Source: an uncultured Gammaproteobacteria bacterium
GTDB taxonomy: Bacteria; Pseudomonadota; Gammaproteobacteria; GCA-001735895
Length of the DNA: 64,000 nt
Reading direction: 5' to 3'
NCBI GenBank assembly: GCA_947260025.1
Contig: CAMYON010000029.1
Span: 1-64,000, forward strand
A model generated the notes under the pieces. It searched no databases. It was not told where the DNA came from and saw only the letters and a list, made by a program, of their open reading frames with translations. The translations under genes were made by a program, and so were the position numbers. Positions 1-64,000 of this stretch are shown here, one piece after another (within the stretch, counting starts at the first letter, position 1; every line of letters starts with the position of its first letter).

Positions 1-23
1 AACTGACTTAAGGGTAATTACTC

Positions 24-1142
24 ATGAAATTTAAAACTACTGCAATTGCATTGGCCGTGGCGGGAGTCGTCGCTACGCCGATGGCTGCACAAGCCGAAGG
101 CAGCATCTACGCGTCGGCTCGCGTGGGTTTCGTTAACACCGACACCGACAAGGGCGACCGACGCGAGATTGTTGCCGGAACCAACACCGCTGGCTATGCG
201 GCTAACGGCCCCTACTCGAACCTCAACGATGCTCTGGCTGGACTTGGCCGCAGCGAATGGGACACCACTAGCGCTTCTGACTCCGAAGACGACAACCAGT
301 GGGAAATTATGAGCATGGCGTCACGCTTCGGTGCCCGTGGTGAAACCGACCTCGGCAACGGTATGACCGGTTTTGGCCGTTACGAGTGGGACGTCGACTT
401 CGACAGCTCTGCTGGCGTCAAGAATCGTCATCGTTACGTCGGTGTCAAGGGTGACTTCGGTTCCGTGACCATCGGTCAAACTTACCACACCTTCTACAAC
501 CACATCGTTGGCCCGCTGGATAACCCCTGGTGGGGTTCAGGCTACTCCATGGTAGCTTACGTCGGTCGTACCGACAACGCGGCTAGCTATGCTGGCAGCG
601 CCGGCGCCATCGACTTCGGTGCAACCATTTACATGGTTTCTGACAGCGAAGAAGAAGACATCGATACCGTCGAAGCCGCCGTATCGTTTGCGGTCGGTGA
701 CCTCGGCACCGTCGGTATCGGTATGCGCGCCTTCCAGGGTGACGACGATCCGGGTACCTTCATCGACGAGGAAGAAGAAATCATCGGTGTGACCTGGTCC
801 GGCATCGGCATCGGCGACACCACGCTGGGTGTGGGTTACCAGAGCCGGGATGAAGACGACAGCATCGTGATCGACTGGGCAATCGGCAACGCCTACGTGC
901 ACGTCGAGTCGCTGAGTCTCGATGACACCGATGCGGATCCGCAGACCATCACGCTGGGTTACACCCAGAGCCTGGGTCGCAATACCACCATGTGGTATGA
1001 AATTCAGGCCACTGATCAAGACGATAATGTTGCTGGACTCACAGACGTAGACGAAGACGGACTTATCGGCGTTGGTGACACCATCGACGGAGCTCAAGAC
1101 TTCACCGTCATCCGTGCGATCCTGAAATACGACATCCTGTAA
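24..1142 (+). CDS. Gram-negative outer-membrane porin
   Basis: A 372-residue protein with a clear signal peptide (about residues 1-24, ending Ala-Gln-Ala before Glu-25) and a body of alternating short polar and hydrophobic segments rich in Asp, Gly, Tyr and Thr, as in general trimeric porins of Gammaproteobacteria. It would form a beta-barrel channel in the outer membrane for small solutes. The ATG is preceded by AAGGG about 9 bases upstream, and an intrinsic terminator follows the stop, so it is probably monocistronic. The chain ends in Asp-Ile-Leu rather than the usual C-terminal Phe. It is very acidic, with Asp/Glu clusters near residues 86-91, 208-214 and 247-252, which fits external loops. 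The family is secure; substrate specificity cannot be read. Confidence 0.88.
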   Translation: MKFKTTAIALAVAGVVATPMAAQAEGSIYASARVGFVNTDTDKGDRREIVAGTNTAGYAANGPYSNLNDALAGLGRSEWDTTSASDSEDDNQWEIMSMASRFGARGETDLGNGMTGFGRYEWDVDFDSSAGVKNRHRYVGVKGDFGSVTIGQTYHTFYNHIVGPLDNPWWGSGYSMVAYVGRTDNAASYAGSAGAIDFGATIYMVSDSEEEDIDTVEAAVSFAVGDLGTVGIGMRAFQGDDDPGTFIDEEEEIIGVTWSGIGIGDTTLGVGYQSRDEDDSIVIDWAIGNAYVHVESLSLDDTDADPQTITLGYTQSLGRNTTMWYEIQATDQDDNVAGLTDVDEDGLIGVGDTIDGAQDFTVIRAILKYDIL

Positions 1143-1170
1143 TTGCAGAAGTCGTAAAGCAGTACTTGAA

Positions 1171-1194
1171 GGGCTCCCTCGGGAGCCCTTTTTT
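1171..1194 (+). terminator. Intrinsic terminator of the porin gene
   Basis: A perfect 8-bp stem (GGGCTCCC / GGGAGCCC) with a 2-base apex is followed at once by six T residues, 28 bases after the porin stop codon. This is a textbook rho-independent terminator. The next gene converges from the other strand at 1216. Confidence 0.9.
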
Positions 1195-1215
1195 ATTGCG
1201 CGGGCATTTGGCAGG

Positions 1216-2073
1216 CTAGAAATTACGTTTTTTGGGGCGCCAGAATTCCATGCGTTTATATTTGAAGAACAGTTGCTTGCCGAGCACGTCTTTGGCCGCC
1301 CATTGCCGATCGCGTAACTTTGGCGCCAGCCGGTGCAGGTTGGGAATGCCGTAGGCCGCGCCGTCGTCCTCCGCGATTTCTTTCTCGATGCGATCGAAAT
1401 AGTGCGTCTGCCCATCTCCCCAGGTCGCCTGCTCCGGGATGTCGAGAAAATCGTAGATCCTGCCCAGCACGGTCTCCGGGTCGCTGACCAGATCGCTGCG
1501 TTCGATTAGCAGCAGGTTGTCGCGATTCTTACCCTGCCAGGTTTGTTTCAGGTTTTGATAGCACCAGCCGACGCTGGTCGGGATTTTCGGGTCCATCATC
1601 GCCGCGCAGCGGTTGGCATCGGATAATTCCGCGCGCTGGTTACGCAGGAATTCGTCGATAAACGAGACGTAGTCGGGATTGCCACGGATCAGCATGATGA
1701 ACGAGGCCAGGCAGTCGGCGATGTCGTCCACCGGGCAGATCACTTTCATTTCCTCGCCCAGCACGTCACGCGCGGCATCGATCGCATCGTTCATATGCCA
1801 GGCCCAGGACTTGTCGATGATACAGGGCTCGGCGCGATGCTGGTACATACCGTCGCGAATCCCGCGCCAGACGTTGGGCAACTGTTCGGGATGCTTGTAG
1901 GCGCGCAGCGTGACCGTGTTCACGCGCCACTTGGCCAGCACCTCGCTGATGATTTCAGACAGCGGCGACGCCGGCGACACGTGAATGTTTTCATTCTGGT
2001 TGAGAATCTCGCCCAGCACGGTGCTGCCGGTACGCGGCAGGCCGGCGAGATAAAAAAATTTCTTGGATTCCAC
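1216..2073 (-). CDS. Sulfotransferase family protein
   Basis: A 285-residue protein starting with a short beta strand and the motif LPRTGST (residues 12-18), the 5'-phosphosulfate-binding loop of PAPS-dependent sulfotransferases. A later segment, VICPVDDIADCLASF, lies where the 3'-phosphate-binding site is expected. Its role is transfer of sulfuryl from PAPS to a hydroxyl or amine acceptor that cannot be predicted. The tail is basic (RRPKKRNF-like). It stands alone, convergent with the porin gene and divergent from yciB, with about 115 bases shared upstream. No signal peptide is visible, so it is probably cytoplasmic. Confidence 0.8.
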   Translation of the reverse strand: MESKKFFYLAGLPRTGSTVLGEILNQNENIHVSPASPLSEIISEVLAKWRVNTVTLRAYKHPEQLPNVWRGIRDGMYQHRAEPCIIDKSWAWHMNDAIDAARDVLGEEMKVICPVDDIADCLASFIMLIRGNPDYVSFIDEFLRNQRAELSDANRCAAMMDPKIPTSVGWCYQNLKQTWQGKNRDNLLLIERSDLVSDPETVLGRIYDFLDIPEQATWGDGQTHYFDRIEKEIAEDDGAAYGIPNLHRLAPKLRDRQWAAKDVLGKQLFFKYKRMEFWRPKKRNF

Positions 2074-2188
2074 GCTGATTGCAGGCTTGTCTAACGAACT
2101 CCGAGCTTATCATCGCGCCGTAGAATAGTCACCAGAGGCGGCTTTTTTGGGTTAAAATGCGCCTTGCTTTTAACCGACTCCACCTCGA

Positions 2189-2839
2189 ATGAAACAACTC
2201 TTCGACTTTTTCCCGATACTGCTGTTCTTCATCCTGTACAAGTTTTACCTGGACCTGCCGGACGAACTGATTCTCGGTATCAATGCCTGGGTGCCGCTGA
2301 TGGAGTTGACACCCGGGGAATCGAGCGACGCGATCTACCTGGCCACGCTGGCCGCGATCCTGGCGACGCTGATCCAGGTGGCGGCGGCCGCGATCGTGGT
2401 CAAAAAAGTCGAAAAGATGCCGCTGATTACGCTGGCGCTGTTAGTCTTTTTCGGCGGCGCGACGCTGGCGCTGAAAGACCCGCTGTTCATCCAGTGGAAG
2501 CCGACCGCGATCAACTGGCTGTTTGGGCTGGTGTTCCTCGGCAGTCATCTGATCGGCGACAAGCCATTGATCCAGCGCATGATGGGCAAGGCGATCGAGA
2601 TCCGTGAGCAGCGCGTCTGGCTGCAGCTCAACCTGGCCTGGGTCGGCTTTTTCGTCGTCGCCGGCATCGCCAACATGATCGTCGCGCCGGAGATCGACCC
2701 GCTCGGGCTGCAGTTCAGCGAGGATACCTGGGTCGATTTCAAACTGTTCGGACTGATGGGCATGACGCTCGCGTTCGTTGTCGCACAGGCGTTTTACCTC
2801 GCGCGCTACATGCCCAACACAGATGAGGAAACCAGCTAA
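2189..2839 (+). CDS. yciB: Inner-membrane intracellular septation protein YciB
   Basis: A 216-residue polytopic membrane protein beginning [18 protein letters not shown], the characteristic opening of the YciB/IspZ family, with about five or six hydrophobic segments. In Enterobacteria the family affects cell-envelope synthesis and septation; the exact biochemical role is unsettled. It is longer than the E. coli protein (179 aa) because of an extended first loop. Its stop overlaps the ATG of yciI by one base, giving a translationally coupled yciB-yciI pair as in many relatives. A possible -10 (TAAAAT) lies at 2153-2158. Confidence 0.88.
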
Positions 2840-3138
2840 TGTTATACAGTATCGTCGGCATCGATAACGAAAACAGTCTCGAGGCCCGCATGTCGGTGCG
2901 CGCCGATCACGTGGCGCGCCTGAACGCGCTCAAGAATGAAGGCCGATTGATCATTGCCGGGCCCAATCCCGCGATCGACAGCCCCGATCCCGGCGAGGCC
3001 GGATTCAGCGGCAGTATCATCATCGCGGAATTCGATTCGCTGGCGGCCGCCCGCGCCTGGGCTGACGAAGATCCCTATATCAAGGCGGGCGCCTACGCCG
3101 AAGTTACGGTGAAACCTTTCAACAAGGTCCTGCCCTGA
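2839..3138 (+). CDS. yciI: YciI-like protein
   Basis: A 99-residue YciI-family protein: [17 protein letters not shown], then [22 protein letters not shown] and a C-terminal half with [16 protein letters not shown] and DPYIKAGAY. These match the ferredoxin-like YciI fold with its conserved His-Asp pair (here in ADH at about 23-25). The family is small and cytoplasmic and has no firmly assigned reaction; the His/Asp pair suggests an enzyme. It directly follows yciB with a one-base overlap. Length is usual for the family. Confidence 0.87.
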
Positions 3139-3243
3139 AACACCGGCTGCGGGAGCGCACCGACAATTAGCGCTCCGCGTACGCAGCAATGCGAAGCGTC
3201 GTAACGCTACTAAACGGGAAGGCCCCGGGTAAAACAGGCAGGG

Positions 3244-3753
3244 CTAGAGGGACTTGCTGGGGCTCTCGAGATTGTCGCTGATTTCACGCAACAGCATATC
3301 TTCGGATTCGATGCGCTCCGCCATCGCTTCGCCGATCGATGACAGGTCCTGGTAAAGGTCGAGAATGCTGTCGGCCTCGTCGGCACCCTCGTACTTGTCG
3401 TTAAAATCGACGAACAGTTGCGTGGTTTCGGAAATCGACGGGTAAACCCGGTCGGCTACCATCTTGATATTTCCGCGCCGCTCCTTGCCGTCGATGATTC
3501 GTTCATAAATCTCGAAGTGACCCATCGCGGTGTAGTCGACCAGCTGCTGGTTAAAGTTGCGCAGGTTATGAATCACGGTTTCCGCCGGCACCTCGCTCGA
3601 CTCGAGTTCCGCCAGTTCGCACATCGACACCAGCACCTGCTGCCTTTCCTCCAGCAGGCTGCTTATCGTATGCGTCTGCCGGGTACGTCGATTTTCTTCG
3701 GCCGATATTCTCTCGGCTATCTGCGCTATCTTGTCAATTTGTGATTCGCTCAC
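3244..3753 (-). CDS. rsd: Rsd/AlgQ family anti-sigma factor
   Basis: A 169-residue, mostly helical protein. Its central part matches the Rsd/AlgQ family: LLEERQQVLVSMCEL, then FNQQLVDYTAMGHFEIYERI (E. coli Rsd has a very similar QSLVDYLSAGHFSIYERI block), and a C-terminal LSSIGEAMAERIESEDMLL. Rsd binds region 4 of the housekeeping sigma factor and helps shift RNA polymerase to alternative sigma factors; AlgQ does the same in Pseudomonas. It is a single gene, divergent from slyX. Its partner RpoS is encoded in this same window but is frameshifted. Confidence 0.85.
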   Translation of the reverse strand: MSESQIDKIAQIAERISAEENRRTRQTHTISSLLEERQQVLVSMCELAELESSEVPAETVIHNLRNFNQQLVDYTAMGHFEIYERIIDGKERRGNIKMVADRVYPSISETTQLFVDFNDKYEGADEADSILDLYQDLSSIGEAMAERIESEDMLLREISDNLESPSKSL

Positions 3754-3906
3754 GGGGGAACCTCATTCTTATTACTGCCATGTAACCTGCGAACAGGTTG
3801 CTATGCGCGTATTATGCGATTGAATTCGCTATCGGTAAACCACCATTATATATATTGGCCCGGATAATTTTTGTTAAACTCGTCGGATTTGGCAAGGGCT
3901 ATTTCC

Positions 3907-4125
3907 GTGAATGATTCACTTCTGGCCAGGCTGGAGCGTCTCGAAGCGCTTTACAGCGAGCAGGAATACACCGTCCAGGCATTAAACGACGTGATTGCGA
4001 CTCAGGATCGCGAGATTACCAACCTTACCCTCGGCATCGAGCGACTCAAGGAACAGCTCAAGACGCTCGGGGCAGAAACCTCCAGCGACATTAGTTCCGA
4101 AATCGAGAAGCCGCCGCATTATTGA
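3907..4125 (+). CDS. slyX: SlyX family protein
   Basis: A small all-helical protein of 72 residues: SLLARLERLEALYSEQEYT then ALNDVIATQDREI, the coiled-coil pattern of SlyX, ending in Pro-Pro-His-Tyr as is typical. The GTG at 3907 is preferred because the SlyX domain begins there; a TTG at 3871 would add 12 unrelated residues. Function is unknown in the family beyond its name. The stop overlaps the start of rsmJ (ATGA), so the two genes are translationally coupled. Confidence 0.86.
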   Translation: MNDSLLARLERLEALYSEQEYTVQALNDVIATQDREITNLTLGIERLKEQLKTLGAETSSDISSEIEKPPHY

Positions 4126-4826
4126 TGAATCCGCGCGCCGCTCTCGCCCGGGATACCCTGCCTGCGCTCGCACGCCAGGCGCCGATCGAGCTCGAAATCG
4201 AAACCGACGACGGGGGTGTCGTTATCCGCCTGCCACAGGCGCCGCTGTCGTTTCATCATAGCTTCACCAGCGGCGCGCTCGCCAAACGCGCGAGGCAATC
4301 GAAACAGGCGCTGCTCAGGGCCTGTAACAATAAGGCTCGCAGTATCCGCCAGGTACTCGATCTGACCGCCGGTTGGGGCGCGGATAGCCTGACCCTCGCC
4401 TGCCATGGACAGCAGGTCACGCTGCTGGAGCAGAATCGGCTGATCTATACCATCCTCGATTATTCACTGCAATGCCTGGCGTACGAGTCGGCCAGCAGCG
4501 AGGTCGCTGGGCGTATGCGACTCGAACAGGCTGAGGCCGGCGCTTACCTGCGCAAGCTTGCCGACGATCACGCTTTCGACTGTATCTATCTCGATCCGAT
4601 GTTTCCGAATCATAAATCCAGCGCCAAGCCTGCCAAGGAAATGCAAATTCTGCAGGCGCTAACCACCAACCTCGATATCGAGTCCTGCTTCGAGCTGGCG
4701 CTGCAAAAAGCCCGCAGGCGCGTCGTGGTTAAACGGCCGGCAAAGGCGCCTGATCTGACCGCGATCAAGCCCGACGTCGTTTACCGTGAAAAAACAATTC
4801 GTTTCGACGTCTATTTGACCGGCTAG
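4122..4826 (+). CDS. rsmJ: 16S rRNA m2G1516 methyltransferase RsmJ
   Basis: A 234-residue class I SAM-dependent methyltransferase. The SAM-binding motif DLTAGWGADSLTLA follows an N-terminal region with PLSFHHSF, and the catalytic-site block YLDPMFPNHKSSAKPAKEM plus RVVVKRPAKAP and RFDVYLTG are hallmarks of RsmJ (YhiQ). It methylates G1516 of 16S rRNA in the small subunit. It overlaps slyX by four bases. Its end is followed by about 48 bases and then the convergent yajQ, with no obvious terminator. Confidence 0.88.
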   Translation: MMNPRAALARDTLPALARQAPIELEIETDDGGVVIRLPQAPLSFHHSFTSGALAKRARQSKQALLRACNNKARSIRQVLDLTAGWGADSLTLACHGQQVTLLEQNRLIYTILDYSLQCLAYESASSEVAGRMRLEQAEAGAYLRKLADDHAFDCIYLDPMFPNHKSSAKPAKEMQILQALTTNLDIESCFELALQKARRRVVVKRPAKAPDLTAIKPDVVYREKTIRFDVYLTG

Positions 4827-4874
4827 TCGGCATCGTGCAGCGGGGCGAATATTGGCATCGGGCCGGCGCCGACA

Positions 4875-5357
4875 CTAGTCCCGGAAATTGTTGAACTGTA
4901 GCGGGATTCCAAGCCCGGCCTCGCGCAGGTTTTGCATGACTTGCTGCAGGTCGTCCCGCTTCTTGCCAGTAACCCTGAGTTGCTCACCCTGGATCGCGGC
5001 CTGTACCTTGAGCTTGCTGTCCTTGATCAGTTTTACCATCTTGCGCGCCAGATCCTTGTCCAGACCCTCGCGCACGGTCACCGGCTGGCGTGCACGCTTG
5101 TTCATCTCGACAATATCGCCGAACTCGAGACAGTCGACATCGATGCCGCGTTTCGACATTTTCTCTTTGAGTATGGGCACCATTTGCTTGACCTGGAATT
5201 CCGACTCGGCTTCCAGCGCTAACTGGTTGCCGGCCTGCTCGATACGTGCATTCGAACCCTTGAAATCATAACGGGTGCCGATTTCGCGATTCGCCTGGTC
5301 GAGCGCATTACTCAACTCGTGGTGGTCGACTTCGGAGACAACATCGAATGAAGGCAT
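4875..5357 (-). CDS. yajQ: YajQ family nucleotide-binding protein
   Basis: A 160-residue protein of the YajQ family, recognisable from MPSFDVVSEVDHHELSNAL, RYDFKGSNARI and the C-terminal KKRDDLQQVMQ followed by LGIPLQFNNFRD. Members bind nucleotides, and the Xanthomonas and Pseudomonas homologues bind cyclic di-GMP. A c-di-GMP link would suit this window, which also encodes a diguanylate cyclase and a PilZ protein, but that is inference. It lies 13 bases downstream of the Rieske-like gene, so the two are likely cotranscribed. Confidence 0.92.
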   Translation of the reverse strand: MPSFDVVSEVDHHELSNALDQANREIGTRYDFKGSNARIEQAGNQLALEAESEFQVKQMVPILKEKMSKRGIDVDCLEFGDIVEMNKRARQPVTVREGLDKDLARKMVKLIKDSKLKVQAAIQGEQLRVTGKKRDDLQQVMQNLREAGLGIPLQFNNFRD

Positions 5358-5370
5358 ATTACTATCCTGC

Positions 5371-5898
5371 TCAGGGTCTGATCGTTAAGGTACTGAAATC
5401 CGTGGCAAAATTATAATCCGGAACATCCAGATTCCGAAACTTGTTTGCGCCCTTCAATGCCCTGCCGGCATAATCGTAGCGCGCCGCACTGCAGACTTCC
5501 CCGAGTTCCTTGCCGACAGCCGCAACCGGGCAGCCAAGATCGGTGCCGATCGCGTAGCTTACAAAATATCCGGGATGCCTCGAACGCAGGGGATTTCGCG
5601 CGAATTCAGGTTGACGGCTGTCGTCGGACCCCGGGTCCTGCAGATTATTCCCGGAATTCTCCAGTGCGGCAATGGTCTCGTCGGAACGCTTGATCACCAC
5701 TATCGCCAGGTTATCCTGACGTAATACTTCGACTCGATCGACAGCGAGATCGCGCAGACTGAAGCGGTAGGACTCCTGGATACCGGAGGGACGGATATCG
5801 ACCGCGAAATCGAGCAGGGTGTAAAGAAACGCGAAGACAATAAAGACAGCGCAGTACCTGATCAACGTTAACAGTAACTTTCTTTTCGCTAAACTCAC
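5371..5898 (-). CDS. Membrane-anchored Rieske-fold-like protein lacking Fe-S ligands
   Basis: A 175-residue protein with one N-terminal membrane segment (about residues 9-33) and a periplasmic domain. That domain reads like a Rieske domain of a bc1 complex. Residues 62-79 resemble the strand after the hinge. G118-T-D120-L-G-C123 lies where box I (C-x-H-x-G-C) should be, and E134-V-C136-S137 followed by RYDYAGRALKG lies where box II (C-P-C-H-G-S with RYD.SGR) should be; NLDVPDYNF matches the usual NLEVP.Y.F. All four cluster ligands (two Cys, two His) are replaced, but both disulfide-forming Cys remain (C123, C136). So it probably keeps the fold without a [2Fe-2S] cluster. It sits upstream of yajQ with a 13-base gap. 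Function unknown. Confidence 0.6.
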   Translation of the reverse strand: MSLAKRKLLLTLIRYCAVFIVFAFLYTLLDFAVDIRPSGIQESYRFSLRDLAVDRVEVLRQDNLAIVVIKRSDETIAALENSGNNLQDPGSDDSRQPEFARNPLRSRHPGYFVSYAIGTDLGCPVAAVGKELGEVCSAARYDYAGRALKGANKFRNLDVPDYNFATDFSTLTIRP

Positions 5899-6001
5899 TT
5901 GTGACGCTCGTTTGGGTTCGCTGTGCCAGTCACTTAAATCTGTCGACAGTCGAGCTGCCGGGCCAGAGTTGCGACCACCGGCATCGCGTCAAGCCGTAAA
6001 C

Positions 6002-6322
6002 TTACCCGAGTACAACGTCCTCACCGGCCTGCTCGCTACAGTAGCGACCCAGGCAACTGAATAGCTCCTCGCCGCTTCCCTGTAAGCGCCAGCACTCCCC
6101 GGCAGCATCGTAATCGAAATGATAACCGCCCGAGCGGGCCGCAACCCAGATTTGGGTCAGCGGGGCCTGCTTGTTGACAATAATCTGGCTGCCGTCGGCA
6201 AATTCCAGCGTCAGGATACCGCCCGCGTTGTCGTAGTCGATATCGACACCGCAATCCTCGATCGCCTCCTCGATTGCGACCATGGTGTCCTCGGCTATCT
6301 GGTCGAAATCGGACTCATTCAT
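6002..6322 (-). CDS. cyaY: Iron-sulfur cluster assembly protein CyaY (frataxin)
   Basis: A 106-residue bacterial frataxin: an acidic N-terminal helix (MNESDFDQIAEDTMVAIEEA) followed by the beta-sheet core with GGILTLEFADGSQIIVNKQ, PLTQIWVAARSGGYHF and DAAGECW. CyaY binds iron through the acidic ridge and modulates cysteine desulfurase activity on IscU in the cytoplasm. The ATG at 6322 is chosen because the family begins with this helix. The start lies inside the 3' end of msrB (8-base overlap), so the two genes are coupled. Confidence 0.9.
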   Translation of the reverse strand: MNESDFDQIAEDTMVAIEEAIEDCGVDIDYDNAGGILTLEFADGSQIIVNKQAPLTQIWVAARSGGYHFDYDAAGECWRLQGSGEELFSCLGRYCSEQAGEDVVLG

Positions 6323-6699
6323 CGCCGACAGCCTCGAAATCGAGCGACAGCGAATTGATGCAATAGCGCTTGCCCGTGCTGTCCGCGGGTCCGTCGTCGA
6401 ATACATGGCCGAGATGGCTGCCGCAGCGATCACACATGGCCTCGACCCGGCGCATGCCGAGGCTGCTGTCTTCCTCGTAGCGAATAACCTGGTCCGAGGC
6501 GGGCCTGTCGAACGAGGGCCAGCCTGAGCCCGAATCATACTTGTCGGTGGAAGCGAACAACAACTCGCCACAGCATTTGCATAGGTACTTGCCTGTCTGG
6601 TGGTTATGGTAGTACTCGCCACTGAACGGCGGTTCGGTGCCCTTCTCGCGGCACACCCGGTACTCTTCGGCACTCAGCTTACTGCGCCACTGTTCATCG

Positions 6700-6707
<8 letters not shown>
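6315..6707 (-). CDS. msrB: Peptide-methionine (R)-S-oxide reductase MsrB
   Basis: A 130-residue MsrB. Zinc-binding cysteines are C43/C46 (CKCC) and C92/C95 (CDRC), the substrate site is GSGWPSF, and the catalytic Cys is C116 in RYCINS. It reduces methionine-R-sulfoxide in proteins. The start at 6707 (MNDDEQW) matches family length; reading further upstream would only add sequence from the neighbouring gene. It overlaps the upstream membrane-protein gene by 8 bases and cyaY by 8 bases, forming a tight minus-strand run from ligA. Confidence 0.93.
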
Positions 6708-9825
<3,118 letters not shown>

Positions 9826-9826
<1 letters not shown>

Positions 9827-12800
9827 TACTGTACCCCGGCAAGGACCACCGCTTCACCGACGTCTACCGATACCAGGCGGGAAACTCCGGGTTCGTGCAT
9901 GGTCACACCGTTCAGGTTCTGTGCGATTTCCATGGTTATCTTGTTGTGTGTAATCATGATGAATTGCACCTGCTCCGACATTTCCGCAACCATGGTGCAG
10001 AAACGCCCGACGTTAGCGTCGTCCAGCGGCGCGTCGACTTCGTCCAGCATGCAGAAGGGCGATGGATTGAGCTCGAAGATCGCGAAGATCAGGGCAACCG
10101 CGGTCAGCGCCTTTTCGCCACCGGACAGCAACTGCAGGTTGGTAATGCGCTTGCCCGGCGGTCTTGCCATGATCTGGACGCCGGTGTTGAGTAAATCGTT
10201 CTCGGTCATTTCGAGGTGCGCTTCTCCGCCGCCGAAGAGTCTCGGGAATCTTTCGCCGAGACGAGTGTTAACCTGCTCGAAGGTTTCCTTGAAACGATCC
10301 CTGGTTTCGCGATCGATCTTGCGGATCGCGTCCTCGAGCGTTTCGAGGGCAGAGATCAGGTCCGCGTGCTGGGCGTCCAGATACTGCTTGCGTTCCGCCT
10401 GTTCCTGGTATTCCTCGATCGCCGCCAGGTTGATCGGACCCAGCCGCTCGATGCGATTGTTCAGCTTATCCAGGCGCCGGCTCCATTCCTGCAAATCGGC
10501 TTCCGGGTCGAGGTTTTGCTGCAACTCGTCCATATCCTGGCCGGACTTCTGCAGCTGCTCTTCGATCGTGGTGCCACGGATTCTGGCTTCCTGCAGCTGC
10601 AGTCGTTCCTGCTCGAGCTCGTTACGCATTTCATCGACGCGATGCTGCTGCTTGTGGCGCTCACCTTCCAGCTCACGCTGGCGATGATCGAGCTCGCTGA
10701 CCTTCTGCTGCGACTGCTGGAGTTCCTGCTCGTTCTGATTGCGCTGCTGCAACAACTCCTGCAGCGCAGATTCGAGCTCGACGATCGGGTCATCGGCACC
10801 ATTGATCGCGCTGTCGAGTTCTTCGATTCGCCGAGTAAACTGTTCGTTTTGCTGTCTGATCCGATCGATATTTGACGACGTTGCGCGCTGTTCCGATTCC
10901 AGCGCCTGATGTTTAATCTGCTGCTCGTGCGCGCTTTCCTGCGCCTGCTGCAGGTTTTCACGACTGTCGGCAAGTTTCTGTTGTAACTGGGTTTTTTGCT
11001 CTAGCAGGCCGCTTTCCAGTTCCGACATTTGTGTAATCTGCGCCAGAAAGTCGTTGCGCTTGGCGCTGTTAGACTGCAGTTCGGTGGTGTGCCCGGCTTT
11101 TAAATCGTCGAGCTCTGTCAATTCGCCATTTATTTGTTGGCGCCGATTCTGCACCTGCTCCGCGTGGCTCAACTGCTCCCCCAGTTGCTGACGCAGCTCG
11201 GATAGCTGATGCTGTAAACCGGCAAGCAACTGCTGATCCCGATCCCATTCCTGCTCCAGCAGCTGCAGGCGCTGGCGGTCCCCGTCATAACGCGATTTCA
11301 GGGCCATCGCGGATTGAGTGATGTTGCCCAGGCGCTGCTGGATATCCTCGATTTCCTGGGACCGCGCGAGCATGCCGGCGTGTTCGTCTTCGTCTCCCAG
11401 CTGCAGCAACCAGTTACCGCCAGCCCACAGGCCCTGCGGCGTCACCAGGCTTTCGCCCGATTTCAACTGCGGTCGCTTGGCGCGCAAATCTTCCAGGTCG
11501 GGGCATAGATAAATGCCTTCGAGAATAGCCGACAGGTCGACTTCACAATCGACCAGATCGGCCAGCCTGCCCCAGTTGCGCTCGGCCGCGCGTGCCGCTA
11601 CCGGTTCGCAATCGAACACCGTCAGATTATGATTCGGCACAAACGCGTCCGGTATCACTTCCCCCGGCTGCACGCAATAGGCGCCGAGATACGGTGCCAG
11701 CACGACTTCGAGCGCCTTTTCGATATTGCCCTTGGCCTTGATCAGACCGGCCAGGCGCCGGGTCGAATCGATATTGTTGCGTTGCAACCAGTCCTTGATT
11801 TCATCGCTGGTTTCGGCAAGCACGTGTTGCTGCAGGGCTTCCAGTGAACTCAGACGACCGCGCAGGGTCTGCACCTGGTTACGACGCTCATCGAGCTCGT
11901 TGGACGAATGCTCGCAGCTGCCGCGCAGTTTTTGAATTTCGTCGGCGCGGGCCTGCAATTGCGCCATGGTCGCGGCATATTCCTCCGACCTGGCATCGAC
12001 ATTAGCCTGGAGCTCATCGATTTCCTGGGCCGCGGCGGTCGCGTCGAGCGTGTCGAGTTCCTGTTGCAGCCTCGTGCGCTGCTGGTCGGTGCGCTGCACC
12101 TGGCGCTCGATGTGCTCGATACCCCGGTTTTCGATCTGGGCGGCCTCGTGCACCTGGTGAAACTCTCGCCGAAACTGATCCCACAGCTCCTGCCATTCCT
12201 GCATTTTCTGTTCTGCCTGCTCCAGCGCCTGTTGCTGCTGCTGCAAATTATCGCCGCTGGTTTCGAGCCCCGGTGCAATTTCTTCGAGCTGCTGCTTCAG
12301 CTGCTGCAATCGAGCCTCGTCGCTGGTCAGGATTTTCTGCGCATCCTGCAGCGATTGCTCGATGCCCGCCAGTTCCTGGCGATTAAGCTGGCGCAGGTTC
12401 TTCTGGTGCTCTATCGCCTGTTCCTTGCCGGAAATCTCCGAACCAAGCTTGTAATAGCGCCCCTGCACCTCGTTATGCTGCTCGCTGGCCTCGGTCAGTT
12501 GCTGCCGTGATTGCTCGATTTCTCGTTCGGTTTCGCGCAATGCCGCGGTGCGTTCTTCCATGGCGTTCTCGGAACTGGCGAGCTTGCGCCGCTGCACCTC
12601 GAATTCGTCGTCGAAGACCTGTTTCTGTAACAGCAGGCTTTCGGCTTCGAGCCGGCGCTGATCCTGTTTCAGTGTCTTGTACTTCTCCGCGGTTTTCGAT
12701 TGCCGATCGAGCCGGGTCAATTGCTTGTCGATCTCTTCGATCAAATCGATCAGGCGATCGAGATTTTCGCGCGAATGCCTGATACGCGTCTCGGTTTCGC

Positions 12801-13332
12801 GACGCCGCTCCTTGTACTTGGATATCCCGGCCGCTTCCTCCAGGTAAACCCTGAGCTCATCCGGTTTGGCGTCGATTACACGGCTCACCATGCCCTGCTC
12901 GATAATGGAATAGCTGCGCGGGCCGAGGCCGGTACCGAGAAATATGTCGGCGATATCGCGCCGGCGACAGCGGGTATTGTTTAAGAAATACTTGGATTTA
13001 CCCGCGCGGGTGGCAATGCGCTTCACCGATATTTCGTTGTACTTCGCATATTCTCCCTTGACCCGGCCATCCGAATTATCGAATACCAGTTCCACCGAAG
13101 CCTGTCCTACCGGCTGGCGACTGGAGGAACCGCTGAAAATGACGTCTTCCATCGATTCGCCCCGCAGGTTGCGAGCCGAGGATTCACCCATAACCCAGCG
13201 CACCGCATCGATGACGTTGGATTTACCGCAGCCGTTGGGACCGACGATGGCGGTGATGTTTGCTGGAAAGCCGATCGTGCTAGGGTCCACGAACGACTTG
13301 AAGCCGGAAATCTTGATTTGACTGAGACGCAT
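9826..13332 (-). CDS. smc: Chromosome segregation ATPase SMC
   Basis: A 1168-residue SMC protein. It has an N-terminal Walker A (VGPNGCGKSNVIDAVRW), long Gln/Glu-rich coiled-coil arms, a central hinge (about residues 500-640), and a C-terminal ABC signature LSGGEKALTAVAL with Walker B MLDEVDAPLDDANV. It condenses and segregates the chromosome; kleisin partners ScpA/ScpB are not in this window. Use of SMC instead of MukBEF is normal outside the Enterobacteria and relatives. The ATG at 13332 is preferred over a TTG four codons upstream because MRLSQIKISGFKSF is the standard family start. Confidence 0.95.
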
Positions 13333-13415
13333 TGCAGCGAGCAATTCCAGGTAATATTTTTGCGGGGCGAGTATACCATCTGCATTACTCGCCAGCAGTA
13401 ATTCCCCGCAAATAA

Positions 13416-13443
13416 TTGCCTATTCCGCAGGCCGATATATAAT
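13416..13443 (+). promoter_or_regulatory. Putative sigma-70 promoter of queF
   Basis: TTGCCT, a 16-base spacer and a perfect TATAAT (13438-13443) lie about 57 bases upstream of the queF ATG, in the smc/queF divergent gap. No preQ1-riboswitch-like stem was recognised in the leader. Confidence 0.5.
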
Positions 13444-13499
13444 GGCGCGCCGCGGGCCGCGATGCGTCGTCCGCCCGATATCAATCTTGAGCAAACAAT

Positions 13500-13889
13500 A
13501 TGAGCACCGAGCCTTCCACCGCGCTGGACACCTTTGAAAATCCGAACCCGGAACGTGATTACACGATCCACATCGATACCCCCGAGTTTACCTGCCTGTG
13601 CCCGCTTACCGGACAGCCGGATTTCGCCACGATCGAGATCGAGTACGTGCCGGACCAGCGATGCCTGGAACTCAAGGCATTGAAGCTGTACTTCTGGACT
13701 TATCGCGACCGCGGTGCGTTTCACGAGGCGGTTACCAACCAGATCCTGTCTGACCTGGTCGCAGCGACGGCGCCACGCTTCATGCGTATCAACGCCGAGT
13801 TTAACGTGCGAGGCGGGGTTTATACCCGCATCGCGGTCGAACATCGCGCCGATGGCTGGACCGCCCCGGAACCGGTGCAATTACCCTAG
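13500..13889 (+). CDS. queF: NADPH-dependent preQ0 reductase QueF (short form)
   Basis: A 129-residue unimodular QueF, which reduces 7-cyano-7-deazaguanine (preQ0) to preQ1 in queuosine synthesis. The catalytic Cys is C34 in [14 protein letters not shown] and the proton-donor Asp is D41. The NADPH-contact motif reads ELKALKLY (57-64), a variant of the usual ESKSLKLY, followed by the conserved FHE (74-76). E. coli has a longer bimodular form; this one resembles the Bacillus-type short enzyme. It lies 11 bases before cysZ, likely in one transcript. Confidence 0.92.
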
Positions 13890-13900
13890 GCCGACTGGCG

Positions 13901-14653
13901 ATGCTGGCCGACATCACGACGGGCACCCGGGCACTGGCACGCGCGTTCAGCCTGCTCAACCTGCCCGGGGTGCGTATTTACGTGGTCATCCCGTTGCTGA
14001 TCAATTTTCTGCTGTTCGGCTTCCTGATCTGGTATGGGCACAGCCTGTTTACGCCGTTCGTCGACTGGCTGATGTCCTTCGTGCCAGGCTTCCTGGATTT
14101 TCTCGAAACCCTGATCTGGCTGTTTTTCGGCGTGCTGGCCGCAATGACGGTGTTTTTTGCCTTCACCCCGGTGGCCAATATCGTCGCCGCACCTTTCAAC
14201 GCCTTGATGTCGGAAAAAATCGAGACGCAGCTTACCGGGCGCGCGGTCTCGTCCGACATCAGCTTCATGAAGATGGCGATCGACGCGATCGGTTCGCAGT
14301 TACGCAAGCTGGGGTATATTGCGCTGTGGGCACTGGGACTGTTCCTGGTCACGCTGATTCCCGGCATCAACCTGATTGCGCCGGTGCTGTGGGTGGTTTT
14401 TGGCTCCTGGCTGCTGTCGCTCGAGTACTTCGACTACCCGATGGGAAATCACGACATCGTCTTCTCCGAGCAAAAACGGCGCCTGTCGCAGCGACGCGGC
14501 ATCTCCCTCGGCTTCGGCGGCGGCGTCATGATCATGACCAGCATCCCGATCGTGAATTTCTTCGCCATGCCGGTCGCCGTTGCCGGCGCCACCCTGCTCT
14601 GGGTCGAACAGTTCCAGCCTAACCAAGCCTCAAACACCGCATCACACCAGTAG
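13901..14653 (+). CDS. cysZ: Sulfate transporter CysZ
   Basis: A 250-residue membrane protein of the CysZ/EI24 family. It opens with TGTRALARAFSLLNLPGVRIY and has about four hydrophobic stretches, with PVANIVAAPFNALMSEKIE and the conserved SWLLSLEYFDYPMGNHD. CysZ mediates sulfate uptake across the inner membrane for cysteine synthesis. In E. coli cysZ sits next to zipA-ligA; here it is on the opposite strand beside smc-zipA-ligA. It is followed by the large inverted-repeat element starting 38 bases after the stop. Confidence 0.9.
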   Translation: MLADITTGTRALARAFSLLNLPGVRIYVVIPLLINFLLFGFLIWYGHSLFTPFVDWLMSFVPGFLDFLETLIWLFFGVLAAMTVFFAFTPVANIVAAPFNALMSEKIETQLTGRAVSSDISFMKMAIDAIGSQLRKLGYIALWALGLFLVTLIPGINLIAPVLWVVFGSWLLSLEYFDYPMGNHDIVFSEQKRRLSQRRGISLGFGGGVMIMTSIPIVNFFAMPVAVAGATLLWVEQFQPNQASNTASHQ

Positions 14654-14690
14654 TGGTTCTACTCTAATACTTTCTGCTATCCCTTCGATC

Positions 14691-14885
14691 GGCAACCGCC
14701 GGAACCCCGCGCGACTGACAGGGTGGCCTGCGGCTTCCCGAAAAAGGGTGAATTTTTTAGGGCAAGGCGATACGCGACGTCCCTGTCGCGAATCGCCACA
14801 GGCCACGTCCATGTGGCCTGACCCTAAAAAATTCACCCTTTTTCGGCACCCTGTCTTTAGGTCGCGCGGGGTTGCGGCGGTTGCC
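14691..14885 (+). repeat. Long palindromic repeat element, copy A
   Basis: A 195-bp element with terminal inverted repeats of 25 bp (14691-14715 and 14861-14885, 24 of 25 paired). Inside are a 9-bp pair (14717-14725 with 14847-14855) and a perfect 25-bp pair (14738-14762 with 14822-14846). The apex carries two small hairpins: GGCGAT-CGCGAC pairing with GTCGCG-ATCGCC (14766-14797), and AGGCCAC/GTGGCCT (14800-14819). Unpaired but conserved are the CCTGCGGCTT bulge and TTTAG. The whole can fold as one long stem topped by two hairpins. Confidence 0.9.
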
Positions 14886-14929
14886 TTTCAGAATCCAAAG
14901 TTTGTAAAGTCGTAGCTCCAGTATCTAAA

Positions 14930-15015
14930 CCCCAGGACGCCTGGGGTCAGACCCCGGTTTTCGCCAACGCTTTCGTACCCGGCCACCCATAGTTCCAAAA
15001 CCGGGCTCTGACCCC
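14930..15015. repeat. Small inverted repeat between copies A and B
   Basis: A 7-bp hairpin (CCCCAGG-ACG-CCTGGGG, 14930-14946) overlaps a 19-base arm at 14943-14961 that pairs with 14997-15015 at 18 of 19 positions. Each arm contains GGGGTCAGA followed by CCC or GCCC and GGTTTT. It differs from the flanking A/B elements. It could be a separate REP-like unit or a relic. Confidence 0.7.
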
Positions 15016-15109
15016 TTCGAAGCGACCTGGCACATTAATCAATCGAAGCACATTGTTTCAGTCTGAATACAGCGACAGATTGACCTTCTGATAATTGGGC
15101 AACCAGAGG

Positions 15110-15300
15110 CAGCTGGCACGGTTCACCGCAACCTAAAGACCGGGTGCCGAAAAGGCTCGTTTTTTAAAGGGTCAGGTGGCATGGACGCCACCTGTGGCGA
15201 TCCGCGACATGGATGTCGCGTATCGCCTTGCCCTTTAAAAAACGAGCCTTTTCGGGAAGCCGCAGGCCACCCGGTCAGTCGCGGTGAACTGTGCCAGCTG
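15110..15300 (-). repeat. Long palindromic repeat element, copy B
   Basis: A 191-bp element related to copy A but in the opposite orientation. Outer arms 15110-15129 and 15281-15300 pair at 19 of 20 positions; inner arms 15147-15171 and 15231-15255 pair perfectly over 25 bp. Read on the minus strand, the core CGACTGACCGGGTGGCCTGC, the CGGCTTCCCG bulge and the apical GGCGATACGCGAC hairpin match copy A. The inner stem sequence and the second apical hairpin (AGGTGGC/GCCACCT) differ from A on both arms in a compensating way. The outer arms are unrelated to those of A. Confidence 0.9.
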
Positions 15301-15326
15301 TCGGATTGATTGAAGACCGACTCAGG

Positions 15327-16154
15327 CTAGATGTTTATTGGAGGGAGATTTAACGGTTGGCCGCGCTGCTGGCGTTCGGCTTCTGGCAGGATATCCGTGC
15401 CGGGCCAGAGGCCGTCGCCCAGCGCCTGGCCGTACTCGGACATGCCGACGGCGATGGTCGATTGTCGGCTGGCCTGGTAATCGTAGTCGAGGCGGTGCCA
15501 GCTGACCTGCAGGGCCGAGTCGACCGCTTCGATCAGCATGCACCAGCCATGGCTGCCGCCGTCGTTCGCAGGCATGCCGATCACACCGGCGTTGAGCCAG
15601 TGGTAATCCTCGATTTGCTGCCCGAACGGGATGCCGCAATGGCCGCCGATCACGACATCGACCCCGGACTGGCGAATCTGCGCCAGCTTGGGCGCCGCAT
15701 CCTGCGAAGCGAAGACGAATTCATTGATGCTCGTCGGGCTGCCATGAACCGCCTCGAAACGTTTGCCATGCATCTCGAACTCGATACTGCGCGGCAGGGA
15801 CTGCATCCAGCGTCGCTGCGCCGGCGTCACTAAGCGGCTGGCATATTGGTACCAGGTAATTGCCAGGGCGGAACAGCTGCTGCCCTCTTCGAAGCCGCAA
15901 CCGCAATCCGGTTCGCTGAAGGCCAGCGACTCTTCGCAGTTGCCCATGACCACCTGAATGCCCCAGTCACGGATCAGATCGAGTGTTTGCACCGGTTCGG
16001 CGCAGTAGGCTACCAGGTCCCCGGTGCAGATAACCCGTTCTGCCGGAATGTCGAGTTCCAGCGCACGCCGCTGCATCGCTTCGGTCGCCGCCAGATTACT
16101 GTAGGGCCCACCGAATACGAGCAGCCTGTCAAAGATGGTGCCTGTATCAGTCAT
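15327..16154 (-). CDS. Metallophosphoesterase-like protein with altered metal site
   Basis: A 275-residue protein with the order of motifs of calcineurin-like phosphoesterases: VFGGPYSNL (13-21), CTGDLVAYC (43-51), GNCEE (71-75), VHGSP and GGHCGIPF. In the canonical enzymes these read D-x-H-G-N, GD..., GNHE, and GH.H. Here the first Asp and His are Gly and Tyr, and the GNHE His is Cys, so the usual two-metal site is incomplete. A Cys-rich insert (DCGCGFEEGSSC) follows GNCEE. The ATG at 16154 is preferred to a TTG at 16187. It may be a distinct subfamily with another metal or a binding role. It is convergent with cysZ. Confidence 0.7.
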   Translation of the reverse strand: MTDTGTIFDRLLVFGGPYSNLAATEAMQRRALELDIPAERVICTGDLVAYCAEPVQTLDLIRDWGIQVVMGNCEESLAFSEPDCGCGFEEGSSCSALAITWYQYASRLVTPAQRRWMQSLPRSIEFEMHGKRFEAVHGSPTSINEFVFASQDAAPKLAQIRQSGVDVVIGGHCGIPFGQQIEDYHWLNAGVIGMPANDGGSHGWCMLIEAVDSALQVSWHRLDYDYQASRQSTIAVGMSEYGQALGDGLWPGTDILPEAERQQRGQPLNLPPINI

Positions 16155-16291
16155 CGTTGTCCTGAAGTATGAATAGAATTGCCGCAATCCTCGCGGGCGC
16201 GGTCAAAATACGGTCACAAACCACACTAGGACCTTGACCGGAATTTAAAAGTTCGCATACTGCAGGCGTATTCCCTGATACGGATCCGAAT

Positions 16292-17089
16292 GTGCGCCCT
16301 GCCCTGTTAATACTGATGTTGCTCTACCTGTTACCCGCCGGAGCGCAACCCCGACAGTTGCTGGTACCCGGCGGCATCGCGGTGATCGAACTCGGCAGCG
16401 ATGACCCGGCAGAGTACCGGTTTCGCGGCAAGCCGGTGCTGGTCACGAAGATCGCCGGGGTACCGAGCGCGCTGGTCGGACTGCCGTTAAGCCTGAAACC
16501 GGGCGAGCACTACATCGAGGCGCGCGCCAGCGACAAGATTCACAAGAAGTTTTTCGAGGTCGGGGGAAAAAAATACACCACCCAGCATATTACCATCACC
16601 GACGACCGCAAGGTAAATCCCTACGCCAGCGATATGGAGCGCATTCTCGCTGAAAAAGCGCGCAAACAAAAGGCACGTAACCATTATTCGAAGGGCGCGG
16701 TCGACGTCGATTTCCTGTCACCGGTATCCGGGGTGCGCAGCGGTAGCTTCGGGCGGCGCCGGGTATTCAACGGGCAACCGCGCAGGCCTCACAGCGGTAT
16801 GGATATCGCGGCCGCTACCGGCACCCCGATCGTGAACCCCAGCGCGGGTACGGTGATCGAACTGGGTGACTTCTTTTTCAGTGGCAACCTGGTTTACATC
16901 GATCACGGGCAGGGCCTGATTTCGATGTTCGCCCATCTCAGCGAGATCGACGTCAAGCTGGGAGAACGCGTGGTCAAGGGACAGGTCGTCGGCAAGGTCG
17001 GTGCCACCGGTCGCGTTACCGGGCCCCACCTGCACTGGAGCCTGGGGCTAAACGGAACCTGGATCGATCCAGCCCTGTTCATCGAATAG
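16292..17089 (+). CDS. Secreted M23 (LytM) peptidase
   Basis: A 265-residue exported protein: signal peptide about 1-18 (LLILMLLYLLPAGAQ), an N-terminal beta domain resembling those of gammaproteobacterial M23 peptidases, a basic linker (EKARKQKARNHYSKG), and a C-terminal LytM domain. The zinc ligands are all present: His and Asp in HSGMDIAAATGTPI, and HxH in GPHLHWSL. It should cut peptidoglycan cross-bridges in the periplasm, unlike NlpD in this window, which lacks these residues. The start is GTG at 16292. It is a single gene, divergent from the metallophosphoesterase gene. Confidence 0.9.
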   Translation: MRPALLILMLLYLLPAGAQPRQLLVPGGIAVIELGSDDPAEYRFRGKPVLVTKIAGVPSALVGLPLSLKPGEHYIEARASDKIHKKFFEVGGKKYTTQHITITDDRKVNPYASDMERILAEKARKQKARNHYSKGAVDVDFLSPVSGVRSGSFGRRRVFNGQPRRPHSGMDIAAATGTPIVNPSAGTVIELGDFFFSGNLVYIDHGQGLISMFAHLSEIDVKLGERVVKGQVVGKVGATGRVTGPHLHWSLGLNGTWIDPALFIE

Positions 17090-17178
17090 CATTACACGAT
17101 ACCCGGCGCGATGATGCACCGTCCATGCACGCTGCTGGATAGCCTCGGCGCAGCAGAGACCCGGTGAGATATTACCGG

Positions 17179-17751
17179 CTAGAACGTGAGGCGCACGCCA
17201 AAATGGATGTTGTCGTCGTCGGCCTCGTAATCACCGTCATCCCCTTCGATCTCGAGATGCCGTACCCCGACGAACGCTATCGTCTGCGGCAGCGCTTCGA
17301 TCTGGAATCCGACGGTATAATCGGTCACTTCCTCGGTATCGCCGAAGCTCGTGATTTCCGGGGCGTAGTAACCTTCCACGTAAACGGCCATCGGCATGGT
17401 GCCGGCTATGGTATACCTGACCTGGCCACCGATTGCGAAGGCGAACACGTCTTCATCGGGATCGTCGAGCGTACCAAGATAACCCTTTACCCCGACGCCG
17501 AAAGTCAGCGGATTTTCCTCCGAGGCCTGGCGCATCTGCAGCAGACTCGCCTGCAGGATGAAATCGTCGTCTTCATTGTAAAACAGGCCGAGTGCCAGGT
17601 CGGATCCACCCCAACCGATCAGGCTTGAATCAGAGCGAAACGTAAACTGGGCAGTTTCCTGGCTTAGCGCGGCTTCGAAATCGTTGGCATTGGCATTTGA
17701 CAGGCTTGTAACCAGGAGCAGGCCGAGAGCGATCGGGCGAAACAGATTCAT
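17179..17751 (-). CDS. yfaZ: YfaZ family outer-membrane protein
   Basis: A 190-residue predicted beta-barrel protein with a signal peptide (about 1-22, FRPIALGLLLVTSLSNANA) and a C-terminal ...FGVRLTF that ends in the Phe expected for BamA recognition. Segments LALGLFYNEDDDF, TFGVGVKGYLG and GYYAPEITSF are typical of the YfaZ family, whose function is unknown. The ATG at 17751 puts the signal peptide at the N-terminus; an upstream ATG would add ten residues. It is convergent with the M23 gene and may lie in its own transcript. Confidence 0.82.
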   Translation of the reverse strand: MNLFRPIALGLLLVTSLSNANANDFEAALSQETAQFTFRSDSSLIGWGGSDLALGLFYNEDDDFILQASLLQMRQASEENPLTFGVGVKGYLGTLDDPDEDVFAFAIGGQVRYTIAGTMPMAVYVEGYYAPEITSFGDTEEVTDYTVGFQIEALPQTIAFVGVRHLEIEGDDGDYEADDDNIHFGVRLTF

Positions 17752-17844
17752 GACGGTACCGAGGTAAAAAATTCCGCGCAATCATAGCATAGGCTTTGGC
17801 GTCGTTGCCGCTCGAAACAGCAATATTCCAAATAATTTACTTTG

Positions 17845-17862
17845 TCGCCGCGGGCGCGGCGA
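17845..17862 (-). terminator. Hairpin just after the parA-like gene
   Basis: A perfect 8-bp GC stem (TCGCCGCG / CGCGGCGA, two-base apex) begins three bases past the stop of the ParA-like gene. No run of T follows on the minus strand, so it may be an RNA 3'-end stabiliser rather than a full intrinsic terminator. Confidence 0.35.
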
Positions 17863-17865
17863 AAC

Positions 17866-18573
17866 CTATTGTTCGTGACTATTGAACAGTGGCGTGACGG
17901 GTGCGGATTCACTCACGACCGGGGAATCGAGCCAGCGAATAATCGGCGCCCATTGCTCCTTGTCGATCTTGTTGCGGGAGGTTGGAATTTCCTGTACGCC
18001 GATTCCCATTTCGATCGCGCGGGCATACAGTTGTGTATCGCGCAGGCTCGAAATAAACGGGATATTCAGACTGAACAGGAAGCGCTCCAGCGAATGATAC
18101 ATCAGGGTGTTTTTACGCACCCGGTTGGCCACCACCGCCAGTCGGATCATCTTCTTGCGTGCCCGCCCGGTGGTCAGCAGAGCCTTGATGAAATGGGCGG
18201 TGGCGTGGATGTCGATCGGCGACGGCAATACCGGGATTAGTACCGAATCGTTTTGCTGAAACAGAATGGCGAGTTCGGCGATATCGGCCCCGGCCGGCGA
18301 ATCGATAATGGCTACATCGGTTTCGGGCGGAATCCGTAACTGCCAGGAACGCGTCAGGCGGTGATCGGCATTCCTGGAGGCATCGACACCGAAAATTGTT
18401 ACCGCGTCTTCGGGTCGACGGTTGATCCAGGCCAGCGAAGAACCCTGGGAGTCATGGTCGAACAGGCGAACATTTTTGCCCAGTCGCGCATAATGCGAGG
18501 CAATGTTCGTGGTAATAGTCGTCTTACCACAACCGCCCTTGGCGTTGGTAACCATGATTCGCTGTAAACCCAT
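17866..18573 (-). CDS. Orphan ParA/MinD-like ATPase
   Basis: A 235-residue deviant Walker A ATPase: NAKGGCGKTTITTNIA at 10-25, Walker A' FDHDSQGSS, and switch IDSPAGAD. ParA-type ATPases dimerise on nucleoid or membrane surfaces to position cargo. No parB, parS-like sites or known cargo gene lies next to it, and it differs from FleN encoded at 54 kb. It follows der by a 78-base gap with an AT-rich segment. The cargo could be a chemoreceptor array or another cellular structure, but nothing here shows which. Confidence 0.8.
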   Translation of the reverse strand: MGLQRIMVTNAKGGCGKTTITTNIASHYARLGKNVRLFDHDSQGSSLAWINRRPEDAVTIFGVDASRNADHRLTRSWQLRIPPETDVAIIDSPAGADIAELAILFQQNDSVLIPVLPSPIDIHATAHFIKALLTTGRARKKMIRLAVVANRVRKNTLMYHSLERFLFSLNIPFISSLRDTQLYARAIEMGIGVQEIPTSRNKIDKEQWAPIIRWLDSPVVSESAPVTPLFNSHEQ

Positions 18574-18651
18574 ATCCTAAAGTCTATGCTGAAATGGGCC
18601 ATTTTTTCAGGATTTTTGCGAAATTCGGGCTGATTTTTTAACTCAGTCTCG

Positions 18652-19992
18652 TTATTTACGCTTTTTTGCACTTTTTTTGCCCGCAAAGGGGTTTTTTCCA
18701 GCTTTCAGCTCGATTCGAAGCGGCGTTCCCTTGAGTTTGAGCTTGGTGATGAAGAAGTTCGTCAGGTAACGCAGGTAGGCATCGGGTAAATGCTGCGTCT
18801 GGTTGCCATGAATCACGATGACCGGGGGATTGCGTCCCCCCTGGTGCGCGTAACGTAACTTGACGCGCCGGCCATGGTGCAGCGGTGGATTGTGCTTGAA
18901 TACCGCCTCTTCCAGCAAATCGGTCAGGTAGCGAGTGTTGAGATCACGATAGGCCGACGCGTATGCCTGATCGACCGAGCTCATCAATTCCCCTACCCCG
19001 GTACCGTGCATGGCCGAAATGAAGTGCCGGGCGGCAAATGGCGCGAACGATAATCTGCGCTCCAGCGTGCTACGATTTTGTTCGCGTTGCTCGACATCGA
19101 GCCCATCCCATTTGTTGACTGCTATCACCAACGCACGCCCACTATTCAGCACATAGCCCAGCAGGGTCAGGTCCTGGTCGGTAAGCCCTTCGCGCGCATC
19201 GATGACCAGAATTACGACCTGCGATTTTTCGATGGCCTCGAGAGCCTTGATGACGCTGAATTTCTCGATAGCGGCACGCACCTTACCGCGGCGACGCACG
19301 CCGGCGGTATCGATCAGGGTATAAGGTTTGCCATGACGCTCGAACGGCACCTCGATCGTATCCCGCGTAGTACCCGGTTGATCGAAGGCGACCACGCGTT
19401 CTTCGCCGACCAGCCGATTAATGAGCGTCGACTTGCCGACATTGGGCCGGCCAATGACCGCAATCAGGGGTCCTGCACGAGGTCCCTGCTGCTCCTCTGC
19501 CTCGGGATAAGGCGCGAGCAGGTCGTCGAGCAATGCGCTGGTGCTTTTGCGGTGCGCGGCGGAAATCGATTGCACATGGTTAAAACCCAGGGCATAAAAG
19601 TCGGACTGCGCCTGGTCGGGATTGATACCGTCGACTTTATTGACGACCAGGTGGCAGGACTTACCGGATTTGCGCACCAGGTCGGCGATCAACCGGTCCC
19701 CGTTGGTGAGGCCGTCCTGCGCGTCGACCAGGAAGACGATTTCATCTGCCTCTTCCATGGCGAGCCGGGTCTGTCGCGCCATCAAATCATCCAGATCCTG
19801 TTTCTCACCGCTAAGGCCTCCGGTATCGACGACGATAAAGGTCTTGCCAGCACGCTCCCCCACCCCGTACTGGCGATCGCGGGTCAGTCCAGGCTCATTG
19901 GCGACAATGGCATCTCTGCTGCGGGTAAAAACATTGAAGAGCGTAGATTTGCCGACATTAGGACGGCCAATCAACGCGATAACGGGGATCAT
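18652..19992 (-). CDS. der: Ribosome-assembly GTPase Der (EngA)
   Basis: A 446-residue protein with two consecutive GTPase domains: G1 motifs GRPNVGKSTLFN near residue 9 and GRPNVGKSTLIN near 183, each with its DTGG or DTAG switch and NKVD or NKWD motif, then a KH-like C-terminal domain ending in a basic tail (GKKSAKKRK). Der is essential for 50S subunit maturation. The ATG at 19992 (MIPVIALIGRPNVGKS) is the family start and overlaps the end of bamB by four bases, the usual bamB-der coupling. Confidence 0.95.
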   Translation of the reverse strand: MIPVIALIGRPNVGKSTLFNVFTRSRDAIVANEPGLTRDRQYGVGERAGKTFIVVDTGGLSGEKQDLDDLMARQTRLAMEEADEIVFLVDAQDGLTNGDRLIADLVRKSGKSCHLVVNKVDGINPDQAQSDFYALGFNHVQSISAAHRKSTSALLDDLLAPYPEAEEQQGPRAGPLIAVIGRPNVGKSTLINRLVGEERVVAFDQPGTTRDTIEVPFERHGKPYTLIDTAGVRRRGKVRAAIEKFSVIKALEAIEKSQVVILVIDAREGLTDQDLTLLGYVLNSGRALVIAVNKWDGLDVEQREQNRSTLERRLSFAPFAARHFISAMHGTGVGELMSSVDQAYASAYRDLNTRYLTDLLEEAVFKHNPPLHHGRRVKLRYAHQGGRNPPVIVIHGNQTQHLPDAYLRYLTNFFITKLKLKGTPLRIELKAGKNPFAGKKSAKKRK

Positions 19993-21091
19993 TGCTCTAG
20001 CGAAGACGAGGCAAGCACGCCATACTTGTCCAGCGTCAGGACCGTTTGTCGCCAGATAATCGGCTGCACGTAACTCCTCGCTGCACCGATGCGAATCCTG
20101 CCAACAAGCCTGCCGTCCTTGCTGTCGAACCAATGCAGTAAACCATCGAGGTCCGCGACCACAACATGGTCACCGCTGATCGAGGGTGCCGTTAGCCTGC
20201 GTGCATGCAGTACATCCTGCTTCCAGAACGCCGAGCCCGTGCGGCGATCGATCGACCACAGGTCGCTGTTATCCGCGCTCAGGAAAATCGCATCCTCACC
20301 GACTGCGATTGACTGGTAACTTGAAAACTCGCGTGACCATAAAAGGTCTCCGCTGACCGCCTGCACCGCCGCCAGTCGACCCTGAAAGGACGATATGTAA
20401 ATGATGCCGTCGCGCAGAACAAACCGTCCATCCAGGTCGACCAGTCGCTCAACCTCGGTACGGCCGCCTGGAACGCTGATCGTCGATTCCCATCGAACTT
20501 CGCCATCGGCGCGATCGAAGGCGACCAGCTTACCATCGTCGAACCCGGCAAATACCAGTTGGCCATCGACCAGCGGCTCGCTATTGCCGGTCAGGGACAA
20601 CACCGGAACCCGGCGTGAGACCAGCCACTGCTGGCTACCATCGGCCGTCGACAGGCTGCGCAGCTTGCCATCGACACTGCGTAAAAACAGCTGCTCGCCG
20701 TCGACTACCGGCGTCGCGCGAATCTCGCTATCGATGCGAATCTGCCACAGTAGTTCCGGCTCCGGGTAGGAATTCGAGTAGGCCGCGATATCGCCATCGC
20801 GGGAAGTCACGACAAGCATCTCCTGATCGCCGCCGATTCCGGTAATTGCGTTTAACCCGGTTTCGACGCGCCACAGGAAGGAACCGTTGGCGGCATCGAC
20901 AGCAGCGGTCGAAGTCGGTAGGAAGCCGCATTGGCCGCAGCTTGCGTATCGAGCCGCCAGTTGAGTATTAGCGGCCTGGGGTCGACAATTTCAGTCAACT
21001 CCGCCGGCGGTTCAGTATTGTCGGTGTCGGACGAACAGGCAACCAGTAATCCCGCCAGGATCAGAATGAGGATTCTTATCGCCGGGTTCAA
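19989..21091 (-). pseudogene. bamB: BamB outer-membrane assembly lipoprotein, frameshifted
   Basis: The N-terminal part (from 21091) has a lipoprotein signal with lipobox LLVAC-S (Cys-19), then PPAELTEIVDPRPL and ASYRLRP, after which the frame runs to a stop at 20852. The rest, a beta-propeller of PQQ-like repeats (VDAANGSFLWRVETG, then DGDIAAYSNS and so on to the end at 19989), continues in another frame. Where homologues carry about 16 residues between the RLRP-like and VDAANG-like positions there is almost nothing here, so I infer a deletion of roughly 40 bases near 20890-20905. Intact BamB scaffolds the BAM complex at the outer membrane. Gene order yfgM-bamB-der is conserved. Confidence 0.8.
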
Positions 21092-21711
21092 TCGCGCGCT
21101 CCCAGATCGTCGAGCTTCTGCTGCAGAAACGTCTCGCTGGCAGGTCCTGCAGCGGCGGTTTTCGCCGTACGGTAGGCCTCGATTGCCTCCGCGACCTTGC
21201 CCTGCAGTGCATAGGCATCGCCCCGCAGTTCGGCGACCCGAGCCGAAAACTCATCGGGAAAATCTGCTTCGAGCGTTGCCAGGGCCTGGTCGAACTGGCC
21301 ATTCTGTATTTGCACCGCCGCCAGCCTGGTGCGTGCAACATAGGCCAGCGGCTCCTGGCCAGCGCTACCGACAACCTGCTGCAGGGCAAGCCCGGCCTGA
21401 TCGAATTCACCGTTAGTCACGTGATTCCTGGCCAGTGCCAGTTGCGCCATTAACGCATAATCGGTGGCGGCGTATTCGTTGATCAGGATATCGGCCTGTT
21501 CATTCAGCGCCTGGCTATTGCCGCCGTCGAGTGCAGCAATCATTTTAACGTAATGGCCGGAGGCTTCGGCGGCGATCGTTTCCTGCCTTTCGGTCCAGTA
21601 TTTGTAACCACCGATACCGCCGATACCGATAATTATTCCAAAAACGATCGACATCCCGTTTTCTTTTAGCCAGGCTTTCAGTCTTTCGACCTGTTCTTCT
21701 TCGGTTTCCAT
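21088..21711 (-). CDS. yfgM: YfgM, ancillary translocon-associated TPR protein
   Basis: A 207-residue single-pass inner-membrane protein: a short cytoplasmic N-terminus (METEEEQVERLKAWLKENG), one membrane helix (about 20-40, MSIVFGIIIGIGGIGGYKYW) and a periplasmic helical domain with TPR-like repeats. YfgM associates with SecYEG and periplasmic chaperones such as PpiD. It lies between hisS (9-base gap) and bamB (four-base overlap), the standard gammaproteobacterial order. Confidence 0.9.
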   Translation of the reverse strand: METEEEQVERLKAWLKENGMSIVFGIIIGIGGIGGYKYWTERQETIAAEASGHYVKMIAALDGGNSQALNEQADILINEYAATDYALMAQLALARNHVTNGEFDQAGLALQQVVGSAGQEPLAYVARTRLAAVQIQNGQFDQALATLEADFPDEFSARVAELRGDAYALQGKVAEAIEAYRTAKTAAAGPASETFLQQKLDDLGARD

Positions 21712-21720
21712 TTGGTTTCT

Positions 21721-22998
21721 CTAGTTATTACCCAGTAACGAGTTAATTCGATTGACTATATCCGCTTGCGGGATCTCGTCCTGCTGCCTGTCTTCGCGTA
21801 AATACTTGACGGACACCGTGTTCGCCGCGATTTCTGCCTCGCCAAGTATCAGTGCGATGCGGGCACCCGATTTGTCTGCCTTGCGCATCTGGCTCTTGAA
21901 ACTGCCGCCACCCGCGTGCACCACCAGCCCCAGGCGCGGCAACTGGTCGCGCAGGGTTTCGGCCAGCTGCTGCGCGCGGGGGACACTGTTGTCACCGCGC
22001 ATCAGCAGGTAGACGTCGCAACCGGACTCGCCCTGCGCTCGACCCTGATCGACCAACATCGACACCAGTCGTTCGCATCCCATCGAGAATCCGGCAGCGT
22101 AGTTGGGCTTGCCGCCGAGCTGTTCGACCAGGCCATCGTAGCGCCCGCCACCGCAAACCGTACCCTGGGCACCCAGTGTGTCGGTCACCCATTCAAAAAC
22201 CGTATGGCAATAGTAATCGAGACCACGCACCAGTCGCTGGTTAACCTGGTAAGCGACCCCGGTCTTGTCGAGGATATCCGTCAGTTCGTTAAAATGCTCA
22301 CGAGACTCCTGGTCGAGGCTATCCACGAGCGCCGGTGCGCTCTCGATCAGGGCCTGCATGTCGGGATTCTTACTGTCCAGGATCCGCAGCGGATTGGTCT
22401 CGAGTCGCCGCTGACTGTCTGCATCCAGCGAATCGTAGTGGTCACGAAAGTACTCGACCAGAATACTGCGGAAGCGTTGCCGACAGCCGCTGCTGCCAAG
22501 ACTATTGATCTGCAACTCGATATCCTCGAGGCCAAGCCGCTTCCAGAATCGCGCCGCCAGCAGTATCAGCTCTGCCTCGATATCGGCACCGGGAATACCG
22601 AAGGTTTCGGCACCCAGCTGGTGAAACTGCCGGTAGCGGCCCTTTTGCGGGCGCTCATGGCGGAACATCGGCCCGGAATACCAAAGCCTGTGTTGCTGAT
22701 CCTGCAGCATTCCAGCCTGCAAACCCGCGCGCACCACGCTCGCGGTATTCTCCGGGCGCAGGCTCAGGCTATCGCCGTTGCGATCCTCGAAACTGTACAT
22801 TTCCTTTTCGACGATATCGGTGACGGCACCGATCGAGCGCGCAAACAGCGCCGTCTTTTCGACCACAGGGGTTCTGATTTCGCGATAGCCGTAGGATTCG
22901 GCAAGGGCTCGATACTCATCCTCGAGCTGATTCCAGACGGGCATGTCGGCTGGCAGAATATCGTGCATTCCGCGAATGACCTGAAGTAACTCTGCCAC
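21721..22998 (-). CDS. hisS: Histidyl-tRNA synthetase HisS
   Basis: A 425-residue class II aminoacyl-tRNA synthetase. It has motif 2 around FRHERPQKGRYRQFHQLGAE, the HisRS-specific LVRGLDYYCHTVFEW and CGGGRYDGL, and a C-terminal anticodon-binding domain (VYLLMRGDN...). It charges tRNA-His. It lies in the rlmN-pilW-rodZ-hisS-yfgM-bamB-der block; in E. coli ispG sits between rodZ and hisS, but here that position holds only 13 bases. Confidence 0.96.
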   Translation of the reverse strand: MAELLQVIRGMHDILPADMPVWNQLEDEYRALAESYGYREIRTPVVEKTALFARSIGAVTDIVEKEMYSFEDRNGDSLSLRPENTASVVRAGLQAGMLQDQQHRLWYSGPMFRHERPQKGRYRQFHQLGAETFGIPGADIEAELILLAARFWKRLGLEDIELQINSLGSSGCRQRFRSILVEYFRDHYDSLDADSQRRLETNPLRILDSKNPDMQALIESAPALVDSLDQESREHFNELTDILDKTGVAYQVNQRLVRGLDYYCHTVFEWVTDTLGAQGTVCGGGRYDGLVEQLGGKPNYAAGFSMGCERLVSMLVDQGRAQGESGCDVYLLMRGDNSVPRAQQLAETLRDQLPRLGLVVHAGGGSFKSQMRKADKSGARIALILGEAEIAANTVSVKYLREDRQQDEIPQADIVNRINSLLGNN

Positions 22999-23011
22999 AC
23001 TCGACCCCGTT

Positions 23012-24061
23012 CTAGCCGCCTATTTTGAGACGAGCGGTATTGTCGTCACGTATCCTGGACGAGAAATTAATCTCTTCGTCATTGAACAGGATTTCGACGC
23101 CAAAACCATTACCGAGGAAAACCGAGAACGGCGCCGCACCGGTTAACTCAACCGTCTGGTCCGCGCGCAGCAGGTCATAGACCAGCTGGTAGCCGGAACT
23201 GTCCTTGATGTCGGCCCAGGTATCGGCGTTGACGACAATGCTCAGTTTATCCGAACCGACGGGCGCATTCAGATTCGGCAGATCGCGGCTGCCCAGCACC
23301 GGCTCCAACGCCTCGGTGGTGGCCGCAGCGCTAGCGGCGGGCTCAGGCTGCTGCATCGCGACTGCTTCGTCGGGCTCGGATTCGAGCGGCTCGGGATCGA
23401 CCGGTTCGCTCGCGGCCGGTTCGCTGGCAACAGCCTCGGCTTCGACTGATTCTGCAGCGACCGTTTCACCCTGTGCCGGCGCCTCCGCTTCCGCCAGCTC
23501 CTGCTCCGCCTGGATCGCTTCATCGGCGGCTGCCTGCATCTCCGAAGCAGCCTCGATTTCGGTATTGACCACCTCCGATTCGACCGGCTCGGTTGCTTCC
23601 TGGCTCGAAGTTTGGGTATCCAGCGAAATGGGCGATTCTTCGTCCTGGCTTTTATTCCACCACCAGGCTGCCAGTAACGCCGCGAGCCCCAGGACGACGA
23701 GATAGGTGGTCCATTTTATGCGCACATCGGCGACCGACAATTCGGGTATCGTGTTACTGGTCGAGGATATCGGCGGATCCTCTTCAGAGTAATAATCGAT
23801 GTATTGCTCGATCATGTCGTCTTCATCGAGCGCGACGATTCGCGCATAGGCACGCAAATAGCCTTTGACAAAGATCGGGGCAGTAATTTCTTCGAAGTTA
23901 TTTTCCTCGATAGCCTCGAGGATACCGGGGCTCAGGTGCATACGTCCTGCAACATCTTCGAGCGACAATCCCTGCTGAATCCGAGCTGCCTGCAGACGCT
24001 CCCCTGGGCCGATACCACTCGGCCGGGTTTCCGTCTTCGTCTGTTGCTCTGCCGTTGACAT
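23012..24061 (-). CDS. rodZ: Cytoskeletal morphogenesis protein RodZ
   Basis: A 349-residue protein with a cytoplasmic helix-turn-helix domain (LEDVAGRMHLSPGILEAIEE, about 35-54), a single membrane helix (about 118-135, TYLVVLGLAALLAAWWW), a long Ala/Glu/Pro-rich linker with repeated SEP and EPxxSE units, and a C-terminal periplasmic beta domain beginning LSIVVNADTWADIKD. RodZ links MreB filaments to the cell-wall elongation machinery. Its ATG is one base downstream of the pilW stop. Confidence 0.9.
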   Translation of the reverse strand: MSTAEQQTKTETRPSGIGPGERLQAARIQQGLSLEDVAGRMHLSPGILEAIEENNFEEITAPIFVKGYLRAYARIVALDEDDMIEQYIDYYSEEDPPISSTSNTIPELSVADVRIKWTTYLVVLGLAALLAAWWWNKSQDEESPISLDTQTSSQEATEPVESEVVNTEIEAASEMQAAADEAIQAEQELAEAEAPAQGETVAAESVEAEAVASEPAASEPVDPEPLESEPDEAVAMQQPEPAASAAATTEALEPVLGSRDLPNLNAPVGSDKLSIVVNADTWADIKDSSGYQLVYDLLRADQTVELTGAAPFSVFLGNGFGVEILFNDEEINFSSRIRDDNTARLKIGG

Positions 24062-24062
24062 A

Positions 24063-24812
24063 CTACTGAATCTTTAGCCAGTCCTGGTATTCGCGCGAGT
24101 CGGGAAACTCCGACTCCAAACGTTGCGCCAGCTCGGCAACGTCGCCTGCGCTATCCAGCTCGAGCGTGTTCCGGATTGCCAGCCACAGGCTTTTGGCACT
24201 GGCGCGCGCGGTCAGGTGATAACGATCGATATAAAGCTTCGTCTGGGCGTAATCGCCCTCGCTGAACAGCAATTCACTCATGGTCAGCAATGCCGGCGCA
24301 AAATCGCTCTTTGCGGCCAGCGCCTTGCGCAGGTATTCCCTGGCGTCGTCTCGCTCGTTAACCTTGAGCAAACATATCGCCGCATTGGTATAAGCAAACT
24401 CGGGGGTCTTGTAGAGCGGATCATCGAGTGCGCGCAGGAAGTACTTTTCCGACTCCCGTTCCCTGTTGTTACGGCACAGGAACGCGCCATAATTATTCGC
24501 TGCCTCGGGATTCTTCGGATCAAGCCTGGTCGCGATCCCGTAGTGACGTTCCGCAAGTTCTTTCTGCCCCAGGCGATCCTGCAGAATGGCGTAGGTATAG
24601 TTGGCTTTGACATTGTCGGGATTGTATTGCAGCGCCCTTAACAGTTTTTCACTCGCCAGCTCGAGATTGCCTTGCCGCAGATACCCGATTCCCAGCTCCA
24701 CATTAACGTTACTGGCCGCGTCATTGTCAGTTGGCTTCTTCGAACCCGAGGTTACGCAGCCCTGCAGCAGCCCGAGCAGCAGCAGAAGAACAACAATTTT
24801 CTCAATGCGCAA
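24063..24812 (-). CDS. pilW: Type IV pilus assembly lipoprotein PilW/PilF
   Basis: A 249-residue lipoprotein (lipobox LLQGC with Cys-19) composed of TPR repeats (LGIGYLRQGNLELASEKLLRA, YAILQDRLGQKELAERHYG, NYGAFLCRN and following). This is the pilotin PilF/PilW that helps the PilQ secretin reach and oligomerise in the outer membrane. Its place between rlmN and rodZ is conserved in Gammaproteobacteria with type IV pili; no other pilus gene is in the window. It overlaps the end of rlmN by 11 bases. Confidence 0.9.
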   Translation of the reverse strand: MRIEKIVVLLLLLGLLQGCVTSGSKKPTDNDAASNVNVELGIGYLRQGNLELASEKLLRALQYNPDNVKANYTYAILQDRLGQKELAERHYGIATRLDPKNPEAANNYGAFLCRNNRERESEKYFLRALDDPLYKTPEFAYTNAAICLLKVNERDDAREYLRKALAAKSDFAPALLTMSELLFSEGDYAQTKLYIDRYHLTARASAKSLWLAIRNTLELDSAGDVAELAQRLESEFPDSREYQDWLKIQ

Positions 24813-25923
24813 GATTCACCCCCTCGATCTGGCTGAGGCTCAACTGGTATTTGCTGCTGCGCCGGCTGCGGTCCTGGAAAGCACCGACCAGCTGGCCACA
24901 GGCGGCATCGATATCGTCGCCACGCGCGCGACGGGTCACCGTAACGATCCCCTTGCCCGCGGTGTAATCCCGAAAGCGATCGATCGTGGACTGTTCCGAA
25001 CAGCGGTAAATGGCGTGCGGGTAGGGATTGAACGGAATCAGATTCAGCTTGCAGGGCATGTCGCCTATCAGCTTCACCAGCTGGCGTGCATGTTCGAGGC
25101 TGTCGTTAACGCCTTCCAGCATGACGTATTCGAAAGTGATTTTACGACTCCGGTAGCCATCGATATAGCTGTGACAGGCCTGCATCAATTCCTTGATCGG
25201 GTACTTGCGATTGATCGGCACCAGTTGATTGCGCAACCGATCGTTGGGCGCGTGCAGCGATACCGCGAGCGCCACGTCGGTAACCTGTTCCAGCTTATGC
25301 ATGGCCGGCACGACACCGGCGGTGCTGATGGTGACGCGGCGTTTACTCAGCGCGTAACCGAAATCATCGCACATCATATCGACCGCGGCGATCACCGCAT
25401 CAAAGTTGAGCAGGGGCTCACCCATGCCCATCATCACGACATTGGTTACACCCTGCTCATAGCCTTCCGCGAGCAGGCTATGGTGCGCAAAGTGCAATTG
25501 GGCGATTATTTCAGCGGTGGTCAGATTGCGATTAAACCCCTGCTTCGCGGTCGAGCAAAAACTGCAGTTCAGCGTACAGCCCAATTGCGAGGAAACGCAC
25601 AGGGTCATGCGCGATTTTTCAGGAATCAACACGCACTCGATGGCGTTATCGCTGTCGTCGACGCCAAGCAACCATTTACGCGTACCGTCGGCCGATTTCT
25701 GTTGTTCCAGCATACGTGGATGCTCGATACAACAATGCCGCTGCAGGAACTCCCGCAGTTTCTTGGACATATCGGTCATCAACGCAAAATCCGTCACCCC
25801 GCGCTGGTGCACCCACTGCATCAACTGCCTGGCGCGAAACGGCTTTTCTCCATTGGAGACAAAAAACGTTTCTAGCGCCGCTCGATTGTAATCGAGTAAA
25901 TTAATCTTTTCGGTCACGGGCAT
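24802..25923 (-). CDS. rlmN: Dual-specificity RNA methyltransferase RlmN
   Basis: A 373-residue radical-SAM enzyme that methylates A2503 of 23S rRNA and A37 of certain tRNAs. The 4Fe-4S motif CxxxCxxC is in LNCSFCSTAKQGF, with GMGEPLLNFD and the N-terminal helical domain LLDYNRAALETFF. The catalytic cysteines are in the C-terminal VTVTRRARGDDIDAACGQL region. The start is uncertain: ATG at 25923 (chosen; begins just before the conserved KINLLD), 25959 or 26010 are in frame and none has a good ribosome-binding site. Confidence 0.93.
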   Translation of the reverse strand: MPVTEKINLLDYNRAALETFFVSNGEKPFRARQLMQWVHQRGVTDFALMTDMSKKLREFLQRHCCIEHPRMLEQQKSADGTRKWLLGVDDSDNAIECVLIPEKSRMTLCVSSQLGCTLNCSFCSTAKQGFNRNLTTAEIIAQLHFAHHSLLAEGYEQGVTNVVMMGMGEPLLNFDAVIAAVDMMCDDFGYALSKRRVTISTAGVVPAMHKLEQVTDVALAVSLHAPNDRLRNQLVPINRKYPIKELMQACHSYIDGYRSRKITFEYVMLEGVNDSLEHARQLVKLIGDMPCKLNLIPFNPYPHAIYRCSEQSTIDRFRDYTAGKGIVTVTRRARGDDIDAACGQLVGAFQDRSRRSSKYQLSLSQIEGVNLAH

Positions 25924-26090
25924 CGGATTGGTTGCAGATACTCTGGCTAAGCCAAACATGATTACCCGGCAAGGATAAGGCCGCCGGGTCAATCGCCGAA
26001 TTTTACGCATAAATCAGTTGTAGTAGAAGTGAAAAGCTTCCACTGGAGAAGTATTTACCCGCTTTTGCCTCGATTTTTCGGTAAAACCGC

Positions 26091-26118
26091 TTGTTAGGTC
26101 CGAGTAGCCCGATATAAT
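26091..26118 (+). promoter_or_regulatory. Putative sigma-70 promoter of thrC
   Basis: TTGTTA (26091-26096), a 16-base spacer and a perfect TATAAT (26113-26118), 38 bases upstream of the thrC ATG. The -10 sits in the loop of a small dyad, CCCGA-N6-TCGGG, followed by five T. Confidence 0.6.
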
Positions 26119-26156
26119 TCGGGTTTTTACAGGTTTGACACGGCCGCCCACCCCCG

Positions 26157-27632
26157 ATGATCTTCACCGAAACCCGCGGTAACGACGGCACTCGCGACGC
26201 CCAAATCAGCTTTTCAGGGGCGCTTTTATCACCCATTGCCTCGTTCGGAGGCATCTATAGCCCGAAGTCTCTGACGCCGCTGCCACCCGATTTTCTGGGC
26301 CAGCATATCGAGAGTTCTTACCAGGCCCTGTCGCTGGCGTTACTCGAATACCTGGACATCGACATCGAATCCTCGGTCCTGCGCTCGGCACTTGCCCTGT
26401 ACGATCGTTTCGACGATCCCGCCGACCCGGTGCCGCTGGCAAAGATCGAAGACAAACTGTTCGTCAGCGAGCTTTACCACGGCCCGACCAGGGCATTCAA
26501 GGACATGGCGCTGCAGCCCTTTGGCCTGATATTGTCGAACCTGGCGCAGCAACGGGAGCGGCAGTACCTGATCCTGACGGCAACCAGCGGCGATACCGGT
26601 CCGGCAGCGCTGGAAACCTTTCGCGACCGTCCCAATATTCGCGTCGCCTGCCTTTATCCGGCCGGCGGAACCTCCGACGTGCAGCGTCTGCAAATGGTTA
26701 CCGAGGCGGCGGCCAACCTCAAGGTGATCGGCATCCATGGAAACTTTGACGACGCGCAATCGGCGCTTAAATCGTTGCTGGCTTCGCCCTCATTCAATCA
26801 GCGTCTGGACGAACTCGATATCTCGCTATCGGCCGCCAACTCGGTTAATTTCGGACGCATCATCTTCCAGATGCTGTACCAGTTTCATTCCTATCTTGCG
26901 CTAGTACGCCAGCAGGAAATCGAACTCGGCGACGAAGTCGTTTTACATATCCCCAGCGGTAATTTCGGCAACGCGCTCGGCGCCTACTACGCGCGACGGC
27001 TCGGATTGCCGATCGCAAAGATCGTGATCGCATCGAACGCCAATAACGTGCTCACGGAGTGGATCGACAGCGGGCGCTACGATCTCAGCAAACGTCAATT
27101 GATTGCGACCACGTCACCGGCGATGGATATTCTCAAGTCATCCAACGTCGAGCGGGTGCTGTTTGACCTGTTCGGTGCCGCCCGCACGCGCGATTTGATG
27201 CGGCAGCTCGACGACAACGGCTGGTATCAACTCGAAGCCGACGAACATGACCAGATCAGCGAGATCTTTGCCGCGGACTTTTGTTCCGACGAAGAAAGCA
27301 TGCATTACATCAAACAGGCGTTCGACGCTGGATACCTGATGGACCCGCACACCGCCACCTGTTTCAAATCCTGTCGTGCGCCCGCGTTTGCGGACCGGGT
27401 AAATATCATCTATTCAACCGCGGAATGGACCAAGTTCGCACCGATTATCGATCAGGCGATCAATGGTAACCGCGGGCAGGCTGATCGCAGCGCGCTGGAA
27501 GCGATCGCCGCGTCCGCCAATGTCGAGGTTCCACCGATGATCGCCAGCCTGTTCGAGAAACCGGTCGCGCACCCCGACGTGGTTGCGAGACAGGATATCG
27601 AGGCCGAGATACTGAAATTCCTCGAAACCTGA
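26157..27632 (+). CDS. thrC: Threonine synthase ThrC
   Basis: A 491-residue fold-type II PLP enzyme that converts O-phosphohomoserine to threonine. The PLP lysine is in HGPTRAFKDMALQPF, with ATSGDTGPAALE as the phosphate-binding loop and PSGNFGNALGAYYA downstream. The N-terminus starts with the usual FTETRGNDG. No Shine-Dalgarno sequence is evident before the ATG, although the promoter is strong. It is separated from hom, its pathway partner, by two genes on the opposite strand. Confidence 0.95.
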   Translation: MIFTETRGNDGTRDAQISFSGALLSPIASFGGIYSPKSLTPLPPDFLGQHIESSYQALSLALLEYLDIDIESSVLRSALALYDRFDDPADPVPLAKIEDKLFVSELYHGPTRAFKDMALQPFGLILSNLAQQRERQYLILTATSGDTGPAALETFRDRPNIRVACLYPAGGTSDVQRLQMVTEAAANLKVIGIHGNFDDAQSALKSLLASPSFNQRLDELDISLSAANSVNFGRIIFQMLYQFHSYLALVRQQEIELGDEVVLHIPSGNFGNALGAYYARRLGLPIAKIVIASNANNVLTEWIDSGRYDLSKRQLIATTSPAMDILKSSNVERVLFDLFGAARTRDLMRQLDDNGWYQLEADEHDQISEIFAADFCSDEESMHYIKQAFDAGYLMDPHTATCFKSCRAPAFADRVNIIYSTAEWTKFAPIIDQAINGNRGQADRSALEAIAASANVEVPPMIASLFEKPVAHPDVVARQDIEAEILKFLET

Positions 27633-27634
27633 AC

Positions 27635-28855
27635 TTACTGTTCGGGTGGGAGTTCCGCCTCGGTCCAGCGCATCACCAGCAGCCCGGCGACCCCCAGTAC
27701 CGCGAAACCGAGGACCAGTGGCAACACCGTTGAGTTGTAGGCATCGGCCACGATCACGCCAAAAATCACCGAAATCAGCGTCGATATGGATCCCACAACC
27801 GCCGATCCGAGGCCGGCGATGTGCCCCAACGGCTCCATCGCCAGTGCATTCAGGTTGCCGAACAGAATACCGAAACAGAAGAACAGCGGCAGCAGGTAAA
27901 GCATCAGCAGGTTCAAATGTGGATGGCCATCGAAATACCATGCGCACAACAGGAAGCAAAAAGACAACAGGCATATCGACCGCAGGGCGATACGCGACAA
28001 CCGGCGCATGCCGAAACGCATGACCAGACGCGCATTGACCAGCGAGGCGCAGCCAATCGAGACCGCAAGGATGCCGAAATACAGCGGGAATAGCAGCTGT
28101 AACTGATACTGAACCTGGAATATCTGCTGCGAACTGCTGAGGTAGCCGAGGAAGGCGCCGAAGATGAAGCCCATCGTCAGCGTGTAACCCAGTGCGGCCC
28201 GGATACGTAGAATGGCTCTTACGTCGAAAATCAGCTGCGCGAACGAGAACGCGATGCGATTGCCCCTGGTCAGGGTCTCCGGCTGACGTCGCCAGAACCA
28301 AAAGCCGACCGCCAGCGCGAGGCACAGGAACATCACGTAGATGTAATGCCAGTCAGCCAGCAACAGGATGCCCTGGCCCACGGCCGGCGCGAACACCGGC
28401 ACCAGGATGAACACGGTCATGACGAAAGACATCACGCGCGCCATCTCGCGCCCCTTGTACTTGTCGCGCACCAGGGCGATCGAGACGATGCGCGGGCCCG
28501 AGGCGCCCAATCCCTGCAGGAATCGACCCATCAGCATTTGCGTAAAATCGACCGCGACAATCGATAACAAACAGCCCAGGGTAAATAGCAACAAGCCTGA
28601 CAGGATCGCGGGGCGGCGGCCGATGGAATCCGACAACGGTCCGAAAAAGAGCTGCCCCAGGCCCATACCGGCAAAAAATACCGAGATGACGTATTGACTG
28701 TCGTTGATACGAGTGACGCCGAGATCGGCCGCTATTTCCGGCAGCGCAGGCAACATCGCGTCGATGGACAACGCCACCAGCGAAATGATCAACGCGATCA
28801 GGATCACGAATTCGGCGAAACCCGGCCCGGGGCTGGCAGTTGCGCGCGTAGTCAC
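27635..28855 (-). CDS. Bcr/CflA family multidrug MFS exporter
   Basis: A 406-residue major facilitator with 12 hydrophobic segments. The start matches Bcr/CflA drug-proton antiporters: LSIDAMLPALPEIAADLG, then GLGQLFFGPLSDSIGRRP (the loop 2-3 signature) and GRFLQGLGASGPRIVSIALVRD. It probably exports small toxic compounds from the cytoplasm. It lies 21 bases after the GNAT gene, which follows hom by 18 bases, so the three likely share a transcript. The 3' end abuts thrC (2 bases apart, convergent). Confidence 0.85.
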   Translation of the reverse strand: MTTRATASPGPGFAEFVILIALIISLVALSIDAMLPALPEIAADLGVTRINDSQYVISVFFAGMGLGQLFFGPLSDSIGRRPAILSGLLLFTLGCLLSIVAVDFTQMLMGRFLQGLGASGPRIVSIALVRDKYKGREMARVMSFVMTVFILVPVFAPAVGQGILLLADWHYIYVMFLCLALAVGFWFWRRQPETLTRGNRIAFSFAQLIFDVRAILRIRAALGYTLTMGFIFGAFLGYLSSSQQIFQVQYQLQLLFPLYFGILAVSIGCASLVNARLVMRFGMRRLSRIALRSICLLSFCFLLCAWYFDGHPHLNLLMLYLLPLFFCFGILFGNLNALAMEPLGHIAGLGSAVVGSISTLISVIFGVIVADAYNSTVLPLVLGFAVLGVAGLLVMRWTEAELPPEQ

Positions 28856-28876
28856 TGTCGTATTGGCCCGGTCCTT

Positions 28877-29323
28877 TCAGCCGGATGTCAGAGCGGTCAT
28901 CAGGCAACTGGCGCTGTCCGGGCAGAGTGCAGCAAACTGCCTGGTTTGCGCGATGGCGGCAGGCACTTGCGCGCGCTCCACCCGGCTGAATCCCAGGTTT
29001 TCGAAGTACCCCGCGGCGGTTTCGGTCAACAGGTAAACCGCTTCCCTGCCCTGCAGTTGCGCCTGCCCGAGCAGAAATTCGACGATTGCTCGCGCCAGGC
29101 CACGCTCCCGGTACTCTGGCTGCACCACGACCGAACGCAGCAGGCCGAAATTACCCGCTGGTTCCAGCCCGCCAGCGGCAACCAGCCTGTCGCCATCAAA
29201 CATTCCGCAAAAAATCTCGGCACACTCACCGATATCCTCGATCGGCAAATCGTTGTTTTTCAACAGGTTTTCAAGTTGACCCAGGCAATCGGCTGACAGC
29301 CAGGCTATCGAACCGAGCGACAT
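28877..29323 (-). CDS. GNAT acetyltransferase, ArsN2-like
   Basis: A 148-residue GNAT-fold protein. LENLLKNNDLPIEDI, GLLRSVVVQPEYRERGLARAI, YLLTETAAGYFENLGF and QFAALCPDSASCLM match the family annotated as ArsN2, arsenic-resistance N-acetyltransferases usually found in ars clusters. The acetyl-CoA loop is PEYRERGLA. No ars gene lies nearby, so the substrate may differ; it could modify an amino-containing toxin. Downstream is an MFS exporter, which would fit a modify-and-export pair (inference). Confidence 0.72.
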   Translation of the reverse strand: MSLGSIAWLSADCLGQLENLLKNNDLPIEDIGECAEIFCGMFDGDRLVAAGGLEPAGNFGLLRSVVVQPEYRERGLARAIVEFLLGQAQLQGREAVYLLTETAAGYFENLGFSRVERAQVPAAIAQTRQFAALCPDSASCLMTALTSG

Positions 29324-29341
29324 TAAGCGCGTGCTCTCGAA

Positions 29342-30658
29342 TCAATCGCCATCCAGCGTCTCGACCCGGATACGGTGGACATCCCCATGCACGACGTCGA
29401 GTCCGGTTATCGCCGCGATCGCATCGTCCATCTGCTGCTCCCGGATCTTTTGCGTCAGCATGATGATCGTCGCACGGGTAACGCCTGACTCGGGTTCCTT
29501 CTGCAGGATTGCCTCGATCGAGATATCGTTATCGCCCATGATGCGGGTAATCTCCGCCATCACGCCGGGACGGTCATCGACCCGCATGCGCAGGTAATAG
29601 GCGGTCTGGATTTCGCTGATAGGCAAAATGGGAATATCGACGATCTGATCGGGTTGAAACGCCAGGTGCGGCACCCGGTTCTGCGCATCGGTGGTAATCG
29701 TGCGCGCGACATCGATGATATCGGCAATCACCGCCGAGGCGGTCGGGTCGGCGCCTGCACCGGCGCCATAGTAGAGCGACGGGCCCAGCTTATCGGCCAT
29801 CACCAGCACCGCGTTCATGACGCCGTCGACACTTGCTATCAGGCGTTTTTCCGGAATCAGCGTGGGATGCACTCGCATTTCAATGCCCTGTGCGCTGCGC
29901 CGGGCAACGCCGAGATGCTTGATGCGATAACCCAGCTGGCCGGCATAGACGACATCTTCGGCGGAAACGCCGCCGATGCCTTCGGTATAAACCGCGTCGA
30001 ACTGCAGCGGAATGCCAAATGCGATCGACGACAAAATACAAAGCTTGTGCGCCGCGTCGATTCCCTCGATATCGAAGGTAGGATCCGCCTCCGCGTATCC
30101 CAGCGCTTGCGCCTCGGCCAGCACGTCATCGAAATCGCGCCCTTTGTCCCGCATCTCGGTAAGGATGAAATTACCGGTGCCGTTAATGATACCTGCCACC
30201 GATTCGATATGATTCGCGCTCAAGCCTTCGCGAATCGACTTGATGATCGGAATACCACCGGCAACGGCGGCTTCGAATACGACATTGATCCCCTGATGCT
30301 GGGCCGCGGCAAAAATTTCGTTACCATGCAGGGCGATCATCGCCTTGTTGGCGGTGACCACGTGCTTGCCGTTTTCGATCGCCTGCATCACCAGTTGCAG
30401 TGCCGGCTCGTAGCCGCCGATCAGTTCGATGACGATATCGATCTCGGGGTTGTTAACGACCTCGAACGGATCGGCTACCAGCTCGATATCACCGCTACCC
30501 GTTGGCATGCCAGCGCCAACATCACGCCGCGACGCCTGCACGATCTCGATCTTGCGGCCCGCACGGCGGGCTATTTCGGCGGCATTGTTTTGCAGCACCA
30601 GCGCGGTGCTCGCGCCCACGGTACCAACGCCAAGTAAACCAAGTTTTACCGGTTTCAA
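29342..30658 (-). CDS. hom: Homoserine dehydrogenase
   Basis: A 438-residue monofunctional homoserine dehydrogenase: NAD(P)-binding GVGTVGAST at the N-terminus, catalytic region with VFEAAVAGGIPIIKSIREGL, NGTGNFILTEM and YAEADPTFDIEG, and a C-terminal ACT domain (YYLRMRVDDRPGVMAEI...) for threonine feedback. It makes homoserine for threonine and methionine. I choose a TTG start at 30658, which follows GGAGA by 7 bases and begins KPVKLGLLGVG; an upstream start at 30703 is possible. Confidence 0.93.
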   Translation of the reverse strand: MKPVKLGLLGVGTVGASTALVLQNNAAEIARRAGRKIEIVQASRRDVGAGMPTGSGDIELVADPFEVVNNPEIDIVIELIGGYEPALQLVMQAIENGKHVVTANKAMIALHGNEIFAAAQHQGINVVFEAAVAGGIPIIKSIREGLSANHIESVAGIINGTGNFILTEMRDKGRDFDDVLAEAQALGYAEADPTFDIEGIDAAHKLCILSSIAFGIPLQFDAVYTEGIGGVSAEDVVYAGQLGYRIKHLGVARRSAQGIEMRVHPTLIPEKRLIASVDGVMNAVLVMADKLGPSLYYGAGAGADPTASAVIADIIDVARTITTDAQNRVPHLAFQPDQIVDIPILPISEIQTAYYLRMRVDDRPGVMAEITRIMGDNDISIEAILQKEPESGVTRATIIMLTQKIREQQMDDAIAAITGLDVVHGDVHRIRVETLDGD

Positions 30659-30790
30659 TACAAGTCTCCAGAAAGCTTTGCAGGGGGATTTTAGACCGCG
30701 CAACCTTAAGAAATGTATACCCGGGTGTCAACCACGAGTAACGCTGCGGCGACGTTGATCACGCAATCGAATTACTTTATTCTGCCGCCC

Positions 30791-31165
30791 ATGCCGCTCT
30801 CTGAAGATATCGTCACCAGTCGCCATCGATTCACTTCCTATGGCCCCGCTTCTGTCACCATCAACGAAGTGGTCTACCGGCAAAGCCTGGTGCTAACTGC
30901 CAACGACATCTACAGCCCATGGGCGGTCTCCTCAATCGAGGACCTGAACCCCGAAAACCTGGCGCTCGTGCTCGAATCGAAACCCGCGGTTGTCCTGCTC
31001 GGTACCGGTGAACAGCAACGCTTTCCCGATGCCAGGACTTTCGCCCTGTTCGGCGAACAGGGCATCGGCCTCGAAGTCATGGACAATGGCGCGCTGTGCC
31101 GCACCTTCAACATCCTCGTCGCCGAAGACCGCGCCGTCACCGCCGCTGTCATACTTGGCAGCTAG
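30791..31165 (+). CDS. Mth938-like domain protein (DUF498)
   Basis: A 124-residue protein with the Mth938/NDUFAF3-like fold: FTSYGPASVTINEVVYRQSL, SPWAVSSIEDLNPENLALVL, then PAVVLLGTGEQQRFPDAR and GIGLEVMDNGALCRTFNIL. Bacterial members have no proven role; the mitochondrial relative NDUFAF3 assists complex I assembly. The ATG at 30791 is chosen because the domain starts just after it; the frame is open upstream to 30713. It is divergent from hom. Confidence 0.82.
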   Translation: MPLSEDIVTSRHRFTSYGPASVTINEVVYRQSLVLTANDIYSPWAVSSIEDLNPENLALVLESKPAVVLLGTGEQQRFPDARTFALFGEQGIGLEVMDNGALCRTFNILVAEDRAVTAAVILGS

Positions 31166-31194
31166 GAACTTCTAGCCGTTAAAACGTCCCAGGC

Positions 31195-31302
31195 GGCAAC
31201 CGCAGGCCACCCTCTCGACTGACCAGTTTGTCTGCGGCTTCCCAAGAAAGGGTGTTTTCAGGACAACCGGTCTTTATGTCGAGAGGGGGGCCTGCGGTTG
31301 CC
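31195..31302 (+). repeat. Palindromic repeat element, copy C (short form)
   Basis: A 108-bp element with 25-bp terminal inverted repeats (31195-31219 and 31278-31302, 24 of 25 paired) starting GGCAACCGCAGGCC. Its centre carries CGACTGACCAG, CTGCGGCTTCCC and CCGGTCTTTATGTCG, the same landmarks in the same order as copies A and B, but it lacks their long AT-rich inner stem and double apical hairpins. Confidence 0.88.
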
Positions 31303-31563
31303 TCTGAAATAGCATGGAAGACTCATATCCTTTTCTCGGAGACCGCAATCAACAATTGACTGCCGTCAGGTTCTAAATAGCTGAGATAATCTTTTCCTGA
31401 ATTGTCGGAAATAACTCGTTACGCGAGATGAATCGTCGAATCGCAAGTTGCAATCCCTGAACATGGTTCGACACGTTGGACCGGCAGTACCCAGTATTTT
31501 TGGCTGGGCATTCGAATGTTTTCTCGGAAATTAGATTCAGAATCGTTGAACATAAAGTCGGAA

Positions 31564-31671
31564 GGCAACCGGAGGCGTCACTTTCGACATAAAGGCCGGT
31601 TGTCCTGAACACATACACTCGTGGGAAGCCACAGGCAAACCGGCCAGTCGAAAGTGACGTCTTCGGTTGCC
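31564..31671 (-). repeat. Palindromic repeat element, copy D (short form)
   Basis: Also exactly 108 bp and inverted relative to C. Terminal arms 31564-31588 and 31647-31671 pair at 23 of 25 positions. Read on the minus strand it aligns with C without gaps: the central 58 bases are mostly identical (GGCTTCCCA, TTCAGGACAACCGG, CTTTATGTCGA), while the arm interiors differ (CACTTTCGAC against CCCTCTCGAC) with matching changes on the opposite arm. Confidence 0.88.
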
Positions 31672-31722
31672 GTTTGGGAAGATAATGGTCCCGCGACCTG
31701 GCCGCGGGATGACAGGGAAAGG

Positions 31723-32795
31723 TTATTCTTCGATGATGTTTTCGCGGGAGTAGCCGCTGTGCTCGAGGATGCGGCGCAGCTTGCGCAGCGCGTCCATCTG
31801 GATCTGGCGCACGCGCTCCCGGGTCACGCCGAGCTCGAGCCCGACTTCTTCCAGCGTGCCGCGCGGATGATTGCGCAAACCGAAACGGCGCACCACGACA
31901 TCGCGCTGTTTTTCGTCGAGCTCGTCGAGCCAGCTGTCGAGATGCTTGATGACGCTTTCGTCCTGCAGGATGCTGGACGGATCGGGATTGCTGTCATCCG
32001 GAATCACGTCGAGTAGCGGGCGCTCGCCTTCGCCACCCATCGGAATATCGAAGGATGACACCCGGTCGGCCAGTTTGAACATTTTCTCGACGTCCTTGAC
32101 CGGCTTCTTCAACAGCTGGGCGACATCCTCGGGAGTCGCCTCGCGATTCAATTCCTGGGTCAGCTTGCGCGCCGCCCTGAGGTAAGTGTTCAGTTCCTTG
32201 ATAACGTGAATCGGCAGGCGAATGGTGCGGGTCTGGTTCATCAACCCGCGCTCGATAGTCTGCCGTATCCACCAGGTCGCGTAGGTCGAAAAGCGAAAAC
32301 CGCGTTCCGGATCGAATTTCTCGACCGCGCGGATCAGGCCGAGATTGCCCTCTTCGATCAAATCCAGCAACGCCAGACCACGATTCATGTAACGCCGTGC
32401 GATTTTGACCACCAGGCGCAGGTTGCATTCGATCATCTTGTCGCGCGCGGCGGTGTCGCCTTTCAACGCGAGGCGTGAGTAGTACACTTCTTCTTCGGCG
32501 GTTAACAGCGGGGAGACTTCGATTTCCTTGAGATAAAGCCGCGTCGGGTCGGCATCGGATCTTCCGGCTTGCGACGCTCGGTGAACTTTTCAGCTTCGAT
32601 TACCTCTGCGTCATTATCGTCGTCATCGTCGTCGTCATCATCATCATCATCATTGATAATGGTCGCTTGCTCGGAATCTTCTTCTTCGTCATCCGCCAGC
32701 TTCGCAGCCTCCTGGTCTTCGACAAGGTCTTCCACCAGGTCTTCGGCTGGTATTTCGGTATCTTCGATAAGCGACTTATCGGTAGATTTGGTCAT
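31723..32795 (-). pseudogene. rpoS: Stationary-phase sigma factor RpoS, one-base frameshift
   Basis: From 32795 the first frame encodes an acidic N-terminus ending RRKPEDP and then runs out of frame to a stop at 32502. The second frame encodes [20 protein letters not shown] and all of sigma regions 1.2 to 4 ([54 protein letters not shown]) to 31723. Adding one G at about 32556, so that CCGATG becomes CCGGATG, rejoins them into a 357-residue RpoS reading [12 protein letters not shown]. RpoS directs stationary-phase and stress transcription. The ATG at 32795 has AAAGGA upstream. The order nlpD-rpoS is standard. It is either a real null allele or a sequencing error. Confidence 0.88.
32617..32653 (-). 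repeat. GAY trinucleotide tract coding poly-Asp in RpoS
   Basis: A run of GAT/GAC codons specifies twelve consecutive Asp residues (49-60) in the RpoS N-terminus. Seven of them are identical GAT codons in a row, a slippage-prone microsatellite. Confidence 0.85.
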
Positions 32796-32807
32796 CCAGA
32801 GGTTCCT

Positions 32808-33527
32808 TTAACGATTGGGTAGATATTTCATGGGATCTACGGGTTTGCCATTGCGCCGAATTTCAAAATGCAGTTGCGGCGTGTTATCCCTGCTGCCCAT
32901 TTTTGCGACTACTTTGCCGGCTTTCACCGTAACCCCTTCCTGCACCAGACGTTCCTGACAATATGCATAGGCACTTAAATAAGTATCACTGTGACGTATA
33001 ATAATCAGATTACCATAACCCGCCAAACCATTACCACTATATACCACCTTACCATCGGCAACGGCGCGCACCGGCTGCCCAATTTTGCCGGCGATATCAA
33101 TGCCCCGACGATCGAGCTTCGAGGCCAGAAAAGTATTCAGCGGTTTGCCTTCGGTGGGCCAGAGCCATTTGTTCGGATCACGACCGCGGGGCTCGCTACT
33201 GCTCGGCCTGGTTTTCGCTTTGGTGCTAGTGGTCGGCGTTTTCCTGGTCGCATCCGACTTGCCGGGAGTCGTCGCGGCAACTACCCCACCCTGGGGTTTC
33301 AACAATCGCAGGCGCTGGCCAGGATAGATCGGCTCATTGACGTCGATCTGGTTCCAGCGCGCCAGTTGCTTGTAGTCGAGGCCGTAGCGCCACGCGATCG
33401 AGTAAAGCGTGTCGGATCTTTTTACCGTGTACCAGCCCGGCCCCCGCGATACCTGGCTCGGCGGACTGACCGTAGCGCAGGAAACCAACATGATCACGGC
33501 AAACGCGCTGACGATAGCTGATTTCAT
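32808..33527 (-). CDS. nlpD: NlpD: LysM / degenerate LytM lipoprotein
   Basis: A 239-residue lipoprotein (lipobox MLVSC, Cys-17) with a LysM peptidoglycan-binding module (YTVKRSDTLYSIAWRYGLDY...) and a C-terminal LytM domain. The LytM metal site is degenerate: RRGIDIAG replaces the H-x-G-x-D motif and QLHFE replaces HLHFE, as in NlpD and EnvC, which activate amidases rather than cut peptidoglycan. It would activate AmiC-type amidases at the septum. In Gammaproteobacteria the main rpoS promoter lies within nlpD; rpoS starts 12 bases after its stop. Confidence 0.92.
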   Translation of the reverse strand: MKSAIVSAFAVIMLVSCATVSPPSQVSRGPGWYTVKRSDTLYSIAWRYGLDYKQLARWNQIDVNEPIYPGQRLRLLKPQGGVVAATTPGKSDATRKTPTTSTKAKTRPSSSEPRGRDPNKWLWPTEGKPLNTFLASKLDRRGIDIAGKIGQPVRAVADGKVVYSGNGLAGYGNLIIIRHSDTYLSAYAYCQERLVQEGVTVKAGKVVAKMGSRDNTPQLHFEIRRNGKPVDPMKYLPNR

Positions 33528-33544
33528 GACCCGAATTCTAAGGT

Positions 33545-34126
33545 TTACACATTATAAACAGCAATCGCCAGCAGCAGGGCAACGACGATAGCCCAGCCGA
33601 TAATTTCGATATATTTCAAAAGCCTGGGCTCGATTGCCGGGCCGAACCTTGCCAGGCACCAGGCCAGCAGGTAGAAACGCGAGCCGCGCCCGATGATCGA
33701 GGCCAGTAAAAACGGCAGGATGGCCAGGTTCAGCACCCCGGCCGCGATGGTGAATATTTTGTAAGGCACCGGGGAAAAGCCGGCCACCAGCACGGCCCAG
33801 AAGCCCCATTGGGCAAACCAGTTCATCACCGTCTGGAACCTGTCCTGGTAGCCCCACTCGACAATCAACGGTTGCGCCAGATCGAACAGAAATGCGCCTA
33901 TCAGGTAACCAATCAAACCGCCGAGCACGGAAAAAATCAGGGTCAGTCCCGCCAGCCGCATAGCGCGTTCCGGTTGCGCGAGCGACATCGGTGCCAGCAT
34001 CACGTCGGGAGGCGGAAACGGCAGAATAAATGATTCGACAAAACTCAGCAGCGAGAGGTAATACGGCGCATCTTTTCGCCGCGAAAATCGAATGACCCGG
34101 TGGTAAATGGGTTCGAACAGTTGCAC
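33545..34126 (-). CDS. yqaA: YqaA-type DedA-family membrane protein
   Basis: A 193-residue membrane protein with SNARE-associated/DedA (VTT) features: an N-terminal PYYLSLLSFVESFILPFPPPD and the conserved re-entrant region GFSPVPYKIFTIAAGVLNL, followed by RGSRFYLLAWCLARFGP. DedA proteins are linked to lipid or polyprenyl carrier translocation across the inner membrane. The order pcm-yqaA-nlpD-rpoS matches Pseudomonas and relatives. It overlaps pcm by one base. Confidence 0.87.
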   Translation of the reverse strand: MQLFEPIYHRVIRFSRRKDAPYYLSLLSFVESFILPFPPPDVMLAPMSLAQPERAMRLAGLTLIFSVLGGLIGYLIGAFLFDLAQPLIVEWGYQDRFQTVMNWFAQWGFWAVLVAGFSPVPYKIFTIAAGVLNLAILPFLLASIIGRGSRFYLLAWCLARFGPAIEPRLLKYIEIIGWAIVVALLLAIAVYNV

Positions 34127-34797
34127 TAACCGAGCCCCGGCAAAAGCGGCACGAATATGACTTTTTCCAGCTCGTCGCAGATCAGGCCATCCGGGCTGCG
34201 AGTCACTTTGGTCATCGTCTGATCGGCGCCGTTATCGATTGGCAGCACCATGATGCCCCCCTCGCTCAACTGCGCCACCAGCGCTTCCGGTATTTCGCTG
34301 CAGGCGGCGGTCATGATGATGCGGTCGAAGCGATAGCTGGGATTGGGCCAGCCCTCGATGCCGTCCGTGTGGCGCAACTGCACGTTGTATAATTCCAGCT
34401 CCGCGAGACGTTTCTTCGCCTGCTGATGCAGCGCCTCGATACGCTCGACGCTGTATACCTGCGGAAAAATACTCGCCAGTACCGCGGTCTGGTAGCCGCA
34501 ACCGGTGCCGATTTCGAGCACCGAGTTACCGACTCCGTCCTCCAGCAGCAACTGCGTCATGTAGGCCACGATGAAAGGTTGCGAAATCGTCTGCCCGTAA
34601 CCAATCGGCAACGCGGTATCCTCGTAAGCACGATGCGCCAGCGCTTCGTCGACGAACAAATGCCTTGGTACGCGGCGCATCACGTCGAGCACCTGCTCGT
34701 TGTGGATGCCCTGCTCCTGCAATCGGTTGATCAGGCGATCTCGCGTGCGCTGCGAGGTCATACCGATACCCTGGTGGTTGCGGCCCGCTGGATTCAC
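34126..34797 (-). CDS. pcm: Protein-L-isoaspartate O-methyltransferase Pcm
   Basis: A 223-residue Pcm that methylates isoaspartyl residues in damaged proteins using SAM. Diagnostic blocks are RVPRHLFVDEALAHRAYEDTALPIG, GQTISQPFIVAYMTQLL and SAM motif VLEIGTGCGYQTAVLA. The ATG at 34797 overlaps the surE stop (ATGA), typical translational coupling, so it is preferred; an in-frame ATG at 34761 corresponds to the E. coli start. Confidence 0.94.
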   Translation of the reverse strand: MNPAGRNHQGIGMTSQRTRDRLINRLQEQGIHNEQVLDVMRRVPRHLFVDEALAHRAYEDTALPIGYGQTISQPFIVAYMTQLLLEDGVGNSVLEIGTGCGYQTAVLASIFPQVYSVERIEALHQQAKKRLAELELYNVQLRHTDGIEGWPNPSYRFDRIIMTAACSEIPEALVAQLSEGGIMVLPIDNGADQTMTKVTRSPDGLICDELEKVIFVPLLPGLG

Positions 34798-35540
34798 AGT
34801 TGAACCAGCCAGTCGCGCAGCGGCTCGATACCCAGGTGACGGGTCAGATCGATCTGCATCGGGGTAACCGAAGCGATACCGTGTTCAACCGCGTGAAAAT
34901 CGGTTCCCGGTCCGGCATCCTGGGCTTCCCCCGGCGGACCGACCCAGTAGACTGGCCGACCATGGGGATCGCTTTGTTTGACCATGGATTCGGCCTTGTG
35001 ACGAAAGCCCAGGCGGGTGGCCTGGACCTTCGGCATTTCGTCTGGCGGCAGATCCGGCACGTTGATATTCAGCAGGGTATCGTCGGGCAGCGGCTCTGCG
35101 CTTAGTCGTTCGATGATACGCCGGGTAATTTGCGCCGCGGTCAGGTAGTGCGTGGCCGGTTTCCCCGCGAGTGATACCGCGATCGCCGGCAATCCCAGGT
35201 AACGACCCTCCATCGCCCCCGCAACCGTGCCCGAGTAAAGCACGTCGTCACCGAGATTGGGACCGGCGTTGATCCCGGATACCACCATGTCGGGCGCCGG
35301 GTCGAGCAATCCGGAAAGCGCCAGGTGAACGCAATCGGTTGGCGTGCCGTCGACATAGTAAAATCCATCGCTCGACCGTTCCACGCGCAGCGGACGCATC
35401 AACGTCAGCGAGTTGCTGGCGCCGCTCTTGTTGCGATCCGGTGCCACCACGGAAATCCGGGCGACCTGGGCGAGTTCTTGAGCGAGTAATTTGATTCCGG
35501 GCGCGAGATAGCCGTCGTCGTTAGTAATGAGAATATGCAT
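34794..35540 (-). CDS. surE: 5'-nucleotidase / stationary-phase survival protein SurE
   Basis: A 248-residue SurE: MHILITNDDGYLAPGIKLLA at the N-terminus carries the metal-binding NDDG, with VAPDRNKSGASNSLTL and VSGINAGPNLGDDVLYSGTV. It dephosphorylates nucleoside monophosphates and is tied to stationary-phase survival. It heads the surE-pcm-yqaA-nlpD-rpoS operon. Its 5' end is divergent from the Smr gene with about 90 bases between. Confidence 0.95.
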   Translation of the reverse strand: MHILITNDDGYLAPGIKLLAQELAQVARISVVAPDRNKSGASNSLTLMRPLRVERSSDGFYYVDGTPTDCVHLALSGLLDPAPDMVVSGINAGPNLGDDVLYSGTVAGAMEGRYLGLPAIAVSLAGKPATHYLTAAQITRRIIERLSAEPLPDDTLLNINVPDLPPDEMPKVQATRLGFRHKAESMVKQSDPHGRPVYWVGPPGEAQDAGPGTDFHAVEHGIASVTPMQIDLTRHLGIEPLRDWLVQL

Positions 35541-35630
35541 CGATCTGGAATTCTATCTGATTTGAATGCAGGTCAAAGAGTATTTTCGGATAATATTGGC
35601 GAAAACCGGGTTTTACTACGCGATAAATTC

Positions 35631-36134
35631 ATGAACGACGACGATGATTCCGAATTTGCCAGCCTGATGGCGGGCGTCAAGCGACTGCATAGTGATCGCA
35701 TCAATGTCTATCGGCATCGCGGGCATAAAAAGTTCACGCCCCGTAGCCAGGATCATAAAGCCGCGGCGCCGGTAAATTTTCCATCCATATCAACACCGGC
35801 ACGCGACTCGCATTTCAACAGCGGCATGCAAACCAAACTGCAGCGCCGGATTCGGCAAGGGCAAATCCGGCCCGAGGCCAGTCTCGATCTGCACGGCTAC
35901 CGGCAACATGAGGCCGAGCAAGCGCTAGCAGAATTTTTTGGGCACGCACTGCAACGGGGCATGCGCATGGTAATCGTCATACATGGGCAGGGTTATCGTT
36001 CGCAAAGCGACGCCGTGCTCAAGCCGCTGGTACAGCGCTGGCTAGCGTGCCAACCAGGAGTGCTGGCCTGGTGCCCGGCGCAACCCCGTGACGGCGCCGC
36101 CGGCGCCAGCTACGTATACCTGCGTTCAAGCTAA
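35631..36134 (+). CDS. Smr-domain protein (SmrA-like)
   Basis: A 167-residue protein with a C-terminal Smr domain: SLDLHGYRQHEAEQALAEFF and VIHGQGYRSQSDAVLKPLVQ, the two signature motifs (LDLHG and HGxG). Smr domains of this type nick DNA or cleave RNA; stand-alone gammaproteobacterial members are called SmrA/SmrB, and SmrB acts on mRNA in collided ribosomes. The ATG at 35631 (MNDDDDSEFASLM) is the family-like start. Which Smr subtype it is cannot be settled from sequence alone. Confidence 0.85.
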   Translation: MNDDDDSEFASLMAGVKRLHSDRINVYRHRGHKKFTPRSQDHKAAAPVNFPSISTPARDSHFNSGMQTKLQRRIRQGQIRPEASLDLHGYRQHEAEQALAEFFGHALQRGMRMVIVIHGQGYRSQSDAVLKPLVQRWLACQPGVLAWCPAQPRDGAAGASYVYLRSS

Positions 36135-36148
36135 TAGAAATTCCTGGT

Positions 36149-36922
36149 TTACTGGAAGTCGACGGGCCAGTTGATTTCGGCAGCGGTGTAGATACCGACG
36201 ATGACTTCACCCAGGCTCTCGGGCATTCGCGCCTGCCGCGGGGACAGTGGAATCCGCCCTCCCATGATTTCCGCCCTGGTTTGCGGGTACAGCGGCCGGT
36301 TAAACGGCTCGGCATAGCCCTGCGGATGCAAGGGCATACTGCCGGCATCGTACTTGTCCTTCGCTCCCAGCGTGTGCATCAGCTCGTGGGCAATCACCAC
36401 CTGGTTGGAACCGCTGTAAGCCTTGTCCGCAAACCCGTTGATCAGCGCAATCAACCCGCCCTGCAAGCCGGTGGAATGACGCAGGCTTTGCGTGGTGGCG
36501 GTATCGTAATAGCTGACAAACAGCTCGATATCACCGACATCGCTATCGCTGCTCCAGGCACGTCGCATTGCCCAGGCTCGAAACTTGAGACTCCACCAGA
36601 TGTTCTCAGCAATGTTCCGTCCCGAGGGTGGCTGCGGCGGGTGCGACTGCAAACGTCCATCATACTCGATCTGGATCGCCTCGATCGAGACACCGTGGCG
36701 TCGTGCTTCGCGATTGATAAATTTTTCGATTGGCTTGAAATCCTGCGATTCGAGACCGTCGATATATTTATCGGTGGTGCCGCGGCCGTCGCCGCTGACC
36801 GCGTAAACCCGCACCCAGAGCGGCCGGTCCCAGCTGGTGGTACGAAATTCGTTGACTGCTTCATTCACCGCCACGAACAACAGGATCAGCAGCAGGATCA
36901 GGTAGCGCAGATGCTTTCGCAT
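36149..36922 (-). CDS. Putative membrane-anchored zinc metalloprotease
   Basis: A 257-residue protein with an N-terminal hydrophobic anchor (about 6-20) and an outward-facing domain. It contains VVIAHELMHTLGAKDKYD (175-192): an HExxH zinc site (H179, E180, H183) followed by Gly-186 and a possible third ligand Asp-189, the HExxHxxGxxD arrangement of metzincin-like peptidases. I do not recognise the family otherwise. It is the last gene of a ybbA-ybbP-relA-dusA run on the minus strand, six bases after dusA. The substrate is unknown. Confidence 0.6.
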   Translation of the reverse strand: MRKHLRYLILLLILLFVAVNEAVNEFRTTSWDRPLWVRVYAVSGDGRGTTDKYIDGLESQDFKPIEKFINREARRHGVSIEAIQIEYDGRLQSHPPQPPSGRNIAENIWWSLKFRAWAMRRAWSSDSDVGDIELFVSYYDTATTQSLRHSTGLQGGLIALINGFADKAYSGSNQVVIAHELMHTLGAKDKYDAGSMPLHPQGYAEPFNRPLYPQTRAEIMGGRIPLSPRQARMPESLGEVIVGIYTAAEINWPVDFQ

Positions 36923-36928
36923 GGCGCG

Positions 36929-37942
36929 CTAACCTGCCAGCAGTTGCTCGGCACGATAGAGCACATCCATGCCAGCGTCTTTTCGGCAGGCGTTTTCGCT
37001 CAGATATCGGCGCCAGCGCCGCGCATGCGGTTGCCCGTTGAACAGGCCCAACAGGTGTCGCACCACACGCATCAACGGAATCCCCGATTCGAGTTGCTGT
37101 TCGATATAGGGATAAAAGCGGTGCAGCATTTCGCTGCGACCAGGTGTTGCGCACTGCTGACGACCAAAAACGACCTGGTCGACATCGTGCAACAGGTAGG
37201 GATTGCTGTAAGGCTCGCGACCGAGCATGACACCGTCGACCTGCTGCAAATGATCGAGGCAGGCGTCGAGGTTTCTGATACCGCCATTGACGATGATCTG
37301 CTGCTCGGGAAAATCCTGCTTCAAACGATATACCCAGTCATACTTCAACGGCGGGATCTCGCGATTCTGCTTCGGACTAAGGCCCTGCAGCCAGGCGTTG
37401 CGCGCGTGCACGATCAGGGCCGCGGCACCGGCCTCGACCTGCGCCGCGGCGAAGCCGGCGAAAACATCGTAGTCTTCCTGCTGATCGACGCCGGTACGGT
37501 GCTTGACCGTGACCGGTAACGACGATGCCGATTTCAGCGCCGATACGCACTCGGCTACCAGCGGCGGCTGCTTCATCAGACAGGCACCGAAGCTGCCGGA
37601 TTGCACCCGGTCGCTGGGGCAACCGCAGTTCAGGTTGATCTCGTCGTAGCCGTAATCATGGCAAATCTGCGCCGCGCGATACAGCAACTCCGGGTCCGAA
37701 CCACCCAGCTGAACCGCCAGCGGATGCTCTTGCTCGCTGAATCCCAGCAGCCGATCCCGATCGCCGTGCACGATGGCCGCCGCGGTAACCATTTCGGTAT
37801 ACAGCAGGATATTGTCCGAAAACAGGCGCAGGAAGAAGCGGCTATGGCGGTCCGAACAGTCCATCATCGGCGCGATACAGAATCGCCGGTTAAGCGTCGA
37901 ACGCGTTGCCGGGACCAGCGGGATTTCGTTAGCCAGCTGCAT
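36929..37942 (-). CDS. dusA: tRNA-dihydrouridine(20/20a) synthase DusA
   Basis: A 337-residue flavoenzyme. FCIAPMMDCSDRHSRFFLRL and LLYTEMVT are DusA-type FMN-barrel signatures, and the catalytic Cys is in NLNCGCPSDRV; VKHRTGVD, VNGGIRNL and GVMLGREPYSNPYLL follow. It reduces U20/U20a in the D-loop of tRNAs with FMN and NADPH. Its ATG immediately adjoins the relA stop, so the two are probably cotranscribed. Confidence 0.93.
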   Translation of the reverse strand: MQLANEIPLVPATRSTLNRRFCIAPMMDCSDRHSRFFLRLFSDNILLYTEMVTAAAIVHGDRDRLLGFSEQEHPLAVQLGGSDPELLYRAAQICHDYGYDEINLNCGCPSDRVQSGSFGACLMKQPPLVAECVSALKSASSLPVTVKHRTGVDQQEDYDVFAGFAAAQVEAGAAALIVHARNAWLQGLSPKQNREIPPLKYDWVYRLKQDFPEQQIIVNGGIRNLDACLDHLQQVDGVMLGREPYSNPYLLHDVDQVVFGRQQCATPGRSEMLHRFYPYIEQQLESGIPLMRVVRHLLGLFNGQPHARRWRRYLSENACRKDAGMDVLYRAEQLLAG

Positions 37943-40063
37943 TCAGGCGATTCTCCTGACGTCCTGGACGTTGGGCAACTGCGATAGCTTGTCGATGATG
38001 GTTACCAGTTCGTCGACGCTGCGGATTTCCATGGTCAAGCGGGTATAAACCAGCTGCTCATCCTGTTTGGTATTGGAGTTGACGTTCAACAGGTTGATCT
38101 TGAGGTTTGCCAGAATAGTGCTGATATCCTGCATCAAGCCGGTGCGCTGGTAAGCGGTCACGCTGACCTCGACCGGGTACACCGAACCGCTTTGATGTCC
38201 CCACTCGACCTCGATCAGGCGTTGCCGTTTCTCCTCCGGCAAAGACAGGATATTGGGGCAACTGCGCTTGTGCACCGTGATTCCGCTGTTGACCGTGATG
38301 AATCCGATAATCGAATCGCCAGGTACCGGCTTGCAGCAGCGCCCGAACTGGGTCATCAGGTTTCCGACCCCGTGGATGCTGACCTCGTCCTTCGAGGACG
38401 GGGCCTGGGTTTCTTTCTTGAGTTTCCTGAAAGGATCCTGTTCGGGCTCGGTCTGCAGGTAACCCAGAATCTGGGCGGCGGTGATCAACCCGCGCCCGAT
38501 ATCGGCAAAAAACTGATCCGCATCCTTGCGCTTGAAATGCGCAACGACCTGCTTGAGATCCGCATTGTGAATCGAAAACTTGCTTAAGCTGCGATCGTAA
38601 ATCCCCTTGCCGTCGAGCAGGTTCTGCTCGAAATCCTGGTGGTTAAACCAGTTACGCACCTTGGATCGAGTCCCGGCGGACTTGATAAACCCGAGGTTCT
38701 TGTTCATCCAGTCGCGGCTGGGGCGGCCCTCCTTGGTGGTCAGGATTTCGACCTCGTCGCCGGTTTGCAGCACCGTTGTCAGGTTGACGATGCGCCCGTT
38801 GACCTTGGCCCCGCGGCAGCGATGACCGACCTCGGAATGAATACTGTAGGCAAAATCCAGCGGCGTACCGCCCTTCGGAATATCGATGATTTGCCCGGTC
38901 GGGGTAAAAACGTAGACCCTGTCATTAGACAGCTCGTTCGAGATTTCGGACATTGCATCCGACACCTCCTCCACCGAACCCTGCAGCAAATCGCGCATTT
39001 GCGAGATGCTTGCCTCCATACGCTGATCGAGCCTGGCACCCTCCTTGTAACGCCAGTGCGAGGCAACGCCGAGTTCCGCATTCTCATGCATTTCGTAGGT
39101 TCGTATCTGGACTTCGACGATCTTGCCGTCCTCGGCCACCACCGCGGTGTGCAGCGAACGGTAACCATTTTCCTTGGGGTTGGCGATGTAGTCGTCGAAC
39201 TCCTTGGGGATATGCTGCCAGCTGGTATGCACGACTCCGAGCACCGCGTAACAATTAGCCACCGAGTCGACCAGTATCCGCACCGCGCGTACGTCGAAGA
39301 GTTCATGGAATTCGAGATTCTTGCGCTGCATCTTGCGCCAGATACTGACGATGTGTTTCACCCGACCCTGCACGCTGGCTTCGATTTCCTGCTCCTGCAG
39401 TAACGACTGCAGCTGCGTCTTGAAGCCGTCGATGAAGGCCTCGCGTTCGCTGCGCTTCTCTTCCAGCAGTTTCGCAATGCGTTTGTAAACCAGCGGTTCC
39501 AGTGCGCGGAAGGCGAGATCCTCGAGTTCCCACTTGAGCAATCCCATGCCGAGGCGATTGGCCAGCGGCGCATAGATATCGAGGGTTTCGCGCGCGATCT
39601 GGCGGCGCAGCTCGTAATCGCCGTGTTTCAACAGCCCCAGGCGTTCGACGCGGTAGCACAGCTTGATCAACATAACCCGCACGTCGGTGATGACAGCCAT
39701 CAGCAGGCGCCGCAATTTCTCCGCCTGTTCCGGGCTGTCGATACGCGTCGGGACGCCGTCCTTGAGGGCATTGAGCTGGTTCACTCCCTGCGTCAATTGC
39801 GCGACTTTCTGGCCGAATTCTTCCTCGATAGACTTGCCATCGAGCACCTCGCGCAGTCCCGGATCGCTGAGCAACGTCGCAATTACCGCCTCGCGGTCGT
39901 TACCCAGCTCCAGCACCCTGCGAGCGACGTCGACGCTGCGCGGTCTGCTCTTGTCGGAATGCACCGAAACCGAGGCATAATCCAGCGCGCTGGCGAACTG
40001 TTCATCCCAGCCCAGGCTTTGGGTTACCTCGGTTACGAAAGAATCTTGAGCAACGCTATTCAC
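37943..40063 (-). CDS. relA: (p)ppGpp synthetase RelA
   Basis: A 706-residue long RSH protein. The N-terminal hydrolase domain lacks the HDxxED motif (ATLLSDPGLR at its place), so it should not hydrolyse ppGpp. The synthetase domain has the EFDD (ExDD) motif in PKEFDDYIANPKENGYRS, typical of monofunctional RelA. A TGS domain (VYVFTPTGQIIDIPKGGTPL), a zinc-finger/helical region with FGRCCKPVPGD and a C-terminal ACT domain follow. It makes (p)ppGpp on stalled ribosomes during amino-acid starvation. No spoT lies in the window. Confidence 0.94.
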   Translation of the reverse strand: MNSVAQDSFVTEVTQSLGWDEQFASALDYASVSVHSDKSRPRSVDVARRVLELGNDREAVIATLLSDPGLREVLDGKSIEEEFGQKVAQLTQGVNQLNALKDGVPTRIDSPEQAEKLRRLLMAVITDVRVMLIKLCYRVERLGLLKHGDYELRRQIARETLDIYAPLANRLGMGLLKWELEDLAFRALEPLVYKRIAKLLEEKRSEREAFIDGFKTQLQSLLQEQEIEASVQGRVKHIVSIWRKMQRKNLEFHELFDVRAVRILVDSVANCYAVLGVVHTSWQHIPKEFDDYIANPKENGYRSLHTAVVAEDGKIVEVQIRTYEMHENAELGVASHWRYKEGARLDQRMEASISQMRDLLQGSVEEVSDAMSEISNELSNDRVYVFTPTGQIIDIPKGGTPLDFAYSIHSEVGHRCRGAKVNGRIVNLTTVLQTGDEVEILTTKEGRPSRDWMNKNLGFIKSAGTRSKVRNWFNHQDFEQNLLDGKGIYDRSLSKFSIHNADLKQVVAHFKRKDADQFFADIGRGLITAAQILGYLQTEPEQDPFRKLKKETQAPSSKDEVSIHGVGNLMTQFGRCCKPVPGDSIIGFITVNSGITVHKRSCPNILSLPEEKRQRLIEVEWGHQSGSVYPVEVSVTAYQRTGLMQDISTILANLKINLLNVNSNTKQDEQLVYTRLTMEIRSVDELVTIIDKLSQLPNVQDVRRIA

Positions 40064-40074
40064 GGCCGCCTTGA

Positions 40075-42525
40075 TCAGGAGCGTAGTATCTTCATCGGTG
40101 AAACATTATAGACCCTGCGGCTGACCATGATACCGGCAATCGTCAATACAAGGCAGGAAGACAGCAGGCTGTAAGCCCAAACGCTGGCCGAGAAATGAAA
40201 CTCGATATTGAAGAACTGGACGCTGATCAACCATGCGGCAACGGTCGCGAAACAGGCCGAGAAAAAGCCGATCAAGGCCCCCATCAGCGTGAATTCGAGC
40301 ACGTGTACGCGGTATAGCTGGTTGGTATGCGCGCTCAGCGCACGCAGCAGCGCAGACTCGATCTCGCGCTCGTGCCGGCCCGTCTGGATCGCGGCCAGCA
40401 GCACGATTAGCGCCGAGGCCAGCGCGAACAGGAAGAAGAACTGCAGCGCGACGCTGGCCTTGTCGACGATGTTACGCACCCGCGCCATCAGCTCGGTAAT
40501 ATCGAGTAGCGTAATCGACGGAAAACGCTGCAGCAGCCGCCTCAGATCCGCCTTGTTCTGCTCCTCGATAAGAGCGCTCAACAATCCTGTCTGCGGCAAG
40601 TCTGCCAGTAATCCCGGATTCGCTATCAGGTAAAAATTGGGTTTGAAATTCTCCCACACCACGGTGCGGATGCTGGTTACCGCAGCGCGCAGCGTCTTGC
40701 TGCCGACGGTCAGCGTCAACTCATCGCCAATTTCCAGTTCGAGCCTGTCCGCCATGCCCTGTTCCACCGAGAGCTGTCCGCGCGGATCGTCGGGATCGAG
40801 CCATTCTCCGGCAACGATTTCATTCTGGTCAGGGATTTCGCTTGCATGGGTGATATTAAACGTATGCCTGACCATGTTGTCCGCGCGCGGGTGCAGAAAA
40901 TCTATCTCGTCGACATCGATCGAGTTGATCTGAGTAAGGCGCGCCCGCGCCAGCGCATAGGGTGTGGATGCCTCGATCCCGTGCTGTTGCATGTAGGCGC
41001 CGACCGCCGCGATATCGTCACTGCGGATATTGATCAGGAAATAGTTGGGAATATCCTCGGGCAACTGCTCCTGCCAGGAACCCAGCAACTCGTCCTTGAC
41101 CACCGCGATCAACAGGATCGCTATCAGCACCAGGCTAAAGCCTGACATGACGTAAATCGCACCGCGCGAACTTGCCTGCAGGCGACTGAGCAGGTACTGG
41201 CGCAGCCAGAAACGGCGCTGCGAGGAAAACAGCAGCAGCTTGACCATCCAGCCCAGAATCAAGGGCAGTGCAAAGGCGCAGACTAACACCATGGCGAGCG
41301 TCGCCACCGCCAACATCGAGCTTTGCATTAACAATACCAGCACCCCGAAAATCGCAACGACGGCGCTGCCGGTGATCAGCAGCCCGCGCAACCACGAGCG
41401 CCGGTTGACCGCGGTGCGCAGTACCTGCATCGGCGGCGTTGCGGTCGCATTGATCAGGTAGGGCAGCGAAAATCCTGCCAGCGCCAGCAATCCGACCAGC
41501 CCCGCGAAAAAATAAGGTTTCAGGCTATACACCTGCGGCAGGGTCCTGCCGAACCATCCATCGAGTGCCCACTGCAGCGGAAACTGGGTAACCCAGCCGA
41601 CCGCGATTCCGGCGATCGTCGCCGCAATCCATAGACCGCCGAGTTGCTTCAGGTAATAGCGGAACAGGTTTTTCTGAGAAATACCGAAGGCACGCAGCAT
41701 CGCCACCTTGGGCGCCTCGCGGCTGGCGGTATAGCGCGCGGTGATAGCAATCGCCGCCATGGCGATCACCAGTGTCAATACAATCGCGAGTGCGAAAAAC
41801 TTGCGCGTACGTTCCAGCGCCTGGCGCATCTCGGGACGCGCGTTTTCGAGGTCCTGAACCTCTTCACCGGGTTTAAGGTTCTCCGTGAGCCAGATTTTGA
41901 AGCGATTGATATCGCCCTGCTCCCCGGCAAACATCATGCGGTAACGTACCCGGCTTCCCGGAACCACGAGGCCGGTCGCGGGCATGTCTGCGATATTCAT
42001 CAGCACGCGCGGCGCCAGGTTGAAAATCGCGCCGCCGCGGTCGGGTTCGAAAGTCAACAACCAGCGAGTGTCGAAGCTGGTCTCACCGAGCGACAGGGAT
42101 TGATCGACCAGTTGCGCCAGCTTGGTATCCACCCACACCTCGCCCCGGGCGGGAATCTCGCTGCTGACCGATCGCTCGCCGGCGACCTCTCGCGCTCGTT
42201 CGAGGCGACCGCGCAGCGGGTAGGCGTCGTCGACCGCCTTGAGTTCGACCAGCCGCGGATCGTCATCGACGAAAATCGCGGTGCGCAGGCTGACGCTGCT
42301 ACTGACCTGCAGGCCTCGCTGCCGCGCCGCCTGGCGGTAGGCGGGATCGAATTCGGCGCTCGAAACGATCACCATATCTGCCGCCAGCAACTCGCTGGCC
42401 TGGCGATCCAGCAACAGCCCGATACGCTCGGTAACCAGCTGGCTCGAGGTCACGATGCCCACGGTGATGACCGTGGCGACGAACATCAACCAGTAAGCGT
42501 GTATGGTTGCGCGCCTGACCTTCAC
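40075..42525 (-). CDS. ybbP: YbbP-like ABC transporter permease
   Basis: An 816-residue FtsX/MacB-type permease with two repeats of four membrane segments around extracytoplasmic domains. YbbP-like features are a first helix near 10-27, KVAMLRAFGISQKNLFRYY (coupling helix) and a second FtsX domain with ESALLRALSAHTNQLYRVH. With YbbA it forms an exporter-like complex of uncertain substrate, often linked to lipoprotein or lysophospholipid handling. It overlaps ybbA by four bases and is followed 11 bases later by relA. Confidence 0.87.
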   Translation of the reverse strand: MKVRRATIHAYWLMFVATVITVGIVTSSQLVTERIGLLLDRQASELLAADMVIVSSAEFDPAYRQAARQRGLQVSSSVSLRTAIFVDDDPRLVELKAVDDAYPLRGRLERAREVAGERSVSSEIPARGEVWVDTKLAQLVDQSLSLGETSFDTRWLLTFEPDRGGAIFNLAPRVLMNIADMPATGLVVPGSRVRYRMMFAGEQGDINRFKIWLTENLKPGEEVQDLENARPEMRQALERTRKFFALAIVLTLVIAMAAIAITARYTASREAPKVAMLRAFGISQKNLFRYYLKQLGGLWIAATIAGIAVGWVTQFPLQWALDGWFGRTLPQVYSLKPYFFAGLVGLLALAGFSLPYLINATATPPMQVLRTAVNRRSWLRGLLITGSAVVAIFGVLVLLMQSSMLAVATLAMVLVCAFALPLILGWMVKLLLFSSQRRFWLRQYLLSRLQASSRGAIYVMSGFSLVLIAILLIAVVKDELLGSWQEQLPEDIPNYFLINIRSDDIAAVGAYMQQHGIEASTPYALARARLTQINSIDVDEIDFLHPRADNMVRHTFNITHASEIPDQNEIVAGEWLDPDDPRGQLSVEQGMADRLELEIGDELTLTVGSKTLRAAVTSIRTVVWENFKPNFYLIANPGLLADLPQTGLLSALIEEQNKADLRRLLQRFPSITLLDITELMARVRNIVDKASVALQFFFLFALASALIVLLAAIQTGRHEREIESALLRALSAHTNQLYRVHVLEFTLMGALIGFFSACFATVAAWLISVQFFNIEFHFSASVWAYSLLSSCLVLTIAGIMVSRRVYNVSPMKILRS

Positions 42526-43211
42526 GCCGCGGCACCGTTCAGCAAGCGACCGGATTCGATCAGGATCTGGCGATCGCCGCGCTCCAGCAACTCGCCTTCG
42601 TGCGTCACCAGCACCAGGGTGGTACCCGACTGGTCACGCAGGTGGAACATCAGGTCCGCGATCTGACGCCCGGTGGTGGCATCGAGATTACCGGTGGGTT
42701 CATCGGCGAACAGGACGCGCGGCTTGACCGCAAAGGCGCGGGCTATGGCCACTCGCTGCTGCTCGCCTCCCGACAGGTGCTCCACCAGGGTATCGGTCTT
42801 GGACTCGAGTCCAACCTGGTGCAGGCTTTGTTGCGCCTGATCGTGCGCACCGTCGACCCCCGACAGTTCCAGCGGCAGCATGACGTTTTGAATCGCGGTT
42901 GCGCCCTGTACCAGGTGGAACGACTGGAAAACGAAACCGACCCTGCCCGAGCGTATCGCCGAACGCTGCTCCTCGCTTTTGCCGGCAAGGTTTTCACCGA
43001 ACAGGAATACTTCGCCCGCGCTGGCCTGATCCAGACCCGCCATCAATCCGAGCAACGTGGTCTTGCCGGATCCCGATGCACCCTTGATGACGACCGCCTC
43101 CTGGTACTTAACATCCAGCGATATATTATTTACGATGTCGAGCTTGCCATCCGGCGTATCAACAAACTTACCGACCTGGTTTAAAGCGATGCAAAGATTA
43201 TCTTCAGCCAT
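42522..43211 (-). CDS. ybbA: YbbA-like ABC transporter ATPase
   Basis: A 229-residue ABC ATPase of the LolD/MacB-like type: Walker [20 protein letters not shown]-loop FVFQSFHLV, signature [14 protein letters not shown] and Walker [13 protein letters not shown]. It powers YbbP. The ATG at 43211 (MAEDNLC) is chosen; its 5' end overlaps the divergent tesA by 23 bases. Divergent tesA/ybbA with ybbP downstream is the E. coli layout. Confidence 0.9.
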
Positions 43212-43818
43212 ATTCCTGATTTTTTTGCTGGGATGTCCCACCTGGGGTTACGCGAAGCACGCCGCGATCAACATCCTGATTCTAGGTGACAGTCTGAGCG
43301 CCGCCTACAATATTCCGATAGAAAAGGGCTGGACGCGCATATTCACCGACAATATAAGGTCAAGTTTTCCGCAAACAAGCGTCACCAACGCCAGTATTAG
43401 CGGTGAAACTACCTTCGGCGGACTGCAGCGCCTGCCGCAATTGCTGCAGGAACATCAACCGACCCACCTGATTATCGAGTTGGGCGGCAACGACGGATTG
43501 CGCGGGCTGGGATTCGATCAGAGCAGCGATAACCTGCGGCAAATGGTGCAGTTGGCCCAGGCACAGCAGGTTACCGTCCTGCTGATCGGGGTGCGCATGC
43601 CGCCGAATTTCGGCGCCGCGTACAACACTCGTTTTCAGCAGGTGTTCGAGAACATTGCCGCCGAGACGCAGGTCCACTACCTGCCCAAATTCCTGGATGG
43701 CGTCGCCGCCAGCGATCCCGCGTTAATGCAGCAGGACGGGATCCATCCGACTGCCCTCGCCCAGCCGCTGCTGGCGCAGAAGGTCGAGACCCGCATGCGC
43801 ACAATCCTTAACCACTAA
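43189..43818 (+). CDS. tesA: Periplasmic SGNH esterase TesA (acyl-CoA thioesterase I)
   Basis: A 209-residue GDSL/SGNH hydrolase with a signal peptide (1-22, [16 protein letters not shown]). Catalytic blocks are present in order: ILGDSLSAAYN (Ser-35), ISGETTFGG (Gly), ELGGNDGLRG (Asn) and QDGIHPTALAQ (Asp-His). TesA is a broad esterase, thioesterase and lysophospholipase in the periplasm. The start at 43189 gives the signal peptide; reading further upstream would enter ybbA antisense. The 3' end overlaps the convergent HAD gene by 11 bases. Confidence 0.92.
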   Translation: MQRLSSAIFLIFLLGCPTWGYAKHAAINILILGDSLSAAYNIPIEKGWTRIFTDNIRSSFPQTSVTNASISGETTFGGLQRLPQLLQEHQPTHLIIELGGNDGLRGLGFDQSSDNLRQMVQLAQAQQVTVLLIGVRMPPNFGAAYNTRFQQVFENIAAETQVHYLPKFLDGVAASDPALMQQDGIHPTALAQPLLAQKVETRMRTILNH

Positions 43819-44515
43819 GCAGGACTTCCAGCTCGTGCAAATCCACCACCTGGTGCTGGGGATCGGGTAGTTCCTCGGGCCAGGGCGTTTGCTCGCGATT
43901 AATCCAGACCGCGTGATAACCCGCGTCGATCGAACCAACCACATCGTAATGTGGATGATCACCAACGTAGACGATCTGCTGCGGTGCGGCGTCGAAACGC
44001 TGCGCGAAATGCCGGTAAATCTGCGGATCTGGCTTGGCAGCCTGCACCTCCGATGCGCTCACCGTGTGTTCGAACAGGTGCCCGAGGCCGACATGCTCGA
44101 CGCTCGCGTTGCCATTGCTGATCGCGCCGAGGCGAAAGCGCTGCTTCAGCCGCTGCAGGCAAGGCAGCACATCGTCGTAAAACTCCACCTGTTGTCGGGC
44201 TTCGAAAAACACGTCGAATCCCTGTTGCGACACCTGGTTTCCGTCGTAATCGTGCAACTCACCGATATGATGCAGAAAATCGTAGCGCATCGCGGTCATA
44301 TCCACCGTGTAACGCCGATCGCGCGTGCTGAACTCACGCCGCAGAGCGATCATCTGGGTCGGGTCATAGCTCTCGGTGATGCGCGGGTAGTACTGCTGTA
44401 GCCACTGGTAGAGGGTTTCCTCGGCACGGTGGATGGTCGGCATGCAGGGCCAAAGCGTATCATCCAGGTCGAAGGCAACTACGGTAACTTGATCGAGCAC
44501 GGCTGTCGGTTCCAA
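43808..44515 (-). CDS. HAD-IA family phosphatase (YigB-like)
   Basis: A 235-residue HAD hydrolase: motif I VVAFDLDDTLWPC, motif II ISNGN, motif III Lys in AAKPDPQIY and motif IV YVGDHPHYDVVGS. The layout and length are like YigB, a phosphatase acting on the riboflavin precursor 5-amino-6-(5-phosphoribitylamino)uracil, but substrates of this family are promiscuous. It stands alone, divergent from ispG and convergent with tesA. Confidence 0.82.
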   Translation of the reverse strand: MEPTAVLDQVTVVAFDLDDTLWPCMPTIHRAEETLYQWLQQYYPRITESYDPTQMIALRREFSTRDRRYTVDMTAMRYDFLHHIGELHDYDGNQVSQQGFDVFFEARQQVEFYDDVLPCLQRLKQRFRLGAISNGNASVEHVGLGHLFEHTVSASEVQAAKPDPQIYRHFAQRFDAAPQQIVYVGDHPHYDVVGSIDAGYHAVWINREQTPWPEELPDPQHQVVDLHELEVLLSG

Positions 44516-44533
44516 ATTCTACAGGGTAGAATT
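44515..44533. promoter_or_regulatory. 8-bp dyad at the HAD gene start
   Basis: AATTCTAC-AGG-GTAGAATT is a perfect inverted repeat overlapping the first base of the HAD start codon, in the gap shared with ispG. It could be an operator or a small hairpin; no regulator is identified. Confidence 0.3.
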
Positions 44534-44668
44534 CTAAAGCTTTTATCGAGGCCGGGAAACACAGTGCATGCTTTTATCGATAACAGCTGTCAATCGGCGC
44601 GCATAATTCTTTAACTGGTATCGATTGTTCTTTAATATTGCCGCCGAGCACTTCGCAGACAGCATTTG

Positions 44669-45892
44669 ATGAATTCATTCCAGCACAGGCATGCCGTTGA
44701 CGTTTCCGGGATCGTAATCGGGGGCGCCGCCCCGGTCGTGGTGCAGTCGATGACCAATACCGATACCGCGGATATCGCCGCAACCGTGGCGCAGGTTAAG
44801 AAACTGCATGAATCCGGCTCCGAACTGATACGCATAACGGTAAATAACGATGCCGCCGCCAGCGCCGTCCCGCATATCGTCGAGCAGTTGGCACAGCAGG
44901 ATTGCCAGGTGCCATTAATCGGCGATTTCCATTTCAACGGCCACAAGCTGCTCAGGCAGCACGAAGCCTGCGCGCGCGCGCTTGCCAAGTACCGCATCAA
45001 TCCCGGTAACGTCGGTCGCGGCAAGAAACGCGATTTGCAGTTCAGTGAAATGATTGAAATCGCCTGTCGACATGACAAGCCGGTGCGGATCGGCGTTAAC
45101 TGGGGTAGCCTGGATCAACAACTGCTGGCCAACCTGCTGACCCGCAATGCCAATCTCGCCGACCCGCTATCGCTGGAAAACATCAACCGCCAGGCGGTGA
45201 TCGAATCGGCACTGGAGAGTGCTCGCTTTGCCGAAGACATCGGCCTGCAGTCGGATCGTATTGTCCTCAGCTGTAAAATGAGCCGCGTGCCGGACCTGGT
45301 AGACGTCTACCAGACGCTAGCCCAGCGCTGTCGCTACGCCCTGCACCTCGGCCTGACGGAAGCCGGCATGGGCGACCAGGGTATTATTGCCTCCAGTTCG
45401 GCGCTGGCAATACTGCTCAACCAGGGCATTGGCGACACGATTCGCGTCTCGCTGACGCCCGAGCCTGGCGCGGCGCGCGAACGCGAAGTCAAGGTGGCCC
45501 AGCAGGTTTTACAGGCGCTCGATATACGCTCGTTTACGCCCAGCGTTACCGCCTGCCCCGGCTGTGGGCGCACCACCAGCGAATACTTCCAGGTGCTCGC
45601 GAAGCAGATTCAGCAAGAGCTGGACACTTCCATGCCCGAATGGAAACATCGCTATCCGGGAGTCGAATCGATGAAGGTTGCGGTCATGGGTTGCGTGGTC
45701 AACGGTCCCGGGGAAAGTAAACACGCCAACATCGGAATTAGCCTGCCCGGAACCGGGGAGCAACCGGTGGCACCGGTTTACGAGGATGGGGAGAAGACGG
45801 TTACCCTGAAGGGCGATGATATTGCCAGTGAGTTTATCGGACTGGTTAAAAACTACGTTAAAAACCACTACGGCCCGGACCAGCCGGGTTAG
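44669..45892 (+). CDS. ispG: (E)-4-hydroxy-3-methylbut-2-enyl-diphosphate synthase IspG
   Basis: A 407-residue IspG of the MEP isoprenoid pathway, a 4Fe-4S enzyme. Key blocks are [38 protein letters not shown], and the cluster cysteines in [15 protein letters not shown]-type CPGCGR and [13 protein letters not shown] at 44669 follows a TTG one codon upstream. In most Gammaproteobacteria ispG lies between rodZ and hisS; here it is about 21 kb away in a single-gene unit. It overlaps the convergent PilZ gene by four bases. Confidence 0.94.
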
Positions 45893-46182
45893 TTCTTGAT
45901 ATCCTCGATTTCGCAAGCTATTTCGAACAGAACATCGTTATTGACAACTCGCATTACCACAACCGTTGCTTCCATCGGCGGGGTCATCGAGTTGCTTGGC
46001 GTCAGGGTGATGTCCAGCTTGCTTCCGGATGCAAATTCGGAACTTGAGGTAAACAGGATTCCCTTGCTGCTAAGGTTAATCACGTTTCCCGTGTATTGTT
46101 TCGAGCTACCTGTTTCCGAAAAATTCAATTCACAATCGATAGGCATGCGCAGAAAGTCACGTTTCTCGGCGTAATCGACCAT
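45889..46182 (-). CDS. Small PilZ-domain protein
   Basis: A 97-residue stand-alone PilZ domain. The c-di-GMP-binding RxxxR is R8 to R12 (KRDFLRM), and NLSSKG (36-41) gives the second motif [D/N]xSxxG. It is probably a c-di-GMP effector. It lies 12 bases downstream of the STAS gene and shares the strand with the diguanylate cyclase at 46879, consistent with a small c-di-GMP signalling unit. Confidence 0.85.
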
Positions 46183-46194
46183 TTACCAACCTCG

Positions 46195-46497
46195 TTACAG
46201 TTTGAAGAGTTTCCCGAAATTAGCCACGTCGAGTATTTTGCGGACTTCGGGCGAGGCCTGTGCAATTTCGATATTCGACGCCTCACCGCCCGCATGTTCT
46301 CGCAACAGCAATAACATGCCCAGCGCCGAACTATCCAGGTAATCGGTATCCGATAAATCAACCACGTAATCGACACCATTCCCTGCGGTATCCGCATATG
46401 AGGCACGAAACTCGTCGTAGAGCTGAAAATCGAACTTGCCGGCTACCGAGATGGTTACCTTGCTGCCATCATCTGAAACCGTCATATTTATACCCAT
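46195..46497 (-). CDS. STAS-domain protein (anti-sigma-factor-antagonist type)
   Basis: A 100-residue STAS domain: VTISVAGKFDFQLYDEFRAS, YVVDLSDTDYLDSSALGMLLLL with the phosphorylatable Ser of SpoIIAA-like proteins, and IEIAQASPEVRKILDVANF. Such proteins bind or release a kinase/anti-sigma partner. ATG at 46497 is preceded by AGAGAGG. No matching kinase or phosphatase gene is adjacent. In Pseudomonas a comparable STAS protein works with a HsbR-type regulator on flagellar and biofilm control; whether that applies here is unknown. Confidence 0.85.
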   Translation of the reverse strand: MGINMTVSDDGSKVTISVAGKFDFQLYDEFRASYADTAGNGVDYVVDLSDTDYLDSSALGMLLLLREHAGGEASNIEIAQASPEVRKILDVANFGKLFKL

Positions 46498-46585
46498 CAC
46501 TGTTACCTCTCTAACTAATTCAGGCCGGTGCCGATTTAAACACCTCATTATCGCAGTGGTCCAGCGAGTTATGCCGGGTTGCGAT

Positions 46586-46804
46586 TTACTTGGCCAGCGA
46601 GCGCAGCGGTTTAGCTTGCTCGTTACTGTACACTACTACCTGCGATACTACATCCTCAAACTGCGAGGCGTCGGTTTCGAGCCTTGCGGCTGAGCTGCTG
46701 TCAGCAAAAAGCACGGCATTCAACGCCAGAAGGTCGTATCGCAATGCGATATCGCCAAATTCTTGCTGCGGATTGGTAGCCCTTTCGATAGCGCCTTTTA
46801 TCAA
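46586..46804 (-). CDS. Short ORF resembling a chemoreceptor signalling tip
   Basis: A 72-residue frame with a TTG start and weak AAAGAAG upstream; an in-frame stop lies a few codons before it. IALRYDLLALNAVLFADSSS resembles the conserved hairpin tip of chemoreceptors (IAxQTNLLALNAAIEAARAG), and SQFEDVVSQVVVYSNEQA resembles the return helix. Most tip residues that contact CheA and CheW are changed. It lies between the STAS gene and the diguanylate cyclase, all on one strand. It could be a small helical partner protein, a decayed receptor fragment, or not translated. Confidence 0.4.
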   Translation of the reverse strand: MIKGAIERATNPQQEFGDIALRYDLLALNAVLFADSSSAARLETDASQFEDVVSQVVVYSNEQAKPLRSLAK

Positions 46805-46878
46805 CTTCTTTATAGACTATTTTCAGGCCTTTTTCATCGAAGCCGTAACTGCGCTCCGCTAGCGGGTAAAGCCCGTGG

Positions 46879-47808
46879 CTAGCAAATAATAATCTGGTTC
46901 TTGCCGTTTAGCTTGGCCTGATACATGGCCTTGTCGGCGCGCTTGAATGTGCTCAGAAAGTTATCGCCATGGCGCACCAGGGTAATACCGATACTGACCC
47001 GAACCCGGCCATTTACGCCGAAGGCGGACAGGTCGAGGTTTTCGATACTACTGCGAATGCGCTCGCTGACATCGATAGCGCCATGTATATCGGTTTGGGA
47101 CAGACCACCGACGAACTCGTCGCCGCCGTAGCGAAAAACCAGGTCGGTGTTACGCACTACCTGGCGGATGGCCTCGGCCACTCCCCGCAATACCTGGTCA
47201 CCCACATCGTGCCCAAACTCGTCATTGATTTCCTTGAAACCATCGAGATCCATCATCAGCAACGCCATCGAATGACCGTAGCGTTTCGCCAGGTCGATTT
47301 CGCGCGGCAGGTTCTTTTCCATCGAGGTGCGATTATTGAGGCCGGTTAACGGATCACGATAGGCCGATTTAAGCGCAATCTGGTACATCAGCGAATTCTT
47401 CAGGGGATAAATCAGTGAACACAGTAAATCCTCGAGTTCGCAAAGTTCCCGGCTGTTGAAGCTGGCCAGCTTGTAAAGGGTCAATTCGCCCAGCAACCGG
47501 TTTTGAATGTTGAGTCGGTAGCTGGCATTGAATCCCTCGATCACACCATTTTCTATCGTGGTATCAATTTCGTCACATTTGAAACGATATCCGCAAAAGT
47601 TCATGTCTTCGGATATCTCTGCCATGAAGGTTTCGATAATCTGCTCGATCTCGAGATTGCGCGACAGCATGTCTGACAGCTGCAAAACACGGATGTGCCT
47701 TTTATCTCCGCCTGCCGGCTCACCTGGGCGCGGATCCAGCGCAATCACTTGCGCCGGCACCTGCGGTATGGATTTATGACTGTCAACCAGTTGTGTTGTT
47801 TGCGACAT
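46879..47808 (-). CDS. GGDEF diguanylate cyclase
   Basis: A 309-residue protein with an N-terminal sensory-like region (about 40-145, no clear family and no membrane segment) and a GGDEF domain (about 150-309). The active site is RYGGDEF with GGDEF at 228-232, the inhibitory site RNTD (219-222) sits five residues upstream, and DPLTGLNNR, MMDLDGFKEIND and ADKAMYQAK are intact. It should make c-di-GMP with product inhibition. Its ATG is preceded by CAGGTGA, and a sigma-54-like promoter lies 45-62 bases upstream. Confidence 0.92.
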   Translation of the reverse strand: MSQTTQLVDSHKSIPQVPAQVIALDPRPGEPAGGDKRHIRVLQLSDMLSRNLEIEQIIETFMAEISEDMNFCGYRFKCDEIDTTIENGVIEGFNASYRLNIQNRLLGELTLYKLASFNSRELCELEDLLCSLIYPLKNSLMYQIALKSAYRDPLTGLNNRTSMEKNLPREIDLAKRYGHSMALLMMDLDGFKEINDEFGHDVGDQVLRGVAEAIRQVVRNTDLVFRYGGDEFVGGLSQTDIHGAIDVSERIRSSIENLDLSAFGVNGRVRVSIGITLVRHGDNFLSTFKRADKAMYQAKLNGKNQIIIC

Positions 47809-47852
47809 TTCTCAATCACCTGTTTCTAGACTGCATCTATGTCTGAAATACA

Positions 47853-47870
47853 TGCCAAATACGTGCCAAG
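47853..47870 (-). promoter_or_regulatory. Sigma-54-type promoter of the diguanylate cyclase gene
   Basis: Read on the minus strand: TTGGCACG-TATT-TGGCAT. The -24 element is perfect (TGGCACG), the -12 element has GC at the right distance (12 bases between the GG and GC) with TGGCA in place of TTGCA. The predicted start lies about 35 bases before the ATG. Sigma-54 also drives the flagellar operon in this window. Confidence 0.65.
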
Positions 47871-48138
47871 TTGTAAAATTCATAATTATCAATAACTTAT
47901 AATATAAATTTTGTACTAAATACGAGGATCGGCAGTTTTTTGTCGTTTTATCGCGCTTACGGCAAGCATTTCGGCCGTCGATCGACCTCAAGAAGACGCC
48001 GCCGCGGCCGATAACCCCTGCAGGTGACGGAATTTTAACGCTCGCACCTGCCAGTCTGACCCGGAATTACCAATCCGGCGCAGAAATCCGCCGCAACAAC
48101 GGCAGCTCCTTACCCGGGGCGGACAATTATTGCCAATT
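47871..48138. other. Divergent gap upstream of fliK
   Basis: The remaining part of a 330-base gap. It is AT-rich at 47871-47935, with TATAAT at 47898-47903 (no good -35), then GC-rich to the fliK start. I saw no sigma-54 or sigma-28 consensus for fliK and no RNA gene. Confidence 0.5.
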
Positions 48139-50121
48139 ATGGAAATCAGAAACTCCAGCGATTTGCCAGGTGCACAGCCCGGGACTACCCGGGTTAGCGA
48201 TCTGCTGACACAACTCAGGGCGGCAGGTTCGATCGAGGCCGAAGTCGTCAAGTTGTTGCAGGATAGCAAGCTGTTGTTGAACACCCGGCTAGGGCAAATC
48301 CTGACCAGCAACAAGCTGCAATATCGGCCCGGCGATCGCGTCATCCTGCGACTCGACGACAGCGGGCAACAGCCGGTGCTCAAGGTCAGCGCGCCTGCCG
48401 TCAAAACGGTCAGCCTCGACGGCCGCCAGCATCCCGAGCTCGCCCGGCAGTTGCCGCCCGACCAACCGGTGCTCGCCAGGGTCGTTAAAGTCGTCGCCCA
48501 GCGTGCCGAGGTGCAACTCGCGGACCAGCTGCTGAGGCTGCCTGGACAGATTACCGCGGTTCGAAACCAGATACTGAGCCTGCGACGTAACGACGCGAAC
48601 CGCAGCATCGAAGTTACTCCGATCGATCGTAAGGCAATATACAAGGCCATCCTGCAGCAGCTCGTTCCCCGCCAACAAGACAACAGGGCCTCGAGCCTGG
48701 TAAGGCTGCTGGGCCTGGTTAATCGCGGTGCGGCCATGCCCGAACGCCTGCCAACGCCGCTGGTGGAATTCAACCGGCAGCCTCGGCCCGCGACCGCGGC
48801 ATCGCAAGTCGGCAATTCCCGGGGCTCGACACCGGCGGCCGATACCCTGCGCGGCAACGCAGGCGAGAACCGTGTCAGTGACCGGCCGCAAAGCGTTACA
48901 GGCACCAAACCTGGAACGAGCGTTGGGCGTGCAGGCCCGGCACCGCTATCTTCTGTCATTAACCCGGGCAAGCCGTCGACATCCTTACCTCCTGCCGTGG
49001 TTTCAGGCGGTAACATCGATCAGTCCAGAGCAGCCCAGCCGGTTCCGCGCAGCGACTACAAACCGAATACTTCCGCGCTGACGAGCAGTCCTGTCAAACC
49101 CGGCCCGGCGCCAGCCGCGCGCCCAGCCGCAATAACGGGTGCACCTGGCGTCGTCCCGGCAACGACTGGCCAGGCAAAGGTTAATCCGACAACGGGAGGG
49201 GCACCCGGGCAACCGGCAACGAACACCCGGGCACCAGCCACACCGGCGGGCGCCAGCGCCACGATGCGCACAGTGCGCGATACGAGCGCGGTAGACGCCG
49301 TGGCCGTCACTACCGGCAAGCCTGCGGTCACGCCCGCGGCGGATCAGACCATTGCCGCGTCCCGGGGCACGCCAGCGGTGCTGCAACCGCTGCTGCAGCT
49401 GGTCGCGCGTCTGCCCGAGATCGACTCCGCGCAGGTAAAACGCTGGTTCGAGCTTAGTCGCCTGATAAAACAGTCGAAATCAGAAAATGCAGCATCGGCC
49501 GCGCCCGATGTGTTTCGAATCCTGAAGCAGTTTGCCGAGCGCGAAAGCCTGAATCGCGAGCTCTCGCAGGTTTTACAGCAAACCATAAGAAACAAGGCTG
49601 ACGGCGATACATCCGCGACCCGTGCTCCGGTGCAGGATGCACAACTGTGGCAAATGCGCGAAGTTATGAAACTGGCAGACCAGAGCCTGTCGCATAATCT
49701 GCTGCAGCGCGCGACGCTCGGCCTGCAGCAGGAAACGCAGCAGCCTTTCTCGGTCAGTCTCGCCCTGCCATTCCTCGACAACCAGGCGGTCAAGCCAATC
49801 CATATCGACCTCGCCGAACGCAAGCAGACACAATCCGAAGATGATAAAAGCTGGGATATCCGTCTCAGTTTCGAGCTGGCCGGCCTCGGTCCGATCGCTT
49901 GCCATCTGGTACTCGAAGGCCGCGCGATTGGCGCCAGCTTTTATTCCGAGCACGAGCTGACCCGCGACCGCATCGAAGCGGAGTTGCCGTCGTTAAGAAA
50001 GCAGTTATCCAGCGCTGGATTTACGCCCGGAGAATTTCACAGCTTCCCGGGAGCGCCGGCGTCGTTACAGCCCTCGAGCACACCCGAATTTTCCGAATCG
50101 CTGGTCGATATCGAGGCCTGA
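48139..50121 (+). CDS. fliK: Flagellar hook-length control protein FliK
   Basis: A 660-residue FliK: a short N-terminal region (MEIRNSSDLPG), a long low-complexity middle rich in Pro, Ala, Thr and Gly (about 240-420), and a C-terminal Flg_hook domain (about 530-650) with LPFLDNQAVKPIHIDLAER and LAGLGPIACHLVLEGRAIG. FliK measures hook length and triggers the FlhB specificity switch during export. ATG 48139 is preferred over a TTG three codons upstream. It is separated from the main flagellar operon by a few kilobases; in Pseudomonas it immediately precedes fliL. Confidence 0.88.
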   Translation: MEIRNSSDLPGAQPGTTRVSDLLTQLRAAGSIEAEVVKLLQDSKLLLNTRLGQILTSNKLQYRPGDRVILRLDDSGQQPVLKVSAPAVKTVSLDGRQHPELARQLPPDQPVLARVVKVVAQRAEVQLADQLLRLPGQITAVRNQILSLRRNDANRSIEVTPIDRKAIYKAILQQLVPRQQDNRASSLVRLLGLVNRGAAMPERLPTPLVEFNRQPRPATAASQVGNSRGSTPAADTLRGNAGENRVSDRPQSVTGTKPGTSVGRAGPAPLSSVINPGKPSTSLPPAVVSGGNIDQSRAAQPVPRSDYKPNTSALTSSPVKPGPAPAARPAAITGAPGVVPATTGQAKVNPTTGGAPGQPATNTRAPATPAGASATMRTVRDTSAVDAVAVTTGKPAVTPAADQTIAASRGTPAVLQPLLQLVARLPEIDSAQVKRWFELSRLIKQSKSENAASAAPDVFRILKQFAERESLNRELSQVLQQTIRNKADGDTSATRAPVQDAQLWQMREVMKLADQSLSHNLLQRATLGLQQETQQPFSVSLALPFLDNQAVKPIHIDLAERKQTQSEDDKSWDIRLSFELAGLGPIACHLVLEGRAIGASFYSEHELTRDRIEAELPSLRKQLSSAGFTPGEFHSFPGAPASLQPSSTPEFSESLVDIEA

Positions 50122-50123
50122 CT

Positions 50124-50453
50124 ATGAACCGGATTCCCAAACTGGCTATTGCGCTGGAGTACGACGGCAAGCAGGCACCGCAGGTGACCGCGAGGGGCCA
50201 CGATGAAATCGCCAATCAGATACTCAAGCTGGCACAGGATAATGACGTGCCGATACAAATGGACAAGGATCTTGCGCTGGTGCTAGACCAGGTCGACCTG
50301 GGCGAGCATATTCCCGAAGCACTTTATGTCGTCATTGCCGAAATCCTGACCTTCGCCTACCGCCTTTCGGGCAAGCACAAGGATTTCATGGACGATATTG
50401 AAAAACACTCCCAACCCCGTCTCGAGCGACAAACGTCAGACGATAGTGTCTAG
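50124..50453 (+). CDS. FlhB C-terminal-domain homologue (FlhX-like)
   Basis: A 109-residue stand-alone protein related to the cytoplasmic C-terminal domain of FlhB/EscU/YscU: PKLAIALEYDGKQAPQVTARG, EIANQILKLAQDNDVPI, and DLGEHIPEALYVVIAEILTFAYRL. It lacks the NPTH autocleavage site. Such FlhX proteins pair with fliK in many Gammaproteobacteria and can replace the FlhB C-terminal fragment. It starts two bases after the fliK stop, so it is cotranscribed. Confidence 0.88.
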   Translation: MNRIPKLAIALEYDGKQAPQVTARGHDEIANQILKLAQDNDVPIQMDKDLALVLDQVDLGEHIPEALYVVIAEILTFAYRLSGKHKDFMDDIEKHSQPRLERQTSDDSV

Positions 50454-50574
50454 GCCGTTACCCGGGTTCGAGCCGGGAATAGCTATACAGAGATTCGAAT
50501 TCAGATACAATCAACGCCCAAAGGCAGTGATCTCGATCGAGCCTCAAACGGAAGTCGCTACCGAGGGCTGACTA

Positions 50575-51273
50575 TTGAATCAACAACATACGCTCGTATT
50601 GATGCCCGGGCTCGATGGCACGGGTAAACTATTCGCACCGCTGATCCCGCTGCTGCAAACACATTTCAGGCTGGTCATCGTGACCTATCCCGATCTCGAT
50701 TCGTTCTCGGAGTACGTCGATTGCGCACGCAATCAACTGCCGGAGACAGGCGATTTTTCGCTGGTTGCCGAATCTTTTTCCGGGCCGGTAGCGATGGCAA
50801 TAATGGCGCAACGGCCGGAGCGGATAGGCCCATCGGTATTGTCATCGACTTTCGCGCGCTCGCCGTTGGCAGCGCTAACGCGCATGTCGAGCTATGTGCC
50901 GGAGCAAATGTTTTCGATCGGTGCGCTGAGCGACTTCTGCCTCGATGTTTACGAGGTCAACGACGAAGATTTCTCCGAAACCCAGCCGTTACCGCTGAAC
51001 GTGATGGAGCAGCTGGACGGTGTCTTGTTGAAACGCCGGATTTCGGTTTTGAGCCGGATCGACGTATCTGCGCTGTTGCCAGACATCGAGATACCAATCC
51101 TCCACCTGCACGGAACGCAGGATCGCATCGTTTCCGAAACCGACGCTTTAATGTTGCAATCCAACCTGCCTGACGTTAACCGGATCGATATCGATGCGCC
51201 GCACCTGTTGCTGCAAACCCATCCGCAGCAGTGCGCCGAACTGATCTTCAACCACGTTCGGACGGCGGTTTAA
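50575..51273 (+). CDS. Alpha/beta hydrolase
   Basis: A 232-residue alpha/beta hydrolase with oxyanion-hole region MPGLDGTGKLFAPL, nucleophile elbow AESFSGPVAM (Ser in the G-x-S-x-G-like position), and a C-terminal catalytic Asp and His in HGTQDRIV and DAPHLLLQTHP. It resembles the small esterase/biotin-pathway type rather than lipases; the substrate is unknown. It starts with TTG at 50575 behind GAGGG. No signal peptide. The preceding gap carries a CCCGG/CCGGG hairpin. Confidence 0.8.
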   Translation: MNQQHTLVLMPGLDGTGKLFAPLIPLLQTHFRLVIVTYPDLDSFSEYVDCARNQLPETGDFSLVAESFSGPVAMAIMAQRPERIGPSVLSSTFARSPLAALTRMSSYVPEQMFSIGALSDFCLDVYEVNDEDFSETQPLPLNVMEQLDGVLLKRRISVLSRIDVSALLPDIEIPILHLHGTQDRIVSETDALMLQSNLPDVNRIDIDAPHLLLQTHPQQCAELIFNHVRTAV

Positions 51274-51298
51274 CCGGTACGGCCTGTTGGAGAAACAC

Positions 51299-51460
51299 GT
51301 GAAGAAAATTCTGTTGCTTTGGGTTTTGTTGATCCAGTTGGTCGCCTGCTCGGCCGAGGTAGGCAGCACCGAGTGGTGCCAAGATATGAAACAGAAACCG
51401 AAGGGTGAATGGACGGCGAACGAAGCCGGGGATTTCGCCAAACACTGCCTGTTCAACTAG
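51299..51460 (+). CDS. DUF3012 small lipoprotein
   Basis: A 53-residue lipoprotein starting at GTG with GGAG six bases upstream. The N-terminus is a lipoprotein signal ending in LVAC (Cys-18), followed by EVGSTEWCQDMKQKPKGEWT and ANEAGDFAKHCLF, the DUF3012 pattern (WC..M..KP...WT..EA..+AKHC). Function is unknown. It follows the alpha/beta hydrolase gene by 25 bases and ends overlapping the 3' end of the convergent lipase by four bases. Confidence 0.82.
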   Translation: MKKILLLWVLLIQLVACSAEVGSTEWCQDMKQKPKGEWTANEAGDFAKHCLFN

Positions 51461-52410
51461 GCCCTCGCAGATCGATACGCCTCCGAACGCAGGCCGGGCG
51501 AACTGATAACCGCCAGGTCATTGCCAAACAGGTGGAAGCTGTTGCGCATGATAACCCGCCTGGCGGACCGCGTTTTTAGCTCGATCAGGTCGAGATAAGG
51601 CGCCATGTAATGATTTTTCAGATTCTCCTCGGTTAGCGGTTGCAGGATAAACTGTGCCGCGCGCAGCATGCTGTCGGCCGCTTCCAGGACCGCGTACCGG
51701 TCGTCTTTCAGCAGAATCACTTCCTTGCCCGCATGCCAGTAAATATCCAGGTTGCCGAGGTCCAGCGGATCGAAAGGCGGCAGCAGCGGAACCAGGTCGG
51801 TCGGGGTAACCACTCTAACGATATTGAGGTGCGCAATGCTGTTCGCTCCGGCCAGGTTGGTGACCTTGGGCTGCCCAAAGGTTATCACCTGTTCGATATC
51901 CAGGCGGTCGGCATCCAGGTACATCGCCAGTATCAGGGCGACCGCGCCGCCCAGGCTGTGACCGGTGAACTGTACCTTGTAATCCTGCTTAAGCAGGGGT
52001 TTGACTTGCGCGTAAACCTGTTTAGCCGCGTAAGAAAAGCCCTGGTGCAAACGCGCGCCCGTTTTCTCGTCGGGCAACAGTTTCAGCGCAATATCGACCA
52101 TCGCGTTTTCGACGTTCGAGGTACCGCGCACCGAGATCAAGTGGGTTCGGATCGAATCGTTGGTCGCGAGGAAAAACGTAATCCGGCTATCCGGGATGGT
52201 TTGATAAAGATCGAGTCGATACTCATAGGATTCGGCCAGCTCGCGTATGTCCTCTTCAGACCGATATACCGCGCTGGCAAACAGGGCCTGCTTTTTAATT
52301 TCGGCAAAATTTATCGCCTCCGCCGCGGCTGCCGGCAGCAGGATGCCGCAAGATAACAGCAGCAACAATACAGGGAAGCAAACAGGTTGCGCTAACCAGG
52401 TTTTTAACAT
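51457..52410 (-). CDS. Secreted lipase, class 3 family
   Basis: A 317-residue protein with a signal peptide (about 1-30, ending LLPAAAAEA) and a class 3 lipase core: VRGTSNVENAM, the nucleophile motif FTGHSLGGAVALI, catalytic Asp in PTDLVPLLPPFD and His near the C-terminus. It probably hydrolyses lipid esters outside the cytoplasm. ATG 52410 puts the signal peptide first. It is a single gene on the minus strand, and nothing in its sequence shows how it is regulated. Confidence 0.85.
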   Translation of the reverse strand: MLKTWLAQPVCFPVLLLLLSCGILLPAAAAEAINFAEIKKQALFASAVYRSEEDIRELAESYEYRLDLYQTIPDSRITFFLATNDSIRTHLISVRGTSNVENAMVDIALKLLPDEKTGARLHQGFSYAAKQVYAQVKPLLKQDYKVQFTGHSLGGAVALILAMYLDADRLDIEQVITFGQPKVTNLAGANSIAHLNIVRVVTPTDLVPLLPPFDPLDLGNLDIYWHAGKEVILLKDDRYAVLEAADSMLRAAQFILQPLTEENLKNHYMAPYLDLIELKTRSARRVIMRNSFHLFGNDLAVISSPGLRSEAYRSARA

Positions 52411-52531
52411 GGACAGGAAATTCTCGAAATAAAACGGATTGTACGCGCCGTGCGCAGAGCTTAAAACTTTAATCTGAACCTGCAAGCCCAGTAATTCACA
52501 AAGTGCAGGCGGTTCGATTCGCCGGGCTGAA

Positions 52532-52687
52532 CTAGGCGTAGGTGTCGATGATTCGCCTGGAATCCTTTTTACGGCGGTCCTTCTTTTGATGCTGTGCTTT
52601 TTGTTGTTTCTCGCGGTCAGGTTTTTTCAGCGCGTCGCGCACTCGCGGGGACTGGTTAACCGATTTGATGAGTGGATCGTCAGCCAT
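52532..52687 (-). CDS. Small basic protein of unknown function
   Basis: A 51-residue Lys/Arg/Gln-rich, probably disordered protein (MADDPLIKSVNQSPRVRDAL, then KKxDREKQQK-like repeats, ending RIIDTYA). A good ribosome-binding site (GGGAG) lies 7-8 bases before the ATG. It lies downstream of cheY where cheZ is often found, but shows no resemblance to CheZ. It may be a small RNA- or DNA-binding or structural peptide. Confidence 0.5.
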   Translation of the reverse strand: MADDPLIKSVNQSPRVRDALKKPDREKQQKAQHQKKDRRKKDSRRIIDTYA

Positions 52688-52689
52688 GT

Positions 52690-52767
52690 TTATACTCCCG
52701 CGAATCTCCCGGGATCGGCTTCGGTCAACCGTCCGTCCTGCGGGTCTTTCGTCAGTTGTGGTGTCAT
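52690..52767 (-). CDS. 25-codon ORF upstream of the small basic gene
   Basis: ATG with CGGAG five bases upstream, 25 codons (MTPQLTKDPQDGRLTEADPG, then RFAGV), ending two bases before the next ATG. The spacing suggests coupling with the downstream gene, but length alone gives little support. Confidence 0.3.
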   Translation of the reverse strand: MTPQLTKDPQDGRLTEADPGRFAGV

Positions 52768-52870
52768 GGTGGCTCCGAGTAATCTCGTATGTTCGTTGTA
52801 TCGACCGCTTGCTGAAATAATTAACTCCATGTTGCGCCAATATCGAGTGGGCCTGGCGCTTCCCCGGGCG

Positions 52871-53257
52871 TCAGCTTTCGAGACGCTCGAAGATCTTTTC
52901 GATCTTTTGTTGCAGCGTCGACGCGGTAAAGGGTTTTACGACATAACCATCGACACCGGCGTCGGCGGCGATCGCGATCTTCTCGCGTTTGGCCTCCGCG
53001 GTTACCATTAACACCGGAATATCGCACAGTTGCTCGTCCGAGCGCAGTGTCTTGAGCAGGGTGAGCCCGTCCATGCCCGGCATATACCAGTCGGTCACGA
53101 GGAAATCGAACTTGCCTGATTTAAGCATCGGCAAGGCGCTCTGCCCGTCGTCCGCCTCGGCCGTATTGTTAAAGCCCAGATCGTGCAGCAGGTTCTTGAT
53201 AATACCCCGCATGGTCGAAAAATCGTCAACCACGAGAATTTTCATGTTTTTATCCAT
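52871..53257 (-). CDS. cheY: Chemotaxis response regulator CheY
   Basis: A 128-residue single-domain receiver: [18 protein letters not shown] at the N-terminus, phosphoacceptor Asp-56 in [11 protein letters not shown], Thr in VLMVTAEAK and Lys in YVVKPFTA, all like CheY. Phospho-CheY binds FliM at the flagellar switch to change rotation. It lies at the end of the flagellar operon, 139 bases after fliA; that gap has a GCTGCAATTGCAGC palindrome (53309-53322). No cheZ or cheA follows. Confidence 0.92.
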
Positions 53258-53396
53258 GCAACCGATCCACGGTCAGGCTGCATAGTGCCGATATCGAAAA
53301 AATCGGTTGCTGCAATTGCAGCGGCGAGGGAAATAAACTGAATTCGATTTTCATCTGTCGGGCGCGGGTTTTCTGTCCGAGACGACGTTAGCACGC

Positions 53397-54125
53397 TTAG
53401 CCAGATTTGCTCCACTCCGCCATGCGCGACTTGATGCGCAGCAGAGCCTGCCCGTGCAGTTGGCAAATCCGGGATTCGGTAACGTCCAGGATTTCGCCGA
53501 TCTCGCGGAAATTGAGTTCGTCGTCGTAATACAGGGACATTACCAGTTGCTCCTTTTCCGGCAGCAAGCGAATACTACCGGCCAGCTGTCGCTGGTACTC
53601 GTCACTGCTCAGGGCTTCTTCCGGGGTTTGCTCCGACGAGCTCGGAATGGCGGCATCCTGCGTGTTGTCCTCCATCGTGTCGATGCTGTAAATGCGAGAC
53701 GACGACGAATCGATCAGGATTTGATGATACTCGCTGAGACCGATGCCGAGCGCCTGCGCGACGTCGATATCCCTGGCGTCCTCGCCGGTTTCGTTTTCAA
53801 TCTTGCGAATCGCGTCGGTCACCGAGCGAAACTTGCGATGTACCGACCTCGGCGTCCAGTCGGAGCGGCGAATCTCGTCGATCATGGACCCGCGAATCCG
53901 AATTCCGGCGAAGGTTTCGAAACTGGCCCCCATTTCAGGGTTGAAATTGCTGGCAGCCTCCAGCAAGCCGACCATGCCGGCCTGGATCAGGTCGTCGACC
54001 TGCACCGTCGGCGGCAGGCGATTGAGCAAATGGTAAGCAATGCGCTTTACCAGCGAGGCATGACGAATAATCTGGTCTTCTGCGCCCAGATTTTCGACTT
54101 CGGCATACATCGCATGACCGTTCAC
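53397..54125 (-). CDS. fliA: Flagellar sigma factor FliA (sigma-28)
   Basis: A 242-residue sigma-70-family protein of the FliA type: region 2 LPPTVQVDDLIQAGMVGLLEA with the conserved IRIRGSMIDEIRRSDW, and region 4 DDELNFREIGEILDVTESRI. FliA transcribes late flagellar and chemotaxis genes. Its ATG overlaps the fleN stop by four bases. It is encoded at the end of the flhBA-flhF-fleN stretch, as in Pseudomonas and Vibrio. Confidence 0.93.
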   Translation of the reverse strand: MNGHAMYAEVENLGAEDQIIRHASLVKRIAYHLLNRLPPTVQVDDLIQAGMVGLLEAASNFNPEMGASFETFAGIRIRGSMIDEIRRSDWTPRSVHRKFRSVTDAIRKIENETGEDARDIDVAQALGIGLSEYHQILIDSSSSRIYSIDTMEDNTQDAAIPSSSEQTPEEALSSDEYQRQLAGSIRLLPEKEQLVMSLYYDDELNFREIGEILDVTESRICQLHGQALLRIKSRMAEWSKSG

Positions 54126-54982
54126 AGTCGCTCTTCCTGCGCACTGTAATTCACCAGGCGCTCGATGAAAAATTCCAGATGTCCTTCCATGGAGCTAGGG
54201 ATCGGCCACTGCTGGGTCTTCTTGGCAATCTGCTTGAAAGCGGTTGCCGACTGGCTGCGCGGAAACGCCTCGACCACGGCTTTCTGCTTCTGCACTGCCT
54301 TCTTAAGGTTCTCGTCATAGGGAATACAGCCGAGATAGTCGAGGGTGACATCCAGAAAACGCTCCGACACTCGCGCCAGCTTGTTATAAAGCTCACGCCC
54401 CTGGCTGGCGCCATGCGCCTGGTTGGCCAGCACATGGAAACGCTCCACGCCGTAATCGCGATTCATGACCTTGATCATGGCGTAGGCGTCGGTAATCGAT
54501 GCCGGCTCGTCGCAGACCACGACGATGACCTCGCGCGCGGCGCGCGTGTAGCTGACGACGCTGTCGGACAAACCCGCGGCGGTATCGATCAGCAGGGTGT
54601 CCACCGGCTCGGTCAGCTCGGAGAAAGAGCGAATCACGCCGGCGTTTTGCGCCGGGGTCAGATCCGACATCGTCGCAACGCCAGAGGATGCGGGAACAAT
54701 CTTGATCCCCGCCGGGCCGTCGATAAGAGTTTCCTCCAGCGAACATTCGCCGTTGATGACGTGCGACAGGTTGAGACCGGGGCTCAATCCAAGCAGCACG
54801 TCGATATTGGCAAGTCCCATGTCCGCATCCATTACCATGACGCGCTCGCCGTTTTTCGCCAGCGTTACCGCGAGGTTGATGGTAACGTTACTTTTACCGA
54901 CGCCGCCCTTGCCGCTGGTAACCGCAATCACCCGCACCGGGTGCTGCGATTTCATCTGTCTTATACCTTGCGCCTGATCCAT
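54122..54982 (-). CDS. fleN: Flagellar number regulator FleN (FlhG)
   Basis: A 286-residue MinD-like ATPase with VTSGKGGVGKSNVTINLA (Walker A), DADMGLANIDVLLGLSPGLN and DTAAGLSDS. FleN/FlhG restricts flagellar number and antagonises the master activator FleQ (FlrA). It is in the flhF-fleN-fliA order of polar-flagellated Gammaproteobacteria. The N-terminus is the usual FleN MDQAQGIR. Confidence 0.92.
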   Translation of the reverse strand: MDQAQGIRQMKSQHPVRVIAVTSGKGGVGKSNVTINLAVTLAKNGERVMVMDADMGLANIDVLLGLSPGLNLSHVINGECSLEETLIDGPAGIKIVPASSGVATMSDLTPAQNAGVIRSFSELTEPVDTLLIDTAAGLSDSVVSYTRAAREVIVVVCDEPASITDAYAMIKVMNRDYGVERFHVLANQAHGASQGRELYNKLARVSERFLDVTLDYLGCIPYDENLKKAVQKQKAVVEAFPRSQSATAFKQIAKKTQQWPIPSSMEGHLEFFIERLVNYSAQEERL

Positions 54983-54990
54983 GTGATTAC

Positions 54991-56472
54991 CTATGCCTGA
55001 TTCTTGTTGATGATGTGGTTATAACGCAGCGCCAGCGCTTCCTGGTCGAAATGCTCACCAAACTGCTGCATCAGCGACACCGCCCGGCTGATCAGGCGAT
55101 GACTCTTGGCAGGTTCCAGGTCTTCCGGCACCTGCTGCCCGGTACCGCAGTAAGCCAGCACCAGTTGATGGCGAATCGATGCGGTAATTATTCCGCCCAG
55201 GCTGGCGGCCTCGTCCAGCTTGGTGACGATAGCGCCCGCCAGTTTCACCTTTTTAAAATTGAGAATGGTCTGGTTCAGCGCCGCCAGCTGCGTGTTTGCA
55301 GACAGCACCAGGTAGGGCTTGATCTGCGGCGCGCCCGCCTGCAGACGATGGAACTGCTCACTTAAACGCAGATCGCGCTGGCTCATGCCCGCGGTATCGA
55401 TCAGCACCAGCTTCTTGTCGGACAGCATGTCCAGCCGATCGCAAAGTTCTTCGCTGTTGCCCGCGGTCAGCAGCGGTACCTCCAGCAGACGAGCGTAATG
55501 CTGCAATTGCTCCTGGGCGCCAATGCGAAACTGGTCGGTGCTAATCATTGCCACCGAGCGCTTGCCGTGCAGGTGCGCAAACCGCGCCGCGAGCTTGGCA
55601 ATCGTCGTCGTTTTACCGACCCCGGTTGATCCCACCAGCGCGATACGGCCGCCCTCGGCCAGCAGATCGCGGCGGTTGATCGGTAGGCAGCGCGCAATAA
55701 TGCCGAGCGCCTGCTGCCAGACCTTGTGCGGCTCGTCGTCCAGCTTGTCCAGGTGCGACAGCACCGTTTCGCAAACATCGGAGCCCAGTCCCATCTCTGA
55801 CATCAGGTTGAGCAACACGGTGCGCACCGGGTGCTTCTGGCTGAAACGATCCCACTGCAGTACCGAAAGCTGGCTTTCCATCAAATCACGCAGATTTTGC
55901 AGTTCGCTCTTGACCTCATCGATGACCGGCTTTTTTGCGACCGCCGGAGGCTGTCGTTTTCTAGTCGCGGTTTTCTTGACCTGCGGCTTTGCAGCAGCCG
56001 GCCGGCTAGACGCAGCCGGCTTGCGATGCGCTGGCGCTGGGCGCGCGGCCGGTTTGTCAGCCTGTTTGCGAATCGGCTGTTGCTGGATCTGGCTGACGGG
56101 CGCGGCGCTCGGCGCCTGGGCGATCTGCGCCACCTGGGTCGGTGAAGACTGCGCCTGGCGGCGCCCGGCGGGCACCGGTCCCAACGTCGGCTCTTTGCGA
56201 CCGTCATTCAGGATGGAGCCTACCCAGGCATCGCTGGCAACGTCGCTGGCCGCGCTGGCGACCGGGGCTACCGGCGGCCTCGACGGCTGCGGGGCTGGTG
56301 CACTATCGGCCATATTCGACAGCGCCAGCTCGTCGTAATCCATCGCGGAGAGGATTTCGACTCCTCCCGGCACTTTCTTGTTGCCGAGAATGACGGCGTC
56401 GGGGCCCTGCTCCTGCTTTACCAGCTGCAGCGCCTCGCGCATGGTCGGTGCAAATGTTCGTTTAATTCTCAT
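54991..56472 (-). CDS. flhF: Flagellar biosynthesis GTPase FlhF
   Basis: A 493-residue SRP-type GTPase: an N-terminal B domain (MRIKRTFAPTMREALQLVK), a long Ala/Pro/Lys-rich linker (about 75-180) and an NG domain with IALVGSTGVGKTTTIAKLAA (G1), LIDTAGMS (G3) and TKLDEAASLGG (G4). FlhF marks the cell pole for flagellum assembly. The C-terminal end joins fleN with an 8-base gap. Its start overlaps the flhA end by 11 bases. Confidence 0.92.
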   Translation of the reverse strand: MRIKRTFAPTMREALQLVKQEQGPDAVILGNKKVPGGVEILSAMDYDELALSNMADSAPAPQPSRPPVAPVASAASDVASDAWVGSILNDGRKEPTLGPVPAGRRQAQSSPTQVAQIAQAPSAAPVSQIQQQPIRKQADKPAARPAPAHRKPAASSRPAAAKPQVKKTATRKRQPPAVAKKPVIDEVKSELQNLRDLMESQLSVLQWDRFSQKHPVRTVLLNLMSEMGLGSDVCETVLSHLDKLDDEPHKVWQQALGIIARCLPINRRDLLAEGGRIALVGSTGVGKTTTIAKLAARFAHLHGKRSVAMISTDQFRIGAQEQLQHYARLLEVPLLTAGNSEELCDRLDMLSDKKLVLIDTAGMSQRDLRLSEQFHRLQAGAPQIKPYLVLSANTQLAALNQTILNFKKVKLAGAIVTKLDEAASLGGIITASIRHQLVLAYCGTGQQVPEDLEPAKSHRLISRAVSLMQQFGEHFDQEALALRYNHIINKNQA

Positions 56473-58565
56473 TACCAGTCCTCACTTCACTCTGGGACTC
56501 CGGCGCGCCGATGTTGGCGACGACCCGCAGTTGCTTGTCATCCGGTACTTCGTCATAGCTCAGCACGTGCAGCCCCGGAATCGCGTGGCGCACCATCCGC
56601 GCCAACATGGTCCTGAGACTTTGCGACACCAGCAATACCGCGACTTCACCGCGCGCCTGCTGGTTTTCCGATGCCTGTTTCAACGAGCTATGTATCATTT
56701 GTGCCATCCCCGGCTCCAACGCCATGACGCTACCGTCCTGACTCTGTACAGACTGAAGCAAAATCTGTTCCAACGAGGGGTGTAAAGTCATGACAGTAAG
56801 CTCTGAAGCCATTCCGTAGATGTTTTGCACAATCTGACGGCCCAGGCTGATGCGTACCTGGGCGCTGAGGACGCCGGCATCTTGACTCTTGCTGCCGTGT
56901 TCTGCCAATGTTTCGGCGATCGTGCGTAAATCGCGTATTGCAATCTGCTCCTGCAGCAGGTTTTGCAGGACCTTGACGATGACGCTGAGTTCGAGCGGTT
57001 TCGGCGTCAGGCCATCGACCAGCTTGGGCGAACTGCGCTTTAGCACGTCGAGTAACTCCTGCACTTCCTCGTGACCGATCAATTCATGCGCGTTATCCTG
57101 CAATAGCTGGCTCAAATGGGTCGCGATTACGGTCGACGCGTCGACTACGGTGTAACCCAGCGTTTGCGCATGATCGCGCTGCGACGGCTCGATCCAGTAG
57201 GCATCCAGCCCGAAAGCCGGATCCTTGGTCGGGGTACCGCTGAGTTCGCCGTAGACCGTTCCCGGGTTGATCGCCAGATCACGGTTGGGCAGTACCTCGG
57301 CTTCCCCCATCGGAACTCCGAGCAGACTGAGGCGATAGCTGTTCGGCGACAGGTCGAGATTGTCACGGATATGCACCGGCTGGATCAGAAACCCCAGTTC
57401 CTGCGACAGTTTCTTGCGTACACCCTTGATACGCGTCATCAATTCGCCGCCCTGGCGCACATCCACCAGCGGAATCAGGCCGTAACCGACCTCGAGACCG
57501 ATGATGTCGACGGTCTGCACGTCATCCCAGCTTAATTCGCGCTGCTCGGGCCGCGGTTCCACTTCTTCCGGCTCGACCTCCACCAGTTCGCCGCGCCGTT
57601 GCCGGCGGTGCAGCGTGTAGGCCAGCCCGCCGCCGATCGCGGCAATCGTCAAAAACGCGACGTTAGGCATGCCGGGAATCAGCCCAAGCAGCGCGATAAT
57701 GCTGGCTGCCACCACCAGTGCGCGCGGATTATCGAACATCTGGCTGAAAACCTGGCTCGACATCGCTTCCGAATTGGATACCCGGGTGACGATGATTGCG
57801 GTCGCGGTTGACAACACCAGCGACGGGATCTGTGCCACCAGGCCGTCGCCGATCGTCAACAGGGTGTAATTGCGCATCGCCACTCCAGGTTCGAGATCAT
57901 GCTGAAACACGCCGATCGAAAGTCCGCCGATAATATTGATGAACAGGATCAGGATGCCGGCGATGGCGTCACCGCGCACGAACTTGCTGGCACCATCCAT
58001 GGAACCGTAGAAATCCGCCTCCTGGGCAATCTCGGTACGGCGCTGGCGCGCCTCGTCCTGGCTGCATAGTCCGGCGTTCAGATCGGCGTCGATCGCCATT
58101 TGCTTGCCGGGCATGGCGTCGAGGGTAAAGCGCGCACTGACTTCCGACACGCGTCCGGCACCCTTGGTGACAACCACGAAGTTGATGATTACCAGGATGG
58201 CGAACACCACCAGGCCAACCGCATAGTTGCCACCGATAGGCCTCTATCACCTTGCCCGCGGCCGCTGTACCGGTATGCCCTTCCAGCAGCACCACGCGCG
58301 TCGAAGCGATGTTCAAGGCCAGCCGCAGCAGGGTCGCCACCAGCAGGATGGTTGGGAACACGGTGAAGTCGAGCGGCCGCAGCGCGTATACCGACACCAG
58401 CAGCACCACCAGCCCGAAGGCGATGTTGAACGTGAACAGCATGTCCAGCGCCATCGGCGGCAGCGGTATCACCACCATTGCCAGCATCATGATGACGATC
58501 AGTGGCGCACCCAGGCCCTGGGGATTGAGCCCCCTGAGTTGTGCGGTTAACGTATCTCCGGCCAT
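56462..58565 (-). pseudogene. flhA: Flagellar export gate protein FlhA, frameshifted
   Basis: The N-terminal frame (from 58565: LIVIMMLAMVVIPLPPMALD, then LPxDFTVFPTILLVATLLRL and VVLLEGHTGTAAAGKVIEA) goes out of frame after Ala-109. The remaining frame (VVFAILVIINFVVVTKGAGR, GRVSEVSARFTLDAMPGKQM, to NGVQ-like C-terminus at 56462) carries the other 580 or so residues. Homologues read GKVIEAFGQFVxGGNYAVG; here the segment between VIEA and GGNYAVG is missing, giving a net loss of about 14 bases at 58236/58237. Intact FlhA (about 705 aa) is essential for flagellar export; this copy would be nonfunctional unless it is a sequencing error. It overlaps flhF by 11 bases. Confidence 0.87.
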
Positions 58566-58581
58566 TTATCGTGCTCCTGTA

Positions 58582-59712
58582 TCAGGCTTGTTCGTCGGTT
58601 GGCATATAGGGATCGGGGCGCTCGGGCATCTCGGATCCATGCTCACGCGCGAGGCGTAACTGGAAAACAAAAGCCAGCACCTGGGCCACGGCAAAATAGA
58701 GATGCGACGGAATTTCCTGGTCGATCTTGCAGTTGGCGTAGAGCGCGCGCGCCAGCGGCGGCGCTTCGAAAATCTCGATGTCGTGGAAGGCGGCAATTTC
58801 CCGGATCTTGAGCGCGATCAAATCCCTGCCCATCGCCAGCACCAGCGGCGCCGCCATATTGTCGTTATCGTATTTCAGCGCCACCGCGTAATGCGTCGGG
58901 TTGGTGATGATGACGTCGGCATCGGGCACCGCTTCCATCATGCGGCGTTGCGCCATTTCCTGCTGCACCTGGCGAACGCGGGACTTGACCTCGGGTTTAC
59001 CTTCGGTGTCTTTCATTTCGTCGCGCACTTCCTGCAGCGTCATTTTCAGCTTTTGCGAGTGATCCCACAGCTGGAACGGCACATCGATAGCGGCGATCAA
59101 TATCAACGTCGAAGACACCACCAGGAAGCTCAACCCGATCAACCAGGCACCGTTCTGCAGCGCCAGCGACAGCGACTGAGCACCCAGCCCGAGAAAATCA
59201 TCGGACTTGCTCCACAGGAACGTTATCGCTACCACCGAAACCACGAGGAACTTGGCCATCGCCTTGATCAATTCCATCAAACCCTTTGACGAAAACATGC
59301 GTTTGAAACCGTTGATCGGATTGATGCGATCGGTTTTGAACGCCATGGCCTCGACGCTGAAGGCCCAGCCGCCGATCGCCAGCGGCGTGAATATCGCAAC
59401 CACCGTCATCAGCAATATGAACGGCCCGATCCCGGCCAGGGCATCGGAAACCGCAAGGGAAAAGCGCTCCAGCAGGGTTTGCTGGGAAAAAACTTCCGCG
59501 CGCGTCAGGGTAAACCCGCGCGCCATGAAACCCGAGATACTGGCAATCATGTGCGAACCCATGAACAGCAGCCCGAGCGCACCGAACACCATTACCGTCA
59601 TGCTGTTGAGTTCCTTGGAGCGCGGTACCTGACCCTTTTTCTTCGCGTCGCGAAGTTTTTTCGGGGTTGGTTGTTCGGTCTTTTCCTGACCGGAGTCGCT
59701 TTCGCTCGCCAT
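58582..59712 (-). CDS. flhB: Flagellar export switch protein FlhB
   Basis: A 376-residue FlhB: EKTEQPTPKKLRDAKKKGQV at the N-terminus, four membrane segments, and the autocleavage site NPTH in DVIITNPTHYAVALKYD. It works with FlhA and FliK in the switch from hook to filament export. It lies between flhA (16-base gap) and fliR (10-base gap) in one operon. Confidence 0.95.
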   Translation of the reverse strand: MASESDSGQEKTEQPTPKKLRDAKKKGQVPRSKELNSMTVMVFGALGLLFMGSHMIASISGFMARGFTLTRAEVFSQQTLLERFSLAVSDALAGIGPFILLMTVVAIFTPLAIGGWAFSVEAMAFKTDRINPINGFKRMFSSKGLMELIKAMAKFLVVSVVAITFLWSKSDDFLGLGAQSLSLALQNGAWLIGLSFLVVSSTLILIAAIDVPFQLWDHSQKLKMTLQEVRDEMKDTEGKPEVKSRVRQVQQEMAQRRMMEAVPDADVIITNPTHYAVALKYDNDNMAAPLVLAMGRDLIALKIREIAAFHDIEIFEAPPLARALYANCKIDQEIPSHLYFAVAQVLAFVFQLRLAREHGSEMPERPDPYMPTDEQA

Positions 59713-59722
59713 CGCCGTGTCC

Positions 59723-60502
59723 TCAGGGAGTTACTATCGATTGCGACAGCTGCATCGCCTGCAGCATCATCTGGTTGATGCGCGGCAGGAATCCCGGCAG
59801 CACCAGTAACAATATGATGAAGCCCATGAACATGGTCACCGGGAAACCGACCGAAAAAATATTGAGCTGCGGCGCGGCCCGCGTCATGACGCCCATCGAA
59901 AGCGTAATCACCAGCATCGAAATCAGTGCTGGAATCGCCACCCACAGGGCGCCGATAAACATTTGGCTGCCCCAGGCAAACAGCGCCCAGAAACTGTCGC
60001 GCCCGACACCGGTGGGCGATATCGGCAGGGACTCGAAGCTGCTGACGACCAGCTGGATCAAGGTCAGGTGTCCGCCCAACGCCAGAAACAGTAGCGTGCC
60101 GATGATTATCAGAAACTGCGATATCACCGGCACGTTAACGCCGTTGGTCGGATCGACCATGGAAGCGAAACCGAGCCCCATACTCATTGCAATCGCTTCA
60201 CCGGCGATCATCAACGCACCAAACACCAGCTGCAGCGTGAAGCCCATCGACAGGCCGATCAGGATCTGTTGTACAGAAACCAGTAGCCCCTCGAGCGACA
60301 GCGCTTCGACCTGCGGCATGTCGGGTAGCAGCGGTATCACCAGCACCGACAGCACGAAGGTGATAATGATTTTGACGCGAGTCGGCACCAGGCGGGTGCC
60401 AATTACCGGCATGGCTATCAGCATGGAACCGATGCGCATCATCGGCCAGATCAGTGAGCCGACGAAAGCGGTAGCCTGGGCGAAGTCGAAATCCATTCGC
60501 AC
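59723..60502 (-). CDS. fliR: Flagellar export membrane protein FliR
   Basis: A 259-residue polytopic membrane protein with FliR hallmarks: WPMMRIGSMLIAMPVIGTRL, LLVSVQQILIGLSMGFTLQL, GEAIAMSMGLGFASMVDPTN and VGRDSFWALFAWG. FliR is part of the FliPQR export core. It follows fliQ by one base. Confidence 0.94.
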   Translation of the reverse strand: MRMDFDFAQATAFVGSLIWPMMRIGSMLIAMPVIGTRLVPTRVKIIITFVLSVLVIPLLPDMPQVEALSLEGLLVSVQQILIGLSMGFTLQLVFGALMIAGEAIAMSMGLGFASMVDPTNGVNVPVISQFLIIIGTLLFLALGGHLTLIQLVVSSFESLPISPTGVGRDSFWALFAWGSQMFIGALWVAIPALISMLVITLSMGVMTRAAPQLNIFSVGFPVTMFMGFIILLLVLPGFLPRINQMMLQAMQLSQSIVTP

Positions 60503-60503
60503 A

Positions 60504-60773
60504 TCAACCGATCAGTCCGGGAATACTGAGGTAAAGACGCCGGGTGTAACTCAGTAACAGCTCCAGCATCCACGGCCCCGCAATCAGAACCGACAGTAAC
60601 AGAACCATCAGCTTGGGGATAAAACTCAGCGTCTGCTCGTTGATCGAAGTCGCGGCCTGGAACATACCGATCAACAGTCCGATACCCAGTGCGGACAGCA
60701 ACATCGGCGCAGAAATCATTGCGATCAGATAGAGCGCCTGTTGCGACAGGTCGATTACCTTGTCGGGAGTCAT
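60504..60773 (-). CDS. fliQ: Flagellar export membrane protein FliQ
   Basis: An 89-residue two-helix membrane protein: VIDLSQQALYLIAMISAPML, LLIGMFQAATSINEQTLSFI and a C-terminal segment LIAGPWMLELLLSYTRRLY. FliQ forms the flagellar export gate with FliP and FliR. It follows fliP by one base. Confidence 0.94.
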   Translation of the reverse strand: MTPDKVIDLSQQALYLIAMISAPMLLSALGIGLLIGMFQAATSINEQTLSFIPKLMVLLLSVLIAGPWMLELLLSYTRRLYLSIPGLIG

Positions 60774-60774
60774 C

Positions 60775-61518
60775 TCAGGCGCCCAACAGGAAGCTGGATG
60801 CCAGCGTTCCCATGATCAGGGCCCAGCCATCGACCATGACAAACAGCATCAGTTTGAACGGCAGCGACACGATCATCGGCGACAGCATCATCATACCCAT
60901 CGACATCAATACGCTGGCAACTACCAGGTCGATGATGACAAAAGGAATGAAAATCAGAAATCCGATCTGGAACGCGGTTTTAAGCTCGCTGGTGACAAAG
61001 GCCGGCATCAGCAGGGTGAGCGGCGTTTTTTCCGGGGACTCGATGTCGGTGACGCCAGCGATATCGGCGAACATGCGAATATCGGTTTCGCGCGTCTGCG
61101 CCAGCATGAAGGTCTTGAAAGGTTCGGTCGCCGCGCGCAGCGCATCCAGCGACGACAGGCTGCCGTCCATGTAAGGCTGAACCGCAAGCTGGTACACCTG
61201 GTCGAAAACCGGTGACATGATAAACAGTGTCAGAAACAGGGCCAGCCCGAGAATAATCTGGTTAGACGGGGTTTGCGCGGTACCCAGCGCCTGGCGCAGT
61301 ATCGACAGCACGATGATGATTCGAGTGAAGGATGTCATCATCAGCAGAATCGCCGGCAACAGTGTCAGCAGGGTCATCAACGCCAGGATTTCGAGGGTGA
61401 CGGTATAGGTTTGCCCGTCGCCACTGCCACCGTTGACCGAGATCGCGGGGATACCGATCGATTGTGCCTGCACCTCAGGCATCAGCAATAGCAGGATCAG
61501 GCCGGCCAGGTATTTCAT
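60775..61518 (-). CDS. fliP: Flagellar export membrane protein FliP
   Basis: A 247-residue FliP with a cleavable signal-like N-terminus ([17 protein letters not shown]) and the conserved [40 protein letters not shown] and [20 protein letters not shown]. FliP nucleates the export gate. It is overlapped by four bases by fliO. Confidence 0.95.
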
Positions 61519-61937
61519 GACTTGTCCCGTTCACCCATCAGGCGATTAAGCTTGCTGGCGAAGGAAGCGCCAACCGCCGGCTGCTCCCCGGCCACTTCCA
61601 GCGGCTGCGACAGGGTATGCAGTTTCTCGATTTTGCCCGGCGTCAAGCCGACCAGGATCTGTTCTTCGCCGACCTGCAGCAGCACGATGCGATCGCGGGT
61701 GCCAATCGGAAGCCCGGCGATAATTTTAATCAGGCCGCTGTGCGAGCCCTGATTCAGGTTGAATTTCCTGACCAGCCAGGCCAGCAGGAAAATCAGTACC
61801 ACGATCAGAACCAGGCCGGCGCTGAGCTTCAGCAGGTAAGGCGACGACATCGGTTCCAGCGCACTGCCCGCCTGGTTCTCGGACTGCGCCAGCAGCGTGG
61901 CGGGTAGCCACCCAATTGCCAGTATCAACCAGCGCAT
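61515..61937 (-). CDS. fliO: Flagellar export assembly protein FliO
   Basis: A 140-residue single-pass membrane protein: signal-like N-terminus ([16 protein letters not shown]), a membrane segment (about 36-52), and a cytoplasmic domain with [20 protein letters not shown] and [10 protein letters not shown]. FliO helps FliP oligomerise. It overlaps fliN by one base and fliP by four. Confidence 0.88.
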
Positions 61938-62362
61938 CAGCGTAGATTCTTGATCCGGTCGGCCGGACTGATCACGTCGGTCAGGCGAATACCGAACTTG
62001 TCGTTGACCACGACCACCTCGCCATGCGCCACCAGGGTGCCGTTTACCAGCACGTCCATCGGTTCGCCGGCAAGCCGGTCGAGCTCGACGATCGAGCCCT
62101 GGTTGAGCTGCAGCAGGTTACGAATGCTGAGCTGGGTGCGGCCGATCTCCATCGCGATGGTGACCGGTATGTCGAGAATGACGTCCAGCTTGACGTCGCC
62201 CGAATTGGGGGTCGAGGAATCGTTCAGCTGCTTGGCGGTTACCTGCTGGAAACCGTCGTCACCGGCCTCGCCGCCATCGGTGCCTCCCTGACCTTCCGTT
62301 GCCGCTGACAAGTCGGCGGCCATTGCATCCTGATCCACAGCTTGTTCTGTTTCAGTACTCAT
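61937..62362 (-). CDS. fliN: Flagellar motor switch protein FliN
   Basis: A 141-residue FliN: an acidic, Gln/Gly-rich N-terminal third (about 1-50), then the C-ring SpoA domain LDVILDIPVTIAMEIGRTQL, LLQLNQGSIVELDRLAGEPM and LVNGTLVAHGEVVVVNDKFG. It forms the lower C-ring. The ATG at 62362 is the only start that fits the family; earlier in-frame codons lie within fliM antisense-free sequence upstream but give nonsense residues. Confidence 0.93.
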   Translation of the reverse strand: MSTETEQAVDQDAMAADLSAATEGQGGTDGGEAGDDGFQQVTAKQLNDSSTPNSGDVKLDVILDIPVTIAMEIGRTQLSIRNLLQLNQGSIVELDRLAGEPMDVLVNGTLVAHGEVVVVNDKFGIRLTDVISPADRIKNLR

Positions 62363-62378
62363 ATCAGTCTCCTGCAGA

Positions 62379-63398
62379 CTATTCGGGTTGCGCAATTGCG
62401 CTCTTGATTTCTTCGTTGTCGGTATCGTGTATTTCCAGGATATCTTCGACCTTGACCGCGGTGTTGCCCTGGTGCTCGCCATACTGACCGCGGATAATCG
62501 GCATTTCCTCGGCCAGTAACACGACCTGCTCCGGCATATCGATAGGGATAATGTCACCAGCCCTGAAATTGATAAGCTCGGATACCGGTAACTGCTTTTC
62601 GATGAACAGCGCCTGCATATCTATCCTGGCGTGCATCAATTGTTCCTTGAGTAGAATCGCCCAGCGTTCGTCGACGTCGCCGCGGTCGCTCTGAACGCCG
62701 GCATCGAGCACCGTGCGAATCGGTTCGATCATCGAATACGGATAAATCACGTGCAGATCGCCGCCTCCGCCGTCGAGTTCGATATGAAAATTCGAAACCA
62801 CGATGACTTCGCTAGGGCTGACAACATTCGCCATATGCGGATTAACTTCGTGATCGTGGTAGCTGTAATCTACCGTCATTACCGGCGCCCAGGCTTTTAC
62901 CAGGTCGATGAAGCACATATGCACCACCTTCTCGATGACCCTGAGCTCGGTACTGGTAAATTCGCGGCCCTCGATGTTGGCGTTTATCTTGCCGTCGCCA
63001 CCGAAGAAGTTGTCTACCAGTATGAATACCAGTTTGGGATCGAGCATGATCAGCCCGGTGCCGCGCAATGGCGCCATCTTTATCATGCTCATGCTGGTAG
63101 GTGCGGGAAGCGTGTCGATGTATTCGGAGAACTTGATCATCTCGATGCCGTTACCCGAGATTTCCGGAGACTTGCGTAACATGTTGAAAAAGCTGACACG
63201 AAAATAACGCGCAAACCGGTCGTTAATCATTTCCAGGGTCGGCAGTCGCCCGCGAATAATTCGTTCCTGGTTATTGAAGTCGTACGCCCTGGCTTCGCCA
63301 TCGAACTCGTTGTCATCCGCAGAGGTATCGATCGCGCCCTCATCGACGCCTCCGAGCAAGGCATCAACTTCGTCCTGACTGAGAATATCAGTGCTCAA
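62379..63398 (-). CDS. fliM: Flagellar motor switch protein FliM
   Basis: A 339-residue FliM. The CheY-binding N-terminal peptide is LSQDEVDALLGGVD, followed by RIIRGRLPTLEMINDRFARY and the middle domain with VNPHMANVVSPSEVIVVSNF, and a C-terminal SpoA domain. It joins FliG to FliN in the C-ring and receives phospho-CheY. It follows fliL by 10 bases. Confidence 0.95.
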   Translation of the reverse strand: MSTDILSQDEVDALLGGVDEGAIDTSADDNEFDGEARAYDFNNQERIIRGRLPTLEMINDRFARYFRVSFFNMLRKSPEISGNGIEMIKFSEYIDTLPAPTSMSMIKMAPLRGTGLIMLDPKLVFILVDNFFGGDGKINANIEGREFTSTELRVIEKVVHMCFIDLVKAWAPVMTVDYSYHDHEVNPHMANVVSPSEVIVVSNFHIELDGGGGDLHVIYPYSMIEPIRTVLDAGVQSDRGDVDERWAILLKEQLMHARIDMQALFIEKQLPVSELINFRAGDIIPIDMPEQVVLLAEEMPIIRGQYGEHQGNTAVKVEDILEIHDTDNEEIKSAIAQPE

Positions 63399-63408
63399 GC
63401 TGACCCCC

Positions 63409-63918
63409 TTATTGCATCACGAAACTGGTGAAAAAAACGTTGTCGACTTCGCCACCCGAACCATGTTCATTGATGACTGTCTGCACCGTTTCAAGCGCCG
63501 ATTGCTGCAGGCGTTCCTTGCCGTCGGGCGCGCGCAGCTCGGCTGACTTCTGTTGACCGAACAGCACCAACAGGTTGTTGCGAATCAGCGGCTTGTGTTT
63601 CTCCAGTTCCTCGGCGACGTCGTCGTTGAAGGTCAGCACCTGCATCGATATTTGCAGGAAGCCGACCGGATCTTCCGGTGCCAGGTTGACGGTAAAGGCC
63701 GGTTTCAGCTCGACGTAGCTGGGATCACCGCGAGAAATTTCGACTTCCTCCTCGACTTCGGCCTCGGCGCTGTCGCCACCGCCGCCGACAATCAGCAGCG
63801 TGCCTCCAATCGAACCGACAACCAGTACCAGCGCACCAACGATAATCAAGATCAGCTTCAACTTGCCGCTTTTCGCCGGTTCTGCTTCCGCGTCCGCCTG
63901 CTTCTCTTCTTCCGCCAT
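63409..63918 (-). CDS. fliL: Flagellar stator-associated protein FliL
   Basis: A 169-residue single-pass membrane protein: charged N-terminus (MAEEEKQADAEAEPAKSG), a membrane helix (about 22-44, LILIIVGALVLVVGSIGG) and a periplasmic domain with PAFTVNLAPEDPVGFLQISM, ending VFFTSFVMQ, as in FliL. It stabilises the stator around the motor. It is the first gene of the operon after the sigma-54-type promoter at 63953-63970. Confidence 0.92.
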   Translation of the reverse strand: MAEEEKQADAEAEPAKSGKLKLILIIVGALVLVVGSIGGTLLIVGGGGDSAEAEVEEEVEISRGDPSYVELKPAFTVNLAPEDPVGFLQISMQVLTFNDDVAEELEKHKPLIRNNLLVLFGQQKSAELRAPDGKERLQQSALETVQTVINEHGSGGEVDNVFFTSFVMQ

Positions 63919-63952
63919 GATGGATCCTCGATATTTAGCGATACCAAAGGCA

Positions 63953-63970
63953 GAGCAATTCCTGTGCCAA
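63953..63970 (-). promoter_or_regulatory. Sigma-54-type promoter of the fliL-cheY operon
   Basis: On the minus strand TTGGCAC-AGGAA-TTGCTC matches the sigma-54 consensus TGGCAC-N5-TTGC exactly, with 12 bases between GG and GC. The predicted transcript start lies about 25 bases before fliL. This is consistent with RpoN/FleQ(FlrA)-driven class II flagellar genes; neither regulator is in the window. Confidence 0.8.
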
Positions 63971-64000
63971 TAAATTAATCCTTTTAATATCAGTGACTTA

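Follow-up and report, generated by a model that had tools for sequence, protein, structure and literature searches.

A cluster-free Rieske-like paralogue of PetA in Gammaproteobacteria and its possible relation to cytochrome bc1

What is a Rieske-like protein kept for once every ligand of its [2Fe-2S] cluster is gone, and does it still have to do with the cytochrome bc1 complex? The question was raised by a gene in a stretch of 64,000 nucleotides (referred to as the window) of an uncultured gammaproteobacterium (assembly GCA_947260025.1, contig CAMYON010000029.1, positions 1 to 64,000).

A Rieske-like gene without cluster ligands

The open reading frame runs on the minus strand from 5898, where a GTG start codon is found, to a stop at 5371, and encodes 175 amino acids (aa); the plus-strand translation of 5371-5898 contains stops. 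The position of the start codon (GTG or TTG) is the same in the closest relatives of the protein. The gene, its parts and its neighbours are as follows:

5371..5898, minus strand: coding sequence of the cluster-free Rieske-like protein, 175 aa, GTG start
5800..5856, minus strand: predicted N-terminal membrane helix, approximately residues 15-33, without an RRxFL Tat motif and without a PSxxA hinge behind the helix
5530..5547, minus strand: degenerate box I, G118-T-D-L-G-C123 (canonical CTHLGC), with C123 as retained disulfide cysteine
5482..5499, minus strand: degenerate box II, E134-V-C136-S-A-A (canonical CPCHGS), with C136 as retained disulfide cysteine
4875..5357, minus strand: yajQ (DUF520), conserved neighbour directly downstream of the ligand-less gene after a gap of 13 bp
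6002..6322, minus strand: cyaY (frataxin), conserved neighbour directly upstream of the ligand-less gene
4122..4826, plus strand: rsmJ-like SAM methyltransferase, conserved neighbour in 7/8 families
3871..4125, plus strand: slyX, frequent neighbour
6315..6707, minus strand: msrB-like gene, neighbour within the genus

Additionally, a small membrane protein encoded at 6700-7077 (minus strand) of the window, between ligA and msrB/cyaY, was conserved across the genus and the family and had no Pfam match.

The original prediction described a Rieske-like protein that had lost all four Fe-S ligands and kept the cysteines of the structural disulfide. Alignment with canonical PetA gave the same picture, with the replacements C to G, H to D, C to E and H to S at the ligand positions and the two remaining cysteines corresponding to the disulfide pair. 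The aligned set comprised 78 distinct ligand-less proteins from eight families of Gammaproteobacteria and 58 canonical Rieske proteins. C123 and C136 were present in all 78 ligand-less proteins, none of which had the box I Cys, the box II Cys or the box II His; the box I His occurred in three of them, one being ambiguously aligned. All four ligands were found in 58/58 canonical proteins, and no intermediate forms were seen among the 78 and 58 aligned proteins. The segments RYDYAGRALKG and NLDVPDYNF, previously noted as well conserved, were so in the alignment of relatives. The ligand-less protein cannot bind a [2Fe-2S] cluster in the usual way.

The window protein matched the NCBIfam model TIGR01416 with an E-value of 9.7e-13 and 48.5 bits, which is under the model cut-off of 97.4 bits, and a phmmer search against the PDB retrieved 7YR9, a Rieske PetA (E=2.4e-10). 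Judged from these sequence matches, its Rieske homology is not due to chance. An AlphaFold2 model built with only ligand-less sequences in the alignment, and thus without any canonical one, predicted a bc1-type Rieske fold with a pLDDT of 92.8. The best PDB match of this model was again 7YR9 (E=2.8e-11, TM 0.79 normalised by target length); bc1 Rieske chains of bacteria, mitochondria and plants came next. The original prediction would have been refuted by a fold that is not Rieske-like or by a different conserved core in homologues; it withstood both checks, C123 and C136 being invariant. The Pfam search gave no match to the NirD-type Rieske-like family, nor did any other Pfam model match the ligand-less family, and the PDB fold matches listed were bc1-type Rieske chains. 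Two distant ligand-less relatives (L171 of G146 and L182 of G360) scored above the TIGR01416 cut-off, with 106.6 and 105.8 bits, respectively; members of this type would be labelled by that model as functional bc1 iron-sulfur subunits despite having zero cluster ligands.

The N-terminal region also departed from that of canonical proteins. Of 43 ligand-less proteins, one had the Tat core RRxF[LIVM] and one the PSA/PSE hinge; among 52 canonical proteins the numbers were 40 and 46, respectively. The Pfam Tat-signal (PF10399) and Rieske models matched 0/42 ligand-less and 6/6 canonical proteins. Folded cofactor proteins usually require Tat export, so the loss of the Tat signal is in keeping with a protein that is at no stage loaded with a cluster. 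Judging by its one N-terminal helix, the charge pattern and homology, the head of the protein would lie on the periplasmic side. With the hinge and the membrane-helix signature of canonical proteins missing, it probably does not sit in bc1 in exactly the way PetA does.

Distribution and origin of the family

Orthologues were found in 27 of the 31 genomes of the same genus that were searched, counting the window's own genome. In a sample of the class, a profile search detected a ligand-less relative in 15 of 369 genomes, with a gap in score between ligand-less proteins (at least 147 bits) and canonical PetA (at most 137 bits). A search within one family (f146) detected the gene in most of 48 genomes, and 20 further loci retrieved from this family yielded 17 ligand-less proteins and three canonical PetA. 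One scan of genome contigs found only two close relatives. In a sample of the phylum comprising 399 genomes, searched with a strict cut-off, only the window's own genome matched, and among the rows listed there was none from another class. Our claim is accordingly limited to no ligand-less member having been found outside the class Gammaproteobacteria.

In a tree calculated with the box columns masked, ligand-less and canonical proteins fell on opposite sides of one branch with an SH-aLRT of 100; the search behind this tree was short and its alignment was made with the profile of the ligand-less proteins, so that it is not a final phylogeny. Independent local decay in each genus is not supported, given that one branch parts all ligand-less from all canonical proteins with the boxes masked. 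In 11 close pairs dN/dS ranged from 0.12 to 0.39, and the gene is under purifying selection. The yajQ/rsmJ/cyaY/slyX neighbourhood was conserved in 7/8 families: at loci with enough flanking sequence the ligand-less gene was at or near yajQ and/or rsmJ, usually with cyaY or slyX, the exception being a locus of G054 (L114). The simplest account is that the gene arose once, was inherited mostly vertically and was lost repeatedly. The original prediction had also called the protein neofunctionalised, a view supported by its retention in eight families, the dN/dS values, the synteny and the coexistence with intact PetA. The ligand-less gene thus represents an ancient paralogue family and not a local decay.

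With respect to the neighbourhood itself, no conclusion was drawn on a functional link with cyaY, whose product frataxin takes part in Fe-S assembly, as the stretch is a housekeeping one and the position of the gene relative to cyaY varies between families. At two loci (L119:760-4532 and L121:6722-10104, in G029 and G015, respectively) a protein of 807-812 aa and its neighbours replace cyaY/msrB beside the ligand-less gene; the L119 copy of this protein showed weak PKD and cytochrome-c matches. A further neighbour, encoded at L112:6533-7003 (NQTYVGIHNDLHGGMTPIG...), was conserved in several families and had no Pfam match. One genome (G785) carried two ligand-less copies (L223 and L247).

Coexistence and co-loss with cytochrome bc1

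An intact petABC is present in the window's genome, on a contig (L031) different from that of the ligand-less gene, which therefore lies outside the pet operon. Of 16 genomes with the ligand-less gene, 15 had a canonical PetA scoring above the NCBIfam cut-off; the exception (G226) is 86% complete. Co-occurrence with bc1 across the class is uninformative as evidence, because PetA is present in most of the sampled class. In one genome (G302) three canonical petA copies were found alongside the ligand-less gene.

Within the genus, G004 (97% complete) is a clear case of bc1 loss. Its petABC has shrunk to a single ORF in which the N terminus of PetA is fused to the C-terminal membrane anchor of PetC (L209:5883-6236, minus strand), flanked by intact genes that, by resemblance, we named NIF3/DegS-like and SspA/SspB-like. 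In the same genome cyaY is followed by yajQ with approximately 65 bp between them and no ligand-less gene. In G024 (98% complete) all that is left of petABC is the tail of petC, next to sspA, and this genome likewise has no ligand-less gene. The two genomes were placed in separate clades of the genus, and therefore petABC and the ligand-less gene were lost together at least twice independently. In the other 26 genomes of the genus in which both could be judged, both were present; by our own arithmetic, uncorrected for relatedness, such a match would arise by chance with a p of approximately 0.003. Two genomes were set aside from this count, namely G027 (neither ligand-less gene nor petB) and G021 (gene present, no petB), as sspA, the neighbour of petABC, was found in neither, and G007 is without the yajQ region. 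The firm co-loss events are two only. At the site that the ligand-less gene occupies in its relatives, G024 has, directly beside yajQ, a gene for a small protein containing the haem motif CxxCH (L201:1987-2373, minus strand).

The dependence appears to be one-way. Many bc1-bearing genomes, including G031 and G033 of the same family, have PetA and no ligand-less gene, so bc1 does not need it. In the other direction, none of the f146 genomes at least 90% complete had the ligand-less gene without PetA, and the genus agrees; in G021, which is 88% complete, and in G226 the ligand-less gene was found and no bc1 detected, and their assemblies may be incomplete. Joint loss with the bc1 genes in at least two lineages suggests that the protein is an unrecognised helper of the bc1 complex. 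In the genomes without bc1 the COX1 homologue that scores highest in the window's genome is missing as well, and therefore the link may be to the branch formed by bc1 and the cytochrome oxidase and not to bc1 alone.

The explanation that we favour, to which we give a probability of about one half, is that this cluster-free ancient paralogue of PetA is an accessory protein, structural or for assembly, of cytochrome bc1 or of the bc1-cytochrome oxidase branch. The paralogue would go back to one early event in a part of the Gammaproteobacteria and have stayed at the yajQ/rsmJ/cyaY locus since then. It would be anchored by its single N-terminal membrane helix, with no Tat signal, and in its Rieske-fold head the C123-C136 disulfide, in place of a [2Fe-2S] cluster, would hold the structure together. 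This head could bind a partner surface also recognised by the heads of canonical iron-sulfur proteins (ISP), on cytochrome b/c1 or on the ISP itself, and so stabilise the complex or aid its assembly without carrying electrons. Ligand loss, fold, single origin, selection, and the coexistence and co-loss with petABC were computed; the periplasmic position of the head, the physical contact with bc1 and the structural or assembly role are inferred.

The strongest alternative, although an unlikely one, is that the cluster-free Rieske fold serves in the envelope for something other than bc1, for example as a scaffold or binding module, the co-loss then reflecting a wider change of lifestyle or respiration. 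The separate and conserved housekeeping neighbourhood, the missing canonical hinge, the differences in COX1 homologues that accompany the absence of bc1 and the small number of firm co-losses would all suit it. It must be considered, however, that G004 and G024 keep other respiratory genes, since COX1-family matches persist in both although petABC and the ligand-less gene are gone, and that the f146 genomes of at least 90% completeness, as indicated above, never carry the gene without PetA. We regard as doubtful a role as a dedicated mimic of the ISP, in which the cluster-free head would occupy the docking position of the Rieske head on cytochrome b/c1, either to keep the place or to regulate. 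The protein would then be a non-catalytic Rieske subunit, encoded apart from the pet operon, that holds or protects the quinol-oxidation site at times when the genuine head is missing or has moved away.

The conserved residues of the former cluster site suggest two other functions. C123 and C136 are two of only three fully invariant residues in the 78 ligand-less sequences, as might be expected if this disulfide were redox-active and did the work of the protein, by sensing or by thiol exchange in the periplasm. This seems improbable, because the same pair is structural in canonical ISPs and is kept in the ligand-less ISP of Acidocella (PMC10715153), so that structural retention is simpler, and because the protein lacks both a CxxC motif and a further conserved pair of cysteines. 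A little less probable still is that the old cluster site has been turned into a site for another ligand or metal through the acidic replacements D120 and E134. Position 1 of box II is D or E in 74/78 ligand-less proteins, D is the commonest residue at position 3 of box I (54/78), and Zn can occupy the same site in canonical PetA (PMC10492824). Nevertheless, D120 is variable (G, Y, S, A, Q, T and H occur), the f49 members and two others have no acidic residue at box II, and a salt bridge or cap explains the acidic residues equally well. Finally, a decaying pseudogene or an assembly artefact would account for the loss of every catalytic ligand, but for the family as a whole it is ruled out by a frame open in all genomes found, a dN/dS far below 1, the invariant residues, the spread over eight families, the conserved synteny and the independence of the assemblies.

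Comparison with known systems

The ligand-less protein shares with canonical PetA (TIGR01416, PF00355 and PF10399) the bc1-type fold, the single N-terminal helix and the disulfide pair, as well as the QP and RS motifs of the head and the GR and NL-xP motifs. It differs in having lost the four ligands, the Tat motif and the hinge and in forming a separate clade, and its gene lies outside the pet operon and coexists with canonical PetA. A precedent for a cluster-free Rieske-like fold is NirD, the small subunit of the NADH nitrite reductase, which is without cluster ligands and has a structural role beside the enzyme. NirD is soluble and cytoplasmic, belongs to another branch of the Rieske superfamily and was absent from the top PDB matches listed for the AlphaFold2 model.

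The closest case of ligand loss is the ISP of Acidocella, in which three or four of the cluster ligands are lost and the disulfide cysteines kept (Degli Esposti et al., 2023, PMC10715153), and for which a structural role of the bc1 proteins has been proposed (PMC10715153). In that Alphaproteobacterium the protein is the ISP encoded in petABC itself, and its bc1 is deranged (PMC10715153), whereas the protein described here is an extra paralogue at another locus, beside an intact petABC, in Gammaproteobacteria. The best structural match, 7YR9, is the immature Zn form of the PetA of Thermochromatium tepidum, in which the cluster site is formed before insertion of the [2Fe-2S] cluster (PMC10492824); a Rieske head can therefore fold without its cluster. 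Unlike the ligand-less protein, the T. tepidum PetA has all its ligands and matures to the cluster form. In addition, subunit IV of the Rhodobacter sphaeroides bc1 (fbcQ) is a small single-helix accessory protein encoded outside the bc1 operon (PMC10041115), which shows that a bacterial bc1 can have an accessory subunit of this kind. It is not reported to be Rieske-related and is only a functional analogue.

Our literature searches found no description of a family of ligand-less Rieske paralogues. The pattern of ligand loss thus has a precedent in Acidocella, while the literature searched contained no case of an ancient, selected and separate paralogue in a genome with an intact bc1. If the protein is indeed a bc1 accessory, it would represent an overlooked class of bacterial respiratory subunits, and the family would offer a test of the use of the Rieske fold without its cofactor. 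Cluster loss in Rieske proteins has so far been linked to a deranged bc1, as in Acidocella, or to the distant NirD; here, stable, ancient and syntenic cluster-free paralogues of the bc1 type have been kept alongside a bc1 that looks functional and have disappeared together with it.
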